Of a DNA stretch of 64,000 nucleotides, positions 1-64,000 are shown piece after piece. The translations under genes were made by a program, and so were the position numbers. The first letter of the stretch is position 1. Every line of letters begins with the position of its first letter. The notes beneath the pieces are model-generated. The model was not told where the DNA came from. It saw nothing but the letters and a program-made list of their open reading frames with translations, and did no database searches. The stretch comes from Cenococcum geophilum 1.58 (taxonomy: Eukaryota > Ascomycota > Dothideomycetes > Gloniales > Gloniaceae): positions 5,494,130 to 5,558,129 of the forward strand of contig KV748177.1 of assembly GCA_001692895.1 (NCBI GenBank), given 5' to 3'.

Positions 1-599
1 AACTGTTATTATGGCGTTGACCTATCTAAAGAAGTATAAGAAAGATATTAACCCGGAGACATAGGACAGACCTATAATTAACTTTATAACTACTAAGCAA
101 AAGGAGCTAAATGGATTCTTATTATACCGTATAGTATACTATAAAGATAGCGAATACAATAACACCATGCTATAGTATTGTATGAAGGAGGACTTTGTTG
201 GATGGATAAAGGAAACATAGGTTCCTATATATAAGGATCTTGTGCGGGACTTCCGTAACTTCCTTTGGGAGTATAAAGTATTTATCCCTATAGATAGGGG
301 AGGTATTAAAGATAATATTTAGGAGCATGTTATTAAAGCAAAAGAAGAACATAAATGGACTCTATAAGAGATTAAGCACTAACTACGCACTATAAAGAAG
401 CTTAACTTATAATAGAATCCAAGTAATACGCCACTAGAGACGTGCTCTAGTTCTATTACTCTAGAACCCCCTACTTCGCGACTTAATAACCTTTAAACTC
501 TCCTATAGTAAGATTAAGTACCACACTCTATTCTATTGAGCTTTACGTCCCCACTATAGCCTATAATACAATCCCTACCTCCTTAATCTTTAATGTAAT

Positions 600-3500
600 C
601 TTAACCTAACCTAGCGCCACTTAAAGGCATCTTAAAGTTGCTTATAGATCTTATAAAGCTCTATTTAGACTAGAAAAAGAAGTTTAGCAGGGAGCTGTAT
701 AATATCCTTAATTTAAAGCTACGTATCTTCTATAACTATTACTAGAAGGTAGGACTAGAACCTAACTAATATTATAACGCCTATTCCGTTATGCTTAAAG
801 GCCGCGCTAGCACCTTCTACTATAATTATTTGGCAGGAAAAGGGTATAATTTTAACCGTATAATATATAAGTTAAGATACTACTTTGAAATAGAAGAGAA
901 TAAGTAATAGTATATATTGGAATGGAGAGAGACTACCTTCCTAAGGATTATTGCTACAAACCTAGGTATTTCTCGGCTTAATTGTCTTTAAAAGCTCTTT
1001 AATTAACTTTAGATAATTTAGCGTGGTTTATCTAAATTATATTAAAAGGACTTTAGCCTACGCGATTAAGTTATTAGTATATGCTAAGGTGTTAAAGAAT
1101 ATAACCTTGCTCTCTTTAATCCTGCAAATACTTATAAAGGAGTATGTGCTTAATTAAGGTCCTTTGTCGGCACCGCTCTACGTTCTTAAGAAGTGTAGCA
1201 ATTTAACGCCTAACCTTAACCTACTTTAATTAACCCAGACGATTAATACGACTATAACTGGACTAATTAAATATATTATAGTAGGGGATACGGTAAAGGG
1301 TATGATTAACGCCAACTATAAGGTAATCGTGGAGGTCCTTATAGAGGTTTATTTTAAAGTAATTGCTAGAAGAAGTGTTACGTTTATAAGAAGCCAAATT
1401 ACTAGTTAACTAGGCACCCTCTTAATAGACAAAAAGAGGCATATAATAAGTTTCGCTAGAGTATAAGAAACGTTGGAAACTATAAGGTTACTGCGGCCTA
1501 CTTCTAAAGCTTCCTAGTTTAATATAAAGGTGTAGAAGATTTTAAGGGTAAGGTTAATAAGGCCGAACAACTTTTTATAGATATGGAAATTAAGGACTAT
1601 CCTTCCGACCAATACTTTACTAAGTTTAGTAAGGTAGATAGTATATAAACTGTCGCTATTTTTAACAACCAATCTATGCTTTATTCTGTTATGAAGTTAG
1701 ATGTCTTTAATAAGCTAAGGGAGAGTTCCGCGTTCTTATTTGACGATAGATACTTAGCGAACGTCTTCTATGGTATTATGCCAGATATTAGAGCCGCAGG
1801 AGTATCTATAGTAGGAGAACCTTAAGTACAAGCTCTTTAGCAGCTTGATAGCTCTGTTTAGATCAACTAATTAACGGCAGGCTAATATATAATTCGCTTT
1901 AGCAAGGGTACTGTAATCTTTCTCGGCATAATTAAGGTCTAAACCCTATTAGGATGTATTATTTTCCACGTTGTTCCCGCAAATACCCCGTTTCTATTCT
2001 GCATCTAAGATATAAATAAATTAGGTGTTAAGCTTAATAACCTTNAGAATATGCTTATTTAGGGAGATAATTGGGTGCCCGTTATACGTAAGTAGGGTTA
2101 CCCTTAGTTGCTCCTTTAATAGCTAGAAAGGAGTATTGCTTAAAGCCATTTAACCGAGTTAGAGCTACGTTAACTATACCGTCGTTTTGGCCACCTATCC
2201 GTTTACTAACTACTTAGGGTTCTTTAGCGAGCAGGTTATAAAGTTAAGGTTAAGATAATTAAGCATCTTATAAAGTACTGCTATTACTGCCAAATAAACT
2301 AGAAGTCCCCTGGCCGATTTAAGTTTACCCTTAAAGATGACTATAACTTTAACTTCTGTATTATTATTGATATTATATATCTTAGCGGCAAGCTAGTACT
2401 CTAAGTTGTTAACTTCTTAATATCCTTCTAAGCCGCACGCTTTCTAAAGGATATGTTAGCTAGGAATGTATGGGATACTCTTTAATTATGCTGGATTAAT
2501 GTCTACCTAGGACCCCCTAATTAAATTATTCATAATGTGGGAAGGAACTTCTTATCTATAGAGTTTTGGTAATAGGCAAAGGTAATAGAAATCGAGGTTA
2601 AGGAAGTCCCTATTAAGGCATATAATAGCGTTGGAAAAGTAGAATAATACTATACGCTATTACGCTAAGTATATAAGATTATTTCTTTGGAACTAGAGGA
2701 TGCTAGCGAAGAGCTTATCTTATAGATGGCTATTAAGGCTGTTAATGATTCCGCTAGTCTAGATGGGCTTGTACCCACGTTGCTAGTCTTTAGCGCCTAC
2801 CCTTAAATGACTAACAATTCTCTACTATCTCCCTCTATTGTATAATAAGCTAAGGCTATCCGCAAAGTAACGAAGGAGGTGCGACGTCTCTACGCTACGC
2901 GCTAGGTTAATAATGTACTAGGAATGAGAAATAGCCTAAATACCTTAACTACGCTCGATCTGCCGCTCTAATCTAAGGTACGCGTATAGCGTAAAAAGGG
3001 AGGATAGTTAGGCCTACACAAACTTATTATAATTAATGGTTAAACCTATACTCTTTAGATGCCCTATAGACCTACTTAATTCCGCTTAACTATTATTAAG
3101 CCCTACTATAAGAATAATAGCTCTAAGCCTTTACAGGATGCCTTAGAGGATACCCTAAAGGAGAACCATAATTAACGTGCTTTAGAAGGCGATAACAATT
3201 CTAATATAATTGTAATAGACGTGCCGTAACTACGACGCGGTAGAGGTCGCCTGAAGGGATTACGGAATTACTAATATCTTGTAGATTTTAAAGAGCAATT
3301 TGTTACCGCTATTAAGAGTAAAGACGAGTTATTAATGGCTTTTATAATAGCTAAAGAGAAGGATAACTTTAAGCTTGTAAAATAGCTCTAAAAAGAAGGC
3401 CGTATTATAACTTTAGGAGCTCCTTTCTAAGCATCTAATAAATAGAAGATTGACGGTCTTATTGCGAGAGGAGTCTTTAAATTTGAGAAATATAACCCTA

Positions 3501-4930
3501 CTAAGTTTAATAGAGTTCGCATCTTTAAGTTAAGAATAGTTAATGAGATTAAGGGTAAAGCTATTAACGCCCTATTTGAGAAATTAAGGCTTGTTATTTA
3601 AGGTTATAACGATAATAGTAAGGAGGTAATTCTTATATAATCTCTTATAATTTAACGAGCTAGTTAGCGAGTTATTATTGCGCTAGCTCCCTCCTTAATA
3701 AAGAGTGGAATAGTAGTTTATTTGTAAGATATTACTTAAGCCTATACCTAATTAGAGACGCACCTTTAGTGCTTAATATTGGCATATCTTCTAGAGTAAA
3801 TTCGCCACTAATATTCTAAAGATATAATTATGGTTGTCCTTAAGCCATTATACGGAATCGCAGAGGCAGGAACCTATTGGTGGGCTACTTATAGTAAGTA
3901 CTATAAAGAGAAGCTTTTAATAACTATTTTTATGTTTAATCCCTGCTTCCTTATTATAACTATAGGAACTCTATTTGGAATTGTTGGCATATAAACTAAT
4001 AATATAATTATCTTAGGAGATGACCAATTCTTAGCCCTTAAAGAGGATGAGCTAATAAAGGCAAACCTTATGGCAAAGCTAAAGGAAAGACTTAATTTAA
4101 TAACACTATTGCTCTTTAATAGATGTATCCTCTCCCTAAATAAGGATTCAATTGCTTTACGCTAGAAGGGTTAAGGTAAGAAGATTAATGTTGTTAATGT
4201 TAATTCTCTAAAGCAAGGATATATAGAGCAACGCGCTCGTAGAGCTTATGTTGCTTCTATTTATTAACCTAAGGCTTCCTTTAATCTCTCTGTTGCCGCC
4301 TAATACCAGGAACTAACTAAGGATAATGTTTTTAACCTAAATAAGCGTCTTTCCTGGCAAATAAACCATTTTGATTAAGGATTACTCTATATGCCTATTA
4401 ATCTTCCTACCGCTAAGCTCTTTGTGTTTATTAATGGATTATTTATAAATAATAAAGATTTTAGCTCCTAGCTAGGATATAAGACTATTATCGCGAATAA
4501 ATCTACCGGAGAGAATAACTTTATAATCTATGGTAATCTTATCTATTAGAGCTTAACTAAAAGTAAGCGCGTTACTTAAAGCGTTCTAGCGTTAGAGATA
4601 TATGGAATAGTTAGCGGTGTTAATATAGCAATTGTAATTGGAACTACCCTTAAGATAATTATAGATCGACTTAAACTTCCTGCTATCCCTATAATCGTAT
4701 ACACCGACTTATATTCCCTCTATAAATGTTTAGTTAAGCTTAGTACTATAAAGGAGAAGCGCCTTATAATTGATATTATGGCACTTTGGCAGTTTTATAA
4801 GTGTTAAAAACTCTTTAAGATCTAATAGATTAATGGCTAAGATAACCCGGTAGATGTAATAACGAAGGTAAACCTAAATAAGGCACTAGAGACGTTTATT
4901 AATATAAATACTCTATATATATAAGTTAAA
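600..4930 (+). pseudogene. Copia-1 Gag-Pol remnant
   Basis: This is a decayed Gag-Pol polyprotein region. In living relatives this single polyprotein forms the particle, matures it, copies the RNA and integrates the cDNA. The RT and RNase H parts are the clearest (about 3280-4900). The integrase part shows the HHCC-type segment near 2160-2310 and the core just after. No open frame of useful length survives on the plus strand; short open frames on the opposite strand (for example near 170-352) are shadows. It cannot be functional as it stands. Confidence 0.75.
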
Positions 4931-4965
4931 GGTTGGGTTAAGAGGGAAATTTAGAGAAGTTAAGA

Positions 4966-5420
4966 TCTTATGGAACTTTAACCACCGGTTAAAGTTGTCT
5001 AATTGGTTAGATTTTTGCTAAGAGCGCCGCGCCTAATTAATTTGGGTGGCGGTGTAGGATTCTGCTAACGCTATTTGTTGAGCTGGCTAATTAGGATTTT
5101 CTATCCCCGGGATGGAAAATTGCCATTAGCTCGGCTAAGAGCGGTAAGCGGAACTGATATCTTTGTACGAACCCGTATAGATACCTATGCTACCCCTTCC
5201 CCTTTATTTCTTCTTCTTCTTTTCCTTAGCTTTATATCTTTATATAGTAGTAATCTATAAGTGTATATAGATGGCAACTATAAAAGAAGAGTTGCTAGTG
5301 TTAGGAATGAGGCAAGCGGTTGTTACGTGTTATTATGTATTGCCGCGGCACTAGCGTAGTAAGGAACCTTAGGTTTCTTACCTACCCCCTAATTCTTAAT
5401 AATAAGCTTTATAACCAACA
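4966..5420 (+). repeat. Copia-1 3' LTR (approximate ends)
   Basis: The segment follows the RNase H remnant directly and is richer in GC than the coding part. It ends in CCAACA, a usual Copia LTR end. Its first 170 bp match a second copy at 7400-7630. The start is placed at the block beginning tcttatggaac, where the second copy has TGTTAAGGAAC. The 5' LTR is outside the window, so length (about 455 bp) and age cannot be checked. The 54 bp that follow (5421-5474) are unassigned. Confidence 0.6.
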
Positions 5421-5559
5421 TTCACTGTGTCTACTTAAGTAGCATTGGTGAGTTACCCTATGATACTAATAATATTAATGGATTATAAAAACCTATAGTA
5501 CTTTATAACTATAAAGCAATTAATATAATACTAAATTTGTTAAGCTAAATACCTCTTAT

Positions 5560-7330
5560 AATTTAACTTTAAAATTATATACTAACCTAGTAAACTTAAT
5601 TAAAAGCCTAACTTATTATTATAATAATTATAGGATTTATCTACTAACGCCCCTAATAAACGGATTATAAATTAATTATAAATTTTACTACCCCCTAAAC
5701 GCTTTAAGAAACTACGCCCTATATTTTTAAATATAGAGCTTAATAGAAATAAATTAGAAATTAATATATAGGATATAAAAATTAATAAATTAATAGAGTA
5801 TAAATATAAGAATAACCCCTAGAGAGTAATTAAAATAAAAGCAATTTAAATAGGAAAATAGTAATATAAGAATATTATACTTACTAAATACGAAATCCAT
5901 AATAATTGGTTATACTATTAATAGAAAATAGTAATCCTAAATTTTAAACCTTTATAATTTAAGATACTTAAATTTATATATAATTCCCCTATAGTAGGGC
6001 ATCCTAACTATATAACGATCTATAAGATTATTTAATAAGTATATTACTAGCCTATAATGCACAACTATATATAAATATACGTTTAAGTATATAGAATATA
6101 TATATATAGGAAGACCTCTTAGATAAAAAAGTAAGGAGTACTTTAACTATTACTAATTCCAATATAAAGATAGCACGATATCTTAATTAACTTTATAGTT
6201 AACCTACCTAATAGTAATAGGGTTATAAATATTATAGTAGTTATTAACTATTTTATAAAAATGCGATATATAATTCCTATAGACTTAATTAATATAATAT
6301 TAGTAGCCGAATATTTTATTAAGTACGTCTTTAAGCTATATAAACTTCTTAATTTAATAATATCTAACTATAGAAGCTAGTTTATTTTAGACTTTTAGTA
6401 AGCCCTATATAAATAATTAAGTATATAAATATAACTCTTAACTATATTTTATTTAAAGATAGATAGTTAAACTAAAATTATAAATATAATTATAGAATAA
6501 TACCTATAAATATACTACTCCTACCTATAAGATAACTAGGAAAAGTGGCTACCTTTTAGTTAAGTTTACTGTAAATAATATAAGAAATAAATTAATAGGC
6601 ATAATGCCGTTTTACGTAACCTATAGATAAGACCCTTAACTTAGATTTAAACTATAACCCGAAATTAATATAATAGGACCTATAATTAAGAGAATTTAAC
6701 TAATTAATATGTATAACTTTACTAATTAAATAAAGTAGTTAATAGAACTATTATAAAGTAAATTAGCGTACGCTTAAATAGTATAAGAATAGTATATAAA
6801 TAAAGGATAAGCTCCTAGATAGGACTTTAAGGAAGGTAATATAGTTTACCTAAATATATAAAACCTAAAGACTTAATAACCCTTAAAGAAACTTAATTAA
6901 AAGTTTATAGGCCTATACTAAATTAAGAAAAGACTAAGCTTATACGCTTATAAGCTTAAACTACTAACTAAGATAAAAATACATCTAACGATTTATATAA
7001 GCTTACTATAACCTTTAAAGGGTAAACCTATAACTCGCGAAGTGCCGCCGCCACCTTTTATAATTATTAACGACGGTAATAGTTCTTACTTTATTAACTT
7101 AATTAACGATATATAATAGAAAATATAATCTAAATAATTTAAACTCCTTATTAAGTAGAAAGGATATAAAATATAAACTTAAAAAACCTATAACTAGATT
7201 AAGACTAACACGCCTTCCCTAGTAAAAGAATTATATAAAGACTATCCTTTACGGCCTACTTTAGCTAGATAGACATAATATAAAGGTAAATAACTACTAC
7301 CTAATATAAATATACGAAATATTATAGCAG
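5560..7330 (+). pseudogene. Gypsy-C integrase and chromodomain remnant
   Basis: The plus-strand conceptual translation resembles a Gypsy integrase: zinc-binding segment near 5990-6100, catalytic core about 6170-6560, a C-terminal GPY/F-like region to about 7020 and a chromodomain-like tail about 7080-7260. In the family this protein inserts the cDNA, and the chromodomain steers insertion to modified chromatin. Many interruptions are present and nothing could be expressed intact. Confidence 0.7.
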
Positions 7331-7399
7331 GAAACTTAAAATTAAAAAGAACTTAAAATACGTTATAATGTTTATAATATAATTACATAATATAAAAGA

Positions 7400-7630
7400 T
7401 GTTAAGGAACTTTAACCGCTAGTTAAAGTTATCTAATTAGTTAGATTTGCCTTGCTAAGACCTACTATAAAAATATTAGTTCTATTTACCGCCTTAATTA
7501 AGCTAATAGCGATTTTTTGTCCTAGGGATAGAAAATCCTAATTAGCCCATTTAATAATAGAATTAGTAAAACTCTATACTACCACTTAACGTAACTATAT
7601 AAACATAATAAGTAATAAGTCTTAACTAAA
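7400..7630 (+). repeat. Partial solo LTR resembling Copia-1
   Basis: Starts TGTTAAGGAACTTTAACC and follows the start of the Copia-1 LTR (4966 on) for about 170 bp, with gaps. It lies between the chromodomain tail and the polypurine tract of the left Gypsy-C copy, where a Gypsy element normally has only a short untranslated stretch. The right end is vague and no clear 5-bp target duplication is seen. It may instead be a shared terminal motif. Confidence 0.45.
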
Positions 7631-7668
7631 TTAAATTATTTTAAACTTTTAGTTAAAAGGGGGGGTAC

Positions 7669-7806
7669 TATAACGGGACTAGCTTAGTTATAGTAGGAAC
7701 GTCTTAGTAAAACACTCGACAGATAAATTCTAATACTTTATCTAAATTCTGCTAAGTTTTACTAGATCTATTAAATCTTCCCCGAAGTCTCTTCGCGCCC
7801 TTATAT
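7669..7806 (+). repeat. Gypsy-C 3' LTR, shortened
   Basis: Begins tataacgggactagc (TGTAACGGGACTAGC in better-kept copies) right after the polypurine tract and ends with the conserved block near cgcgcccttata. It is about 140 bp, against about 300 bp in the copy at 61408, so the middle is missing. Confidence 0.75.
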
Positions 7807-9557
7807 ATTTATAGTTTTTAAGATAGAATTATTTATTGTAAACTTAGTAAATATAAGCTAGTTAATCTAGTTATCTTATAAGTATAACGTGTATATCTAA
7901 ATATATTATTCTATTATAGCATTTATATATTCCGTTTAGCCATCCGTTTTTAGGTAGTATACTATAAATAATAGTATTTTAATATGGAGTTAGGTAGTTA
8001 GTTCTTTCTAAAATATAAAGATAAACTAGCTGCCTTTATTAGAATTAACTGTTTTAAAGAGTCTATAGAGTTTCTATATATAATCTAAAAATAGTTAGGC
8101 AATTGTAGGTGTTAATATATTAGGGTAGGCGATTAAGTGTTTTATTTTAGATAGTCGGTCTATAACTACTATAATATTTATACAGCCCTTACTTATAAGG
8201 AGGTTTATAATAAAGTTAATTAAGATATCCTTCTATCTTTGGTTCGGAATAGGTAGTGGTTTTAAAAGGCCGTTATATATTTTATATAAAGCTTTAGCTT
8301 ATTAATAGATATAGTAGCTAGAGACGTACCTTTATATTATATTATATATTTTTGGCTAATAGTATTCTTATTAGAGCAGTTTTAGGGATTTTCTTTAGTC
8401 TAGGTAGCTAGCTACTAGTAGATTATATATATATTTAAGGAGCTTAAGCTTAAGTTTATTATAGTTAGGTATAACTAGGCGGTTTCTATAGGCTTTATAT
8501 TTACTTAAAGAAATCTTTTTTAAGCGTTTAATGCCATTATATATTAGCTTAAGCGTCTTTTAAATAAACTCGTTATTTAGGTATTTATTAACTATAATCT
8601 ATTTAATTAATTAATTAGTTATTTTAAGAACGTATACTATAAGATCTTTAATAGGAGAGTTAAATAGTTTAGGGCGAAGTAGGGTTTAATTTTAGTAAAA
8701 GTGCGCTTTTTTTAAGGCTAGCGCGTCTTACAAGTATTAGGTTAAGGTATTAGGCTTTTAACCTTAAACGCCTAAGCGGTATATAATTAAGAATTAGAAA
8801 TAAAATAGATATTCTAACTAGCGGGCTTAATAATAACTTAGCTGTTTTGTGGTTATAAAGTATTATAGGTTCTTATAGTCACTAAGGACCTTAATTAGAA
8901 ATTCGGCGCCTTTTAGTTTAGGTTACTATTACTTAAAGCATCTAATAATAGCTAGTAATTCTTTATTATAAATTTTGTAATTATATTTAGCGGGGCTTAG
9001 TTGCTTTATAAAGTATACTATAGGGTATAATATTTCTTTTTTGTTATATTAAGACAGAATACCTCTAGTAACGTAATTAGATAAGTCAGCTTCTATAATA
9101 CTTATTTATTCCAGGTTAAAGTATTAGAGTATAGGTAGAGTAGTAAATATAACCTTTAGGTAAATAAAGGCTTTATCCTTTTAGGTTAAAGCTATAAGGG
9201 GTAAAACTAGGGCGAAGAAGTTATTAATAAACCGTTAGTATAAATTAGCAAATTCTATAAAGGCTTTTATATCCTTAACGTTTTTAGGTTTTTACTAGTT
9301 TATAATTACTTTAACTTTCTTTAGGTCTATTTATATACTATTTATAAAAATAAGAAGCCTAAGGTATAGAACTTCTATTTTATAAAATTTGTATTTATTT
9401 ATATCTAATTATAGGCTAGCTCCTTATAGGGCTTATAAGATAAAGTTAGGTTATTACTATATATTAAAATGTCATTAATATAAGTAGTATAGAAGATATC
9501 TAGGTAGGGGCGTAGGGTATTATTTACGTAATATTAAAACGAGCTTAGAGCATTTAT

Positions 9558-9570
9558 AAGGCTAAATAGC
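9558..9570. repeat. 13-bp target-site duplication of the 9571-11009 element
   Basis: AAGGCTAAATAGC occurs here and again at 11010-11022, flanking the insertion. The sister copy Gypsy-B has the unoccupied site (ataaggctaaaggg, about 22862-22875), which confirms the insertion point. Confidence 0.9.
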
Positions 9571-9620
9571 GTCCGTCGCCTCCCTTTCGACCTCCGTCCG
9601 TCGCCTCCCTTTGCTCCTCC
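9571..9620 (+). repeat. 25-bp direct duplication at the 5' end of the LINE-tailed element
   Basis: Two adjacent units of 25 bp, each beginning GTCCGTCGCCTCCCTTT and ending CTCC, make the extreme 5' end of the insertion. They are GC-rich and little affected by RIP, unlike the surrounding Gypsy sequence. Confidence 0.85.
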
Positions 9621-9692
9621 GCCGTCGTCGCAGGGGCGCCGCTGGTTATATACCCCCTAAGGACGCGTCATCACGACGCTAGCCACTACCAC

Positions 9693-10231
9693 CAGTCTGC
9701 CACAGAGCGGACGACCTCCTCAACCCGTCTGCTACAGAGCGGACGACCTCCTCTACAACCCGTCTGCCACAGAGCGGACGACCTCCTCTACAACCCGTCT
9801 GCCGTAGAGCGGACGACCTCCTCTATAACCCGTCTGCTATAGAGCGGACGACCTCCTCTATAACCCGTCTGCCACAGAGCGGACGACCTTCTCCTTAACC
9901 CGTCTGCCATAGAGCAGACGACTAGCCACCATAACTAACGATTCTACTATAACCTGTCTGCTGCAGAGTAGATGACCTCCTTTATAACTTGTCTGCTGTA
10001 GAGCAGATGACCTCTTCTATAATCTGTCTGCTGTAGAGCAGACGACCTCCTCTATAACCCGTCTGCTGTAGAGCAGATGACCTCTTCTATAACCCGTCTG
10101 CTGTAGAGTAGACGACCTCTTCTATAACCCGTCTACTGTAGAGCAGATAACCTCTTTTTTATAACCTGTCTACTGTAGAGCAGACGACCTCTTCTATAAC
10201 CTGTTTGCTATAGAGTAGACGACCTCCTATA
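9693..10231 (+). repeat. Tandem array of about 15 hairpin-forming 35-bp units
   Basis: Each unit is CCGTCTGCYRYAGAGCRGACG followed by a pyrimidine-rich spacer such as acctcctctataa. In right-hand units CGTCTGCT and AGCAGACG are perfectly complementary around a 4-nt GTAG loop. Left-hand units (GTCTGCC..AGCGGAC) keep most of the stem with one G-T pair and one mismatch. Unit 7 carries an extra 18-20 bp. Two degenerate units follow to about 10290. Differences between units are mostly transitions. The function is unknown. Confidence 0.9.
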
Positions 10232-10322
10232 TCTAGTCTATAGCTATTGTGCTGCAGATAACCTCTACTATAACCAGTCTATGGCTGTCGCGCTATAGGC
10301 AATTAAATTATAGAGGACTAAA

Positions 10323-10358
10323 GGCGTACTATAGGCGTACCGCAGGCGCACCGCAGGC
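10323..10358 (+). repeat. 11-bp short tandem repeat
   Basis: About four units of AGGCGTACCGC (variants aggcgtactat, aggcgcaccgc) follow the hairpin array inside the LINE-tailed element. Confidence 0.7.
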
Positions 10359-10439
10359 GATACACTACTAGGGTAGCTATAGTAAGGGATAGGGGAAGGG
10401 GGCTAGCCCGTATTACTATTAGCACGTAAAATATAAGGT

Positions 10440-10470
10440 GTATAGGGAAATTGGTATTTATACCCTATAC
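10440..10470 (+). repeat. Inverted repeat GTATAGGG...CCCTATAC
   Basis: Two perfect 8-bp arms with a 15-nt loop, in the AT-rich middle of the LINE-tailed element. It could fold as a stem in the element RNA; no function is known. Confidence 0.6.
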
Positions 10471-10878
10471 AGACAACCTTATAAAAATTTTTCCTACTAG
10501 GGTGGGTTTATATAGCAAGGTTCGCCCTTCTAAAATACTATTAGTAGCCTACTTTTAGGGAGAGTAGCTATTAATTACTAATTCCCTACCTATTCTTAAG
10601 TAAGGAGAAGAATAGGTTATATTACCGAAAAAAGTTATATAGGAATAACTGGTAGTTATTTCTAAGCTGGCAAACTATATAGAGCCCTTTGTTTTTATAT
10701 GCAAATGTTACTAAATCTATCTTTTAGAGCGCTTTTTCTACTTTAGGAACGGTAGAATATAGCAGAAATAGATAAAAGAGCTAGGATTTCTTTATTTCCT
10801 TAGTGCAAACTAAATATTAGAGAGCAAAATACTAGGATAAAACTCCCCTAGTATTTAAAACGGACTAGAGTGTCTATT

Positions 10879-11009
10879 TAGTTACTAGTACATATTAAGC
10901 TGCCTGGGAAGGATTCATGTATATAGGACTATAGCGCCATAGCCTAGAGGCTGCATGCGCAGTATTGTACGTAGTATAATACAATTGGATAAAAAAAAAA
11001 TTAAAAAAA
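10879..11009 (+). promoter_or_regulatory. LINE-type 3' tail (likely RT recognition segment) and poly-A
   Basis: About 110 bp ending in ggataaaaaaa match, in reverse complement, the 3' end of the LINE at 24504-24632 and of the truncated LINE at 38581-38715. The conserved core covers the block around catagcctagaggctgcatg. Shared 3' ends are how non-autonomous elements recruit a partner LINE reverse transcriptase in other eukaryotes; that role here is inferred. Confidence 0.75.
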
Positions 11010-12794
11010 AAGGCTAAATAGCATTATTAAGTATTTAAATAATCTATACTAAGTACAAAATATAGTAAGCTATTTATCTCCTTTTGCTATATAGAGGCGG
11101 TTAAATATAGAGATAATATTAAGCTTTATATAGTAGCGAGCCTTACTTAATTAGTTTAGTATCTCCTTTATTAACGGGATTAGATATTAATCCTTAATAG
11201 TAATAGTATTAAGAGCTCGGTAGTTTATATAGAAGCGTAAACTACCGCTAGGTTTCTTAATAAAGATTACTAGTACGGCTATAGGCGATAAGCTTACTCT
11301 AATAAATCCTTTACTTAGGTTCTTATCTAAATACTTTTATAGCACTTAGAGTTATTTTAGGATATTTTATATAAGGGTCTAAATCTAGGCTACTTTCCTT
11401 CTTTAAGTATAATCTTATAGTTGTATAGTTAGTATTCTAGTAGTTTATTAACTTTTTTTATAAGAATATATCTAGACGGTAATAATACTCTACTAGTACC
11501 TTTGTAGTAGGGTTAGTATACTTCTTTAGTACTAAGGCCTTCTTAATATTGGCTATTATAACAGCGAAGATTATATATTTGGGTTTTTTAGTAAGTCGCG
11601 CTAGTGGGGTAGCTCTAATTATATAGATATCTAGAGTATTAAGTTCGCTTAGGTTGTCTATAGTTTTTTTACATAGTTTCTTATTTAGTTTTAAATTTAG
11701 TATTAGGTATAGAGTTGGTATTAAATTTAGGTTTAGGTTGTTTAAGTATACTATTTATAATAAAGTACTAGTCCTTTTAGTATTTTCGTATAATAAGCTT
11801 AAGCTTTAATTTAGCGCGGGGTAGTATAGTACTTAAGGTCTATTTATAGGGTTTAGTAGAATTTTTAGATCCTTAATAGATATTAGTAAAAGTCTTATAT
11901 TAGTAGAATTCGGTAAAATTCTTAGGCTAGTAGAATTAGGTGGACTTCTTAGATATAGAGTAGACGTTAATAGAAATTTTAGACTAGTAGATCTTAGTAG
12001 ATTTTTTAAATTTTAGTTTAAGGTCTAAGCAGTAAGTTATAAGGCACTTTTGCCTATAATAGGAGGCGGTAAATAGAAGCTTAAGGTTATTTTAATTAAT
12101 AGTTACCTTATATAGCTTTATTTAGGATTATCTAAGAATTACTAAGTAATCTAGGGTAGTAATAAAAAGCCTAATTAGTTCTTTATAGTTTAGAAATTAT
12201 AGTCTTAGATATACTATATAGGTAATTTAGCCTAAAACTATATATTTACTATTAAATTTAAATACATTAATATGCTAGTTAAGGGGGGTTAGGGTAAAAC
12301 TATTATCTTATATAAAGATCTTATTAATAAATCCTATACTACTAGCTCCTATTTTAATTAGGACTTAAGTATTAGCCTATTAATTATTTTACTAAAGATA
12401 ATAGTTAATAGTTATGCTATAATCCTAAGAGTTAGAGTTTATAATATTTAAAGTATTTAATAAAATCCTAAGGTAAAGCTGTCCTAAAAAGCGACTTAAC
12501 TTTAAAATATACCTTTTAGTAGTAAGCGAGAAGGGGTTTCTATAAAACGTTAGTTATAGCTTTACCCTTATAAGTAGTGCTTACTAAATATAGGGCTAAA
12601 ACTAAATAAAAATTAGAGATGGTAACTAAAAGATTAATACGGTAAATAGTTGCTAGTATTAGCTATTTATAAATTATATTTAGGTATAGGGATAGAGTAG
12701 TAGTTAAAGAAGTAGGAGTTATTTTTATATTTAAAGTAAATGCCTAGCTTAATGTGTAATTCTTATTTAAAGAACCTTAGTAGAGTATATTTTA

Positions 12795-13217
12795 TATAAC
12801 GGAACCTTATAGTAAGTACTACGATAGGCTTGTTATTAGGCTAGGTATATAGGTAATATAAATTAAAGTTAATAACGTAATAATAACTGGTGGAGTGGTT
12901 GCCCAATAGATTAACTCTAATTATATTCTAAGAATTTCTATAAGGAAGGAACTATCTAGGTAGGGACTAAGGGTCCTTAAATATATAACCGTACTCCTAT
13001 AAAATCCTTCTTATATATAATATACGTATTATATATAAGGTACGTAAGTTCCTCTTATCCCTTTTATTTAATATATAGCATATTATATAACCTTAGTTAC
13101 TATTCCTTATTATATAGTTTTATTAGCTCTATTTTAGACCGTGCCTAAATTAACTAACTAGCTTCTTCTAACTCCTTTCCTAGTAGTTATAATATTGTAC
13201 TTAAAGCGTCCGTAATA
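12795..13217 (-). repeat. Gypsy-D 3' LTR (left)
   Basis: 423 bp, beginning tataacggaacctta and ending ccgtaata in plus-strand reading. It aligns end to end with 32806-33228, with differences mainly transitions. A purine tract (on the minus strand) directly follows at about 13219-13235, which sets the orientation. Confidence 0.9.
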
Positions 13218-16200
13218 CTATCTCCCTCCTCTTTATTTTTGTCCTTAAAGATTCCTAATATCTCTAAGTTGTTTACTAGAGGTATAATATCTATCTAATT
13301 AATTTAGTTAATATTATTACTTATTATACCTAAAGCAATTTCTTTTTTATACGCCTAACGTTATGCTTATACTATTACCGCAATATTATCTCTTAGTAAG
13401 ATTATACTATCTCCATATTCTTGCTGTTTAAAAAAGGGGTTAGTTTATATTGCGTTAGTAAACCTATCTTTATAACAACCGTTTTCTTACTTAAAGTGCA
13501 CTAAAGCGAATATTTATTTATCCTGTAACGTTTGCTTTACCTTTAATACTAAATATACGTAACCTATTACTCTTAATAGTCGTCTAGTTCCCTAATTGAT
13601 TTGTCTTAAGGTCTTATATTTAATCTACTACTGCGCGGCTAGATGGTAAACTGTCTTAAGCCCTTACTAAGTTAGAATGTTCTTATAACGCGGAACAGAA
13701 GGCTCTAAATGCTTATATTACAGCGTTTACTTACTTACTTAGTCTTAAAAAGGGTTATAAAAAGGTCTATTTTAAAGAGTAGAAACTCATAGAATAAGGT
13801 CTATAGGAACTTAGTGATAAAAGAATAGATTCTCTTCCGTCCAAGAAGGAAATAAATTTAAGTAGTTTAGTAACTGCTCTTCTTAGGTCCCCCTTAGGTG
13901 ACTTATTTTTTAGTAATCCTTTTTTATTAATATTACCTGACCTAATCTCTTTTAATACTCCTATACCTTTCTTATAGCGTTCTTTAAATTTTTTAATAGC
14001 TCCTAGGTAGTTTTATTATAGCCTATCCACTTAACCTTATACTATATTTTATTATTAATATCCTTATAGCTAACGATCTTTAAAACTTACTATTTATCCT
14101 CTTCTTATCCTCTATATATGTCTGCTTTATAGATTAATAGCTTAATATTCCCGTGTGCTAGCTTTAGTATTACAATATACTATATAGGGTAGATCTTTAT
14201 TTTGGCTAGTAGGTTTAACTTAAACGTAACTAATAAAATCCTTTATTTAATTTTAAAAGGTTCTAGTCTAACGTGGTCTAACTTCTTACTTAGTTATTAA
14301 CTTTTAAAATTTTTATATAGTAGCTATACTTTATCTCCCTCCTTAAGATCTAGTCCCTTAGATCTCTTAGTATTATAGTACCTCTTTATTCTCTTTTATA
14401 CCTTCTTTACTAATTTTATAAGGTTTATATAAAGATTTATTAGTGTCTTTATCCTTTCTTTAGCTGTACTACTTGTTTTCTTTACTTACCGTAGTAATAA
14501 TAATGTCCTTAGCTTATATCCGTAATTTGCCTTAAATAGTAATATACCTATCCCTTTTTATGGCATTGCGTTATATATAAACTATATAATTAGTAGTAAT
14601 AATACCTAATTATTCTGTGCGTAATTAATATAGTGTCTTAGATGCTATTCTAGTGTTTAATTTAATCTTTCCGTCTAACTGTCTGTCTGCGAATAATATA
14701 TAGTAAAAGTTGCTACTTTAATTCCTTATTCCGCCAAGAATACCTCCTAAAATGCTACTATAAATCTTAGATCTCTATCTAATATAATCCTACTTAGTGC
14801 TCTATATCTTATAAATACTTCTTTAATATAGATTCTAGTAATATCTTCTAGTAATATCTCTTCTATGCATGCTATAAAGTATCCCTACTTTATAAGCTTA
14901 TCTACTATTACTAAAATCGCATTATAATCTTATCCAGTAATAGGATCTCTTAACTTTAGTAACTTAATAATAAAGTCCTATAATATAACCTCCCATAGTA
15001 TTTCTAGTATTTTAATAGGTTATAGCCCTTTATATAGCTTATACCTCGTTAGTTTATTTCTTTAGTAATTTTGATATTTTTTAGTAACTTTCCGTACTAA
15101 GCCCTAGATTCTATTAATAATGTACTCCTCTTAGAGTCTTAATACTAAGCCCGTGGCTCTATTATGTTTTTAAGTTATTTCCTTATAGAAATCTTCTATA
15201 AAGTATTCTGCTATGCTTCTTAGGATATACTTTACTTCTTAATTTTTATATATATCTATCTATAGATCTTCTAGCTATACTTTTAAAATTCTTTATACCT
15301 AAAAGCTTTTTAGTAACTTATAAACTCTATTTAGTTCTTTTTAAGTTATTATAATTTTTAGATAATTAAACCTAATTAGTCTATCTATATCTTTTCGTAG
15401 TAAAACCCCTAATAGTTTTTTATTATTTTGCAGTTTAGCCTTTTAACTTAGAGTATCTGCTCGCATATTGTCTATACTGTAAGCTTTGCAGTGCGAAGAA
15501 TTGAATGAACGACTTGATTGTAAATGTAGCTCTAGAGGCTCTATATATACACGAAGAAGGTAGAAGTAATGGGGTAATAGATAGCTGAAATGGGAACGGT
15601 AATCTGCCACTAATATTGATCTGCAACCAATATATTGGGTGGCGTTGACGCCGCCTTGGAGCCTTCCAAGCGGTGATCTTATGTCTTAGCGCAGTGTCGG
15701 TAGTCGGTTACATATACCCTTAGTATACTAAATCTTAAAATAGTATTCCGCAAGTATCTCTGCCCATTTAACCTATCTTTAGTTAAGTTTCTTTATTATT
15801 AGGAATCCTATTAGGTTTTTATAATCTGTTTTAACTATAAATAGTTTCTTTATACCTTACAAGAATACTTTTTATTCCTTTAGTGCTATAACTATACTTA
15901 ACAACTCCTTATTATAAATGTTATAGTTTAATTCTAGTAGTGTTATCTTCCAACTATAGTATGCCACTAGGTGCTATCTATCTTAATATTTTTATATAAA
16001 GCACGCCCCTAGTATATAGTCTAATATATCCGTTTTTATAACTGTTTTTAGTTCTAGTTAATAGATTTTAGGAACTAGCTCCTAGGTAAATAACTCTTTA
16101 ACCCTTTTAAATAATTTTTGCTGTCCCTCTCCCTATACCTATAGTTCTTCTTTCTTTATTAATCGCGTAAATGGTTTAATATCCTTTAACTATTATACTA

Positions 16201-19200
16201 TAAACCGTCTATAGTAATTGCAAAACCCTAGAAACAATCTTAACTACGTAACGTTCTCTAGTTCTTACCAATTTACTATAGCCTTAATCTTTTTGGGATC
16301 TATACTAAGTTAGCCTAGTTTAATAATAAATCCAATAAAATCGGTCTTCTTAGTAAAGAACTTGTATTTCTTAATTGCTACTAGTATCTGTTCTTTCTAT
16401 AGTCTCTTTAAGACCTATTTAATATGTTCTCTGTACTCTTCCTTAGTTATTAAGTAGATAATAATATTATTAAGATATGCTATAACAAATTTATCTAAGT
16501 GTTCTCCTAATATATTATTAATATGTTTTTAAAACATTACTAATACGTTTATAAGTCCGAATTGTATAACTAATGGCTTATATAGTCCTTCCTTTAATTT
16601 AAAGGCTGCCTTTTACTTATTGCCTTTCTTAATCCTAATCTGGTGGTATACCTATTTTAGATTTATCTTTATAAAGATTTGCGCGTTGCCTATCCTGTCT
16701 TAAATTTTGCTAATTAAGGGTAAAGGATACCTATCCTTTCTAGTAATGCTATTTAACTACTTATAGTCGATATATAGTCTTAGTTTGCTATTCTTCTTTA
16801 GTATAAATAGTACTAGATAACCCGCTAATAACTATAATAGTCTAATAGATCCCTTTTGTAAGTTTTCCTAAATAAACTCTTTTAGTACTCTACCTTCCTC
16901 TTTAGTAAGCTTATAGATTGGAAAAAACCTTAAACTTATTCCTAGTTCTAATTCTATCTTATAGTCCTATACTATATATTCTAATAGCTTTTTACTTTCT
17001 AGTGACTATAGTTTCTTACTATACTTATGGTATCTCTTTAGTATATAACTTAGTCCTTTCTCTATTTCTTTATAGGTTGCTCCTACTTAGTACTATACTA
17101 ACTTGGCTTATTATTACATCTTACGGCGTTAAGTATCCCTAATATTGACCTGACTTATAACCCAATTAATCTTTAGATTATATTCCTATAACTAAGGCAT
17201 TTCTAGTACTACCTTATTATTCCCTAATGGTAATATATTAAAAGATATCTTAATTTATCTCTCTTTAATAGTTAACTAAATAGGTCCTGTTTTAAGGTTA
17301 ATAATACCTCCTTTGTAGGCTATTAGATCTTCTAAAATTGTTACCAATAGGTAAAAGTGCTCCTTTTTCCTATGTGGTAATCCCATTCTTTTAACTGCTA
17401 CTAGTAAAATATAGTTCCTTTTTACTCCACTATCTATTAATGCTTTAAACTGTTAATTTTGCTACTTAACTTATAGGTTTAGGTATTGTCCTTAAATTCC
17501 TTTAAGGGTCTAAGGCTCTACTACTAGTTCCCTTTAGTCCTATAGGCCTCTATTTTTCCTAACTACAGGCTGCTTAATCCTATTTATACTTAGTCTAATT
17601 TTAGCTAATACTTAGTTCGCTTTTTGTCTTTAATATACTATAGACATGTATTTTCTAGGCATTCCTACTACTATTATTTGTCTAGGTATTTTTCCATAAG
17701 GAATCTTTTTGGTTAAAGTATTAAGTCCCCTTAGCTCTGTACTTCTGCTAGGTGCTAACTATACATATATTTAGTGTTTTGGTATTTTGCCTTATCCAGT
17801 ACCTAATATATTCTTACTAGGTACTTCCGGTTTTTGTCTTTGGGTGCTCTATATATATTGTATATATTATCTATATATGCGATCTATGCCAATATATATT
17901 ATGCTTAATATCTTAGGTTAACTCTTAGCTTATCCTTATTCTTAAGTTTAAACCTTTCTTATATTGATTTAAGCGTTGCGACTTCTTTTATAGGTACTAA
18001 GATTTGCCTCTTACTTTTCTAATCCTCTAATTACTCCTCTAAATCCTTTAATATTATAATTAAGGCTCCTTTAATGTGACTTATAGCCTTCTTTATAATT
18101 AGGTGGTCTTGGATAACCTTTTTATCTAGCTATATATAGAAATCTTCCTACTTATTATTATGTCGTTATCTATACCACTTTTGGTATAACCCCTTAAGTA
18201 TATACAGCTTGTCTATAAGGAAGTATCTTCTTATTACTACATCGTGACAGCCCTTTATATATTGTTCTTCAAACCTAGTTAGAATCCCTAAATCCTCTTC
18301 TTATTCTAGTTTAATAAGCCACTTAGCTCTTAGTATGCCTGTTCTAGGCCTATTAGTAATCCTTTATACTAGTGCTCTATCCCTTATATAACCTAGTATG
18401 CTAAATCTCTTATTTAGTTTCTGATCTTGCTATGCGGTAATTCTTACTCTAAATTTCTCTATGGTTTCTTTCTTTTCTCGCCTTATAAGTGGATCCCTAA
18501 AGTTATCTTACTTCTTAATTTTGTTAATGGTCCTTATTTATATCTTAAAGTCTTAGTTTTATAGGATTCTTAATCTTAAGCTAGCTTCTATCTTAAGCTT
18601 TGCTCCTACCTTAGTCTAACTAGGCTTAGGTGTTCTTATCTTATCTTAAAAGTCTTAAATCTTACTTATTTCTTCTTAAGAATCTTATACCTATAGGAAA
18701 CTTTATCCCGAGCTTATTTGTATATCTTTAAACTAAGCTACTACCTTACTCTATTGGTTTCTATCTATTATAGGTCCTTAAGTATACCTTATCTTATCTT
18801 AAGATTCTTAAGCCTTTAGCCTTTTGCCTTTATTAAGTACTAAAGTAGTTTACTATCCTACTTCTCTTACGTCTTATAAAGCGATAAATATTATATTTAG
18901 TAGGGTCTTAATCCCTACTAATGTTTCCTATTCTATAGTGGAATTATTCTCTACCTCTTATATAACATCTCTAAGGTCTATATGCTTCTAGTAAACTGCT
19001 TTTAATGCCTTATTGTTACAGAATGTTTTGCCTTTATTAAATTTATTATCCTTAATATCCGATCTGCGAACTAGTTTATTAGTTCCCCTGCATTCTAAGG
19101 ATTTTAGCTCCTATAGCCAATAGCTTACGCCGTACTTAGCGTCTTTATAAATTTAGTATGCGTTATTATAATAAAACGTAAAACTTCTAATTAAACATTC

Positions 19201-19974
19201 TTTTATTCCTTACAGTATACTATTATCCCTCTATATATATATGTCTTTTACTACTAGTCTGGTTTCCTTTCTTATATAATAACCCTAACTATCTTTATAA
19301 TCCCTTACAAAATAACCTTATTTCCCGCAATTTATATAAGCTCCGTTTTTAAACCACTAACTTTACTATAGAGTCCGCCTAAACGTCTTCTACTACTAAG
19401 ATCTTTGGTTTAGCCTTTGCTCCCTAGTTCTATAATTACTAAATCCTTAACCTTTAGGTTTTTATAGTTTCTTACTTTATTTCTTATAGGCTTCTTTAGT
19501 ACTACTTAGGTCCATTAGCTCTGCGCCATACTATAGTTTCTAATTTAGCTTTAGTTATTGCGTACTCTACGTCTTATATAACTATAGAACTCTGTCCTAG
19601 CCTCTCTTAGCCTATTCCCCTTAGTAGATCTAATTGTTAATCTTAATTGCTTAATCTATTAACTCCTATAGGGTGTTCGCATCTTCTATTAGGATAATTA
19701 CGTCCTAAACTTTAGCCTTAAGTCCTTGCTTATACTATGCTATAAGTGCCTTATTATTCTACTTAACTTATATCGCTAGCGTTTAGAACTATATTGTATA
19801 CTTAATTACTAAGGTTTATTGCGTAATATCTTAAAGTTTTCTTTTTACTATAGTTACCGCCTCTAGGTCTCCGAATATCTATATAAGTTACTTTGTAAAC
19901 TCTTCCTAATTTAAGAACATAAATCGCACCTCCTAATTAGTGGTTGTTATTCCATTTGCCTATATTTCTATAAG
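13218..19974 (-). pseudogene. Gypsy-D Pol and most of Gag, remnant
   Basis: Minus-strand reading from right to left: Gag C-terminal part (about 19974-18300), protease region (about 17900-17500), RT (about 17300-16130, active-site region near 16460), RNase H (about 16100-15720), integrase (about 15400-14200) and a chromodomain (about 14100-13950) that would bind modified histone tails in a working element. A solo LTR at 15478-15712 splits the RNase H to integrase stretch. The plus-strand open frames at 15435-15626 and 16918-17142 are chance or shadow frames. Broken throughout. Confidence 0.7.
15478..15712. repeat. Solo LTR of an unassigned element (235 bp)
   Basis: Starts TGTAAGC and ends GGTTACA (inverted ends TGTAA/TTACA) and is flanked by a perfect 5-bp duplication TATAC (15473-15477 and 15713-15717). 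It is clearly richer in GC and CA than the Gypsy-D sequence around it, so it is younger or has escaped RIP. No internal region remains, so it is a solo LTR left by recombination. No other copy is seen in the window, and orientation is unknown. Confidence 0.85.
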
Positions 19975-20115
19975 GTAAGTGTTACGGAGTGAGTACGAGT
20001 GGTAATAATATATAACGAAGTAGATATTATTAAGCTATGTATATAAACTATATAATAAAGTTAAAACGTTGCGTAACGAAAGAAGGTAGGGAAACGGGAA
20101 GAAAGGGCATATATC

Positions 20116-20138
20116 GTTGACTTAGTTGCTTAGTCAAC
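20116..20138. promoter_or_regulatory. Inverted repeat with bZIP-like half sites in Gypsy-B LTR
   Basis: GTTGACT, a 9-nt spacer and AGTCAAC form 7-bp inverted arms. The arms contain TGACTTAG and TTAGTCA, close to fungal AP-1/Yap1 sites (TTAGTCA). CACGTGC follows at about 20137-20143. In the right LTR several of these bases have changed by transition. Regulatory use is inferred only. Confidence 0.4.
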
Positions 20139-20178
20139 ACGTGCATAGGATAGAATAGGGTTTAGGTCGTAGTCCTAG

Positions 20179-20224
20179 CAGAACTTAGTAGAATTCGGTA
20201 GAACTTAGTAGAATGTAGCAGAAT
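20179..20224. promoter_or_regulatory. Step-type heat-shock-element-like array in Gypsy-B LTR
   Basis: GAA occurs at 20181, 20191, 20201, 20211 and 20221, exactly 10 bp apart, with AG before most of them. nGAAn repeated with 5-bp gaps is the step-type arrangement known for heat-shock factor. The same array is at 32222-32264 (right LTR) and 58937-58979 (solo LTR). That it binds HSF is inference. Confidence 0.5.
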
Positions 20225-20399
20225 GCCATAGATTACCGTTAGATTGCCATTAGATTGCCGTTAAATTGCTAATTTACGGTTAATCTCTAATTGCTAAGTC
20301 GGTGAAAATAGGTAGACGTGTGTAAGGTATTACGGGGGTGTCCTATAACAGTACCCCCCCTTTAAACTTGAGCTTCTGCGAGATAGGGCTGTGGTAGTT

Positions 20400-23300
20400 C
20401 TAGGTAAAGTTTATAAAAGTCTTCTGCGGCTTATATAAGTCCTACAGAGTTAATGGGTTCCCATGAGGGCTTAGTAAAGCCTCTCCATTTTATAAGGTAC
20501 ATATACTAGCGTTTCCGTTTATTATACTTAATGTTATTAATTCTTTTAATAAAGTACTCGTTCTTACTATCCACTTTAACTGGTAGGGGAGGGTCTTATA
20601 TCTGTCTAGGCAGGGCGTCTAATACGGGGGTAGTAGGGCGGAGGACTGACGTATAGAATATAGGGTGGATTTTAACCGTATTAGGGAGCTTTAGTTAGTA
20701 GGCGTAAGAGGAAACAATCTTCTTAATCTTGTAAGGGCCAGTGTTCTTTTAATTAAGTTTCTTAGCAGGTCGTTTTGTATTTAGGTTTCTTATATCTAGC
20801 TAGATAAAGTTACTAATCTAGTAAGCCGGTGCTAGGGTTTATTTCTTATTTACTGCGGCTTTATAGATAGATTGGGCCTATATTATTTCATTAATAAGGA
20901 ACCGTTGTAGTTCCTCTATCTTCTTTATAAATTTATTTACTTCTGCGACTTATAAGGCATAACAAGTAGGGCAAGAAACATTACTAAAAGGTTTAAAACC
21001 CATTCGTGGGTGCTAGCCGTAATTAGCCAGGAATGGGGAGACCTTTATAGTTTCCAAGACGGAATTATTTATAGTAAACTTAGTAAATATAAGCCAGTTA
21101 ATCCAGTTATCTTATAAATATAACGTGTATATCCGAATATACTGTTCCATTATAGCGTTTATACATTCCATTTAACCGTCTATTTCTAGGTAATATATAG
21201 TAAACAGTAGTACTCTAATATAAAGTTGGGTAGTTAGTTTTTTCTAAAATGTAGACATAAACTAGCTACCTTTATTGGAGATAATTGTTTTAGGGAGTCC
21301 GTGGAGTTTCTATACGTAATTTAGGAATAGTTAAGCGACGGTAGGCGTTAACATATTAGGGTAGGCAATTAAGTGTCTTATCTTAAATAGTTGGTCTATA
21401 ACTACTATAATATTTATACAGCCTTTACTTATAGGGAGGTTAACGACAAAGTCAATTAAGATGTCCTTCTATCTTCGGTCCGGAACAGGCAGTGGCTTTA
21501 GGAGGCCGTTATACATCTTATGTAAAGCTTTAGCTCGTCGGCAGATATAGCAGCTAGAGACGTACCTTCGTGTTATATTGTATATATTCGGCTAATAGTA
21601 TTCTTATTAAAGCAGTTCTAGGGTTTTTCCTTAGCCCAGGTAGCTAGCTACTAATAGATCGTGTATATATTTAAGGAGCTTAAGCTTAAGTTCGTTATAA
21701 TTAGGTATAACTAGGCGGTTCTGGTAATATAAGCGGTTTCCGCGGGCTTTATATTTACTTAGAGAAATCTTTTTAGAGCGTCTAATACTATCGTGCATTA
21801 GCTTAAGCGTCTCTTAGATAAATTTATTATTTGGGTATTTGTTAACTATAATTTGTTTAATTAATCAATTAATTATTTTAAGGACGTATACCGTAAGGTC
21901 TTTAGTAGGAGGGTTAAATAGTTTAGGGCGAAGTAGGGTCTAATTTCAGTAAGAGCGCGCTTCTTTTAGGGCTAGCGCGTCTTATAAGCGTCGGGTTAGG
22001 GCGTTAGGCTTCTGACCTTAAACGCCCGGGCGGTACGTAATTAAGAATCGGAAACGAGATAGATATTCTGACTAGCGGGCCTAATAATAACTCAGCTATT
22101 TTGTGGTTGTGAAGTACTGTAGGTTCTTATGGTCGCTAAGGACCTTAATTAGAAATCCAGCGCCTTCTAGTTTAGGTCGCCATTATTTAAAACATCTAAT
22201 AATAGCTAATAATTCCTTATTATAGATCTTATAGTTATATTCGGCTAGGCTTAGTCGTTTTAAAAAGTATGCTATAGGGTATAGTACTTCATCCTCGTTA
22301 TATTAAGACAGGATGCCTTTAGTAACGTAGTTAGATAAGTTGGCTTTTATAACACTTATTTAGTTTGGGTTAAAGTATTAGAGTATAGGCGCGGTAGTAA
22401 ATATAACCTTTAGATAGGCAAAGGCTTTCTTACATTCTTTATTAAAGATAAAGACTTTATCCTTTTAGGTTAGAGCTATAAGGAGTAAAACCAGGGCGGA
22501 GAAGTTATTAATAAACCGTTAGTAGAAATTAGCAAATCCTATAAAGGCTCTTACATCCTTAACGTTCTTAGGTTCTTACTAGTTTATAATTACTTCGACT
22601 TTCTTTAGGTCCATTTATATACTATTTATAGAAATAAGGAGTCTAAGGTATAAAACTTCCGTTTTATAGAACTCGTATTTATCTATATCTAATTATAGAC
22701 CAGCTCCGTGCAGGGCTTATAAAATAAGGTTAACGTATTTCCGATATTCGGTTAGGTTATTACTATATATTAGGATGTCGTCAATATAAGCAGTATAGAA
22801 GATGTCCAGGTAGGGGCGTAAGGTATTGTTTATATAATACTAAAACAAGCTCGGGGCGTTTATAAGGCTAAAGGGTATTACTAAGTACTTAAATAGTCCA
22901 TATCGGGTACGAAATATAGTAAGCTATTTATAATACGGAGACGGTTAAATATAGAGATAATATCGAGCTTTGTGTAGTAACAAGCCTTACTTAGTTAGTT
23001 TAGCGTCTCTTATATTAACGGGATCGGATATTAGTTTTTAACGGTAACGGCGTTAAGAGCTTAGTAGTCTATATAGAAGCGCAGACCGCCGCTGGGGTTT
23101 TTAACGAAGATCACTAGTGCGGCTATAGGCGACGAACTTGCTCTAATAAATTCTTTACTTAGGTTCTCGTTTAAATACTTTTATAATACTTAGAGTTCGT
23201 TTTAGGACATCCCGTATAGAGGTCCAAATCTAGGCTGCTGTCCTTCTTTAAGTATAATCTTATAGTCGTATAATTGGTGTTCCGGTAGCTTATTGGCTTC

Positions 23301-24490
23301 CTTCTATAAAAATACCTCTAGGCGGTTATAGTACTCTACTAGTACTTTTATAGCAGGGTCGGTGTGCTTCTTCGGTACTAAGGCCTTCTTAATATCAGCC
23401 ATAGTAATAGCGAAAATCGTATATTCGGGTTTCTTAGCAAGTTATACTAGTGGGGTAGCTCCAATTATGCGGATATTTAGGGTGCCAAGCTCGCTTGGAT
23501 TATCCATAGTTTCTTATTTAGGTTTAGGTTCGGTATTAGGTACAGAGTTAGTATCAGATTTAGGTTCGGGTTCTTTAAAAATCCTTTTTATAGTAAAATA
23601 CCAGTCCTTCTAGTATTTTCGTATATTAAGCTTAAGCTTCTACTTAGCTCGGGGCGGTGTAGTACTTAGTAATAACTTATGGGATCTAGTAGGGTTTTCG
23701 GATCCTTAGTGGATATTAGTGGAATTCTTATACTAGTAGAGTCTAGTAGATTCTTTGGGTACGGGGTAGACAGTTATAGAAATTTTACGTTAGTAGAATT
23801 TAGTGGAATTCTTAGATTTCGGTTTAGGGTCAAGACGGTACATTGTAAGGCACTTCTACTTATAACGGGAGGCGGTAAATAGAAGCTTGAGGTTGTCCTA
23901 ATTAATAGTTACCTTATATAGCTTTATTTAGGGTTATTTAAGGATTACCAGGTAACCCAATATAGTAATAAAGAGCTTAATTAGTTCTTCGTGATTTAGG
24001 TATTAGAGTCTTAGGTATACTATATAAGTAATTCGGCCTAAGACCGTACGTTTGCTATTAAATCCAAATATATTAATATGCCGGTTAAGGGGGGTTAGGG
24101 TAAAACTATTATCTTATATAAAGATCTTATTAATAAATCCTATGCTACTAGCTCCTGTATCAATTAGGACTTAAACATTAGCCTATTAATCGTTCTGCCA
24201 AAGATAACAGTTAACGGTTATGTTACAATCTTAAGAGTTAGAGTTCGTAACATCCAAAGCATTTAATAAGATCCTAAGGCAGAGCCATCCCAGAGAGCGA
24301 CTTAACTCTAAAATATGCCTTTTAGTAGTAAGCGGGAAGGGGTTCCTACAGAACGTCGGTTATAACTTTGCCCTTATAAGTAGTGCTTACTAGATACGGA
24401 GTTAGAGCTAGATAAAGATCGGGGTCGGTAGCTAGAAGATCGGTACAGTAAACGGCTACTAGCGTTAACTATTTATAGATCTTTTTAAAA
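20400..24490 (-). pseudogene. Gypsy-B Pol remnant
   Basis: Minus-strand domains: chromodomain about 20440-20590, integrase C-terminal part to about 20950, integrase core and zinc-binding segment about 21000-21800, RNase H about 21950-22450, RT about 22500-23340 (active-site region near 22770-22795), protease region about 23900-24200 and the end of Gag to 24490. Plus-strand open frames at 23362-23613 and 23679-23882 are shadows. It is the best preserved Pol of the B family here but still has many interruptions. Confidence 0.75.
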
Positions 24491-24503
24491 GGGGGCAGAG
24501 TAG

Positions 24504-24822
24504 TTTTTTTTTTTTTTTTATCCGTTATATTATACTACGTACAATACTGCGCATGCAGCCTCTAGGCTATGGCGCTATAGTCCTATATACATAAATCCCT
24601 TAGGGCAGCTTAACATATACTAGTAACTATATCCTAGTAGTTTATAAGCCCCTAAACTAGGGGTTTATAGTTCCTTAGTAAAATACTAAGTTACAAGCAA
24701 CTACTAGGGAATGAGAAAGCGGTAGAAAATTATAAGAAAATTAAGAAATCCTAACGCCTGTCCCTGTCCTTTTGTAATTTATTTCTATCCTTTTACTTAC
24801 TAATATCTCTTTACTAGGAGCC
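24504..24822 (-). other. LINE 3' untranslated region and poly-A tail
   Basis: Runs from the ORF2 stop to the A-tail on the minus strand. It includes a small inverted repeat CCCCTA..TAGGGG near 24651-24667 and the roughly 110-bp end segment shared with 10879-10990 and 38581-38715. The three copies agree closely over the block around gcatgcagcctctaggctatgg. Confidence 0.8.
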
Positions 24823-27800
24823 TAGTAGGAGTTACCTCCTTCTATAGATCCTGCTGTTATTAGCCACTTTCTAGTAGCTATTCCTGTCCTACTTAGAAAT
24901 AGAAAAAGCGTCTCTCTTCCTTTTTGTGTACAAAATAGCTTTTTTAGAGAGAGAGAAGAGCCTAGTTTCTTTTGCATTTCTCTTCTTTCTTCTCTATATA
25001 GGTTACAGTCTAATAGTAGGTGCCTAGGTGTTTGTAGTGCTCTACATTCCCTAAAGCATCTACCATCTTCGTCCTCCCCCCCTATTACTTTAGAGAAGGA
25101 TTTAAAATAGCCTTTTCCTAGCTTTAGCTGGAAGAAAGCTAATTATAGCCTTTTAGGATATTTATCCTTAGGGGCTTTAAGAGAAAAGGAATAGCTTCCT
25201 TTACAGATCCTAGTATAGTGTTTTCCTTTATTCTTATTCTGTTGCCAGTTATTTTTCCACTATTCTATTATCTTTTCTCTTACTGCTCTCCCTATATAGG
25301 CTAGGGAGGTATAAAAAGATTATAGTTTTCTTCTAAAAAGGCCCTTTTTAGCTAGCTTATCTGCTATTTTATTCCTATAGATTCCTAAATAGCTAGGAAC
25401 CCAGTAAAAGTTAATAGAGATCCCCTTACTAGCTAGATAGGAGCAGCTTTACGTAATTTTAAAGACTAGTTCTTACCCCCCTATAAGAGAATTAAGCTAT
25501 AATCTCTTAATAGCCGCTTAGCTATCTATAAAGATATAGACTTATTTCTCTTCTAGTCTTTATTATTTTAGGTATTCTAGGGCCCTATAGACTGCGTAGA
25601 TCTCTACGTCTATAATTTTCATATAGGGTCCTAGATTCCAGTTTGTTGCATATTTAATTCTATTTCTCTCCCCTATTTTACATACAGCAGCTATATTTAA
25701 TTTATTGTCTTTAGAGCCATCTATATAGTATATATCTACTAGGTCCCACTCTAGGGATTCTTATAAATTTTCCACTAGTTTTAGGTGTTCTTATACAGCT
25801 TCTTCCTTACTACCTTTTAAGATAGAAAAGGATGCAGAAACAGGAGGAAACCACGGTTTTTGCCAATCTAGAAAGGTTCTCTCTATTTTCCAGTTTTGAA
25901 TTAGCTGTTAAACTCTAAAGGCTAAAGATAGTAGCTATGTCTTTAGCTATAAGAAGTACTTTATAGTATAGTTTTTAGGGCTAAAACTAGAGCTAGAATT
26001 AGCTGCTAATTCGTCCCTATCTTTATTAATCTCTTTTATATAAACCTTCTTAATTACGTGGTTTTCCTTAAATTTTAGGATTTTTAATGCGTAGTTATTA
26101 CAAAGCTTTTTGAATCTAATTCTAGGAGGAGGAATAGAGGCTTCAATCTCCATAGCTTAGCTAGGAGATCCTCTAAACGCTCCTAGAACTAGTTTCAGGG
26201 CCTCATTTTGTAGAGATTGGTACCTATCTAGTAGGTAGTCTCTAGATTTGCTTTTCCACCAGCATTATACTCCGTAGTCTGCTATAGTAGTAACACATAC
26301 TATATAGAGTTGTCGTAGGGCTTATAGAGATAGACCTCTTTACATATTACCCAGTCTTCTAATTAAATAAAAGGCTGCCTTTGCTTTAGAGATTTGTATT
26401 TCTATATATTGTTTAAAAGTAAGCTTAGAGTCTAGGAATACCCCTAGCCACCTAACTAGGGGTTTAGGGGATATTTCTACATCTCCTAGCTTTAACCCTT
26501 CTTCTATAGTAGTACGTTTACTATAGAAGTATATAAGCTCTATTTTACTAACGTCGAAACTAATAGCAGCTTCTTTGGCTTTAGACATTAGCTCTAGCGC
26601 TATTCTCTCTAGCTTTTTACAATTAGATTTAGCTGAATTTAAGGTAACCGTAATTGCAAAATCGTCCATATAGCTAAGAGAATAGGCTCCTTCTGTCTGT
26701 ATGCTGCAGATATTGCATATATATAGTAGAAATAAGATAGGGGATATAGGCGATCCCTATAGTATCCCTGTTTCTAGTTCTACTTTTTCTTGTATTTGCC
26801 CATTAAAGGAAAGTAGCTACCCATTATATAAACGCTATAGGTAGTCCTAGTTCCTTATAGATAGATAAAAGCTAGTTTTTAGAGACATGGTCAAAGGCCC
26901 CTTTTACGTCTAGGAATAATATAGTAGCTATCCTTTGTCTAGCTTTTTTCCTACTATGTTTAGATTGGATATTATTTAGAAGTAGTAAGACTGCGTCTAT
27001 TGCGGAGCGCTGTCTTCTTCCTCCTAATTGGGAATCTTGAAGTAAGCTAGTAGTACTAGCTAGATATCCTAATCTAGTGGTAAAGATCTTTTCTAAAGTC
27101 TTTCCTAGGCAGTTTAGTAAGGAGATAGGTCTATAGGACTTTAGTAAAGAATAGTCCTTCTTATTTGCTTTAGGGAGAATAACTCCTCGAGCTTCTCTCC
27201 AAACCTTTAGCTAATAGCCTAGGATAAATAAAATCCTATAGATTCTATATAGAAGATCTTCTATAATAGGGTAGGCCTTTTATAAGATTGTAAAAGATAT
27301 CCCATCTGGTCCTGGAGCCTTTTTATTAGAGCTAGAGAAAATTGCTTATTTGACTTCTATTTTCTCCAGTTCTGGCCATTCCCATTTATTGTCTATTATA
27401 TAGTCCTTCCACTCTATAGAGCTAGTAGAAGGGGGGGTTTTAGGAATAGAGTAGTTATAAAAGCTTTATACTGGTCCTCGAAGCTTTCTACTAGTCTAGT
27501 TATCCCATCCTTGCTATACTATAGACTAGGGATTATTCGCAATGTTTTCTCCTTTGTGTATTTTAGGGCAGTAAAGACCTCCTTCCCTTGTGGTTTTTCT
27601 AGAAAGCTATTCCAGCAGCTAGTCTTGGCTTCTCTTATTGCGTAGAAGTATTGATTTTTAGCTTCTTTACAGGCTTCTAGTCTAGAACTTCTAGTAGGTT
27701 GTTCCTCTTGAAGTCTTCCTAGTTTTGCCATTTTTTGTCTTTTCTTTAGAAGCTCCTTATTCCACCATAGTTTAGAGAATTCGCAGGTTCTAGATTTAGG

Positions 27801-28889
27801 GATAGCTTTCTTTACTGCTAGCTTTATACAGCTAGTAAGATCTATTGCTAGATTGTCTACTAGTGTACTTAAGCTTCTATCCCTAGGCCTATAAAAATCT
27901 TCTAGAGAGGCTAGGGGACCTTTTTCTCCTATCTCTGTATAGGGGTTTTCTCCTACTAGTTCCTCTAGTACTAAAAGTTTTGCTTCTAGTTCTAGCTTTA
28001 GAACTTGCTCTTTTAAAGAAGTAGAGAAAAGCTCCCAATTTACCTTTTTTATAGAGAAAGGAGTTTCTTAAAGAGGGTTTAGGTATCTTTACGTCTCTCT
28101 AGTAAATAGAGAGAATGTTATAGTCTTATGATCAGATCCTGTTTCTTCTATTATAGTCCAATTATCCCAGGTATTTTCTTAAAAGTTTCCTAAGTAGAAG
28201 GCTAGGTCTATAATAGACTTTTCCCTTATATTGGATCTATAGAAGGTCCCTTTCTGTTCGTCTGAATTTAGTAGTTAGCAGTTGTATTTGTCTAGCCAAT
28301 CTACTAGTTCTTTGGCCTCTCTAGTCGGATTCCTCGCTAGTGCGTTCCACCGTGTATGGTGTAGGTTATAGTCTCCTATTAGTATAAAAGGGAGGTCTAT
28401 TTCTAGTTCTAGAATGGCCCTAGAGATAGTACTTGTGCTATTTCTTTAAGTTCTAGAGTTCTCGTCTAGTTGTTTCTCGTTATAGACATTAAACAATAAA
28501 AATCTCTCAAGTTGGCCGTAGATTTCTAATGCTATAATATCTGTGTCTTTGCAGATATCCTCCCTATTTCTATATTGTAGAATACTAGAGCTAGTTTTCC
28601 TTATATAGATAGCTACTCTAGGGCGAATAGCTAGATTACTAGGGAGAATAAGGTTAAATGCAGGATGTAGAATAGAGAAGTAGGATTCTTTTTGTCTATC
28701 TTTCCAGGTACTAGGTTCTTGTACTAGAATAATATCTATTTTTCTTCTAAATCCTATTTCTAGTAGGGTTTGCTGTGCTTCTTGTCTTTTTCCTACATTA
28801 TGTTGTATAAAGGAGATTTCTCCTCTAGCTTTAGAAACTAGTAAGATCTCTTCTTCTTCCTGTATAGAACCTTCTAAGCTTGTACTCAT
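24823..28889 (-). pseudogene. LINE ORF2: endonuclease, reverse transcriptase, RNase H
   Basis: About 1,355 codons, a normal length for Tad1 ORF2. The start is the ATG at 28889, inside the ORF1 stop (ATGA overlap). Domains on the minus strand: AP-like endonuclease from residue about 25 (FIQHNVGK at the start of the fold, ILVQEP motif near 28720); RT about 27250-26300 with FLDVKGAFDHV near 26890-26925 and the YMDD active site at about 26661-26675; RNase H about 25780-25450 with YIDGSKDN, EIYAVYRALE and FIDSQAA, keeping the acidic residues; then a C-terminal Cys/His segment about 25070-24920. It would nick target DNA and prime cDNA synthesis there. Several in-frame TAG/TAA codons, mostly where Gln or Trp is likely, make it a pseudogene. 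The longest intact parts are 28446-28889 and 26340-26669. Confidence 0.85.
28886..28889 (-). promoter_or_regulatory. ATGA stop/start overlap between LINE ORF1 and ORF2
   Basis: The last codons of ORF1 read ..CAC CAA TGA and the ORF2 start ATG shares the ATG of CAATGAG. Such an overlap suggests ORF2 is made by termination and re-initiation, as known for some LINEs. This fixes both the ORF1 end and the ORF2 start. Confidence 0.75.
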
Positions 28890-30340
28890 TGGTGTACTAG
28901 TTTAGCTGCTTTAAGAGACTCGCAGTCTTTGCTATTAGCAAAGTGGTTTTCTTTACAATTGCTGTAAAGAGGGGTAGTATGCTCGCAAGGTCTGCCTATT
29001 ATATTACAAATAGAACAGGAGTGGTCTTTAGATAGATATACTGCTGCACAAAATCGACAGGCCCTAGTAGAGCACCTATCTCCTATATGGCCAAATTTTT
29101 GGCAACTTGTACACTGTATAGTAGGAGAGACTTTTAGGTATTTAACCACCTTAGCAGCTACCCCTGCAATTAGGATTTCCTTCTGCTTAAGGATTTCCTG
29201 TCTTTTCTCCTCGTTTTCTATAGTAAAGACTATAGAGCCGAACCTAGCTTATGGATCATATCTCTTTTCCCTAGAAGAGATCTATTTAGGTATTCCCTGT
29301 ATCCTAATAGGATTAAAGGTCTCTATTTCCTCTTTTAGGAGTTTAGAGCCTCCTTCTCCTAGAAAGGGGGGAATAGGGACGCCGTGAGCTACTACCTGAG
29401 CCCAGGGTTCTAGTTTTTGTTCTCTTTTAAAGGAGAAGCAGCTTGACCAGATTTCTTTATATTTAACTAGAAAATCTGCATTATATTCTTCTGTAGTTAT
29501 AAGAAGAATATTCTGCTTTTCTCTAGTTCTAGCTATAGAAGCTATAACTGGCTTCTCTATTTGCAATTTAGACATAAACCGCTAATTGATTATATTTCGT
29601 ATAGAGAAGATATCTAGAGACTGGTCCTTTTTATCTGTAACTAGGACTAGTCCCCTTTCTTATAGCTGCTTCTTTTTCCCTCTAGTAGAGGTAGGGCTAG
29701 TTGAACTAGTAGTGCCGCTCGCTGCTTTACTTATAGTAGGGGGAACTAAGGTAGAGGAAGGAGAAGAAGATGAACTGGAAGGAGGAGGAGCAAAAGTAGA
29801 AGTAGAGAGGCCCTTCTTTAGCTTCTCTGCGTAGGTTTTCGGGGCTACCTCCTTACGGAGGGCTCTTAATTCTTCTACTAGTCCTTTTAGGACATCTCTT
29901 TCCTTCCTTTCTTTTTCTTTTATAAAGGGATTTTCTCCTACTAAAACGCTCTGTACGTAATCCCCTAGTAGTTTGACTTGCTCTCTTTTTTCTTCTTCTT
30001 CTTTTAGCCCTATATAGGCCTGGTTTAGGTTATCTAGAGCCGTTTGTAGGTGATATCTTGGAGAGAGAGAGGAAGGAGGTATACTAGCCGTAATAGGCTT
30101 GGGTATTAATGTCTTTCTTCTTTGGTTTTGGCTCTCTTTTGTAGAAGGAGATTGCATATACTACCTTTTTCTTGTATTCTTTTTTTCTACGTCTTTCCTA
30201 GATGGGCAGGGGGAAGGCGGAAGAGAAGAAGAAGAGGTAGATGAGCGTTCGTCGTCACTTGTCTCTGTATTTCCGCCTCTAGGAGGCCTTTGTTTAGGCC
30301 TAGTAGGCCTTATTATCTTATAGGGGGGGTTCCTAGTTTT
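28886..30340 (-). pseudogene. LINE ORF1: nucleic-acid-binding protein with CCHC knuckles
   Basis: Open segments at 29660-30157, 29282-29575 and 28886-29149 follow one another on the minus strand and form one decayed ORF1. The N-terminal part is rich in Ser, Arg and Lys, and the reading frame appears to run upstream past 30157 to about 30340 through an in-frame TAG. A charged, possibly coiled-coil stretch (KEEEEKREQVK) lies near 30000. The C-terminal part holds zinc knuckles (CTSCQKFGHIGDRC, then CRFC, CSIC and further Cys/His), as in Tad1-clade ORF1 proteins that coat the element RNA. The stop overlaps the ORF2 start as ATGA (28886-28889). The true start codon is uncertain. Confidence 0.8.
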
Positions 30341-30968
30341 TACAGTAGATAATAACCTCCTTAGGTCTCTTATCTCCTAGTATAGAGGTGAAAAGCTAGG
30401 TAAAAAGCCTTTCTAATTTTTACTATCCTTCTACGTCCTTTTTCCTTACTAACCCTACTAGAGAGTTTCTGGGGAAATTAGACTAAAAAGTAGTAGAAAA
30501 ACTAGAGAAAAAGACTATAATAGTTATTTTCTTCTCTATTAGAAGTAGAAAAAACTACTAGAAAAAAGGACTTGTTAGGCTTTTACTAGCAAAAAAGCCC
30601 GAAAAGGCAATCCTTCTCTTTCTAAGGAAAATCTGACTAAAGGAGATATAGAAAAGTACCTACACCCCCTATTTTATTAGGCTTTTGCTTTATTAGAAGA
30701 AAAACCTAGGAAAAGTCTATATTTGGTTTTGGTGTTCCTATCCCTGTCTTGCCTATTTCGCTTATAAGCTAGGACCACCCTTTCGAAAAAAAATTTCGTG
30801 GGGGTAAGGGGGCAAAAGGGTAAATAAATCCACCTCTAGCTTATTAGGCAGTAGGAATTAGGTCTTAAAAGTTAGGAAATCGATTGTTTTTAATAGGAAG
30901 ATGGGTATGCGTAAGTTTTGACGTGCGGCGCTACCTTTTAGTAAGGTTGCATGTGCGGTGAAGGTTTT
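30341..30968 (-). other. LINE 5' untranslated region
   Basis: The roughly 630 bp between the ORF1 N-terminal coding signal and the right target-duplication copy. It holds no clear ORF. Purine/pyrimidine-skewed stretches and a less AT-rich piece (about 30900-30968, with gacgtgcggcg and gcatgtgcgg) are present. An internal promoter is expected here in a full-length LINE but I cannot point to one. Confidence 0.6.
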
Positions 30969-30981
30969 GGGCAGAGCAGTT

Positions 30982-32020
30982 ATTAGAGAAGTAGGAGCTA
31001 CTTCCACATTTAAAGCAGAGGCCTAGCTTAGTGCATCATTCTTGTTTAGAGGACCCTAGTAGGGCATATCCTAGGGTCCCAGTGTCAATATCTATGGCGT
31101 TAGGGTGCTTAGGCTAGGATAATAACTTAGTAGACATTCGCGGGGTTATTATATTATATCAAAGAGTAAGCTTTAGTATTAGGCGTAGTATATTATTATA
31201 CCGTTTATTAATAACGTTTACGCAGGCGTTAAGGGCTCCCGGTAAGTCTACTAATTAGGGAGGTTTTTAGTTTAGGGCTTAGAGATTTAATAAGGCTGTT
31301 AATTAGTGTAGAGTTATTCTAGCCTGTTTTCTTTGCGTAACAATTAAATTTAGAGAAGTATACTAGAAAACTTTTCTTTTCTTAAGTTATATGGTTTATC
31401 TTCCTTTAAGCGGTAGCTTAGCGGTTCGGGTCACCGTATATAGCTTTAAGAAGTACGACTAGGCTTTATACTGAGTTCAGCTGGAGAGGTTTAATAAGGT
31501 TAGCTACGTCTCCTCCTAGTCAACTTAGGGCGTAGTAGAGTCGGTTAGCTTTAGTTAGGTAACGGTTAGCATTACTAGTCAGCTTATTCTTAAGTCGGCT
31601 TAAGAATAACCGAAGCTCTTGTTGTTTGCTAGTAAATACTAGAGGGTCTAGTAGTTTTTCAAATCGTTATAATATAGTAGTTGGTTCTACCGGTGGGATA
31701 ACTATTACTAGTTTAGGGCTCGTATTCCGCGTATTAGCTTTTAGTAATAGTAATCAGTCTTAGGGGCTTAGCGTAGGCGTCTTAAGGGTGCGGATCTCTT
31801 CTTAGAGGGCCTTAATTATTTTCTAGTGTCATACTTCTTGTTCGGCTTGCTATTAAGCTATAGCAGCTTGGTTTTATACGAGGGCGTCTATAAAGGACTT
31901 TTATATATCTGCCAATTGTTCCCGGAGTATAGATATAATATTAGCGGCCGTTATAGGGGCTTTAAGGTCGTTCTGCATTTTAAACAGGCGGGGCGGAGTA
32001 TAAGTTTTAACGCAATATAG
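30982..32020 (-). pseudogene. Gypsy-B Gag remnant
   Basis: Minus-strand remnant between the 5' LTR and the LINE insertion, colinear with the B' Gag at 33229-34165. It is the capsid-type Gag region of the element; no zinc knuckle is evident in the part seen. The plus-strand open frame at 31826-32020 is a shadow. Broken. Confidence 0.6.
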
Positions 32021-32391
32021 TATCACAGAGTAAGTATAAGTGGTAATAATATATAACGAAGTAGATATTATTAAGCTATGTATATAAACTGTGTAATAAA
32101 GTTAAGACGTTACGTAAGAAAAGAAGGTAGGGAAACGGGAAGAAAGGGCATATATTGTTAACTTAGTTACTTAGTTAATACGTATATAGAACAGAATAGG
32201 GTTTAGGTCGTGGTCCTAGCAGAACTTAGTAGAATTCGGTAGAACTTAGCAGAATGTGGCAGAATGCCGTAGATTGCCGTTAGATTGCCATTAGATTGCT
32301 GTCAGATTGCTAATTTACAGTTGATCTCTAATTGCTAAGTCGGTGGAAATAGGTAGATGTGTGCAAGGTGTTACGGGGGTGTCCCGTAACA
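32021..32391 (-). repeat. Gypsy-B 5' LTR (right)
   Basis: 371 bp, same length as 19980-20350, ending CCCGTAACA and followed by the GTAAG target copy. The five GAA triplets at 10-bp spacing are kept at 32222, 32232, 32242, 32252 and 32262. Confidence 0.93.
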
Positions 32392-32396
32392 GTAAG

Positions 32397-32805
32397 GCTT
32401 AAACTACTTAAGTGCTCTTCCTAATAGAAATAGTCCCGTATAGGCTATTCGATCTATAGGTATTAGTAGCTTCGCCCCTTCTTATATAATCTTAAAGTGC
32501 ATCTGCGTAAGAAATTCTTTAAGTTTTAATCGCTCCCCTAAAAATCTCTTAATCGATAGTAACTTAATTCTTACTGCGCCAACCCTATTAATCCTTTCTT
32601 CTAATGCTGTATTGTTTGTTATTAACTAGTTAACTATCTCTTATAGTTATCCGACTATTATAGGTTGCTATAAGTTAGTATCTGCTATACTAGTATTACC
32701 TCCTAACCTTAAAGTAGTTGCCGCCGTTAATAGCGTTATGGTGGCTGCTTTTGGTAGTATATTGTTTAACTTTCTGTATTTAATACCGTAACTAGGTAGT
32801 AATTA
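32397..32805 (-). pseudogene. Gypsy-D Gag N-terminal part and leader
   Basis: Sequence between the Gypsy-D 5' LTR and the Gypsy-B insertion. It continues the minus-strand Gag remnant that ends at 19974. About 400 bp, AT-biased, no open frame kept. Assignment rests on position inside the bounded element more than on recognisable protein similarity. Confidence 0.55.
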
Positions 32806-33228
32806 TATAATAAAACCTTATAGCAAGTACTACAATAGGCTTATTATTAGGCTAGGTGTGTAGGTAATGCAAATTAAAGTTAATAACGTAATAATAACTG
32901 GTAAAGTAGTTGCCTAATAGATTAACTCTAATTGTATTCTAAGAATTACTATAAGGAAGGGACTATCTAGGTAGGGATTAAGGGTCCTTAAATATACAAC
33001 CGTACTCCTATAAAATCCTTCTTATATATAATATACGTGTTATATATAAGGTATATAAGTTCCTCTTATCCCTCTCATTTAATACGTAGCATATTATGTA
33101 ACCTTAGTTACTATTCCTTATTATATAATTCTATCGGCTCTATCCTAGACTATACCTAAATTAACTAACTAGCTTCTTTTAACTCCTCTCCTAGTAGTCG
33201 TAATATTGTACTTAAAGCGTCCGTAACA
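32806..33228 (-). repeat. Gypsy-D 5' LTR (right)
   Basis: 423 bp, ending ccgtaaca, then the TTTTA target copy (33229-33233). It aligns end to end with the left LTR. Confidence 0.9.
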
Positions 33229-33233
33229 TTTTA

Positions 33234-34165
33234 GGGTTCTAGTATTAATATCTATAGCATTATAGTGCTTAAACTAAAATAACTAAGTAGATATTTATAG
33301 GGCTATTATATTATATTAAGGAGCGTGTTTTAGTATTAGGCATAGTATATTATTATACTATTTATTAATAACATTTATATAGGCATTAAGGGCTCCTAGT
33401 AGATTTACGCCTATTAGGAAGGTTTTTAGTTTAAGGCTTAAGAATTTAATAAGGCTGTTAATTAGTATAGAGTTATTCTAGCTAGTTTTCTTTACGTAAT
33501 AGTTAAATTTAGAGAAGTATACTAGGAAACTTTTTATTTCTTAAGCTATATAGTTTATTTTCCTCTAAGTAGTAGCTTAGTAATTTAGGTTACCGTATAT
33601 AGCTTTAAGAAGTATAACTAGGCTTTATACTAAGTTTAGCTAAAGAGGTTTAATAAGGTTAACTACTTTTTTTAGTTAACTTAGGGCGTAATAGAGTTAG
33701 TTAGCTTTAGTTAGGTAGTGGTTAGTATTATTAGTTAGCTTATTTTTAAGCTAGCATAAAAATAATTAAAGCTTTTATTATTTATTAATAGATACTAGGG
33801 GATCTAATAATTATTTAGATTGTTATAGTATAATAGTTAGCTTAGGGTAAAAGACTACTATAGGTTTAGGGCTTATATTCTATATATTTATCTCTAAAGA
33901 TAGTATTTGGTTTTAAGGTTTTAGTATAGGCATTTTAAGGGTACAGATTTCTTCTTAGAGGTCCTTAATTAATTACTAGTATTATACTTCTTATTTAGCT
34001 TATTATTAATTTAAAGTAGCTTAGTTTTATATAAGGGCGTTTATAAAAGACTTTTATATCTTTACTAATTATTTTTAGAGTGTGGATATAATACTAGCGG
34101 CTATTATAAGAGCTTTGGGTTTATTTTATATATTAATAGTAGTATAGGTAGTTAATATAATATAG
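33234..34165 (-). pseudogene. Gypsy-B' Gag remnant
   Basis: Colinear with the Gypsy-B Gag at 30982-32020 but with more C-to-T and G-to-A change. The first bases (agggttctagtattaatatc) continue the B' sequence interrupted at 12789. Confidence 0.65.
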
Positions 34166-34525
34166 TATTACAGAGTAAGTATAGGCGGCGATAATATATA
34201 GTAAGGTAGATATTATTAAGCTATATATATAAACTATATAAAGAGGTTAAGACGTTATATAAGGAAATAAGGTAAGAAAATAGGAAAAAAAGGGTATATA
34301 TTATAGACTTAGTTACTTAGTTAATATATATATAAAGTAGAATAGAATTTAGGTAGTAGTTCTAGTAGAACTTAATAGGATTTAGTAGATCTTAGTAAAA
34401 CTTAGTAAAATATAGCAGAATATAGTAGATTACTATTAAATTGCCGTCTTATAGTTAGTCTCTAGTTACTAAGTTAGTAGAAATAGGTAGATATATATAA
34501 GGTATTATAAGGGTGTCCTATAATA
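34166..34525 (-). repeat. Gypsy-B' 5' LTR
   Basis: About 360 bp, aligning with the Gypsy-B LTR, from tattacagag to tgtcctataata. It abuts a Gypsy-E LTR piece, so B' had inserted into a Gypsy-E LTR. The GAA array is partly eroded here. Confidence 0.88.
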
Positions 34526-35021
34526 AGGGCATCTTAAGGTAACTATAATAGTATCCCTTATATTACCCCCCCCTCCCCCCCCCCTTCTTATAGTTAGTCC
34601 CTAATTGCTATTACCTTATAGTAAAGGGAGATTATTAAGAGCTCGTTCTAAAAGGGTTTAAAGAAGTATTAGCTTAACTATATATAATCTAGCTATCTAA
34701 CCCCTACTTTAAACTCCTAAAAAACCTTAGTAAAAAATAATATAATTAAAGAAAAGATATAAGGATTACTAGAAGACTTATTAAAAGCTTACTAGAAATA
34801 TATTAGTAACTATTTAGGTTAAACTAAGGATTTTTATATAACTTTACGTCTAAGCCATTATATTAGTTTATAATTAACTTTAAGTATTATACATAATTTT
34901 ATATTCTTATTATAGTTCTATAAAATCTTTTATCTAGGATTTAGTATATAAGGCCTTAGCTTACCACTATATTTTAATTACTAAAATATTAATCTGTAAT
35001 CTTTTCTTATAATCTTCTATA
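34526..35021 (-). mobile_element. Gypsy-E 3'-end fragment
   Basis: Begins with the last 35 bp of a Gypsy-E LTR (agggcatcttaagg...tatccctta), then a long C run (polypurine tract on the minus strand, about 34565-34587), then about 430 bp that align with 50061-50500 of the complete Gypsy-E. It stops at the B'' LTR. It is strongly RIP-mutated compared with the complete copy, so older. Confidence 0.8.
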
Positions 35022-35399
35022 TATTATAGAACACCCCTATAATACCTTATATATATCCACCTATTTCTACTAACTTAGCAACTAAAGACCGACTACGAGA
35101 TAATAATTTAATAGAAATTTACGGTAACCTAATAGTAACCTGCCGTATTCTACTATATTCTACTAAATTCTACTAAGTTTTACTAAATTCTGCTAAGTTC
35201 TGCTAGGACCACCACTTAAATCCTATTCTGCTATATCTATATTAACTAAGCAACTAAGTTTATAATATATACCCTTTCTTCCTATTTTCCTACCTTCTTT
35301 CCTTACGTAATATCTTAACCTCCTTATATAGTTTATATATATAGCTTAATAATATCTACCTTGCTATATATTATCGCCGCTTATACTTACCCCGTAACA
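35022..35399 (+). repeat. Gypsy-B'' 5' LTR
   Basis: About 378 bp, reverse complement of the Gypsy-B LTR, from tattatagaacacccc to ccgtaaca. Confidence 0.88.
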
Positions 35400-37390
35400 C
35401 CTACTTTACCTTAAACTATTTAACCCTTTTATTAAAGATCTTATAGTATACGTTCTTAAAATAACCAATTAATTAATTAAATAGATTATAGTTAACAAAT
35501 ACCTAAATAATAAGTTTATTTAAGAGATACTTAAGCTAATATAAGATAGCATTAGACGCTTTAAAAGGATTTCTTTAAGTAAATATAAAGACTACGGAAA
35601 CTGCTTATATTACTAAAACCGCCTAGTTATACCTAACTATAATAAACTTAAGCTTAAACTCCTTAAATATATATATAATCTACTAATAGCCAGCTACCTA
35701 GGCTAAGAAAAAACCCTAGAACTGCTCTAATAAGAATACTATTAGCTGAATATGCATAATATAATACGAAGGTATATCTTTAGCTACTATATCTACTAAC
35801 GAGCTAAAGCTTCGCATAAGATATATAACGGCCTTTTAAAGCTCCTACCTGTTCTAAACCAAAGATAAAACGATATCTTAATTAACTTTATTATTAACCT
35901 CTATATAAGTAAGGGTTGTATAAATATTATAGTAGTTATAGATTAACTATCTAAGATAAGATACTTAATTGCCTACCCTAATATATTAACACCTACTATT
36001 ACCTAACTATTCCCAGATTATATATAGAAACTCTATAAACTCCCTAAAACGATTATCTCTAATAAAGGCAGCTAGTTTATTTCAATATTTTAGAAAAACT
36101 AACTACCTAACTCCGCATTAAAGTATTATTATTTATAGTATACTACCTAAAAATAGATAACGTAGTCGGCGGGCTAGTGGCCTACGCGGGCTAGTGGCCT
36201 ATCTCAAAACCCAACCAAAAATTAGATAATTCATATCTTAATATCTTAACAATTACTTAATAATAATTTCTAATAATTTATATTTTGACTTTTATATACA
36301 CTTTGCAGCTTCTATTAAAGTTATATAGTAAATAGTTTAGTAGTTTTTAAGATATAGTAATTTAGCCTTATTTTAGCCCCTAAAATTTAATATATTAAAA
36401 ACTACTAAACTAATTACTATGCAACTTTAATAAAAGCTGTAAAGTGTATATGAAAGTCCAAATCCGAATTATTAGAATTTATTATTAAGTGGTTATTAAG
36501 ATATTAAGGTATAAATTTGGTGAGTTTTGAGGTAGGCTACTAGCCCGCGTGGGCCACTAGCCCGCCGACTACGTTAGTTAAATAGAACGTATAAATATTA
36601 TAATAGAATAGTATATCCGGATATATATGTTATACTTATAAGATAACTAGATTAACTAGCTTATATTTACTAAATTTACTATAAATAATTCCGTTTTAAA
36701 AACTATAAAGGTCTCCCTATTCCTGGCTAACTATAGCTAGTATCTATAAATGGGTTTTAACTCTTTTAGTAATGTTCCTTGCCTTACTTATTATACCTTA
36801 TAAGTTATAGAAGTCAATAAATTTATTGAAAAGATAGAGGAACTATAATAATTCCTTACTAATAAAATAATATAGGCCTAATCTATTTATAAAGCCGCAG
36901 GGAATAAGAAATAAACCCTAGTACTAGCCTACTAAATTAGTAACTTTATTTAGCTAAATATAAGAAATCTAAACATAAAACAACCTATTAAGAAACTTAA
37001 TTAGAAGAACGCTGGCCCTTATAAGGTTAAGAAGGTTATTTCCTCTTATGCCTACCGACTAAAGCTCCGTAATATGGTTAAAATCCACCCCGTATTCTAT
37101 ACGTTAGTCCTCCACCCTACTACCCCTATATTAGACGCCCTACCTAAATAAATATAAAACCTTCCCCTACTAGTTAAAGTAAATAGTACGAATAAGTACT
37201 TTATTAAAAGAATTAATAATATTAAGTATAATAAACGGAAACGCTAATATATATATTTTATAAAATGGAAAGGCTTTACTAAGCCCTTATAGGAACCTAT
37301 TAACTTTATAGGACTTATATAAGCTATAGAAGACTTTTATAAACTCTACCTAGAACTACTATAGCCCTATCTCGCAGAAGCTCGAGTTTA
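35400..37390 (+). pseudogene. Gypsy-B'' integrase and chromodomain remnant
   Basis: Plus-strand counterpart of 20400-21930 in Gypsy-B: integrase zinc-binding segment and core about 35560-36720 (interrupted by the MITE at 36160-36574), C-terminal region to about 37140, chromodomain about 37180-37330. Broken. Confidence 0.7.
36160..36574. mobile_element. Palindromic MITE with TA target duplication (415 bp)
   Basis: Inserted at TA (36158-36159 and 36575-36576) in the Gypsy-B'' integrase region; removal restores the B sequence aatagaTAgttaaatag. Ends are ACGTAGTCGGCGGGC and its complement. Almost the whole element is one imperfect palindrome with arms of roughly 190 bp and an AT-rich centre. Each arm carries two copies of GCGGGCTAGTGGCCTA-like sequence next to the end. 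The tips stay GC-rich while the interior is AT-rich. It has no coding capacity. The TA duplication suggests mobilisation by a Tc1/mariner or pogo-type transposase; no such gene is in the window. Confidence 0.9.
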
Positions 37391-37402
37391 AAGGGGGGGT
37401 AC

Positions 37403-37760
37403 TATTATAGAATACCCCCATAATACCTTATATATATTTACCTATTTCTACTAACTTAGTAACTGAAAACTGACTATAAGACGGCAATCTAACGTAACTT
37501 GCCGCATTCTACTATATTTTACTAAGTTTTACTAAGTTTTACTAAATCCTGCTAAGTTCTGCTAGGACTACTACCTAAATCCTATTCTACTCTATATATA
37601 TATTAACTAAGCAGCCAAGTCCACAATATATACCTTTTCTTCCCGTTTTCCTACCTTCTTTCCTTACGTAATGTCTTAACCTCCTTACATAGTTTATATA
37701 TATAGCTTAATAATATCTACCTTGCTATATATTATCGCCGCTTATACTTACTCTGTAACA
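37403..37760 (+). repeat. Gypsy-B'' 3' LTR
   Basis: About 358 bp, directly after the polypurine tract, ending ctctgtaaca. It abuts the Gag region of the minus-strand Gypsy-C copy. Confidence 0.88.
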
Positions 37761-38500
37761 GTTCTCTACCTATTAATTAGGCTTTAATCTTATCTAAAAT
37801 AGCTTATTAAAGAGTAGTAACTCTAGCGGCTTTATTCTAATCTAGTTCGCTAATAAGGCCTAAAAATTCTAAAAAGAAGCTAGTAAAGTCTTAGTTCCGT
37901 TATTATAGATTTTTAAGTTTAGTAATAGCTATATATTTACAGTTAGTATTATTATATATTTATTCTAATAGAGAGATAAAGATTTTAAAATTAATAAAGG
38001 TGTTATTATAGAAGAATAGGTCTATAGTTTATGCGACGTCTTTACTTAAACGAGATATTTTATAGCTAACTTTACTAGCTTTAGTAGGGTATTAGTTATA
38101 GTTTATTAAAAGTTTAAAATAAAGCTTAGTTATAAAGGGACGTAGGTTATTTTAATTTCCATTAAATATTAGAGGGTTAGAGAGCTTTTTAGATTTTATA
38201 ATAGGTATTAGATTTATTATAGACATAGGTTAAGTTAATATTACTAGTTTAGGGTTCGCGTTTAATAGGTTAGGCTTAGATATAGTTATTTTAATTTTGT
38301 TTATAGAGGGTATTAATACTAGGGTCTCTAACGTAAATACTTTAGCGTTATAGAGTTCTTTGCGTATTGCTTTAATTAATTGTTATTACTAGGCTAAGGT
38401 ATCTATAAAGGTCTGTTATATTATAGTTAACTGTTCCCTAACTAGGGCTATAATACTTATAGTTAACGTAGAGGATTTAAGTTTATTTACTATTTTAATA
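37761..38500 (-). pseudogene. Gypsy-C Gag N-terminal remnant
   Basis: Aligns in reverse complement with about 61730-62485, the Gag start of the Gypsy-C copy at the right end of the window. No intact frame. Confidence 0.65.
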
Positions 38501-38523
38501 GTAGTTATTTTAACGTAATATAA

Positions 38524-39629
38524 TATAAAGGCGCGAAGAGACTTTAGGGAAGATTTAAAGGGATAATATAAATTTTATCTTTTTTTATTTTTATTTTTTA
38601 TATCCGTTGTATTATACTACGTATAATACTACGCATGCAGCCTCTAGGCTATGGCGCTATAGTTCTATATACATAAATCCTTTCTAGGTAGCTTAATATA
38701 TACTAGTAGCTATGTCCTAGTAGTTTATAAATCCTTAAATTAGGGATTTATAGCTTCCTAGTAAGATGCTAGGTTGCTAATAACTATTAGGTAGTAAGAA
38801 AACGATAGGAAAATAGTAGAGAAAATTGGAATAAAATTATAAATAATCCTAACGCCTGTCCCTGTCCTTTTGCTTTCTATAGTCTATCTACTAGGACTTT
38901 AGTAGGAGTTGCCTCCTTCTAGAGATCCTTTTGCTCTTAGCCACTTCCTAGTAGCTATTTTTGTCCTACTTAAGAATAGAAAAAGCGCCCTTCTTCCTTT
39001 CTTTGTACAAAAAAGCTTCTCTAAGGAGAGAGAAGAGCCTATTTGTCTTTGTATTACCTTTCTATCTTCCCAATGTAGTCTGCATTCTAGTAAGAGGTGC
39101 GTAGGGGTTTGTACCGCAGTACAGTCCTTAAAGCATCTACCTTCTTTGTCCTTCCCTATTATTTTAGAGAAGGATTTAAAGAAGCCTTTTCCTAGTTTTA
39201 GTTGAAAGAAAGCTGATTGTGGCTTTTTAGGATATTTATCCTTAGTGGCTTTAAAAGAGAAAGGGTAGTTTCCTTTACAGATTCTCGTATAGTGTTTTAA
39301 ATTTTATCTAAATCTAAGGGTATATAGCTTTTGCTAGGGATAAGATGTTATATAAAAAAGAGAAAGAAATAATAAGAGAATTTTATAATTAAATAGTTAG
39401 AGGTCTTAGTAGTTAATATATACGGTCTTTAACAAACTTTAGTAGAATTTAATAAAACTAGTAGAACTTAGCAGAAGTTAATTAAGCTAGCAGAATTCGG
39501 AAGAATTCGGTTAAGCGTCAATTTTTACTAAAACGTTCGTTTTGGTAGAATTTGGTAGAACTTGGTAGAATTTATCTATTAAGTGTTTTACTAAGACATT
39601 TTTACTGTAACTGGGCTAGTCCCGTTACA
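38524..39629 (-). repeat. Gypsy-C 5' LTR interrupted by a LINE copy
   Basis: LTR sequence is 38524-38580 and 39299-39629, about 380 bp in all, starting TGTAACGGGACTAGCCC on the minus strand. It holds three GAA triplets at 10-bp spacing (39548, 39558, 39568) and further spaced AGNAGAA modules at 39445-39520, like the Gypsy-B LTR. Confidence 0.8.
38581..39298 (-). mobile_element. 5'-truncated Tad1-type LINE copy (718 bp)
   Basis: Same family as the LINE at 24504-30968. It keeps the A-rich tail (T-rich here, 38581-38601), the 3' untranslated region and the last about 130 codons of ORF2, with the C-terminal Cys/His segment about 39100-38980. It is flanked by a perfect 11-bp target duplication AAATTTTATCT (38570-38580 and 39299-39309). 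5' truncation is typical of target-primed reverse transcription. The plus-strand open frame at 38909-39205 is a shadow. Confidence 0.92.
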
Positions 39630-40025
39630 TTTGTACCTTTATATTAATTAGACTATTTATTAACCTATAGCGCGTAAATTATACTATTATAGTTAAGCTA
39701 AGCTATAAGCTCTTAGAGGTAAAATAACTGTTTACTTAGATAGATTAATAAGGACAAACTAACCCTATTTACTATAGTACTATTATAGCTAATTAAAAGT
39801 CAAGTATTAAGTAGAAGATATTAAAGTTAACTAAATTTACATTATTACTATAGAAGTTGGTATATAAAGAAAAGGCTAATTTAAGCTTAAAAGTAGGCTA
39901 AGATAAGAAAAAAGATACCAAGACTATCTAATACTGGTAATAATTATAAGAGTATAATATAACTATAAATAGTTCTAAATACTATATATAGCTACTATAT
40001 AGCGAAACCTATTATAATTATATAG
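39630..40025. other. Unassigned AT-rich stretch
   Basis: About 400 bp between the Gypsy-C LTR and the Gypsy-F LTR. The plus strand has a weak coding-like character (Lys/Gln/Tyr-rich) with RIP-type stops, perhaps part of another retroelement's Gag or of an older target. I cannot identify it. Confidence 0.4.
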
Positions 40026-40356
40026 TGATATATACACGGGCTAAGGGACGTATCTTTTAGTAACTTATAGGTAGTAGCTGTTAGCGACTTAGTTAATTAA
40101 GGCACGAGTACGGTAAAAGGGTCGCGTAAGCCTATATAATTAGATTGTCTATAAACGAGGATCTAAAGTTAAAGAAAGGAAAGGAGACGGAAGGCGGCGC
40201 CGCTTAACGTTATATATAATCCTCTAGTCACGTAATAGTAATTATTTAAAACTGTGTAGAACTGTCTACAACTATCCGCCATAATCTACTAATATTTATT
40301 AGCTATAATCTACTAGTTTCCACTAATATCTATTAGTTTTCACCAGCGCTGTAATA
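40026..40356 (-). repeat. Gypsy-F 3' LTR (left edge approximate)
   Basis: Right edge is set by the polypurine tract complement (cctccccctc, 40360-40369) and the TG-type start tattacagcgctgg on the minus strand. The left edge near tgatatatacacgg is a guess. No second copy is available to check it. Confidence 0.5.
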
Positions 40357-40379
40357 TTACCTCCCCCTCTAAAAAAGCT

Positions 40380-41868
40380 TGCCCGTAGGCTTTGTATATC
40401 CGTATTATATCTATAGGGTATTCTTATCTTTATACTTAATAGGCAGCTTATTATCTTCGCTATTTTAGTACTCTATTTACTTATTAAGGTACTTTAGGGG
40501 TTTATGTTTGCTAGGGTGACTTTTATAAAACTTTTAAAGTTTATAGGGACTACCTATAAAGTTCTATATAAGGTACTAAGTAGGGTTTAGGTTATACCCT
40601 TTCTAACTAATACAATATTTTAACGTTCCCCTTATAAGCTTATAGGCCAGTATTTCTTTAATTTCCTATTTATTATTACCATTAACTTAGATTAGTAGGG
40701 GAGGTTTATTCTTTTATCTAGGTAATAGGTTATTTGCGGCTTTTTATAGTTTATTTAAAGAGAAAATAGGGTAAACCTTAATTAAATCTAGGAGCTTTAC
40801 TTTGTATAAGTTGCCTATCTTTTTAAAAACCTTATATAGTCCTACTATCTAATAGTCTAGCTTACGGCTAAGTTATTCCGTCTTTTAGTTCTTTATTATA
40901 ACCTAGGCTATATCTCCTACGGTAAAGTTAGGCTCTTGTCTATACTTATTCGCCTACTATTATATTAATTTTTAGGCCTTTTTTAGATTTATATGGGCTA
41001 CTATCTAGGCTTCTTCTAAGCGCTTAGCGTACTACTAGGCTTTCTTATAAGATAGTTTTTCGCGTATAGTTTGGGGTTCTTCTAGTTTTTCCCAGTTAAA
41101 GCTTATATAGGGTAAGTAGCTTATTTTTAGCTAGATAGGGGTAAATTCTATAGAGTCGTAAGGTAGGGTCACTTGGGCGTAGTTTAGCCTAGTTATCTTA
41201 AAAGTAGTTAATAAAGGGCCGAAGTCTTTAGTCTAAGTAATAATTTATAATTTCCGTCTAACTATCTATCTGGGGGTAGTATACTATAAAAAGCTTTAGC
41301 TTAATACCTAAGATTTAGGTAAACTTATTCTAGAAAGCCAATATATATTGCGGCCTATAATTAGATATAATAGTATCTAATAGTCCGTAAATTTAGTAGA
41401 CGTAGTAAAAATATAGTTAGGCCGCCTCTTTAGTATTAATATTTTTATAATAGAGGATTAAAAACGGGCGCTTACTAAAGCGGTTAACTAGGATTATAAC
41501 TATATTATATCCGTTACGGTTTATAGGTAGTTTATAAAAGTCTATAAAGATATACTACTAGGGGCATTCTAGGACTAGAAGTGGCTTTAATAGTCCTAGG
41601 GTCTTATCCTATGGAATTATAAATCTATAGTAGTTGTTATAGTTCCGTATATAGCGGTTAATATCTATAACTATTTAGGCTAGTAGTAGCGGTTACTAAT
41701 AATCTTACGGGTTTTATTTTTTTAGGGTAGGCCGTAGAGACCTAGGTATAAGCTTTGGTAATAAGCCGGGTCCATAAGTTATGTTTTTTAGCTACTATTA
41801 GCCGTTCCTAGTACTTAAGTAGTCCGTTTTAAAGGACTATAGGCTAGTAATATTCTTTACCTTTTTAC
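40380..41868 (-). pseudogene. Gypsy-F integrase remnant
   Basis: The minus-strand conceptual translation resembles the Gypsy integrase core and C-terminal region, with a possible chromodomain tail near 40400-40560. It continues past the Copia-G insertion at 47490-47760. Broken. Confidence 0.6.
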
Positions 41869-41873
41869 AGTAC

Positions 41874-42061
41874 TGTCAGATAATCTATATTCTCTGTGGC
41901 GTAGGACGTGCATAGGTCACGTACATGGGTTACGTGTATTGTAAATATCTTCGTCTAAGCCCAGGGACCCCAGGTCAATCAACGGAAAAAAAGACATAAT
42001 TAAGATTATCAATCAATTAACCCATTTTATTAATAAATAGCTTAATACGAGTTACGTAACA
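41874..42061 (+). repeat. Copia-G 5' LTR
   Basis: 188 bp, from TGTCAGATAATC to TTACGTAACA. Followed by gttataagcctggtccgcc, the likely primer-binding region. Confidence 0.93.
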
Positions 42062-42349
42062 GTTATAAGCCTGGTCCGCCGACTTAAGAAGCTATTTAGC
42101 TATTACTTAATCATTTAAAGAAATTCTACCTTATCGTTAGACTCTAACACCTCATCGTCACAAGACGACCCTAATTGAAATCCTACCTTAATTGTCACAG
42201 GACGAGATTCCACGAGATTCCATGAGATTCCACGAGATTCCACCTTAATTGTTATAGGACGATCCTGATAATAAGGACGATCCTGATAATAAGGACGATC
42301 CTAATAATAAAAATACCATCTTAATTCCTCCTTTGCCTATTAGTTAAAT

Positions 42350-45300
42350 GACTCCACTGTTAAGTTCGTCTATTATAATTATCCTTAATAAGCTAGAAGA
42401 CTGGGAGCAATGGATCTGGCAACTATAAGCCCTTGTGGATAAATGAATTTGGGCCCACGTTAACCCAGACAATGTAGTACCTTAATGAGGTCTATTATAA
42501 GAACTAGCCTATCCAGAAGTTATAGATTTTAATGAGAATGCAACCTTATATGCATAGCTCTCGACGAATTAATAGAGGGCGTATGAGAATAGCAGATAAT
42601 ACTACGACTAAGACATAAAGTACTTCCTGAAATAGGAAGAGCATCTGCAATAGATACGCACCTAGATTACGTCCACAGTATTAATTTAGAAGAAGCTACT
42701 GCTTAACCCTTCCTTAATAGTTAAAGAATGGCTATCTTAACTAAAGGAGAACACCAAACCTACCTCGTTATTTATTAGGAAGAAGGTACAATATTAGTAT
42801 ACGGAAGCCCTTAAGGGGTTTAAATAGTTATTAAAATTAAACCTATGGCTAGATTAATGGGAATATATAATAGTACTAGGAGAGAAGTATAAGATCCCTT
42901 AAATGTTAGAAGGAATCTGGCTTTAAGATTTAGCAGACATTATTTAACCTTTTAGCGACGCCTACTATATAAAGTATACTACTGAGTTAAATAACCCACA
43001 GAAGTTAAGATCTTCCGAATACCGTAGAGTAGTAAAGGAGCTGCAAGAAGGACTTATAAGACCCTTAAAGAAAGCCAATACTACTATAAGAGGGAGTACC
43101 TTTAATACAGACTTCGTAGAGCAAGCTATTAAGGATCACTCTAATACTACTAAAGGTTTACGAAGAGGAGCCTTAGCATGTAATAGACGCTTAAAGAGAG
43201 CCGGGATACTAGTGGATAAGGAGACGTCCTGTAAGAAGCTAACTCCTAAGTGCTTAGCATGCGGAATACGAGGACACTCCTTTAGGGACTGTTGGTGTTT
43301 ATTTAAAGATAAGAGACCTATAGGAGTTATAATAGGAGATGCTCGCATTAATAGGGCACTAAAGAAGGTAGAAAAGAATAAGAATCTCGCTAACTAAGTT
43401 ATAAAGATTAGACTTAAAGAATAAGAAGATAAGGCTTAATAATGATAGGACGAGAGCTAGGAAGTTAAGATTAAGGGAGAAGCTAATATAATATTCCTAG
43501 AATTGTATTAAACCGGTTAACTCTATCTACTAAAGCTATTGACTATTCTTAACTTAGGAACCACTCTCTATATCTTTAATAACCTCTCTTGTTTTTATAA
43601 TTTTAGGAAAGCTTTAAGATATAAATACGTTATTGCCGGCAGCTTAGAAGTCCCTATACTAGGCTACAGTGATGTTACTATCTAAGTTACAAAACTAGAT
43701 AAGAGTAAAGGAATCCTACGTCTTAAGGACGTTACTTTTTATATGGACTTTAATATAAACCTAGTGTTGTTTTATCTACTTTAAAAATAAGGGTACTATT
43801 AGGATAATAAAGGAGATAATAATCTTCTAGTTTAAAAGGATAACATAACCCTATATTAAATAGAAGAACGTTATAGATAATAGACTATTAAATATGTCTA
43901 ATTAGGAAGCTTAAAATCCGTATTTAATATTAGCCGTCTACCGCGCCGTTAACGGAAGCGCAGAGTATTATTAAGAGACGTTCGTCTAGATTTAAAAGGT
44001 GATACACAACTATAGCATCTGCGTCTAGGTCATCTAGGACCTATAACCCTTTATTATCTAGGTCTTAACGCCCTAGGAGTTAAGCTTTAAGGCCTAAAGA
44101 TAACGGAATGTTAATATTACAGTCTCGCCAAAATTAAGCGTTAGGTTTTAAGAAGGTTCTTAAAATAGAAAATTAATAAACCCTATCTTAACCTCTATAT
44201 TAACTAAACTAACCTTAAGAAAGCGTATACTAGATTTATACGAGTTATACTTATCTACAATACCTTCTTAGGAAGATCCTTCCCGTATTTTATAATAACG
44301 CACGGCAAGGAGAAGGAGACACTATAAGTACTTAAAGATTTTATCTAATGGATTCGTCTAAGGTATAACCTTAAAGTTAATACTATTAGATTAGACAACA
44401 AGCTAGGGAGAAGAAGAACTCTTAAATGGCTACGGACGCAAGGGATTATATTTAAGCCTTTGGCGCTATATACCTAAGCATAGAATAGTACCGCCGAACG
44501 CTTAGGGGGTGTAATTATTAAGAGAGTACGTGCAATAAGAATTGCTGCTAATTTACTATATAACCTATGGAATAAGATAGTTAACTATATAGTCTACCTT
44601 CGAGATTAAACGCCATGGGAAAGCTTTGGTTGGAAATCGCTATATAAGAGGTTCTATACCTTCCTAGCTAATAGGAGATTAAGAAAGCCGCAACTAGCGC
44701 ACCTAAAAGCCTACGGCTGTAGGGCGTACGTAATAACGTCGGACGCCTAGCTAAAGAAGAAAAGGCTGAGCAAGCTAGATCCGCGAGCCTATATTAGCTA
44801 CCTCGTTAGCTATAACTCTACTAATATCTATAGGATCTAGATCCTATATAAAGGTATCGTTATCTCTATAAGGGACGTTATCTTTAATAAAAAGATGTTC
44901 TTTAACGGTAAGCGAACGGACATCTTAAAGGACCTATACGCTGAATTAGATACACTAATTGAGAAGATTTAACTCCCTAATACCCTAACTAAGAATAAGG
45001 TTCTTCTGAAAGACGATAAAGAAATATTTAAACCGTTAATTTAAGAGGAAGACGACGACAACGTTAATGAACTAGTGTGAACCTTTAATAAGTTAGCAGA
45101 TCTTAAGCTTGCAAGAGCTCTTAAAGATACGTACTGTACACCACCTCTAATAGAAAAAGACGAAGAATCTCTATGTGCCTTTCACGTCGAGTATCCTACG
45201 AAGTTAGATGTATAAGGTACTAATTAAAACGTCGCTTATTAAGCAGGAGATGCGTTTAACACTTAGGGGGTGTCTAACAACTCAGTTAAAGACTCGTTTA

Positions 45301-47290
45301 AGAAAGCTAGCGATAATAGGTTTAAAGACTTTGTTACTAAAAGGATCACATTAGCCTATCACGGCGCCTTCTTAGCAGAAAGGAAGTTTAACCTTAATAG
45401 TTAACTTAATGATAGTAAGCTAAAATCAGGCAGAATACGCGATATTAGATTATATAGGAAGAACCTACCTCCGCTACCCTAGTTAATTTAGGACCTTAAT
45501 ACGTATCCTCTTTAAGATTAGTTCTAAGAGGCTTAATAAGCCCATCTCTAATCTTATTATTAAATGAGGTCGTTTTAAGAAACAGATAAGAAGCATATAA
45601 AGGGACAATAGGTCCTTAGCTTAATGTGGGTGTTCGTCTATAAGATGGATAAGTATAGATTTCTCTAGAAATATAAGGCACGCTTAGTAGTTTACGGAAA
45701 TTAATAGGTCCTAGGAGACCTACCTATAAGAGCTACTATATTAGCTAGTACAACCTTTTAAACCCTTATGGCGATTACTATAAAATTTAACCTAGAGACG
45801 ATATAGATAGATACAGTTAATACGTTTATCTATTGCGATTTTAATAAGGTTGTTTATATAAAGCTACCGCTAGGGTTTAATAAAGGAAAGATAGACAAAG
45901 TACTACGCTTAAGAAAAGCCCTATATAGACTATAACGATCACCACTATTATAGCAGAAGAATCTCACAAGCTTATTAAACGAATTGGGTTTTAAAAAAGT
46001 ACCCTAGGAGCCGTATATTATGCTAAAAGGTAGAATAGTTGTCTTCTTCTATGTTAATAATATTGTCTTCTGCTACTAAAAGACAGATAAAAAGAAAGCT
46101 TAAAAAGCAATTAAGGAGCTAAGTAAGGAATACTAGATAAGTACCCTTAGCGAGCTAAAATGGTTCCTAGAAATCTATATGCTACGTAATTATAGCTAGA
46201 GGCTCCTATAGCTATCCTAGGAAGCCTATATTAAGAAGATAGCTAACTAGTATAAGATAGATCTTAGAGGGCGTCTTCTAGATACTCCTATGGCAGAATC
46301 GGAACTCCTCCCTACTAATTACCGTATAATCCGTCTAACGCGTCCGTCCCCTAATACAAACCTATTAGTCCGTCCTATATCCCTACTAGCTCCTATAATG
46401 CTATATTAGAGAAAACTGGGTTTAGTACTCTATATAGCTACTATAACGCGTCCAGATATTACCTTTACAGTATTACGGCTAATAAGGTTTAATTAGGACC
46501 TAAGCTAAGAGCACTATTAAGCGGCAGACAGAGTCATCTAGTACCTATATAGCACGAGGAGCAGAGCAATCTACTATGGAGGAGATAAGGAAGGAATAAA
46601 CGGTAGAGGGAGAGATAAAGAAATACGTGACTAAGGACGAGACGACAGAGACGGTAGAAGTAAAGCGCAATTATTTATCTATGCTAGCGATGCATTATTC
46701 GCGGATAACTCTATCAACAGAAAGAGCTTATAAAGATACATTATAAAGCTATTCGGGGGGCTGATCGCCTAGAGAGCAAATAAGCAGGGTACGGTTACGA
46801 CGTTAAGCATAGAAGCCGAGCTATTAGCCCTATTATAGACAGCAAAGGAAGCTATCTTTATTAGTAGGCTGCTTAAAGTAATAACGTTAAGGCTAAATAA
46901 GCCCTTAATTATTAACTATAATAACACCTAGACACTCCAACTAATTATAGAAGATACGGTAAAGCTAATCACAAAGCTCTAATACGTCGACATCTATTAA
47001 CACTAGTTGCGTTAAGAATACGCAATAAGATAAGTGCTATTTTAATGGAAAGCAATAAAGGAGATGATTGCCAATGGACTTACGAAGGCCCTGCCCAAGC
47101 AGAGGTTTAAGAGCTTTATTAATATAATCGGAATAGTGGATATCAAGGAGCGGCTAAATAAGGAGAAGCAATTAGAGGACCTAAGGGAAAATATTAGAGC
47201 GAGACGGAAGGATTTAGATAAGATTATAGTTTAATTAACGCACTAACGGACACGAGAAGGTAGTTAGCTTCGTTCTTAACTAGGTTAAAG
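42350..47290 (+). pseudogene. Copia-G Gag-Pol remnant
   Basis: Remnant of one long polyprotein in Copia order (Gag, protease, integrase, RT, RNase H). The zinc-knuckle region keeps a short open stretch at 43212-43397. The opposite-strand open frame at 43136-43348 is its shadow. Not functional as it stands. Confidence 0.8.
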
Positions 47291-47301
47291 CTAAGGGGGT
47301 A

Positions 47302-47489
47302 TGTCAAATAATCTATATTCTCTATAGCGTAGGACGTGCACGGGTCACGTACACGGGTTACGTGTATTGTAAATATCTTCGTCTAAGCCTAGGGACCCTA
47401 GGTCAATCAACGGAAAAAAAGACACAATTAAGATCATCAATTAATTAACCCATTTCATCAATAAACAGCTTAATACGAGTTACATAACA
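47302..47489 (+). repeat. Copia-G 3' LTR
   Basis: 188 bp, same ends as the 5' LTR (TGTCAAATAATC to TTACATAACA), preceded by the polypurine tract. Confidence 0.93.
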
Positions 47490-47494
47490 AGTAC

Positions 47495-49804
47495 TTCTAT
47501 AAAGAGAGGGTTATTTAGTTAGCCTATAGTAGTTTATTAATAAGGTTAAGTTTAGAGGAGTTAATAGGATATATCTTGGCGCTTAAGAGGTCTATACTTA
47601 GTTCTGCCTATATTTAGGGGTTAAAATATTTTAGTTATAGTAGCATCTAGGTCCGTAATAAGATATTCATAGCTACTTAGTTATTTAGGTCTTATTTACG
47701 CCTTATAAAAGCGTCCACACGGTTTATAGCGCCTAGTCTATATATAATTAAGAAGTTAAACTAAAATAGGATATCCGCCTAGCGCGCTTGCTAGGCTATA
47801 AGGGCCTTAGTTATTATAAAGTATTCTAGGGCCTTATAATCTAAAACTACCTTAATAGGCTTAGGGGTCCCCTTTAGCTATATACGCTAGTACTAAAAGC
47901 TAGAGATAGTAGCTAGCATTTCTTTATTATAGATGTGGTAGTTTAGCTTAGCATCTATTATAGTCTTTAAATAGTATATAATAGGGTACTATTCTCCGTC
48001 TAGTTGCTTCTAAGAAAAATACTAGCTATTATGCTATCTAAGGCATTAGTTTTTAGCATTAAGGGACGTTTTAGGTTAAAATGGGTAAATATAGGAGCTA
48101 ATACTAGCCGTTTTTTAAGCTTATTAAAGGCCTACCTATATATAGCATTAAAGTAAAAGGGCTGGTCTTTTTTAGTAAGACGGTTAAGAGGCTAAGTAAT
48201 CCTACTATCCCTTTTCACACTAGCGTCTATAGTTTGGCGCCAAGCCTATAAACATTAGTATAAACGCCAAGCTCTTAGGTAAACGAGAGCTTATAATCGG
48301 CTAAACCCTTATTAATATGCGTGGACGCAAACCGGCGTAGAAAGGGATAGTTCTTAATAAAGTGTTAGTAGAAGTTATAAAAACCTAAAAATAATTATAC
48401 CCTCTTTATGGTCTATAGGGGTGCTTACTAGTTAATTATAGCTATCTTCTCTAGGTTGGCTTTAATTTTATTTATACTAATAATAATACTTAGGTACTTT
48501 ATACGCTTAATACTAAACTTTAACTTCTTAATATTAACCTGGAGGCTAGCCTTATAGAGCCGTTATAAAACTTTATAGATATACTTCTTATATTCTAGCT
48601 TATTCTTAAAGTAGATTATAATATTATCTAAATAGGCCGTATAGAAGTCGTTAAGGTAGTTAAAGAGTATATAGCTAGTCCGTTAGTTAGTCTAAAAGGA
48701 AGTATCTTATATTTATACGTTCCATAATAAGTCTAAAATATAGTAAGATCCTTAAACCTAGGGTTTATCCTAATTTAGTAAAAGGCCTAATAGATATTAA
48801 GCTTTATAAAGACCTTAGCTCTACTTATTTAGGCAAAAGTCTTATTAAGTAAAGGTAGTAGATAGCGGTCCTTATAGGTTAGGTTATTTAGCTTATAATA
48901 GTTAATATAAAAGTAAAGTCCTCTATTTAGCTTTTTAATAAAGAAAATAGACAAGGTAAAAGAGGCTTAGCTAGGCTTAATAAAGCCCTTATTTAGGTTA
49001 TTAATAAGATACTACTTTATAGCCTATAATTTAGCAATAAACTGCTTACAGAGGGGGCTAAAGCTAAGGGTATTTTCCTTACCTTGCTTAATCTCGATCT
49101 TATAGTTATATAGTTAATAAGGTAGAAGTATATTAGACGCTACTTTAGAGAATACGTCCTTAAATTTCTAGTATTAATAGGGCAGCTTTTATTCTACTAG
49201 TTTTTTATCTATAAGCTCGCTTTTTTATCCGCTAATCTTACTTTTCTTTTCTATAATTATTTAATTAACTTTATATAAGCTAGTTATAAAGGTAATAGTA
49301 TTAAGCTAAACTAAGTTCTGGTAGAATCCTATAGCACTAATATAGTAGACGTTAACTAGTAAGAGGTCAGCTAGTTTCTTTACGGATATCTATTAGGTTG
49401 TATTTTATAGTATAGGGTTTATAATCTTCCTTAGCTTACGTTTTATTTTCTATAAGTTGTTTTTCTAATTTATTAGTTTAGTATAGCGTCTAATATTCCT
49501 AGCTCTCCTTTATAGCTGCGTAGGGCCTAAGTCCTCTATAGTTAACTTAGCTAGGTTACTACTAGCTTCCTAAGTCTTTAGTATAGGTGGCGTAATATAG
49601 CTATTTTAGGGGCGGTATAGTATACGGATCTGTTACGGGTTAAGCTATATATCTTTCTTAAAGGCCTTATCTTTACGCATAGCATCTACCTAGTAAATAG
49701 TATTAATTTAGGGCCGTATAAGGTTTTCTATTAAAATGCTAATTTCTTTTATAAAAAAAGGGGTTAAGGGTAGAGTTTTAGGCTAGATAAGCCGCCTACT
49801 CTAT
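47495..49804 (-). pseudogene. Gypsy-F RT, RNase H and integrase N-terminal remnant
   Basis: Minus-strand reading: integrase N-terminal part about 47500-47760, RNase H about 47800-48200, RT about 48250-49100 with its active-site region near 48610-48640, and the RT-proximal part of protease to 49804. The sequence resumes at 59090 after the solo LTR. Broken. Confidence 0.65.
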
Positions 49805-49827
49805 ATATCTGTTACGGAGTAAGTATA

Positions 49828-50042
49828 TATAAGGGGATCTTGTAGACAGGGGGCTATAAGGACACAATTGGAACAAGATAGATTAGTAAGAGAGACGAAT
49901 CCTTAAGGAGGTAAGGCCTCTAGGATTGTGGAGACTATATACTACGGGCACGTGCCTCCAGTACGTGACCGGCGACTATCTAAGGGGCGTCTGGGGGTTG
50001 TCCTAAGGGTAACCTAAGGTGTCCGCAATAATATCCCTTATA
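49828..50042 (-). repeat. Gypsy-E 3' LTR (left)
   Basis: 215 bp, the same length as the right LTR. The C run at 50044-50056 next to it is the polypurine tract on the minus strand. Confidence 0.93.
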
Positions 50043-50060
50043 TTACCCCCCCCCCTTCTT
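50043..50060 (-). other. Gypsy-E polypurine tract
   Basis: A run of 12 or so C on the plus strand (G on the minus strand) next to the 3' LTR. It would prime second-strand DNA synthesis. The fragment at 34565-34587 has an even longer, once-interrupted run. Confidence 0.8.
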
Positions 50061-52430
50061 ACAGTCGGCCCCTAATCGCCATTACCTTACAATAGGGAGA
50101 TTATAAGGGCTTATCCCGGAAGAGGTTTAGAGAGATATTAGAGAGGTATTGGTATGCCGCTGTATATTATCTATCTATCTAACCCCTACTTTAAACTCCT
50201 AAAAAACCTTAATAAGGAAAAAACATAACTAGAGAAAAGACGTGAGGATTGCTAAGAGACCTATTAGAAGCCTACCGGAAGTATACCGGTGACTACCTGG
50301 GCTAATATAAGGATTTTTATATAACTCTACTTCTAAGCCTTTATGCCGGTCTGTAATTAATTACGAGTATTATAGGCAATTTGGTGTTCCGGTATAGTTC
50401 TGTAGAACCTTTAGTATGGGATTTGATGTACGGAGCCTTGGCTTACCGTCGTCTTTAACTGCTGAGATGTGGTCTATGATCTTTTCTTATAATCCTTTTC
50501 TTATAATCCCCTGCGTCACTGACGCATTGCTCCCGCATTTGCCCTTAGGTTATTAGATGCGGTTAAGGTATTAATTAGTTAGTTAAAGAGACTTGTCTCT
50601 TAAGATTTAGTGCATGTGGTTTTAAATCTGGTGGTCCTGTGCTGTATATTTAGCGTAGCTCTACTACCTAGCAAACAGGGACATTTCGCGATAGCAATTG
50701 TAGCTATTATGCGATTGTTAAGAACGTCTATGACGTTATTCTTTGATACTATAGTATTGTTTTAGGTCTAATTTAACCCATATACGTCTTTAATTTAACG
50801 TCTTAATTGCCTTCCCCCGGCCGCGTAGTTAGTTTTTGTAAGGAAGTAATAGTTAAATAACTTATACGCGTGTTTCCTTCTTTTTGAATAGCGCTATTAT
50901 AACGGAGTTATATTAGCAAGGTTGCGGCTATTCACTAAAAGGGTATTGGAAGGTGAAGTATAAAGACACCTTGCTTATTAAGCTGCTCCTTTTCTTAAAC
51001 ACCTTACTTCTCGCCATTAACCGTCGTCCAATTTTAGACGTATCTTCGATATATCATTAAGATTTTCTTCTTTTTCATTAATAATTTAATATACCTCTTT
51101 GTTCTCCTGCTAACTGCTCTTTTAAGTAAATTCTATAGCGTATCCTGGCCCTGCCTTTATATATAGAACCCTAACCCCCGCTAACCCGCAACTGGTGCTG
51201 GTCCTGCCTAAATAATTTTGCCTATACATCTTTAAAAGACCAGAAATCTAATAATAGGATTCTGGAGGCTTATAATAAGACGCACTGCGTTAGATCTAAT
51301 ACCTTTAGTCCTTGTAATTAATGCATGCGTACTAAGAGCGGCAGTTGCGTTAAGGTGAGTTTTTTTATCCTTGATAGATTTCCATTGCTAACTTTAAGCT
51401 TTAATAATAGCCTGGGCTTAAGTGGCGACGTTCCTTTAATGTCCTTAACTACTATATCGCCCGGGCTCTCTTTTATTCCAGCGCAAATGCTAAACGACTT
51501 AGCCGAATTTGAGACTATGTTACGGCCATCTACACTACCCATAATTCCTAGTAAGCTAGCTAGTAACGCCTGATACGAGAGTAAGGTTAGTATACTGAGG
51601 ATAGGGTAAGGGATGGGGGTAATGAGAAGAAGGTTGCCGTTTACTATAGGAAGGAGTTCGCGTATACGCGTTAAGTTTTAAAAGAGTATAACATGATGTG
51701 GTATTAGGTAGGTTACCCTTTGGGTACCTAGTGGATAGGTAACTAACGGTTGCCGTAGTAAGGTCTCGGTGGTTTTAGACTATGCTAGCCAGCTAACGTC
51801 TCTGTTTATTTTAGGCTTAAGCGTGTCTTTATTAACTATAAGCTTACGCCGCAAGAGCTTTATTGGTATTGGTTTGGACCTAATATTGGTGTTAAGCGTT
51901 TAAGAGTCTCTGCTCCAGCTATACCTCATTATCCTGCCCCTGTTTTTATGCCTACTTATACGCCTACTAAGGCATCTAGATCCCATTCTCGTTAGCCATT
52001 ACTTGGTGGCCCGATGGATACTAATCCTACTTCTGATAATGAGGCGTAGTGGCTTTTTAGATTGGGCATTTATGGTTTAGACTTTTGGGATTCGTTCTTA
52101 TACATAGTAGCAATTAAGGACCTCGATTAGGTGCTTGGGAAGGCCTTATAAGGCTTTTGGAAAGGGCTTAAAAGCCCTAAGAATAATGTTCCTAGTATAG
52201 ATTAATGAATGGGAATACAATTCTAGCAAAATGCCCTATTAACTCTATGCTATGTACGTGAAAAGGCTAAGGACCCGTCCTGCCTTGGGCCGTAGCCCTA
52301 TCCCTATGGTTTCCGGAGCCTGTCCGTTCTATATCCAATTTGACCTATTTACTCTTTTTACAAGCTTTCTTTATAGGTCGCGATAATACTGTAGTATTAG
52401 AGCGCTTTCTATAACTTATAGATTATGGAC
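50061..52430. other. Gypsy-E 3' extension of unknown content
   Basis: Gypsy elements usually have little between the chromodomain and the polypurine tract; here there are about 2.4 kb. The first 440 bp are shared with the fragment at 34587-35021, so at least that part belongs to the element. From about 50510 to 52330 the sequence is richer in GC and CA than the Pol part. 51325-51573 is open on the plus strand and 51318-51542 on the minus strand, and plus-strand coding-like composition is seen again at about 51814-52200. I do not recognise any product. It may be an accessory reading frame, a captured host segment or non-coding sequence. Confidence 0.5.
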
Positions 52431-52439
52431 CTTGGTCCC

Positions 52440-55400
52440 AATATTCTTTTAGAATATCTTTACAATAATTAAGGTAATCCTCTGGTTCCTATATAGAGTC
52501 CTTAGCGGGCTAGCCTAGCTATTTAACTTTAAATTAAAGCTTATTCTTAACAAACTTATAGCGTAGTATAGCTTTAACCTTATACCGCTCGCCTACCACT
52601 TTAGAGTGTTTAATTAGACCTAGACGGAAGTTCTTTTCTGGCGGTAGTCTATGCTATAGCTCTAGTAGGTTTATGTAAAACACTAGATATATACGGGCTA
52701 TAGATAGGGGTAGCTAAAGACAATAGGCTAGCTTACTAATTCGTTCCTTAACTTAGAAGGGACCTAGGTATCTTGTATTAAGCTTCTTTAATAGTTAACG
52801 GGTCTTAATATTTGTTGAACGTAATAGAACCTCATCGCCTACTCCAAAATGCTTGTTTTGGTGCTTATAGTTATACTAAAGTCTCTGCTACTCTTAAGCA
52901 TCTTATAGGCTCTGCTTCGCATGCTTTTATTACTCCTCCCATTCCTAGAGGTATCTTTATACTCTCTGGTGAATGTCCTTGGACTTCCCGGTAGGATCCC
53001 ATAACTAATTATACGGCCTTAGCCAGTGATCGTCGGGTATACTATTAAACCCAAATAATTAAACGCCATAGGCAATCTGGATTAGTGCATACTTATGCAA
53101 TGTATATTGCTTTAAATTATAAGCGTACTCCGCGTACGGAAGTAGCTCGTACTAATTGTCTTGCTAGTAGTTTAAATATATCTATAGGTAAGACTCTAGT
53201 TCCTAGTTCTAGCATTCCGTTTACCTATCTGTCTATGGGTAAAAAGCCGTACTATACTGGTGGTCTATCTTTAAATGGAAATATAGATCTAACTAGTACT
53301 AACTTATAAAGATGCTGCCCCTATTAGTAATAATAGAGTGCGGCTAATCTACTTTAAGAAAGCATTTCTCCTTAATTAGGTTGGCAAGCTCTTATACGTT
53401 AATCGTCTTGTTAATAGGAAGGTATTAGACGTACTTTAAAAACCTATTAATAAGTANNAGGACCNAATNNTATNTTNNTNCTTNGCNNTCTTTANATAGN
53501 NGGANATCCGTAATAAAGNCTATNGCGTAATATNNCTATAGCTTACTAGTAGGGGGAACTAATTTAAGTAGACCCTATAGCTTATGCCTGCGGATCTTAT
53601 ATACTTAACACTTCTTATAATAGCTAATATACTCCTTTACTTCCTAATTAAGCCTTAGCTAATAGTATTTACGCTAAAGTAATTCTACTATCTTTGCTTG
53701 ACCATAGTGGCCGCCTAAAGGATTATTATAATTCTTTATAAGAATCTTCTGTCGTAGATTTGCTTCTTATAGCACCCAAATCTTACCATCTTTACGTAGT
53801 AGGCCTATCGGGTTTAGTTCCTAATGGTAGCACCTAGTAGCTTCCTTTCCGTTATATTTCCGGTCTACTTCCGTATTAAGAATGGCATAAAAAGCGTCCC
53901 TCTATTATACCTCACGGATGAAATCCGTTAACCCTTTAAATAGTTCCTAGGTAAAAGCTATTTTATCCTATACTGCTCTAAGTATAAGACTAGATGGTAC
54001 TATAGATCTTATAACTCTTTAATGCGCGTATATTAGGAAGGCCGCTATAAGGTTAAAGTCCTTTAGTTATTATAGGGCTCCAAGTTCCGATTGCTCTATG
54101 GCTTCGCTATTTGTTTAAGGGGATAGCTTAGCAATTAGAGATAGTGTATTACCAGGTTCCGAGAATATATTAGGGACGTCCTATCTAGGTATATTTAGAC
54201 CCTCATCAGCAACGGACTGGGTACTAGCCGGAACGTTAGTAAAAACCAATAGGGCTTACACCGCCTAAGACTTAGTGCATAAAGTTATAGGTGCTCGAGT
54301 ATCCCACACCTGGAGCTTGTTCTGCAATATAGGGAGTAAGATATCTATTATCTGTTTTCCTTCTCCTATTTTAAAGCCTTTAGTATAGTTTAGCCGTCGT
54401 GACGGTCTATTAGTAGGGTTATTTTCCCCTAGCTTATATTCGATCTTAAAATTAAATTATATAAGCTCCTCTACCTATCTAGCTTGTTGAGGTGTAAGCT
54501 CCTTTATAGTTATAAAGTAGCGTAGATTATGGTGATCTAAAAGTATATAAGTGGTATAGCTCGCGTGCTTAAGGTAGTATCGCTACTATTTAAAGCAGTC
54601 GACTATAGCTAGCAGTTCCTTGTTGTGGGTATAATACCTAACTTTAGGTCCCTGGAATTTTCTATTATAAAATACTACTAGTCTCTAATAGAGCTAGGTA
54701 GCGTCTAGATGTCTATCGGGTTATAATAGGATACTAATGAGGGCAAAATTCGATACATTAGTAATTATTATTAATAGCTAATCTAGGTTAAAATGCCGCA
54801 GCAATAAAGCTTTTATATACTTTACGCGAAGTTCCCAGAAGGCCTCCTAAACTTTTCTGGGCCATAACCATGGCTTATACCATTTAGTTAGTCCCTTCTT
54901 AGTTTTCTTCCTTGCCGCCTTTAAGCTTTTTACTTCTTAGGTTAGGTCTTAGGAAGCTTCCGCAATATAGTCGAATAGGTATCGGGTAATATCCAAGTAG
55001 TTATAGATAAAGCGCCTATAGAAATTGGCAAAGCCTAGAAACACTTAAATATCCCAGTAGCTCTCTAGCTCTGGCCACTCCTAAATTATCTACACCCATA
55101 CTAAGTCTATAACTACACCTATAGGCGTTATAATGTAACCCAGGAACTCAACCTGCTTAGTATTAAAGATATACTTTAACGCCTTAGCGTAGAGGCCCTA
55201 ATTATCCAAACATTCCAGCACTTTGCGGACGTGTTATTCGTATTAATCCTTATCTTTTAAGTAGATTAAGATGTTATCTAAATAAATAACGCATGTGCGG
55301 TTAACTAGTCCCCCTAAGGCTCTGTAAATATATAATTAGAATATTATAGGCGCATTGGCTAGCCTAAAAGGCATTACCAGATACTCAAAGTGGCCGTATT

Positions 55401-56700
55401 AGGTCTTAAAAGCGGTCTTCTACTTATCCCCTTCTTTAATACGGAGCCTATAGTAGGTGTCTTATAAATCTAGCTTTGTAAAGATCTTCGCCCTAAATAG
55501 TTAATCTAGCATTTTACTAACCAGTAGTAGTAGGTAACGGTTCTTAATTGTAATCTTATTAAGACCGTAATAGTCTACGCATAGCCTTATGGTTCTATCT
55601 AGTTTTAGGATAAAGAGGATTAGTACGCCTAATAGCAACTTACTAGGCCGGATCTACCCCTTTTCTAGTAACCTATTAAGGTACTCCTATAGGATCTTAA
55701 GCTCTTTACGCGAGAGGTTATAGATAGGAAGGTTTGGCGGTTATTTACCTTCTTTTAAATTAATTATATAATTGTACTCTAAGTTCTGCGGTAGGACTTT
55801 TGCTCTCCTACCTAAAAATACCCTTAGTAAATTCCTTAGGCCTGCTAGAATATTTAATAAATTGGGGTCGCGTTCGTCCTCTATATTATTATTAAGTAGG
55901 TCCCAGAGCTTCCTTAGGATGCTTGCGGGTAGCGTCGTGCGCTATAGTAGTTGCTTATATATAGTTGCCACTATATATTAAACCGTTTCATATAGTAGCT
56001 AATAGAGGGTAGGGAACTCCTTAACGCAGTATTTAAGGTGCTATAGTATGCTTTCCGTATATTGCTTAAGCTAGAGTAATCCGTGGCGGTTAAAGTATCT
56101 CATAAGATCCTTAAGATCGCTGCCTCCCTGCAATGTCTCCGCGACCTATCCAGCAGTTCCCTATAGGGTCTCCATTATAAAGGGGTTATTACCTATACTA
56201 GGCTTTATACCCATTTTGCCACTAAACAGGGGTTAGATCTAATACTCCTTTAGGTATAAAGCGTATACTATTTCGCCTAGGGCTACATTCTCTAGGATGT
56301 CCTTTAGGCTTATTAGTAATATACGCCCTTCTAAATCTTTATCGTTCTACTATTTAAAGGCTCCAGTCTTAAAGCGTATCTTAGGATCTGCTTCCGCTAG
56401 CTAAGGGTATCTAAGGATAAGGTTATAACCTACAAAGTTAGCCGCCTAAAAGGGTTGCGGGCTAACTACCTTAGTACAGTTATATATGTCGGCTACTAAT
56501 ACTATAAGCTTATAGGCACTATATAGTTTAATCCGATACTTATCTAGGAAGCCTATAATAGGTTTCCGCCACCTTTACAATAGGATAAGTTTATACTCTT
56601 TTACCAAATTATATTATATAAGATTAATTTCGGCGCCGCTGTTATATAGTACTTAGAACTATCATATCTTACCTATAGGGAGTGTTATTTCCAGCTTAAC
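52440..56700 (-). pseudogene. Gypsy-E Pol remnant with chromodomain
   Basis: Minus-strand domains: protease about 56700-56150, RT about 55780-54850 (active-site region near 55262-55290), RNase H about 54700-54350, integrase about 53950-52800 and chromodomain about 52640-52440. The open frames on the plus strand at 52812-52994 and 53085-53309 are shadows of the integrase C-terminal region. Ambiguous bases occur around 53457-53535. Broken. Confidence 0.75.
53457..53535. other. Cluster of ambiguous bases (N)
   Basis: About twenty N are scattered over this stretch in the Gypsy-E integrase region. It is probably a consensus of unresolved repeat copies or low-quality sequence. Short-range calls here are unreliable. 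Confidence 0.95.
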
Positions 56701-56749
56701 ATTAATATGGAGAGTCTCTCCTTCCGTATCTTGCCCTAGTTGCAGCTAA

Positions 56750-58450
56750 AAAAGGTCCGCAACTAGGGCTTTTCTTTTTTTAAATTGTTAGTACGGTTAT
56801 CGCCCTACTTATTTTTCTAATAGGATCTGCCTTCAGAGTTTTTTTTTAACTTCTTAAAGTGTTCCCATAAAGGTGCTAGATAGGTATTAGGTTGGCCCCA
56901 GGAGTCTTTCCTATTATTTAAGGTTCCTAACTTTAACCCTTCTAAAGTTCTCTTTAAGAACGGCTTCTTTAAAGGTTAGGTCTACCCTACGTTACTACTA
57001 AAGTGCCCGCGCTTTTAGTAACCTCTTAACTTCCTACTAGAAGAGGTCTAGTTCCTTACCGTATTCTTAGCGTTTAGAACCGCTCGTTCAAAATCCATAT
57101 ATATGGTAATCCGCGGTAGGGCTCCTACGCGCTTTATTTTATTATAAATTGCTAGCTTAATCCTAGCCTAGATAAATCCGATCTTCTCCTTTTTACAGAC
57201 GCTACCGTCCTTATTTTTAAAGGGCTTTAGATCTATCTATTAAGCACGAGTTTCTATAAAGTTTATAAACTAGCGGAAGTCTTAATAGTCTAGCTGCGTA
57301 CCATTCCAGAATTGTTCTACATTGTTGTATTATATAATATATAGATCTTAGGTCTAACCTTTTAGGAAGGTCTATAGCTATAGCCATATTATAATTTGCT
57401 CTTTATTAAGTTAATTAAGCGCGATCTAGTTTAGTGATTAGTCTTTAATCTTGCTAATAATCTAGCGTGTACGCTCTTTGGTATTATCTCGTATTATTAG
57501 CATTTTAAAGAAGTTATCTACCTCGCGAACCCAATTGTCCAGCTGTTAGGCGTTAGGTCTATAACGAAGTTCTAAACTATTAGAGGCCTTAGCCAGTCAG
57601 TCTATATCCTTTTTTTATTTATTGTGTAGGTGCCTCTCTAAGTCTTCTATACCTCCTTAGGTAGGTACTAGGTAGCCCTTAAGAAGCCCTTAGCCTTAAC
57701 CAGGTTATAAAAGAATTTATCTAGCTTAGATTAGACCCTACTAGATCTAGATTTACCCTTAGAGGGTTCTAATATGTTTATTAGTAGCTTCCTCCTATAT
57801 AGCTTCTAAGAGCCTTATAATAGCTTCCCAATATCTATTTTAAAGGAGATCGGTGTAAGGCTCTTAACCTTCTAAACTTAGGCCTAGGGAGGCTCCTGCT
57901 ATAGAGGTAGTGTTAGTACTAGTAGCTAGTATAGGCTTCCTAACGGGGCTCGGGTCTTAAGTTAGTAATTAGCTTAAATTATCTAAAGGGGTAGGCCCGC
58001 TTGGCTTGTAAGCAGTCTATACACTACTACTATACTAATTGTGGGCCGGTGGTCTTCCGGGAGGGTTCCGGTTAGTTCCCTAGTTAAACACATTAGTGTA
58101 TTCCTCTAGCATTTCTAGCTTAGGGGAAGATCTTAGAGTCGCCTCTGGCGCTTAATCTTCTAATTGGCCTAGGTAGGGCTAGAGGGGTTCTAGCTGCTTT
58201 CTAGCAGTGTTGTGACCGTTATAGAGGGTATCTATATTTTCCTTAGCGTTGCCGGTAACCGTAGGTGTGCGAGAGTCTTTAAGCTCCTAGAGCATCTAGG
58301 TATTAGGGCTTATTCAGCCGTCTTACCCAAAGGGTTATATTATCACAATCTCTCACTATTAGAGGGACCTTCCTGCCTTTACGCGACGGCTTTCTATAAG
58401 GTATTCATGGAGTTTCCATTTAGGTCGTCGCAAGATTTTAAGGGAGGATA
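56750..58450 (-). pseudogene. Gypsy-E Gag remnant
   Basis: Decayed minus-strand region between the 5' LTR and protease, the Gag position. The similarity is weak to my eye; the call rests mainly on element order. The plus-strand open frame at 58212-58451 is a shadow. Confidence 0.55.
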
Positions 58451-58533
58451 GTAGTTATAAACAAATGATATAAACAAATAATCTGGTCCTTAAAGCCGAC
58501 TACCCTTCTAAAAAAGAGTAGGAAGAATTTAAA

Positions 58534-58748
58534 TATAAGGGGATCTTATAGATAGGGGGCTATAAGGACACGATTGGAATAAGATAGATTAGTAAGAGAG
58601 ACGAATCCTTAAGGAGGTAAGGCCTCTAGGATCGTGGAGACTATATACTACGGGCATATGCCTCCGGCACGTGACCGGCGACCATCTAAGGGGCGTCCGG
58701 GGGTTGTCCTAAGGGCAACCCAAGGTGTCCGCAATAATATCCCTTATA
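58534..58748 (-). repeat. Gypsy-E 5' LTR (right)
   Basis: 215 bp, from tataaggggatctt to aatatcccttata, followed by the GTATA target copy and the rest of the solo B LTR. Confidence 0.93.
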
Positions 58749-59089
58749 GTATAAGCGACGATAATATATAGCAAAGTAGATATTATTAAGCTATATATAT
58801 AAACTGTATAATAAGATCAAGACGTTATATAAGGAAAGAAGGTAGGAAAACGGGAAGAAAGGGTATATATTGTTAACTTAGTTGCTTAGTTAATATATAT
58901 ATAGGGTAGAATAGGGTTTAGGTTATAGTCCTAGCAGAACTTAGCAGAATTTAGTAGAACTTAGCAGAATATAGCAGAATGCCGTAGATTGCCGTTAGAT
59001 TGCCATTTTGCGGTTAGTCTTTAATTGCTAAGTTAGTAGAAATAGGTAGACGTATGTAAGGTATTATAGGGGTATCCCGTGACAATATC

Positions 59090-60759
59090 GGGCTATAAGC
59101 CTAAATAGGCTAGCTATTTTCTTTTTAAGATTATATTATAGCTTCCTAGGTCCGTAATAAGGAAGGGGATATTATACTACCTTCGTCTATTAACGCGGAG
59201 GTAAATTTGCAAGATAGTTATAATAGGTAGCCCTATCCGTCCATTATACCCACAAATAGGAATTAGTTTAGGTAGTTCTTTAATAGGTGCATTTAAAAGG
59301 TTAGCTAGCTTTATAGTATATTAAGTATCTATTAAAGTAAAGTTATTTACTCTAGAGTTAGCTAAAGCAGAGGTTAAAACTTAATATTTATTACAAAATA
59401 AAGTATAAGGGATAGTGTAGCTTCTTTTACTAATTAGCCAACTCAGATTAATATGTAATATATTAATCCCTTTTAACCCTAGAGAGGAGTCTTCCTTTAA
59501 GGTTCCTTTTTTTTTTAACTCCACGCTATCTTTCTAAATTAATAAGACCTTATCCGTTTTTTTATTTATTAGGCAGTCCTTTATATGGTAGCCTTTTTAA
59601 CTATATAAAAAATAAGCTCTTTAATCGCTAAGGGCCTGTCTTTAGGGGTTGCTATATATAGGCCGAGTATATACTAAACCCGTAGTAGGACTGGCCATAT
59701 AGCTAGCTGCTAAATTAACGGCGGGCTGTATAGCTGGTGCTATAGGAGTTACTAACCGTGCTAGGGAACTACGGGCCGTTCTTATAGTGGTCTGGTTTAG
59801 AGAGTTTTAGGCTTTATATTATTTAGCTCGTGCCTTAATTTAATAGAGGCCTTAGTTAATAGTTAAGCACTAGTCTATAAGTTTCTTTAGCGTCTATATA
59901 GTAGTAAAAACTAGCAATATAGCTCGCTGTAAGTTTAGGGTAAGCTTATTAAATAAGTCTAGCATTAAATCTTTCTAAGGAATTTAAGCTTAGCCAGTTA
60001 GGTATAAAAAGTGGGTATAAAAGGCTAAAAAGGTCTTTATTGTTTTTATATTTAGGCTTTTATAATTAAGGCAGGCGTTTTATACCTTAAAGGGGTCCTT
60101 ATAAATATAAGATAGGTAGTTAATTATCTCTTCTTTAGAGAGGAAGGGATTTACTAAGTTCTATACGTATTGCGGACGTAGGTGCATCTATATATCTTCG
60201 CCAGTACAGCCGAAGACGTAGGCCATTTTAGCTTTAGTGGTAGGGAAGTAGTCCGCATTAACTTTAAGCTTATTTTATAGTTAAAGCTTCTAATTATTAA
60301 ATATAGGATTGGTTCCGTTAGTAAGTAATATAGGGTTTATAACCTTTACAGACCGTAATAATACTAATACTATACGCTGGGCTAGAGCCTTAAGGACTAT
60401 AGCAAGTCTTTAGGTATTTAATAACTTTTTATTAGATATAGGGGGTTCTCTAGCTTTAAGCAGCTCTTAAAGTTATTTAATTTTAGTATTAGCTGCTATA
60501 AGCTCCACCTAGGAGTTTAAGTTAGTTACTATTTTACTATTAGAGGTATTTAAGAGTCCTATAGCTACTTTGCCGGCTGCTGTATTTCTTAGTATAGTAG
60601 TATATTTATTAGGGTAACTTCTAGTAAGATTCTATACGTGTTCTATAAATCTTATTATTATTTTTTATTTTTCTAGTTCTGTTCTATTCTTAAAGTTTTA
60701 GTAATAGTCTTTAGGTCTACTTCTATATTCTATTCTTATTTATAGTCTATAAATATTTT
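59090..60759 (-). pseudogene. Gypsy-F Gag and protease remnant
   Basis: Minus-strand continuation of Gypsy-F: protease region about 59500-59090 and Gag about 60760-59600. AT-rich with RIP-type interruptions. The end toward the missing 5' LTR is cut by the TIR element at 60762 and by Gypsy-C at 61408. Confidence 0.55.
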
Positions 60760-60761
60760 TA

Positions 60762-61393
60762 GGTCAACAATAATTATACACCCCCTAAATGATATGCGTA
60801 TACCCCCCAATTAATATGCATACACCCCCTACCCAAACAAGTTTAAATCCTTCCACTTCAAGTTAGAATATCACGTGTGTTTGACTTGTTTACACTCAAA
60901 TCGCGAAAACAATACTACGCGCCCACACTTAAATTAATACTTTTTATTTGCCCTTTAAGAGCCTGCAATTGTAAAGCGTCGTCGCGGTCGCCCAAGTGGC
61001 TCTATAAATCGTATTAATAACCCTACTCAGCGGGAGCTCTCGGCATTCGGGCGAAACACTGGCTGCACTACCCGGGCGCGGGCCGGACGCAGTCGCGGGC
61101 GTGCCGTAGGGGCAATCTACAGACGTTAAGTAGAAGCAGCAGCACCTATCTAGTTCTTATAGCGCTTCGTAAAGTACTCCGTAGTCTACCCTACCAGTTA
61201 ACTTAGATCTTAAATGTATTACAGGTGTTGTATTTAACACTTTAATTTTTGTAATTTAGGTGTAAACATGTCAAACACACGTGATATTCTAACTTGAAGT
61301 GGAAGGATCTAAGCTGTTTAGGTAGGGGGTGTATGTATATTAATTGGGGGGTGTACGCGTATTATTTAGGGGGTGTATAATTATTGTTGACCT
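60762..61393. mobile_element. TIR transposon, non-autonomous, TA target duplication (632 bp)
   Basis: Inverted ends of about 135 bp (60762-60896 and 61259-61393) begin GGTCAACAATAATTATACAC and are flanked by TA (60760-60761 and 61394-61395). Each end carries three copies of a (T)ACACCCCCyA-type motif at 20-25 bp spacing, possible subterminal transposase sites. The arms also share tatcacgtgtgtttga. The core (60960-61150) is GC-rich and little touched by RIP. The TA duplication fits Tc1/mariner or pogo-like families. It is too short to code for a full transposase; the core holds a short AT-hook-like frame (listed separately). Confidence 0.88.
60959..61129 (+). pseudogene. Short frame with an AT-hook-like motif in the TIR element
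   Basis: 56 codons, open between stops, with no in-frame ATG, in the GC-rich core of the TIR element. It starts EPAIVKRRRGRPSGS; KRRRGRPSG matches the AT-hook pattern (a GRP core with basic flanks). The rest is Arg/Gly/Ala-rich. AT-hooks occur in DNA-binding parts of some transposases, so this may be the leftover N-terminal region of the parent transposase or a captured host fragment. Composition could also produce it by chance. Confidence 0.4.
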
Positions 61394-61407
61394 ATTTTTA
61401 AGTTCCC

Positions 61408-61710
61408 GTAATGGGACTAGCCTAGTTACAGTAGGAATGTCTTGGTGAAACACTCGATAGATGAATTCCGACGCTTTGACCAAAATCTGCCAGATTAATC
61501 GAATTACCGAAGTCCGTTGATGACCGCGTGCGTATATACGCACGCATTGACCACCAAGCCCCTGACTATTTAATTATATGATTCTCTTGTTATTCCTTTC
61601 TCTTCTTTACGTAACGTCTTGTTCTTAGCAAGAGCTATATACCCTTAGATTTAGATAGAATTTATATTATTCCTTTAAATCTTCCCTAAAGTCTCTCCGC
61701 GCCCTTATAC
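61408..61710 (+). repeat. Gypsy-C 5' LTR
   Basis: Starts cgtaatgggactagcc (TGTAACGGGACTAGCC elsewhere) and ends near cgcgcccttata, before the leader. It holds a perfect 20-bp palindrome. The minus-strand open frame at 61340-61543 is chance. Confidence 0.82.
61526..61545. promoter_or_regulatory. Perfect 20-bp palindrome in Gypsy-C LTR
   Basis: GCGTGCGTAT and its exact complement form a 20-bp dyad with a TATA centre. It contains alternating purine-pyrimidine CG/TG steps. It is not recognisable in the other two C LTRs, which are deleted or mutated there. Confidence 0.6.
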
Positions 61711-61749
61711 TATATTGCGTTAATACTAATACCCTTAAAATAGCAAATA

Positions 61750-64000
61750 AACTTAAATCCACTATAATAACTATTATGGCCCTAGTTAGGGAACAAATAA
61801 CTATAATGTAATAGTCCTTTATAGATGCCTTGGCCTAGCAACGAACTATACTAGAAGCTTAGTATTAGTAATTAATTAAAGTAATATATAAAGAACTCTA
61901 CGACGCCAAAGTACTCGCGTTAGAGACCCTAATAGTAATACCTATAAACAAAATTAAAATAACTATATGCGAACCTGACCCATTAAATATAAACCCTAAA
62001 CTAGTAATAGTAGCTTAACCCATACCTATAATAAACCTAGTACTTACTACAAAATCTAAAAAGCTCCTTAACCCTCTAATATTTAATAGAAATTAAAATA
62101 ACCTACGTCCCTTTATAACTAAGCTCTATCTTAAACTTTTAATAAACTATAACCAATACCCTACTAAAGTTAGCAAGATTAGCTATGGAATGTCTTGTTT
62201 AAGTAAAGACGCTATATAAACTATAGACCCATTCTTCTATAATGGCACCTTTATTAATTTTAAAATTTTTATCTCTCTACTAGAATAAATGTATAATAAT
62301 GCTAGCCGCGAATACACAGCTATTACTAAACTTAAAAACCTACAATAACGGAACCGAGACTTTACCAGCTTCTTTTTAGAATTTTTAGGCCTTCTTAGTA
62401 AACTAGATTGGAATAAAGCCGCTAGAGTTACTGCCCTCCGTTAAGCTATTTTGGATAAAATTAGAGTATAGTTAGTAGGTAGAGAACTGCTAAAGGACTT
62501 ACCTAAATTTACTATAATATGTTAACGAATTAATAAGGACCTTTAATATAATAAATAGACTTATTCCCTGAAGCTAACTACACCTTACGTTTAAAACTCT
62601 ATAAAACTAATTTATACCCTAAAGCGCGATCCATTTCCAAGATCTAAAAGCCCTATATATAACCCTATAGACCTTAATGCTACCCAATCCTATATATTCT
62701 TAGGAACTAATAAACAAAGAATATAAGCTGCAAATAGAGAATGTTTTGGATATAGAAAAAAGGGATATATTTAAAGGGATTGCCAAACTTACCCTTTTAA
62801 AAAAGTCCGCCGTAGCTCCTCTCGGTCCTTAAGTCGCGCTTATTCTATAATTCGTACTTATTTTATAAATTATACTTAGTTGTTATAAAGCGTCTTATCT
62901 TTAGTTAATTCGGAAAATGAATTATCTTAAGGCTAAGTCGCGCTTTAGGATAAGAAGTGGAAGAGTATAAGTGTCTAGGCTCTTTTAGCGCTAATATATA
63001 ATATAACTCCCTTAATATACTTAGCGAAATTTAAATACTTAGAAAATGGAAGAAAGTATAAATCCTTATAGACAGCGGAGCTATTAGTATAGGCTTTATT
63101 AATACAAACTACGCGAAAACTTAACGCTTAAAATTAAAGAAACTTAATAAGCCCTAAGGCCTATAAGGCTTTAATGGTAAGCCTTTAATATACGGTAACT
63201 AATATACTACGCTCTTATAAAGATGCGAATAGGCAAACACCTTAAATATATTTCCCTATTTATAACACCCTTAAAACATTATAAGGTAATACTTAGATAT
63301 GGATAGCTAAAACGACACAACCCTTTAATTAGCTGGGTTAAAGAAACACTAAAATTCCGTATAACCTACTGCCGAAGTTATTACTTAAAATACCACTTGC
63401 CCTACGAACATGTATATAACTATTTAAATTTAATATAATATAAATTACCCTTACTATAAACCTTAAACTAATATAATAAAGTTATAACTGCTAATTATGG
63501 GAAAGAATGCGAAGATAATATATTAAAACCTCTTAAAATTCATATAATATAAGCCGCACCCTTTTATTTGTTAGCAAGAAAACAAAACTATAAGATCTTT
63601 ACTATAATACTAGAAGATATTAAGAAGGCGTTAGAACCGAAGCAATATATTAACCCCCGACCTCTTATACCTAAAGAATATTACGATCTAATTAATATAT
63701 TTAAGAAACAATTTGCAGACTAACTACCCCTATATTAAGATAAGTACAATTTTAAGATAGAACTTAAACCTAGTATAACGCTAAAGTTTAGCCCGTTATA
63801 CGGTATATCGCGAGAAGAGCTACTTATAATACAATAATACCTTAAAGAGCACCTAAAGAAAGGATTTATTCGCCCTAGTTAATTACTATTCGCCTTACCT
63901 ATACTATTCGTTAAGAAACCTAAAAGAGGCTTAAGATTCTATGTCGATTATTAAGCCCTAAATACGATTATAATTTAAAACCAATATCCGATTCCTCTAC
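61750..64000 (+). pseudogene. Gypsy-C Gag, protease and RT start, remnant
   Basis: Plus-strand remnant of the Gypsy-C Gag-Pol region, including a CCHC-type knuckle region, an aspartic protease region and the N-terminal part of RT. The remainder lies outside the window. No long open frame survives. Confidence 0.75.

Follow-up and report, generated by a model that had tools for sequence, protein, structure and literature searches.

The VNTR composites SVA, LAVA, PVA and FVA are hominoid-specific as described in the parts of the source used here (PMC4432496). SVA and LAVA consist of short 5′ tandem repeats, a GC-rich variable array of 30-50 bp units and a 3′ body, and move by a LINE acting in trans; the 5′ repeat of SVA is a hexamer (same parts of PMC4432496). 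EhSINE1 of Entamoeba histolytica is non-autonomous, is 451-684 bp long, and shares with a LINE a 3′ end of about 70 bp alone. It holds a variable number (1-4) of internal repeats of 26-27 nt; within the sections of the report drawn on, there are no copies with at least five, and neither a hairpin array nor GC-rich 5′ repeats are described (PMC2996970). Among fungal elements, AfuSINE2/3 have target-site duplications (TSDs), and one is LINE-like; they are 140-493 bp long with tRNA or 5S heads, according to the portions cited (PMC5063351). MoTeR2 of Magnaporthe is a likely defective non-LTR partner element with an unrelated middle, differing from the present element in its telomeric position and in a further 860 bp of shared 5′ end (PMC7367193, in part). 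The WEIRD/MINE/Mg-SINE chimeras of Magnaporthe join a full-length non-coding 5′ module to a 5′-truncated LINE or LINE-tailed element in the same orientation, within one TSD. That source, in the sections relevant here, counts 33 chimeras, gives WEIRD as 1.1 kb, records no solo copies and names GCC*A/U as a switch motif (PMC2104539).

A family of elements with a hairpin array and a LINE-derived tail was found in the genome of a presumed filamentous fungus. Judged by sequence, its members are very probably non-autonomous non-LTR retrotransposons that parasitise a LINE of the same genome. The layout appears closest to the hominoid VNTR composites SVA and LAVA, and the tail sharing closest to Entamoeba SINE1. 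The 5′ repeats are 25 bp in place of the SVA hexamer, and, unlike in SVA and LAVA, the tail is the LINE's own and the array units form hairpins of 7-8 bp (longer in array type C). A layout like that of VNTR composites in a presumed filamentous fungus is of interest given their hominoid-only description in the parts of that report used (PMC4432496). A search of the open-access literature, with subscription papers and repeat libraries outside its scope, found no fungal element combining a hairpin array and a LINE tail.

One copy lies at positions 9571-11009 of the window, the whole stretch of 64,000 nucleotides that was analysed. The TSD AAGGCTAAATAGC flanks it on both sides, with poly-A ahead of the downstream copy. 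Its features are as follows.

9558-9570, forward strand: 5′ copy of the 13-bp TSD, AAGGCTAAATAGC; from TSD scoring and the empty site.
9571-9627, forward strand: GC-rich head at the 5′ end, in which a 25-bp repeat occurs about 2.3 times; from TRF, which places the repeat at 9570-9627.
9628-9693, forward strand: unique part of the head, about 65 bp; from locus comparison.
9694-10223, forward strand: array of 15 hairpin units of type AB, for the most part at a spacing of 35 bp; stem CGTCTGC(T)/(A)GCAGACG.
10235-10300, forward strand: two terminal hairpins unlike the AB units in sequence, the first akin to units of the second array type (C).
10301-10878, forward strand: body of about 580 bp common to the family, with no coding signal noticed.
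10879-10990, forward strand: 3′ tail common to the window LINE and ORF1-only elements; from sequence match.
10962-10982, forward strand: 9-bp stem with a GTA triloop directly 5′ of the poly-A; occurs in LINE and element.
10991-11009, forward strand: poly-A tail, interrupted.
11010-11022, forward strand: 3′ copy of the TSD; from TSD scoring.
22226-23455, forward strand: copy related to the host sequence, in which the site is empty at about 22864-22875; from flank alignment.

A sequence-only reading of this DNA had reported a LINE-like 3′ end with poly-A, a GC-rich 5′ end, a target duplication of 13 bp and, in what it called the sister Gypsy-B copy, an empty site near 22862-22875. The ends, the duplication and the empty site were all recovered. 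The duplication occupies 9558-9570 and 11010-11022, the poly-A is present, and the 25-bp head repeat accounts for the GC-rich end. The flanks of the element adjoin at window 22226-22872 and 22864-23455, with 79% identity each, as at an empty site. Element positions 1306-1438 (position 1 is window 9571) are 89% identical to the 3′ end of a LINE at 24632-24504 on the minus strand. Among six copies, the longest sense-strand frame without stops is 216 codons, too short for a reverse transcriptase of its own; a coding body was considered and set aside, the element being apparently non-coding.

The source genome (177.2 Mb, 162 contigs) was searched with the whole element, the head and the array. The whole element gave 53 matches at the best 40 places of 1341 loose candidates, a number inflated because the LINE tail matches too. 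These 40 include the window's own copy, and many are nearly full-length. The head-only and array-only searches gave 100 and 111 loose candidates, respectively, of which the best 40 were scored in each case. Family elements are about 1.2-1.6 kb in length. Inspected by eye, the first 30 loci all finish with this tail followed by an A-rich run, and their flanks differ. TSDs scored above the best of 168 mismatched pairs in 18 of 29 copies, equal to it in one (L011) and below it in ten, in a scoring that misplaced the poly-A end in L011, L012, L015 and L021. Seven of the ten low-scoring copies have a further module, X, upstream (L009, L012, L016, L019, L022, L023, L027); the other three (L002, L010, L015) are weak or ambiguous. 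Six further head loci were read by eye, and exact TSDs of 11-12 bp were seen in four (L064, L065, L068, L069); L066 carries module X. The sixth, L067 (C13:2939200-2941200), has the head and 10 hairpin units, with body and tail absent from the 1.8 kb read. An insertion may separate its array from its tail, since a tail on the same strand was found further off, at C13:2937201.

Elements start at GTCCGTCGCC in 16 of the 29 scored copies and in 13 of the 18 with a TSD, start positions being taken from alignment to the head of the window element. Pattern matching finds up to eight 25-bp head repeats (in L004). Pairwise comparison of the last 755 bp in six A-type copies (15 pairs) gives 3-49 transitions against 0-1 transversions; such transition-only divergence is, as far as sequence tells, what C-to-T decay, for instance by RIP, would leave. 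Several genomic copies, a common 5′ end, their own TSDs and a variable unit number, which the sequence-only reading had named as support for an element family, were all present in the source genome. It had also named two signs of a one-off chimera. The first, a single copy, is contradicted by the 40 scored places; the second, other bodies joined to the same tail, was partly found, because the tail belongs to the LINE. A one-off chimera is ruled out by those 40 places and the TSDs in 18 of 29 copies. The proposal of a new class of non-autonomous retroelement is supported as far as the LINE-tailed hairpin-array family is real; the novelty of the class is not supported, as tail sharing, VNTRs and composite build are each known.

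The window array has 15 units at spacings of 32-37 bp, usually 35 bp, with one of 54, in agreement with the roughly 15 units of 35 bp first described. The 8-bp stem with a 4-nt loop claimed for every unit fits some; others fold as 7 bp with a 6-nt loop. RNA folding of the array, earlier suggested as a check, gave -206 kcal/mol for 9687-10310 (z -6.8), and none of 20 dinucleotide shuffles folded as low. Single units, each against 500 shuffles, gave z of -2.7 and -4.7 for type AB, -3.9 for type C, and -2.1 and -3.2 for the terminal hairpins. Fuzzy matching counts 5-18 AB units per locus in 32 of 34 loci and zero in L016 and L019.

In the second array type, C, the stem is longer (GTCTACAGCC/GGCTGCAGAC) and contains one mismatch. 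Nine type C units each were found in L038, L060 and L023, at a spacing of 38 or 41 bp in L038 and L060; two wider gaps in the L023 array are probably missed units. L070 and L072, inspected by eye, have C-like arrays too, and many AB arrays end in a single C-like hairpin. Two array matches elsewhere, C22:2242933-2243963 and C73:520042-520862, span about 1.0 and 0.8 kb and perhaps hold 23-29 units.

Conservation within AB units was measured on 417 units from the 34 loci, to which L016 and L019 contributed none. For the 258 of these with the next unit at exactly 35 bp, entropy averages 0.19 bits for the stem, 0.31 for the spacer and 0.60 for the loop together with its closing pair. Nearly every difference between units is a transition. 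Seven of the eight stem pairs form as often as independence predicts, and the innermost is paired in 348 of the 417 units against 321 expected; the outermost pair is formed in 227. Entropy and pairing counts are compatible with selection for hairpins without demonstrating it. Covariation as proof of stem function was rejected, as the excess over independence is at the innermost pair only.

The array taken by itself could be a hairpin minisatellite caught by a LINE-tailed element and carried as a passenger without a role, and this has a substantial chance of being right, a little under even. The varying unit number, the predominance of transitions and the weak covariation agree with it, as does the lack of an AB array in L016 and L019, the first of which has a TSD around the whole. 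Against it, a further hairpin unit, whose stem is different, was expanded at the same place, and the tail was present wherever array places were read: 20 of the 40 scored coincide with loci read, and all 20 bear it. L067, outside that list, has its array without a tail in the stretch read. A functional array is put forward with lower confidence. The array may be a working RNA domain: a row of stems would aid RNA survival, capture, or pausing or jumping of the enzyme, and two different hairpin units would each have expanded at one site for that reason. The elements would then be VNTR composites that arose independently of primates and were assembled by template-switch traffic with module X. In a tree of bodies (44 rows), A forms one clade and C-array copies fall in several places, with bootstrap unsettled; array type does not track this tree, which was counted against the main model. 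The tree files L047 as B despite a C-like spacing of 38 bp, and L050 as C with no array seen. A separate origin of the AB and C array types was sought from the tree, and no claim is made, the labels of L047 and L050 being doubtful. The family offers many copies with TSDs, arrays of two types, chimeras free of arrays and, in the window, a LINE with the same tail; on these, the function of the array and the origin of composites could be studied.

The tail leads to a LINE in the window that the sequence-only reading had missed, as it had the same tail on ORF1-only elements and on X chimeras. The LINE features are as follows.

24504-30147, reverse strand: candidate autonomous partner LINE, decayed; from domain and sequence matches.
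30147-28895, reverse strand: ORF1-like part of the LINE, 74% identical to L042.
28499-28119, reverse strand: endonuclease of the LINE (PF14529, 71 bits), with three stops.
24632-24504, reverse strand: shared tail with a 16-nt poly-A, 89% identical to the element.
38580-38929, reverse strand: 3′ part of a second LINE with the same tail; from sequence match.

Seven LINE pieces were searched against Pfam. Reverse transcriptase (PF00078) was matched by two, at E 1e-4 and 3e-6; the other five had no worthwhile match, and the endonuclease assignment comes from the PF14529 match listed above. A TSD search for the exact 5′ end of the window LINE did not locate it, giving a 9-mer only, and likeness to L077 suggests that this lies inside the LINE. 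The usual LINE clade in fungi is Tad1. LINE 3′ ends at L049 and L055 both run from position 1207 between unrelated flanks, with 98% identity over 423 columns. By eye, L061 (C101:37300-41500) belongs to a different LINE family and is interrupted by the 3′ part of the tail-bearing LINE in reverse orientation.

The tail, taken as the last 130 bp, also stands behind other bodies; 12 of 30 loci in one set share the tail alone or little more. One 1.6-kb body is common to eight tail loci (L042, L044, L046, L048, L051, L052, L053, L056). Inspected by eye, translations of L042 and L048 have cysteine knuckles and a glutamate-rich stretch, like a LINE ORF1. L042 25-1259 matches the LINE at 30147-28895, and L042 1294-1627 matches 24852-24504. 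These eight ORF1-only elements look, from sequence, like this LINE minus ORF2 and are presumably comparable to mammalian HAL1. The hairpin element could likewise be an internally deleted LINE whose 5′ region held the array, as the ORF1-only elements resemble deletion products; this is very improbable, because at E 0.01 the only window matches of the element beyond its own place are two LINE tails. A LINE deletion product was rejected for the body on that result. That the hairpin element is a classical SINE with a Pol III head is less probable still: it has the LINE tail, poly-A and TSDs, whereas no tRNA was found in 10 element loci, 9301-11100 had no Rfam match at E 1, T runs of at least four occur inside all six copies checked, and the length is about 1.4 kb. 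The tRNA, 5S or 7SL head of a Pol III SINE was thus lacking in those searches, nor did Rfam find the Alu-like domain that is a feature of SVA and LAVA.

The favoured reading, a family parasitic on the LINE, would place its members under Pol II, which is likelier given the lack of a Pol III head and the internal T runs in six copies. Through the shared 3′ end, a Pol II transcript would be captured by the LINE machinery, which would then insert it by target-primed reverse transcription, a step suggested by the LINE tail, poly-A and TSDs. Movement in trans would be provided by a tail-sharing LINE, the window copy itself being decayed. L1, by comparison, is not known to need a shared 3′ end. The 3′ stem-loop before the poly-A occurs in five distinct versions, one of them broken, in 62 tails with repeats counted; its stability is little above that of shuffles, with z of -1.2 for the element and -1.9 for the LINE tail. 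With stringent-type LINEs as the basis, we infer that it may be the recognition site of the LINE. The array would expand and contract by slippage or unequal exchange, and its structured RNA may help persistence or capture or be a passenger.

Module X is about 1.75 kb in length and lies upstream of seven of the first 29 copies, including L022 and L016. A genome search gave 401 loose candidates, and the best 40 were scored. Its start is fixed at or near GCCCGTGAAGCCC, and the first base is the start in 36 of the 40 scored matches. Its 3′ end lies at or near TATATAACTACCTG, with the terminus ...AACTACCTG. Apparent chimeras of X were also found at L062 (C15), L063 (C20) and L070-L090. X is joined to A-, B- and C-type elements and, in the same orientation, to the LINE at several points. 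In L016 and L019, it is joined to element position 665, and the AB array is absent. Some two dozen joints were read overall, and 16 of the first 21 matches were read further for the 3′ partner of X. The partners are internal points of the LINE (4), the 5′ region of the LINE or ORF1-only elements (2), the hairpin element (3), X itself (2) and unrecognised sequence (5; L080, L081, L082, L084, L087). The remaining five of the 21 are B-type (L022), A-type (L019), C-type (L070, L072) and LINE (L071). By eye, L080 shares with L089 the reverse transcriptase of another LINE.

In all three joints with both ends read, the TSD lies outside X and around the whole chimera (AAGTCTAATTAT, ATAACCTTAAAA, ATACCGTAAAACA). 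A TSD around X alone was sought in L089 and L090, and none was found. The X forms fit template-switch chimeras of the Magnaporthe MINE type (PMC2104539), which is what the single TSD around the whole and the fusion of a fixed-end X to varied cut points of the LINE suggest. The LINE enzyme would jump during copying to module X RNA and produce a longer chimera with one TSD around the whole. The resemblance to WEIRD is by layout alone; unlike WEIRD, X is about 1.75 kb, has hundreds of loose candidates and has hairpin elements as repeated partners. Joints of X would make LINE template switching countable within one genome. At J16, a further 12-base match away from the X start was taken as chance. 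L061 and L081 have a downstream sequence in common.
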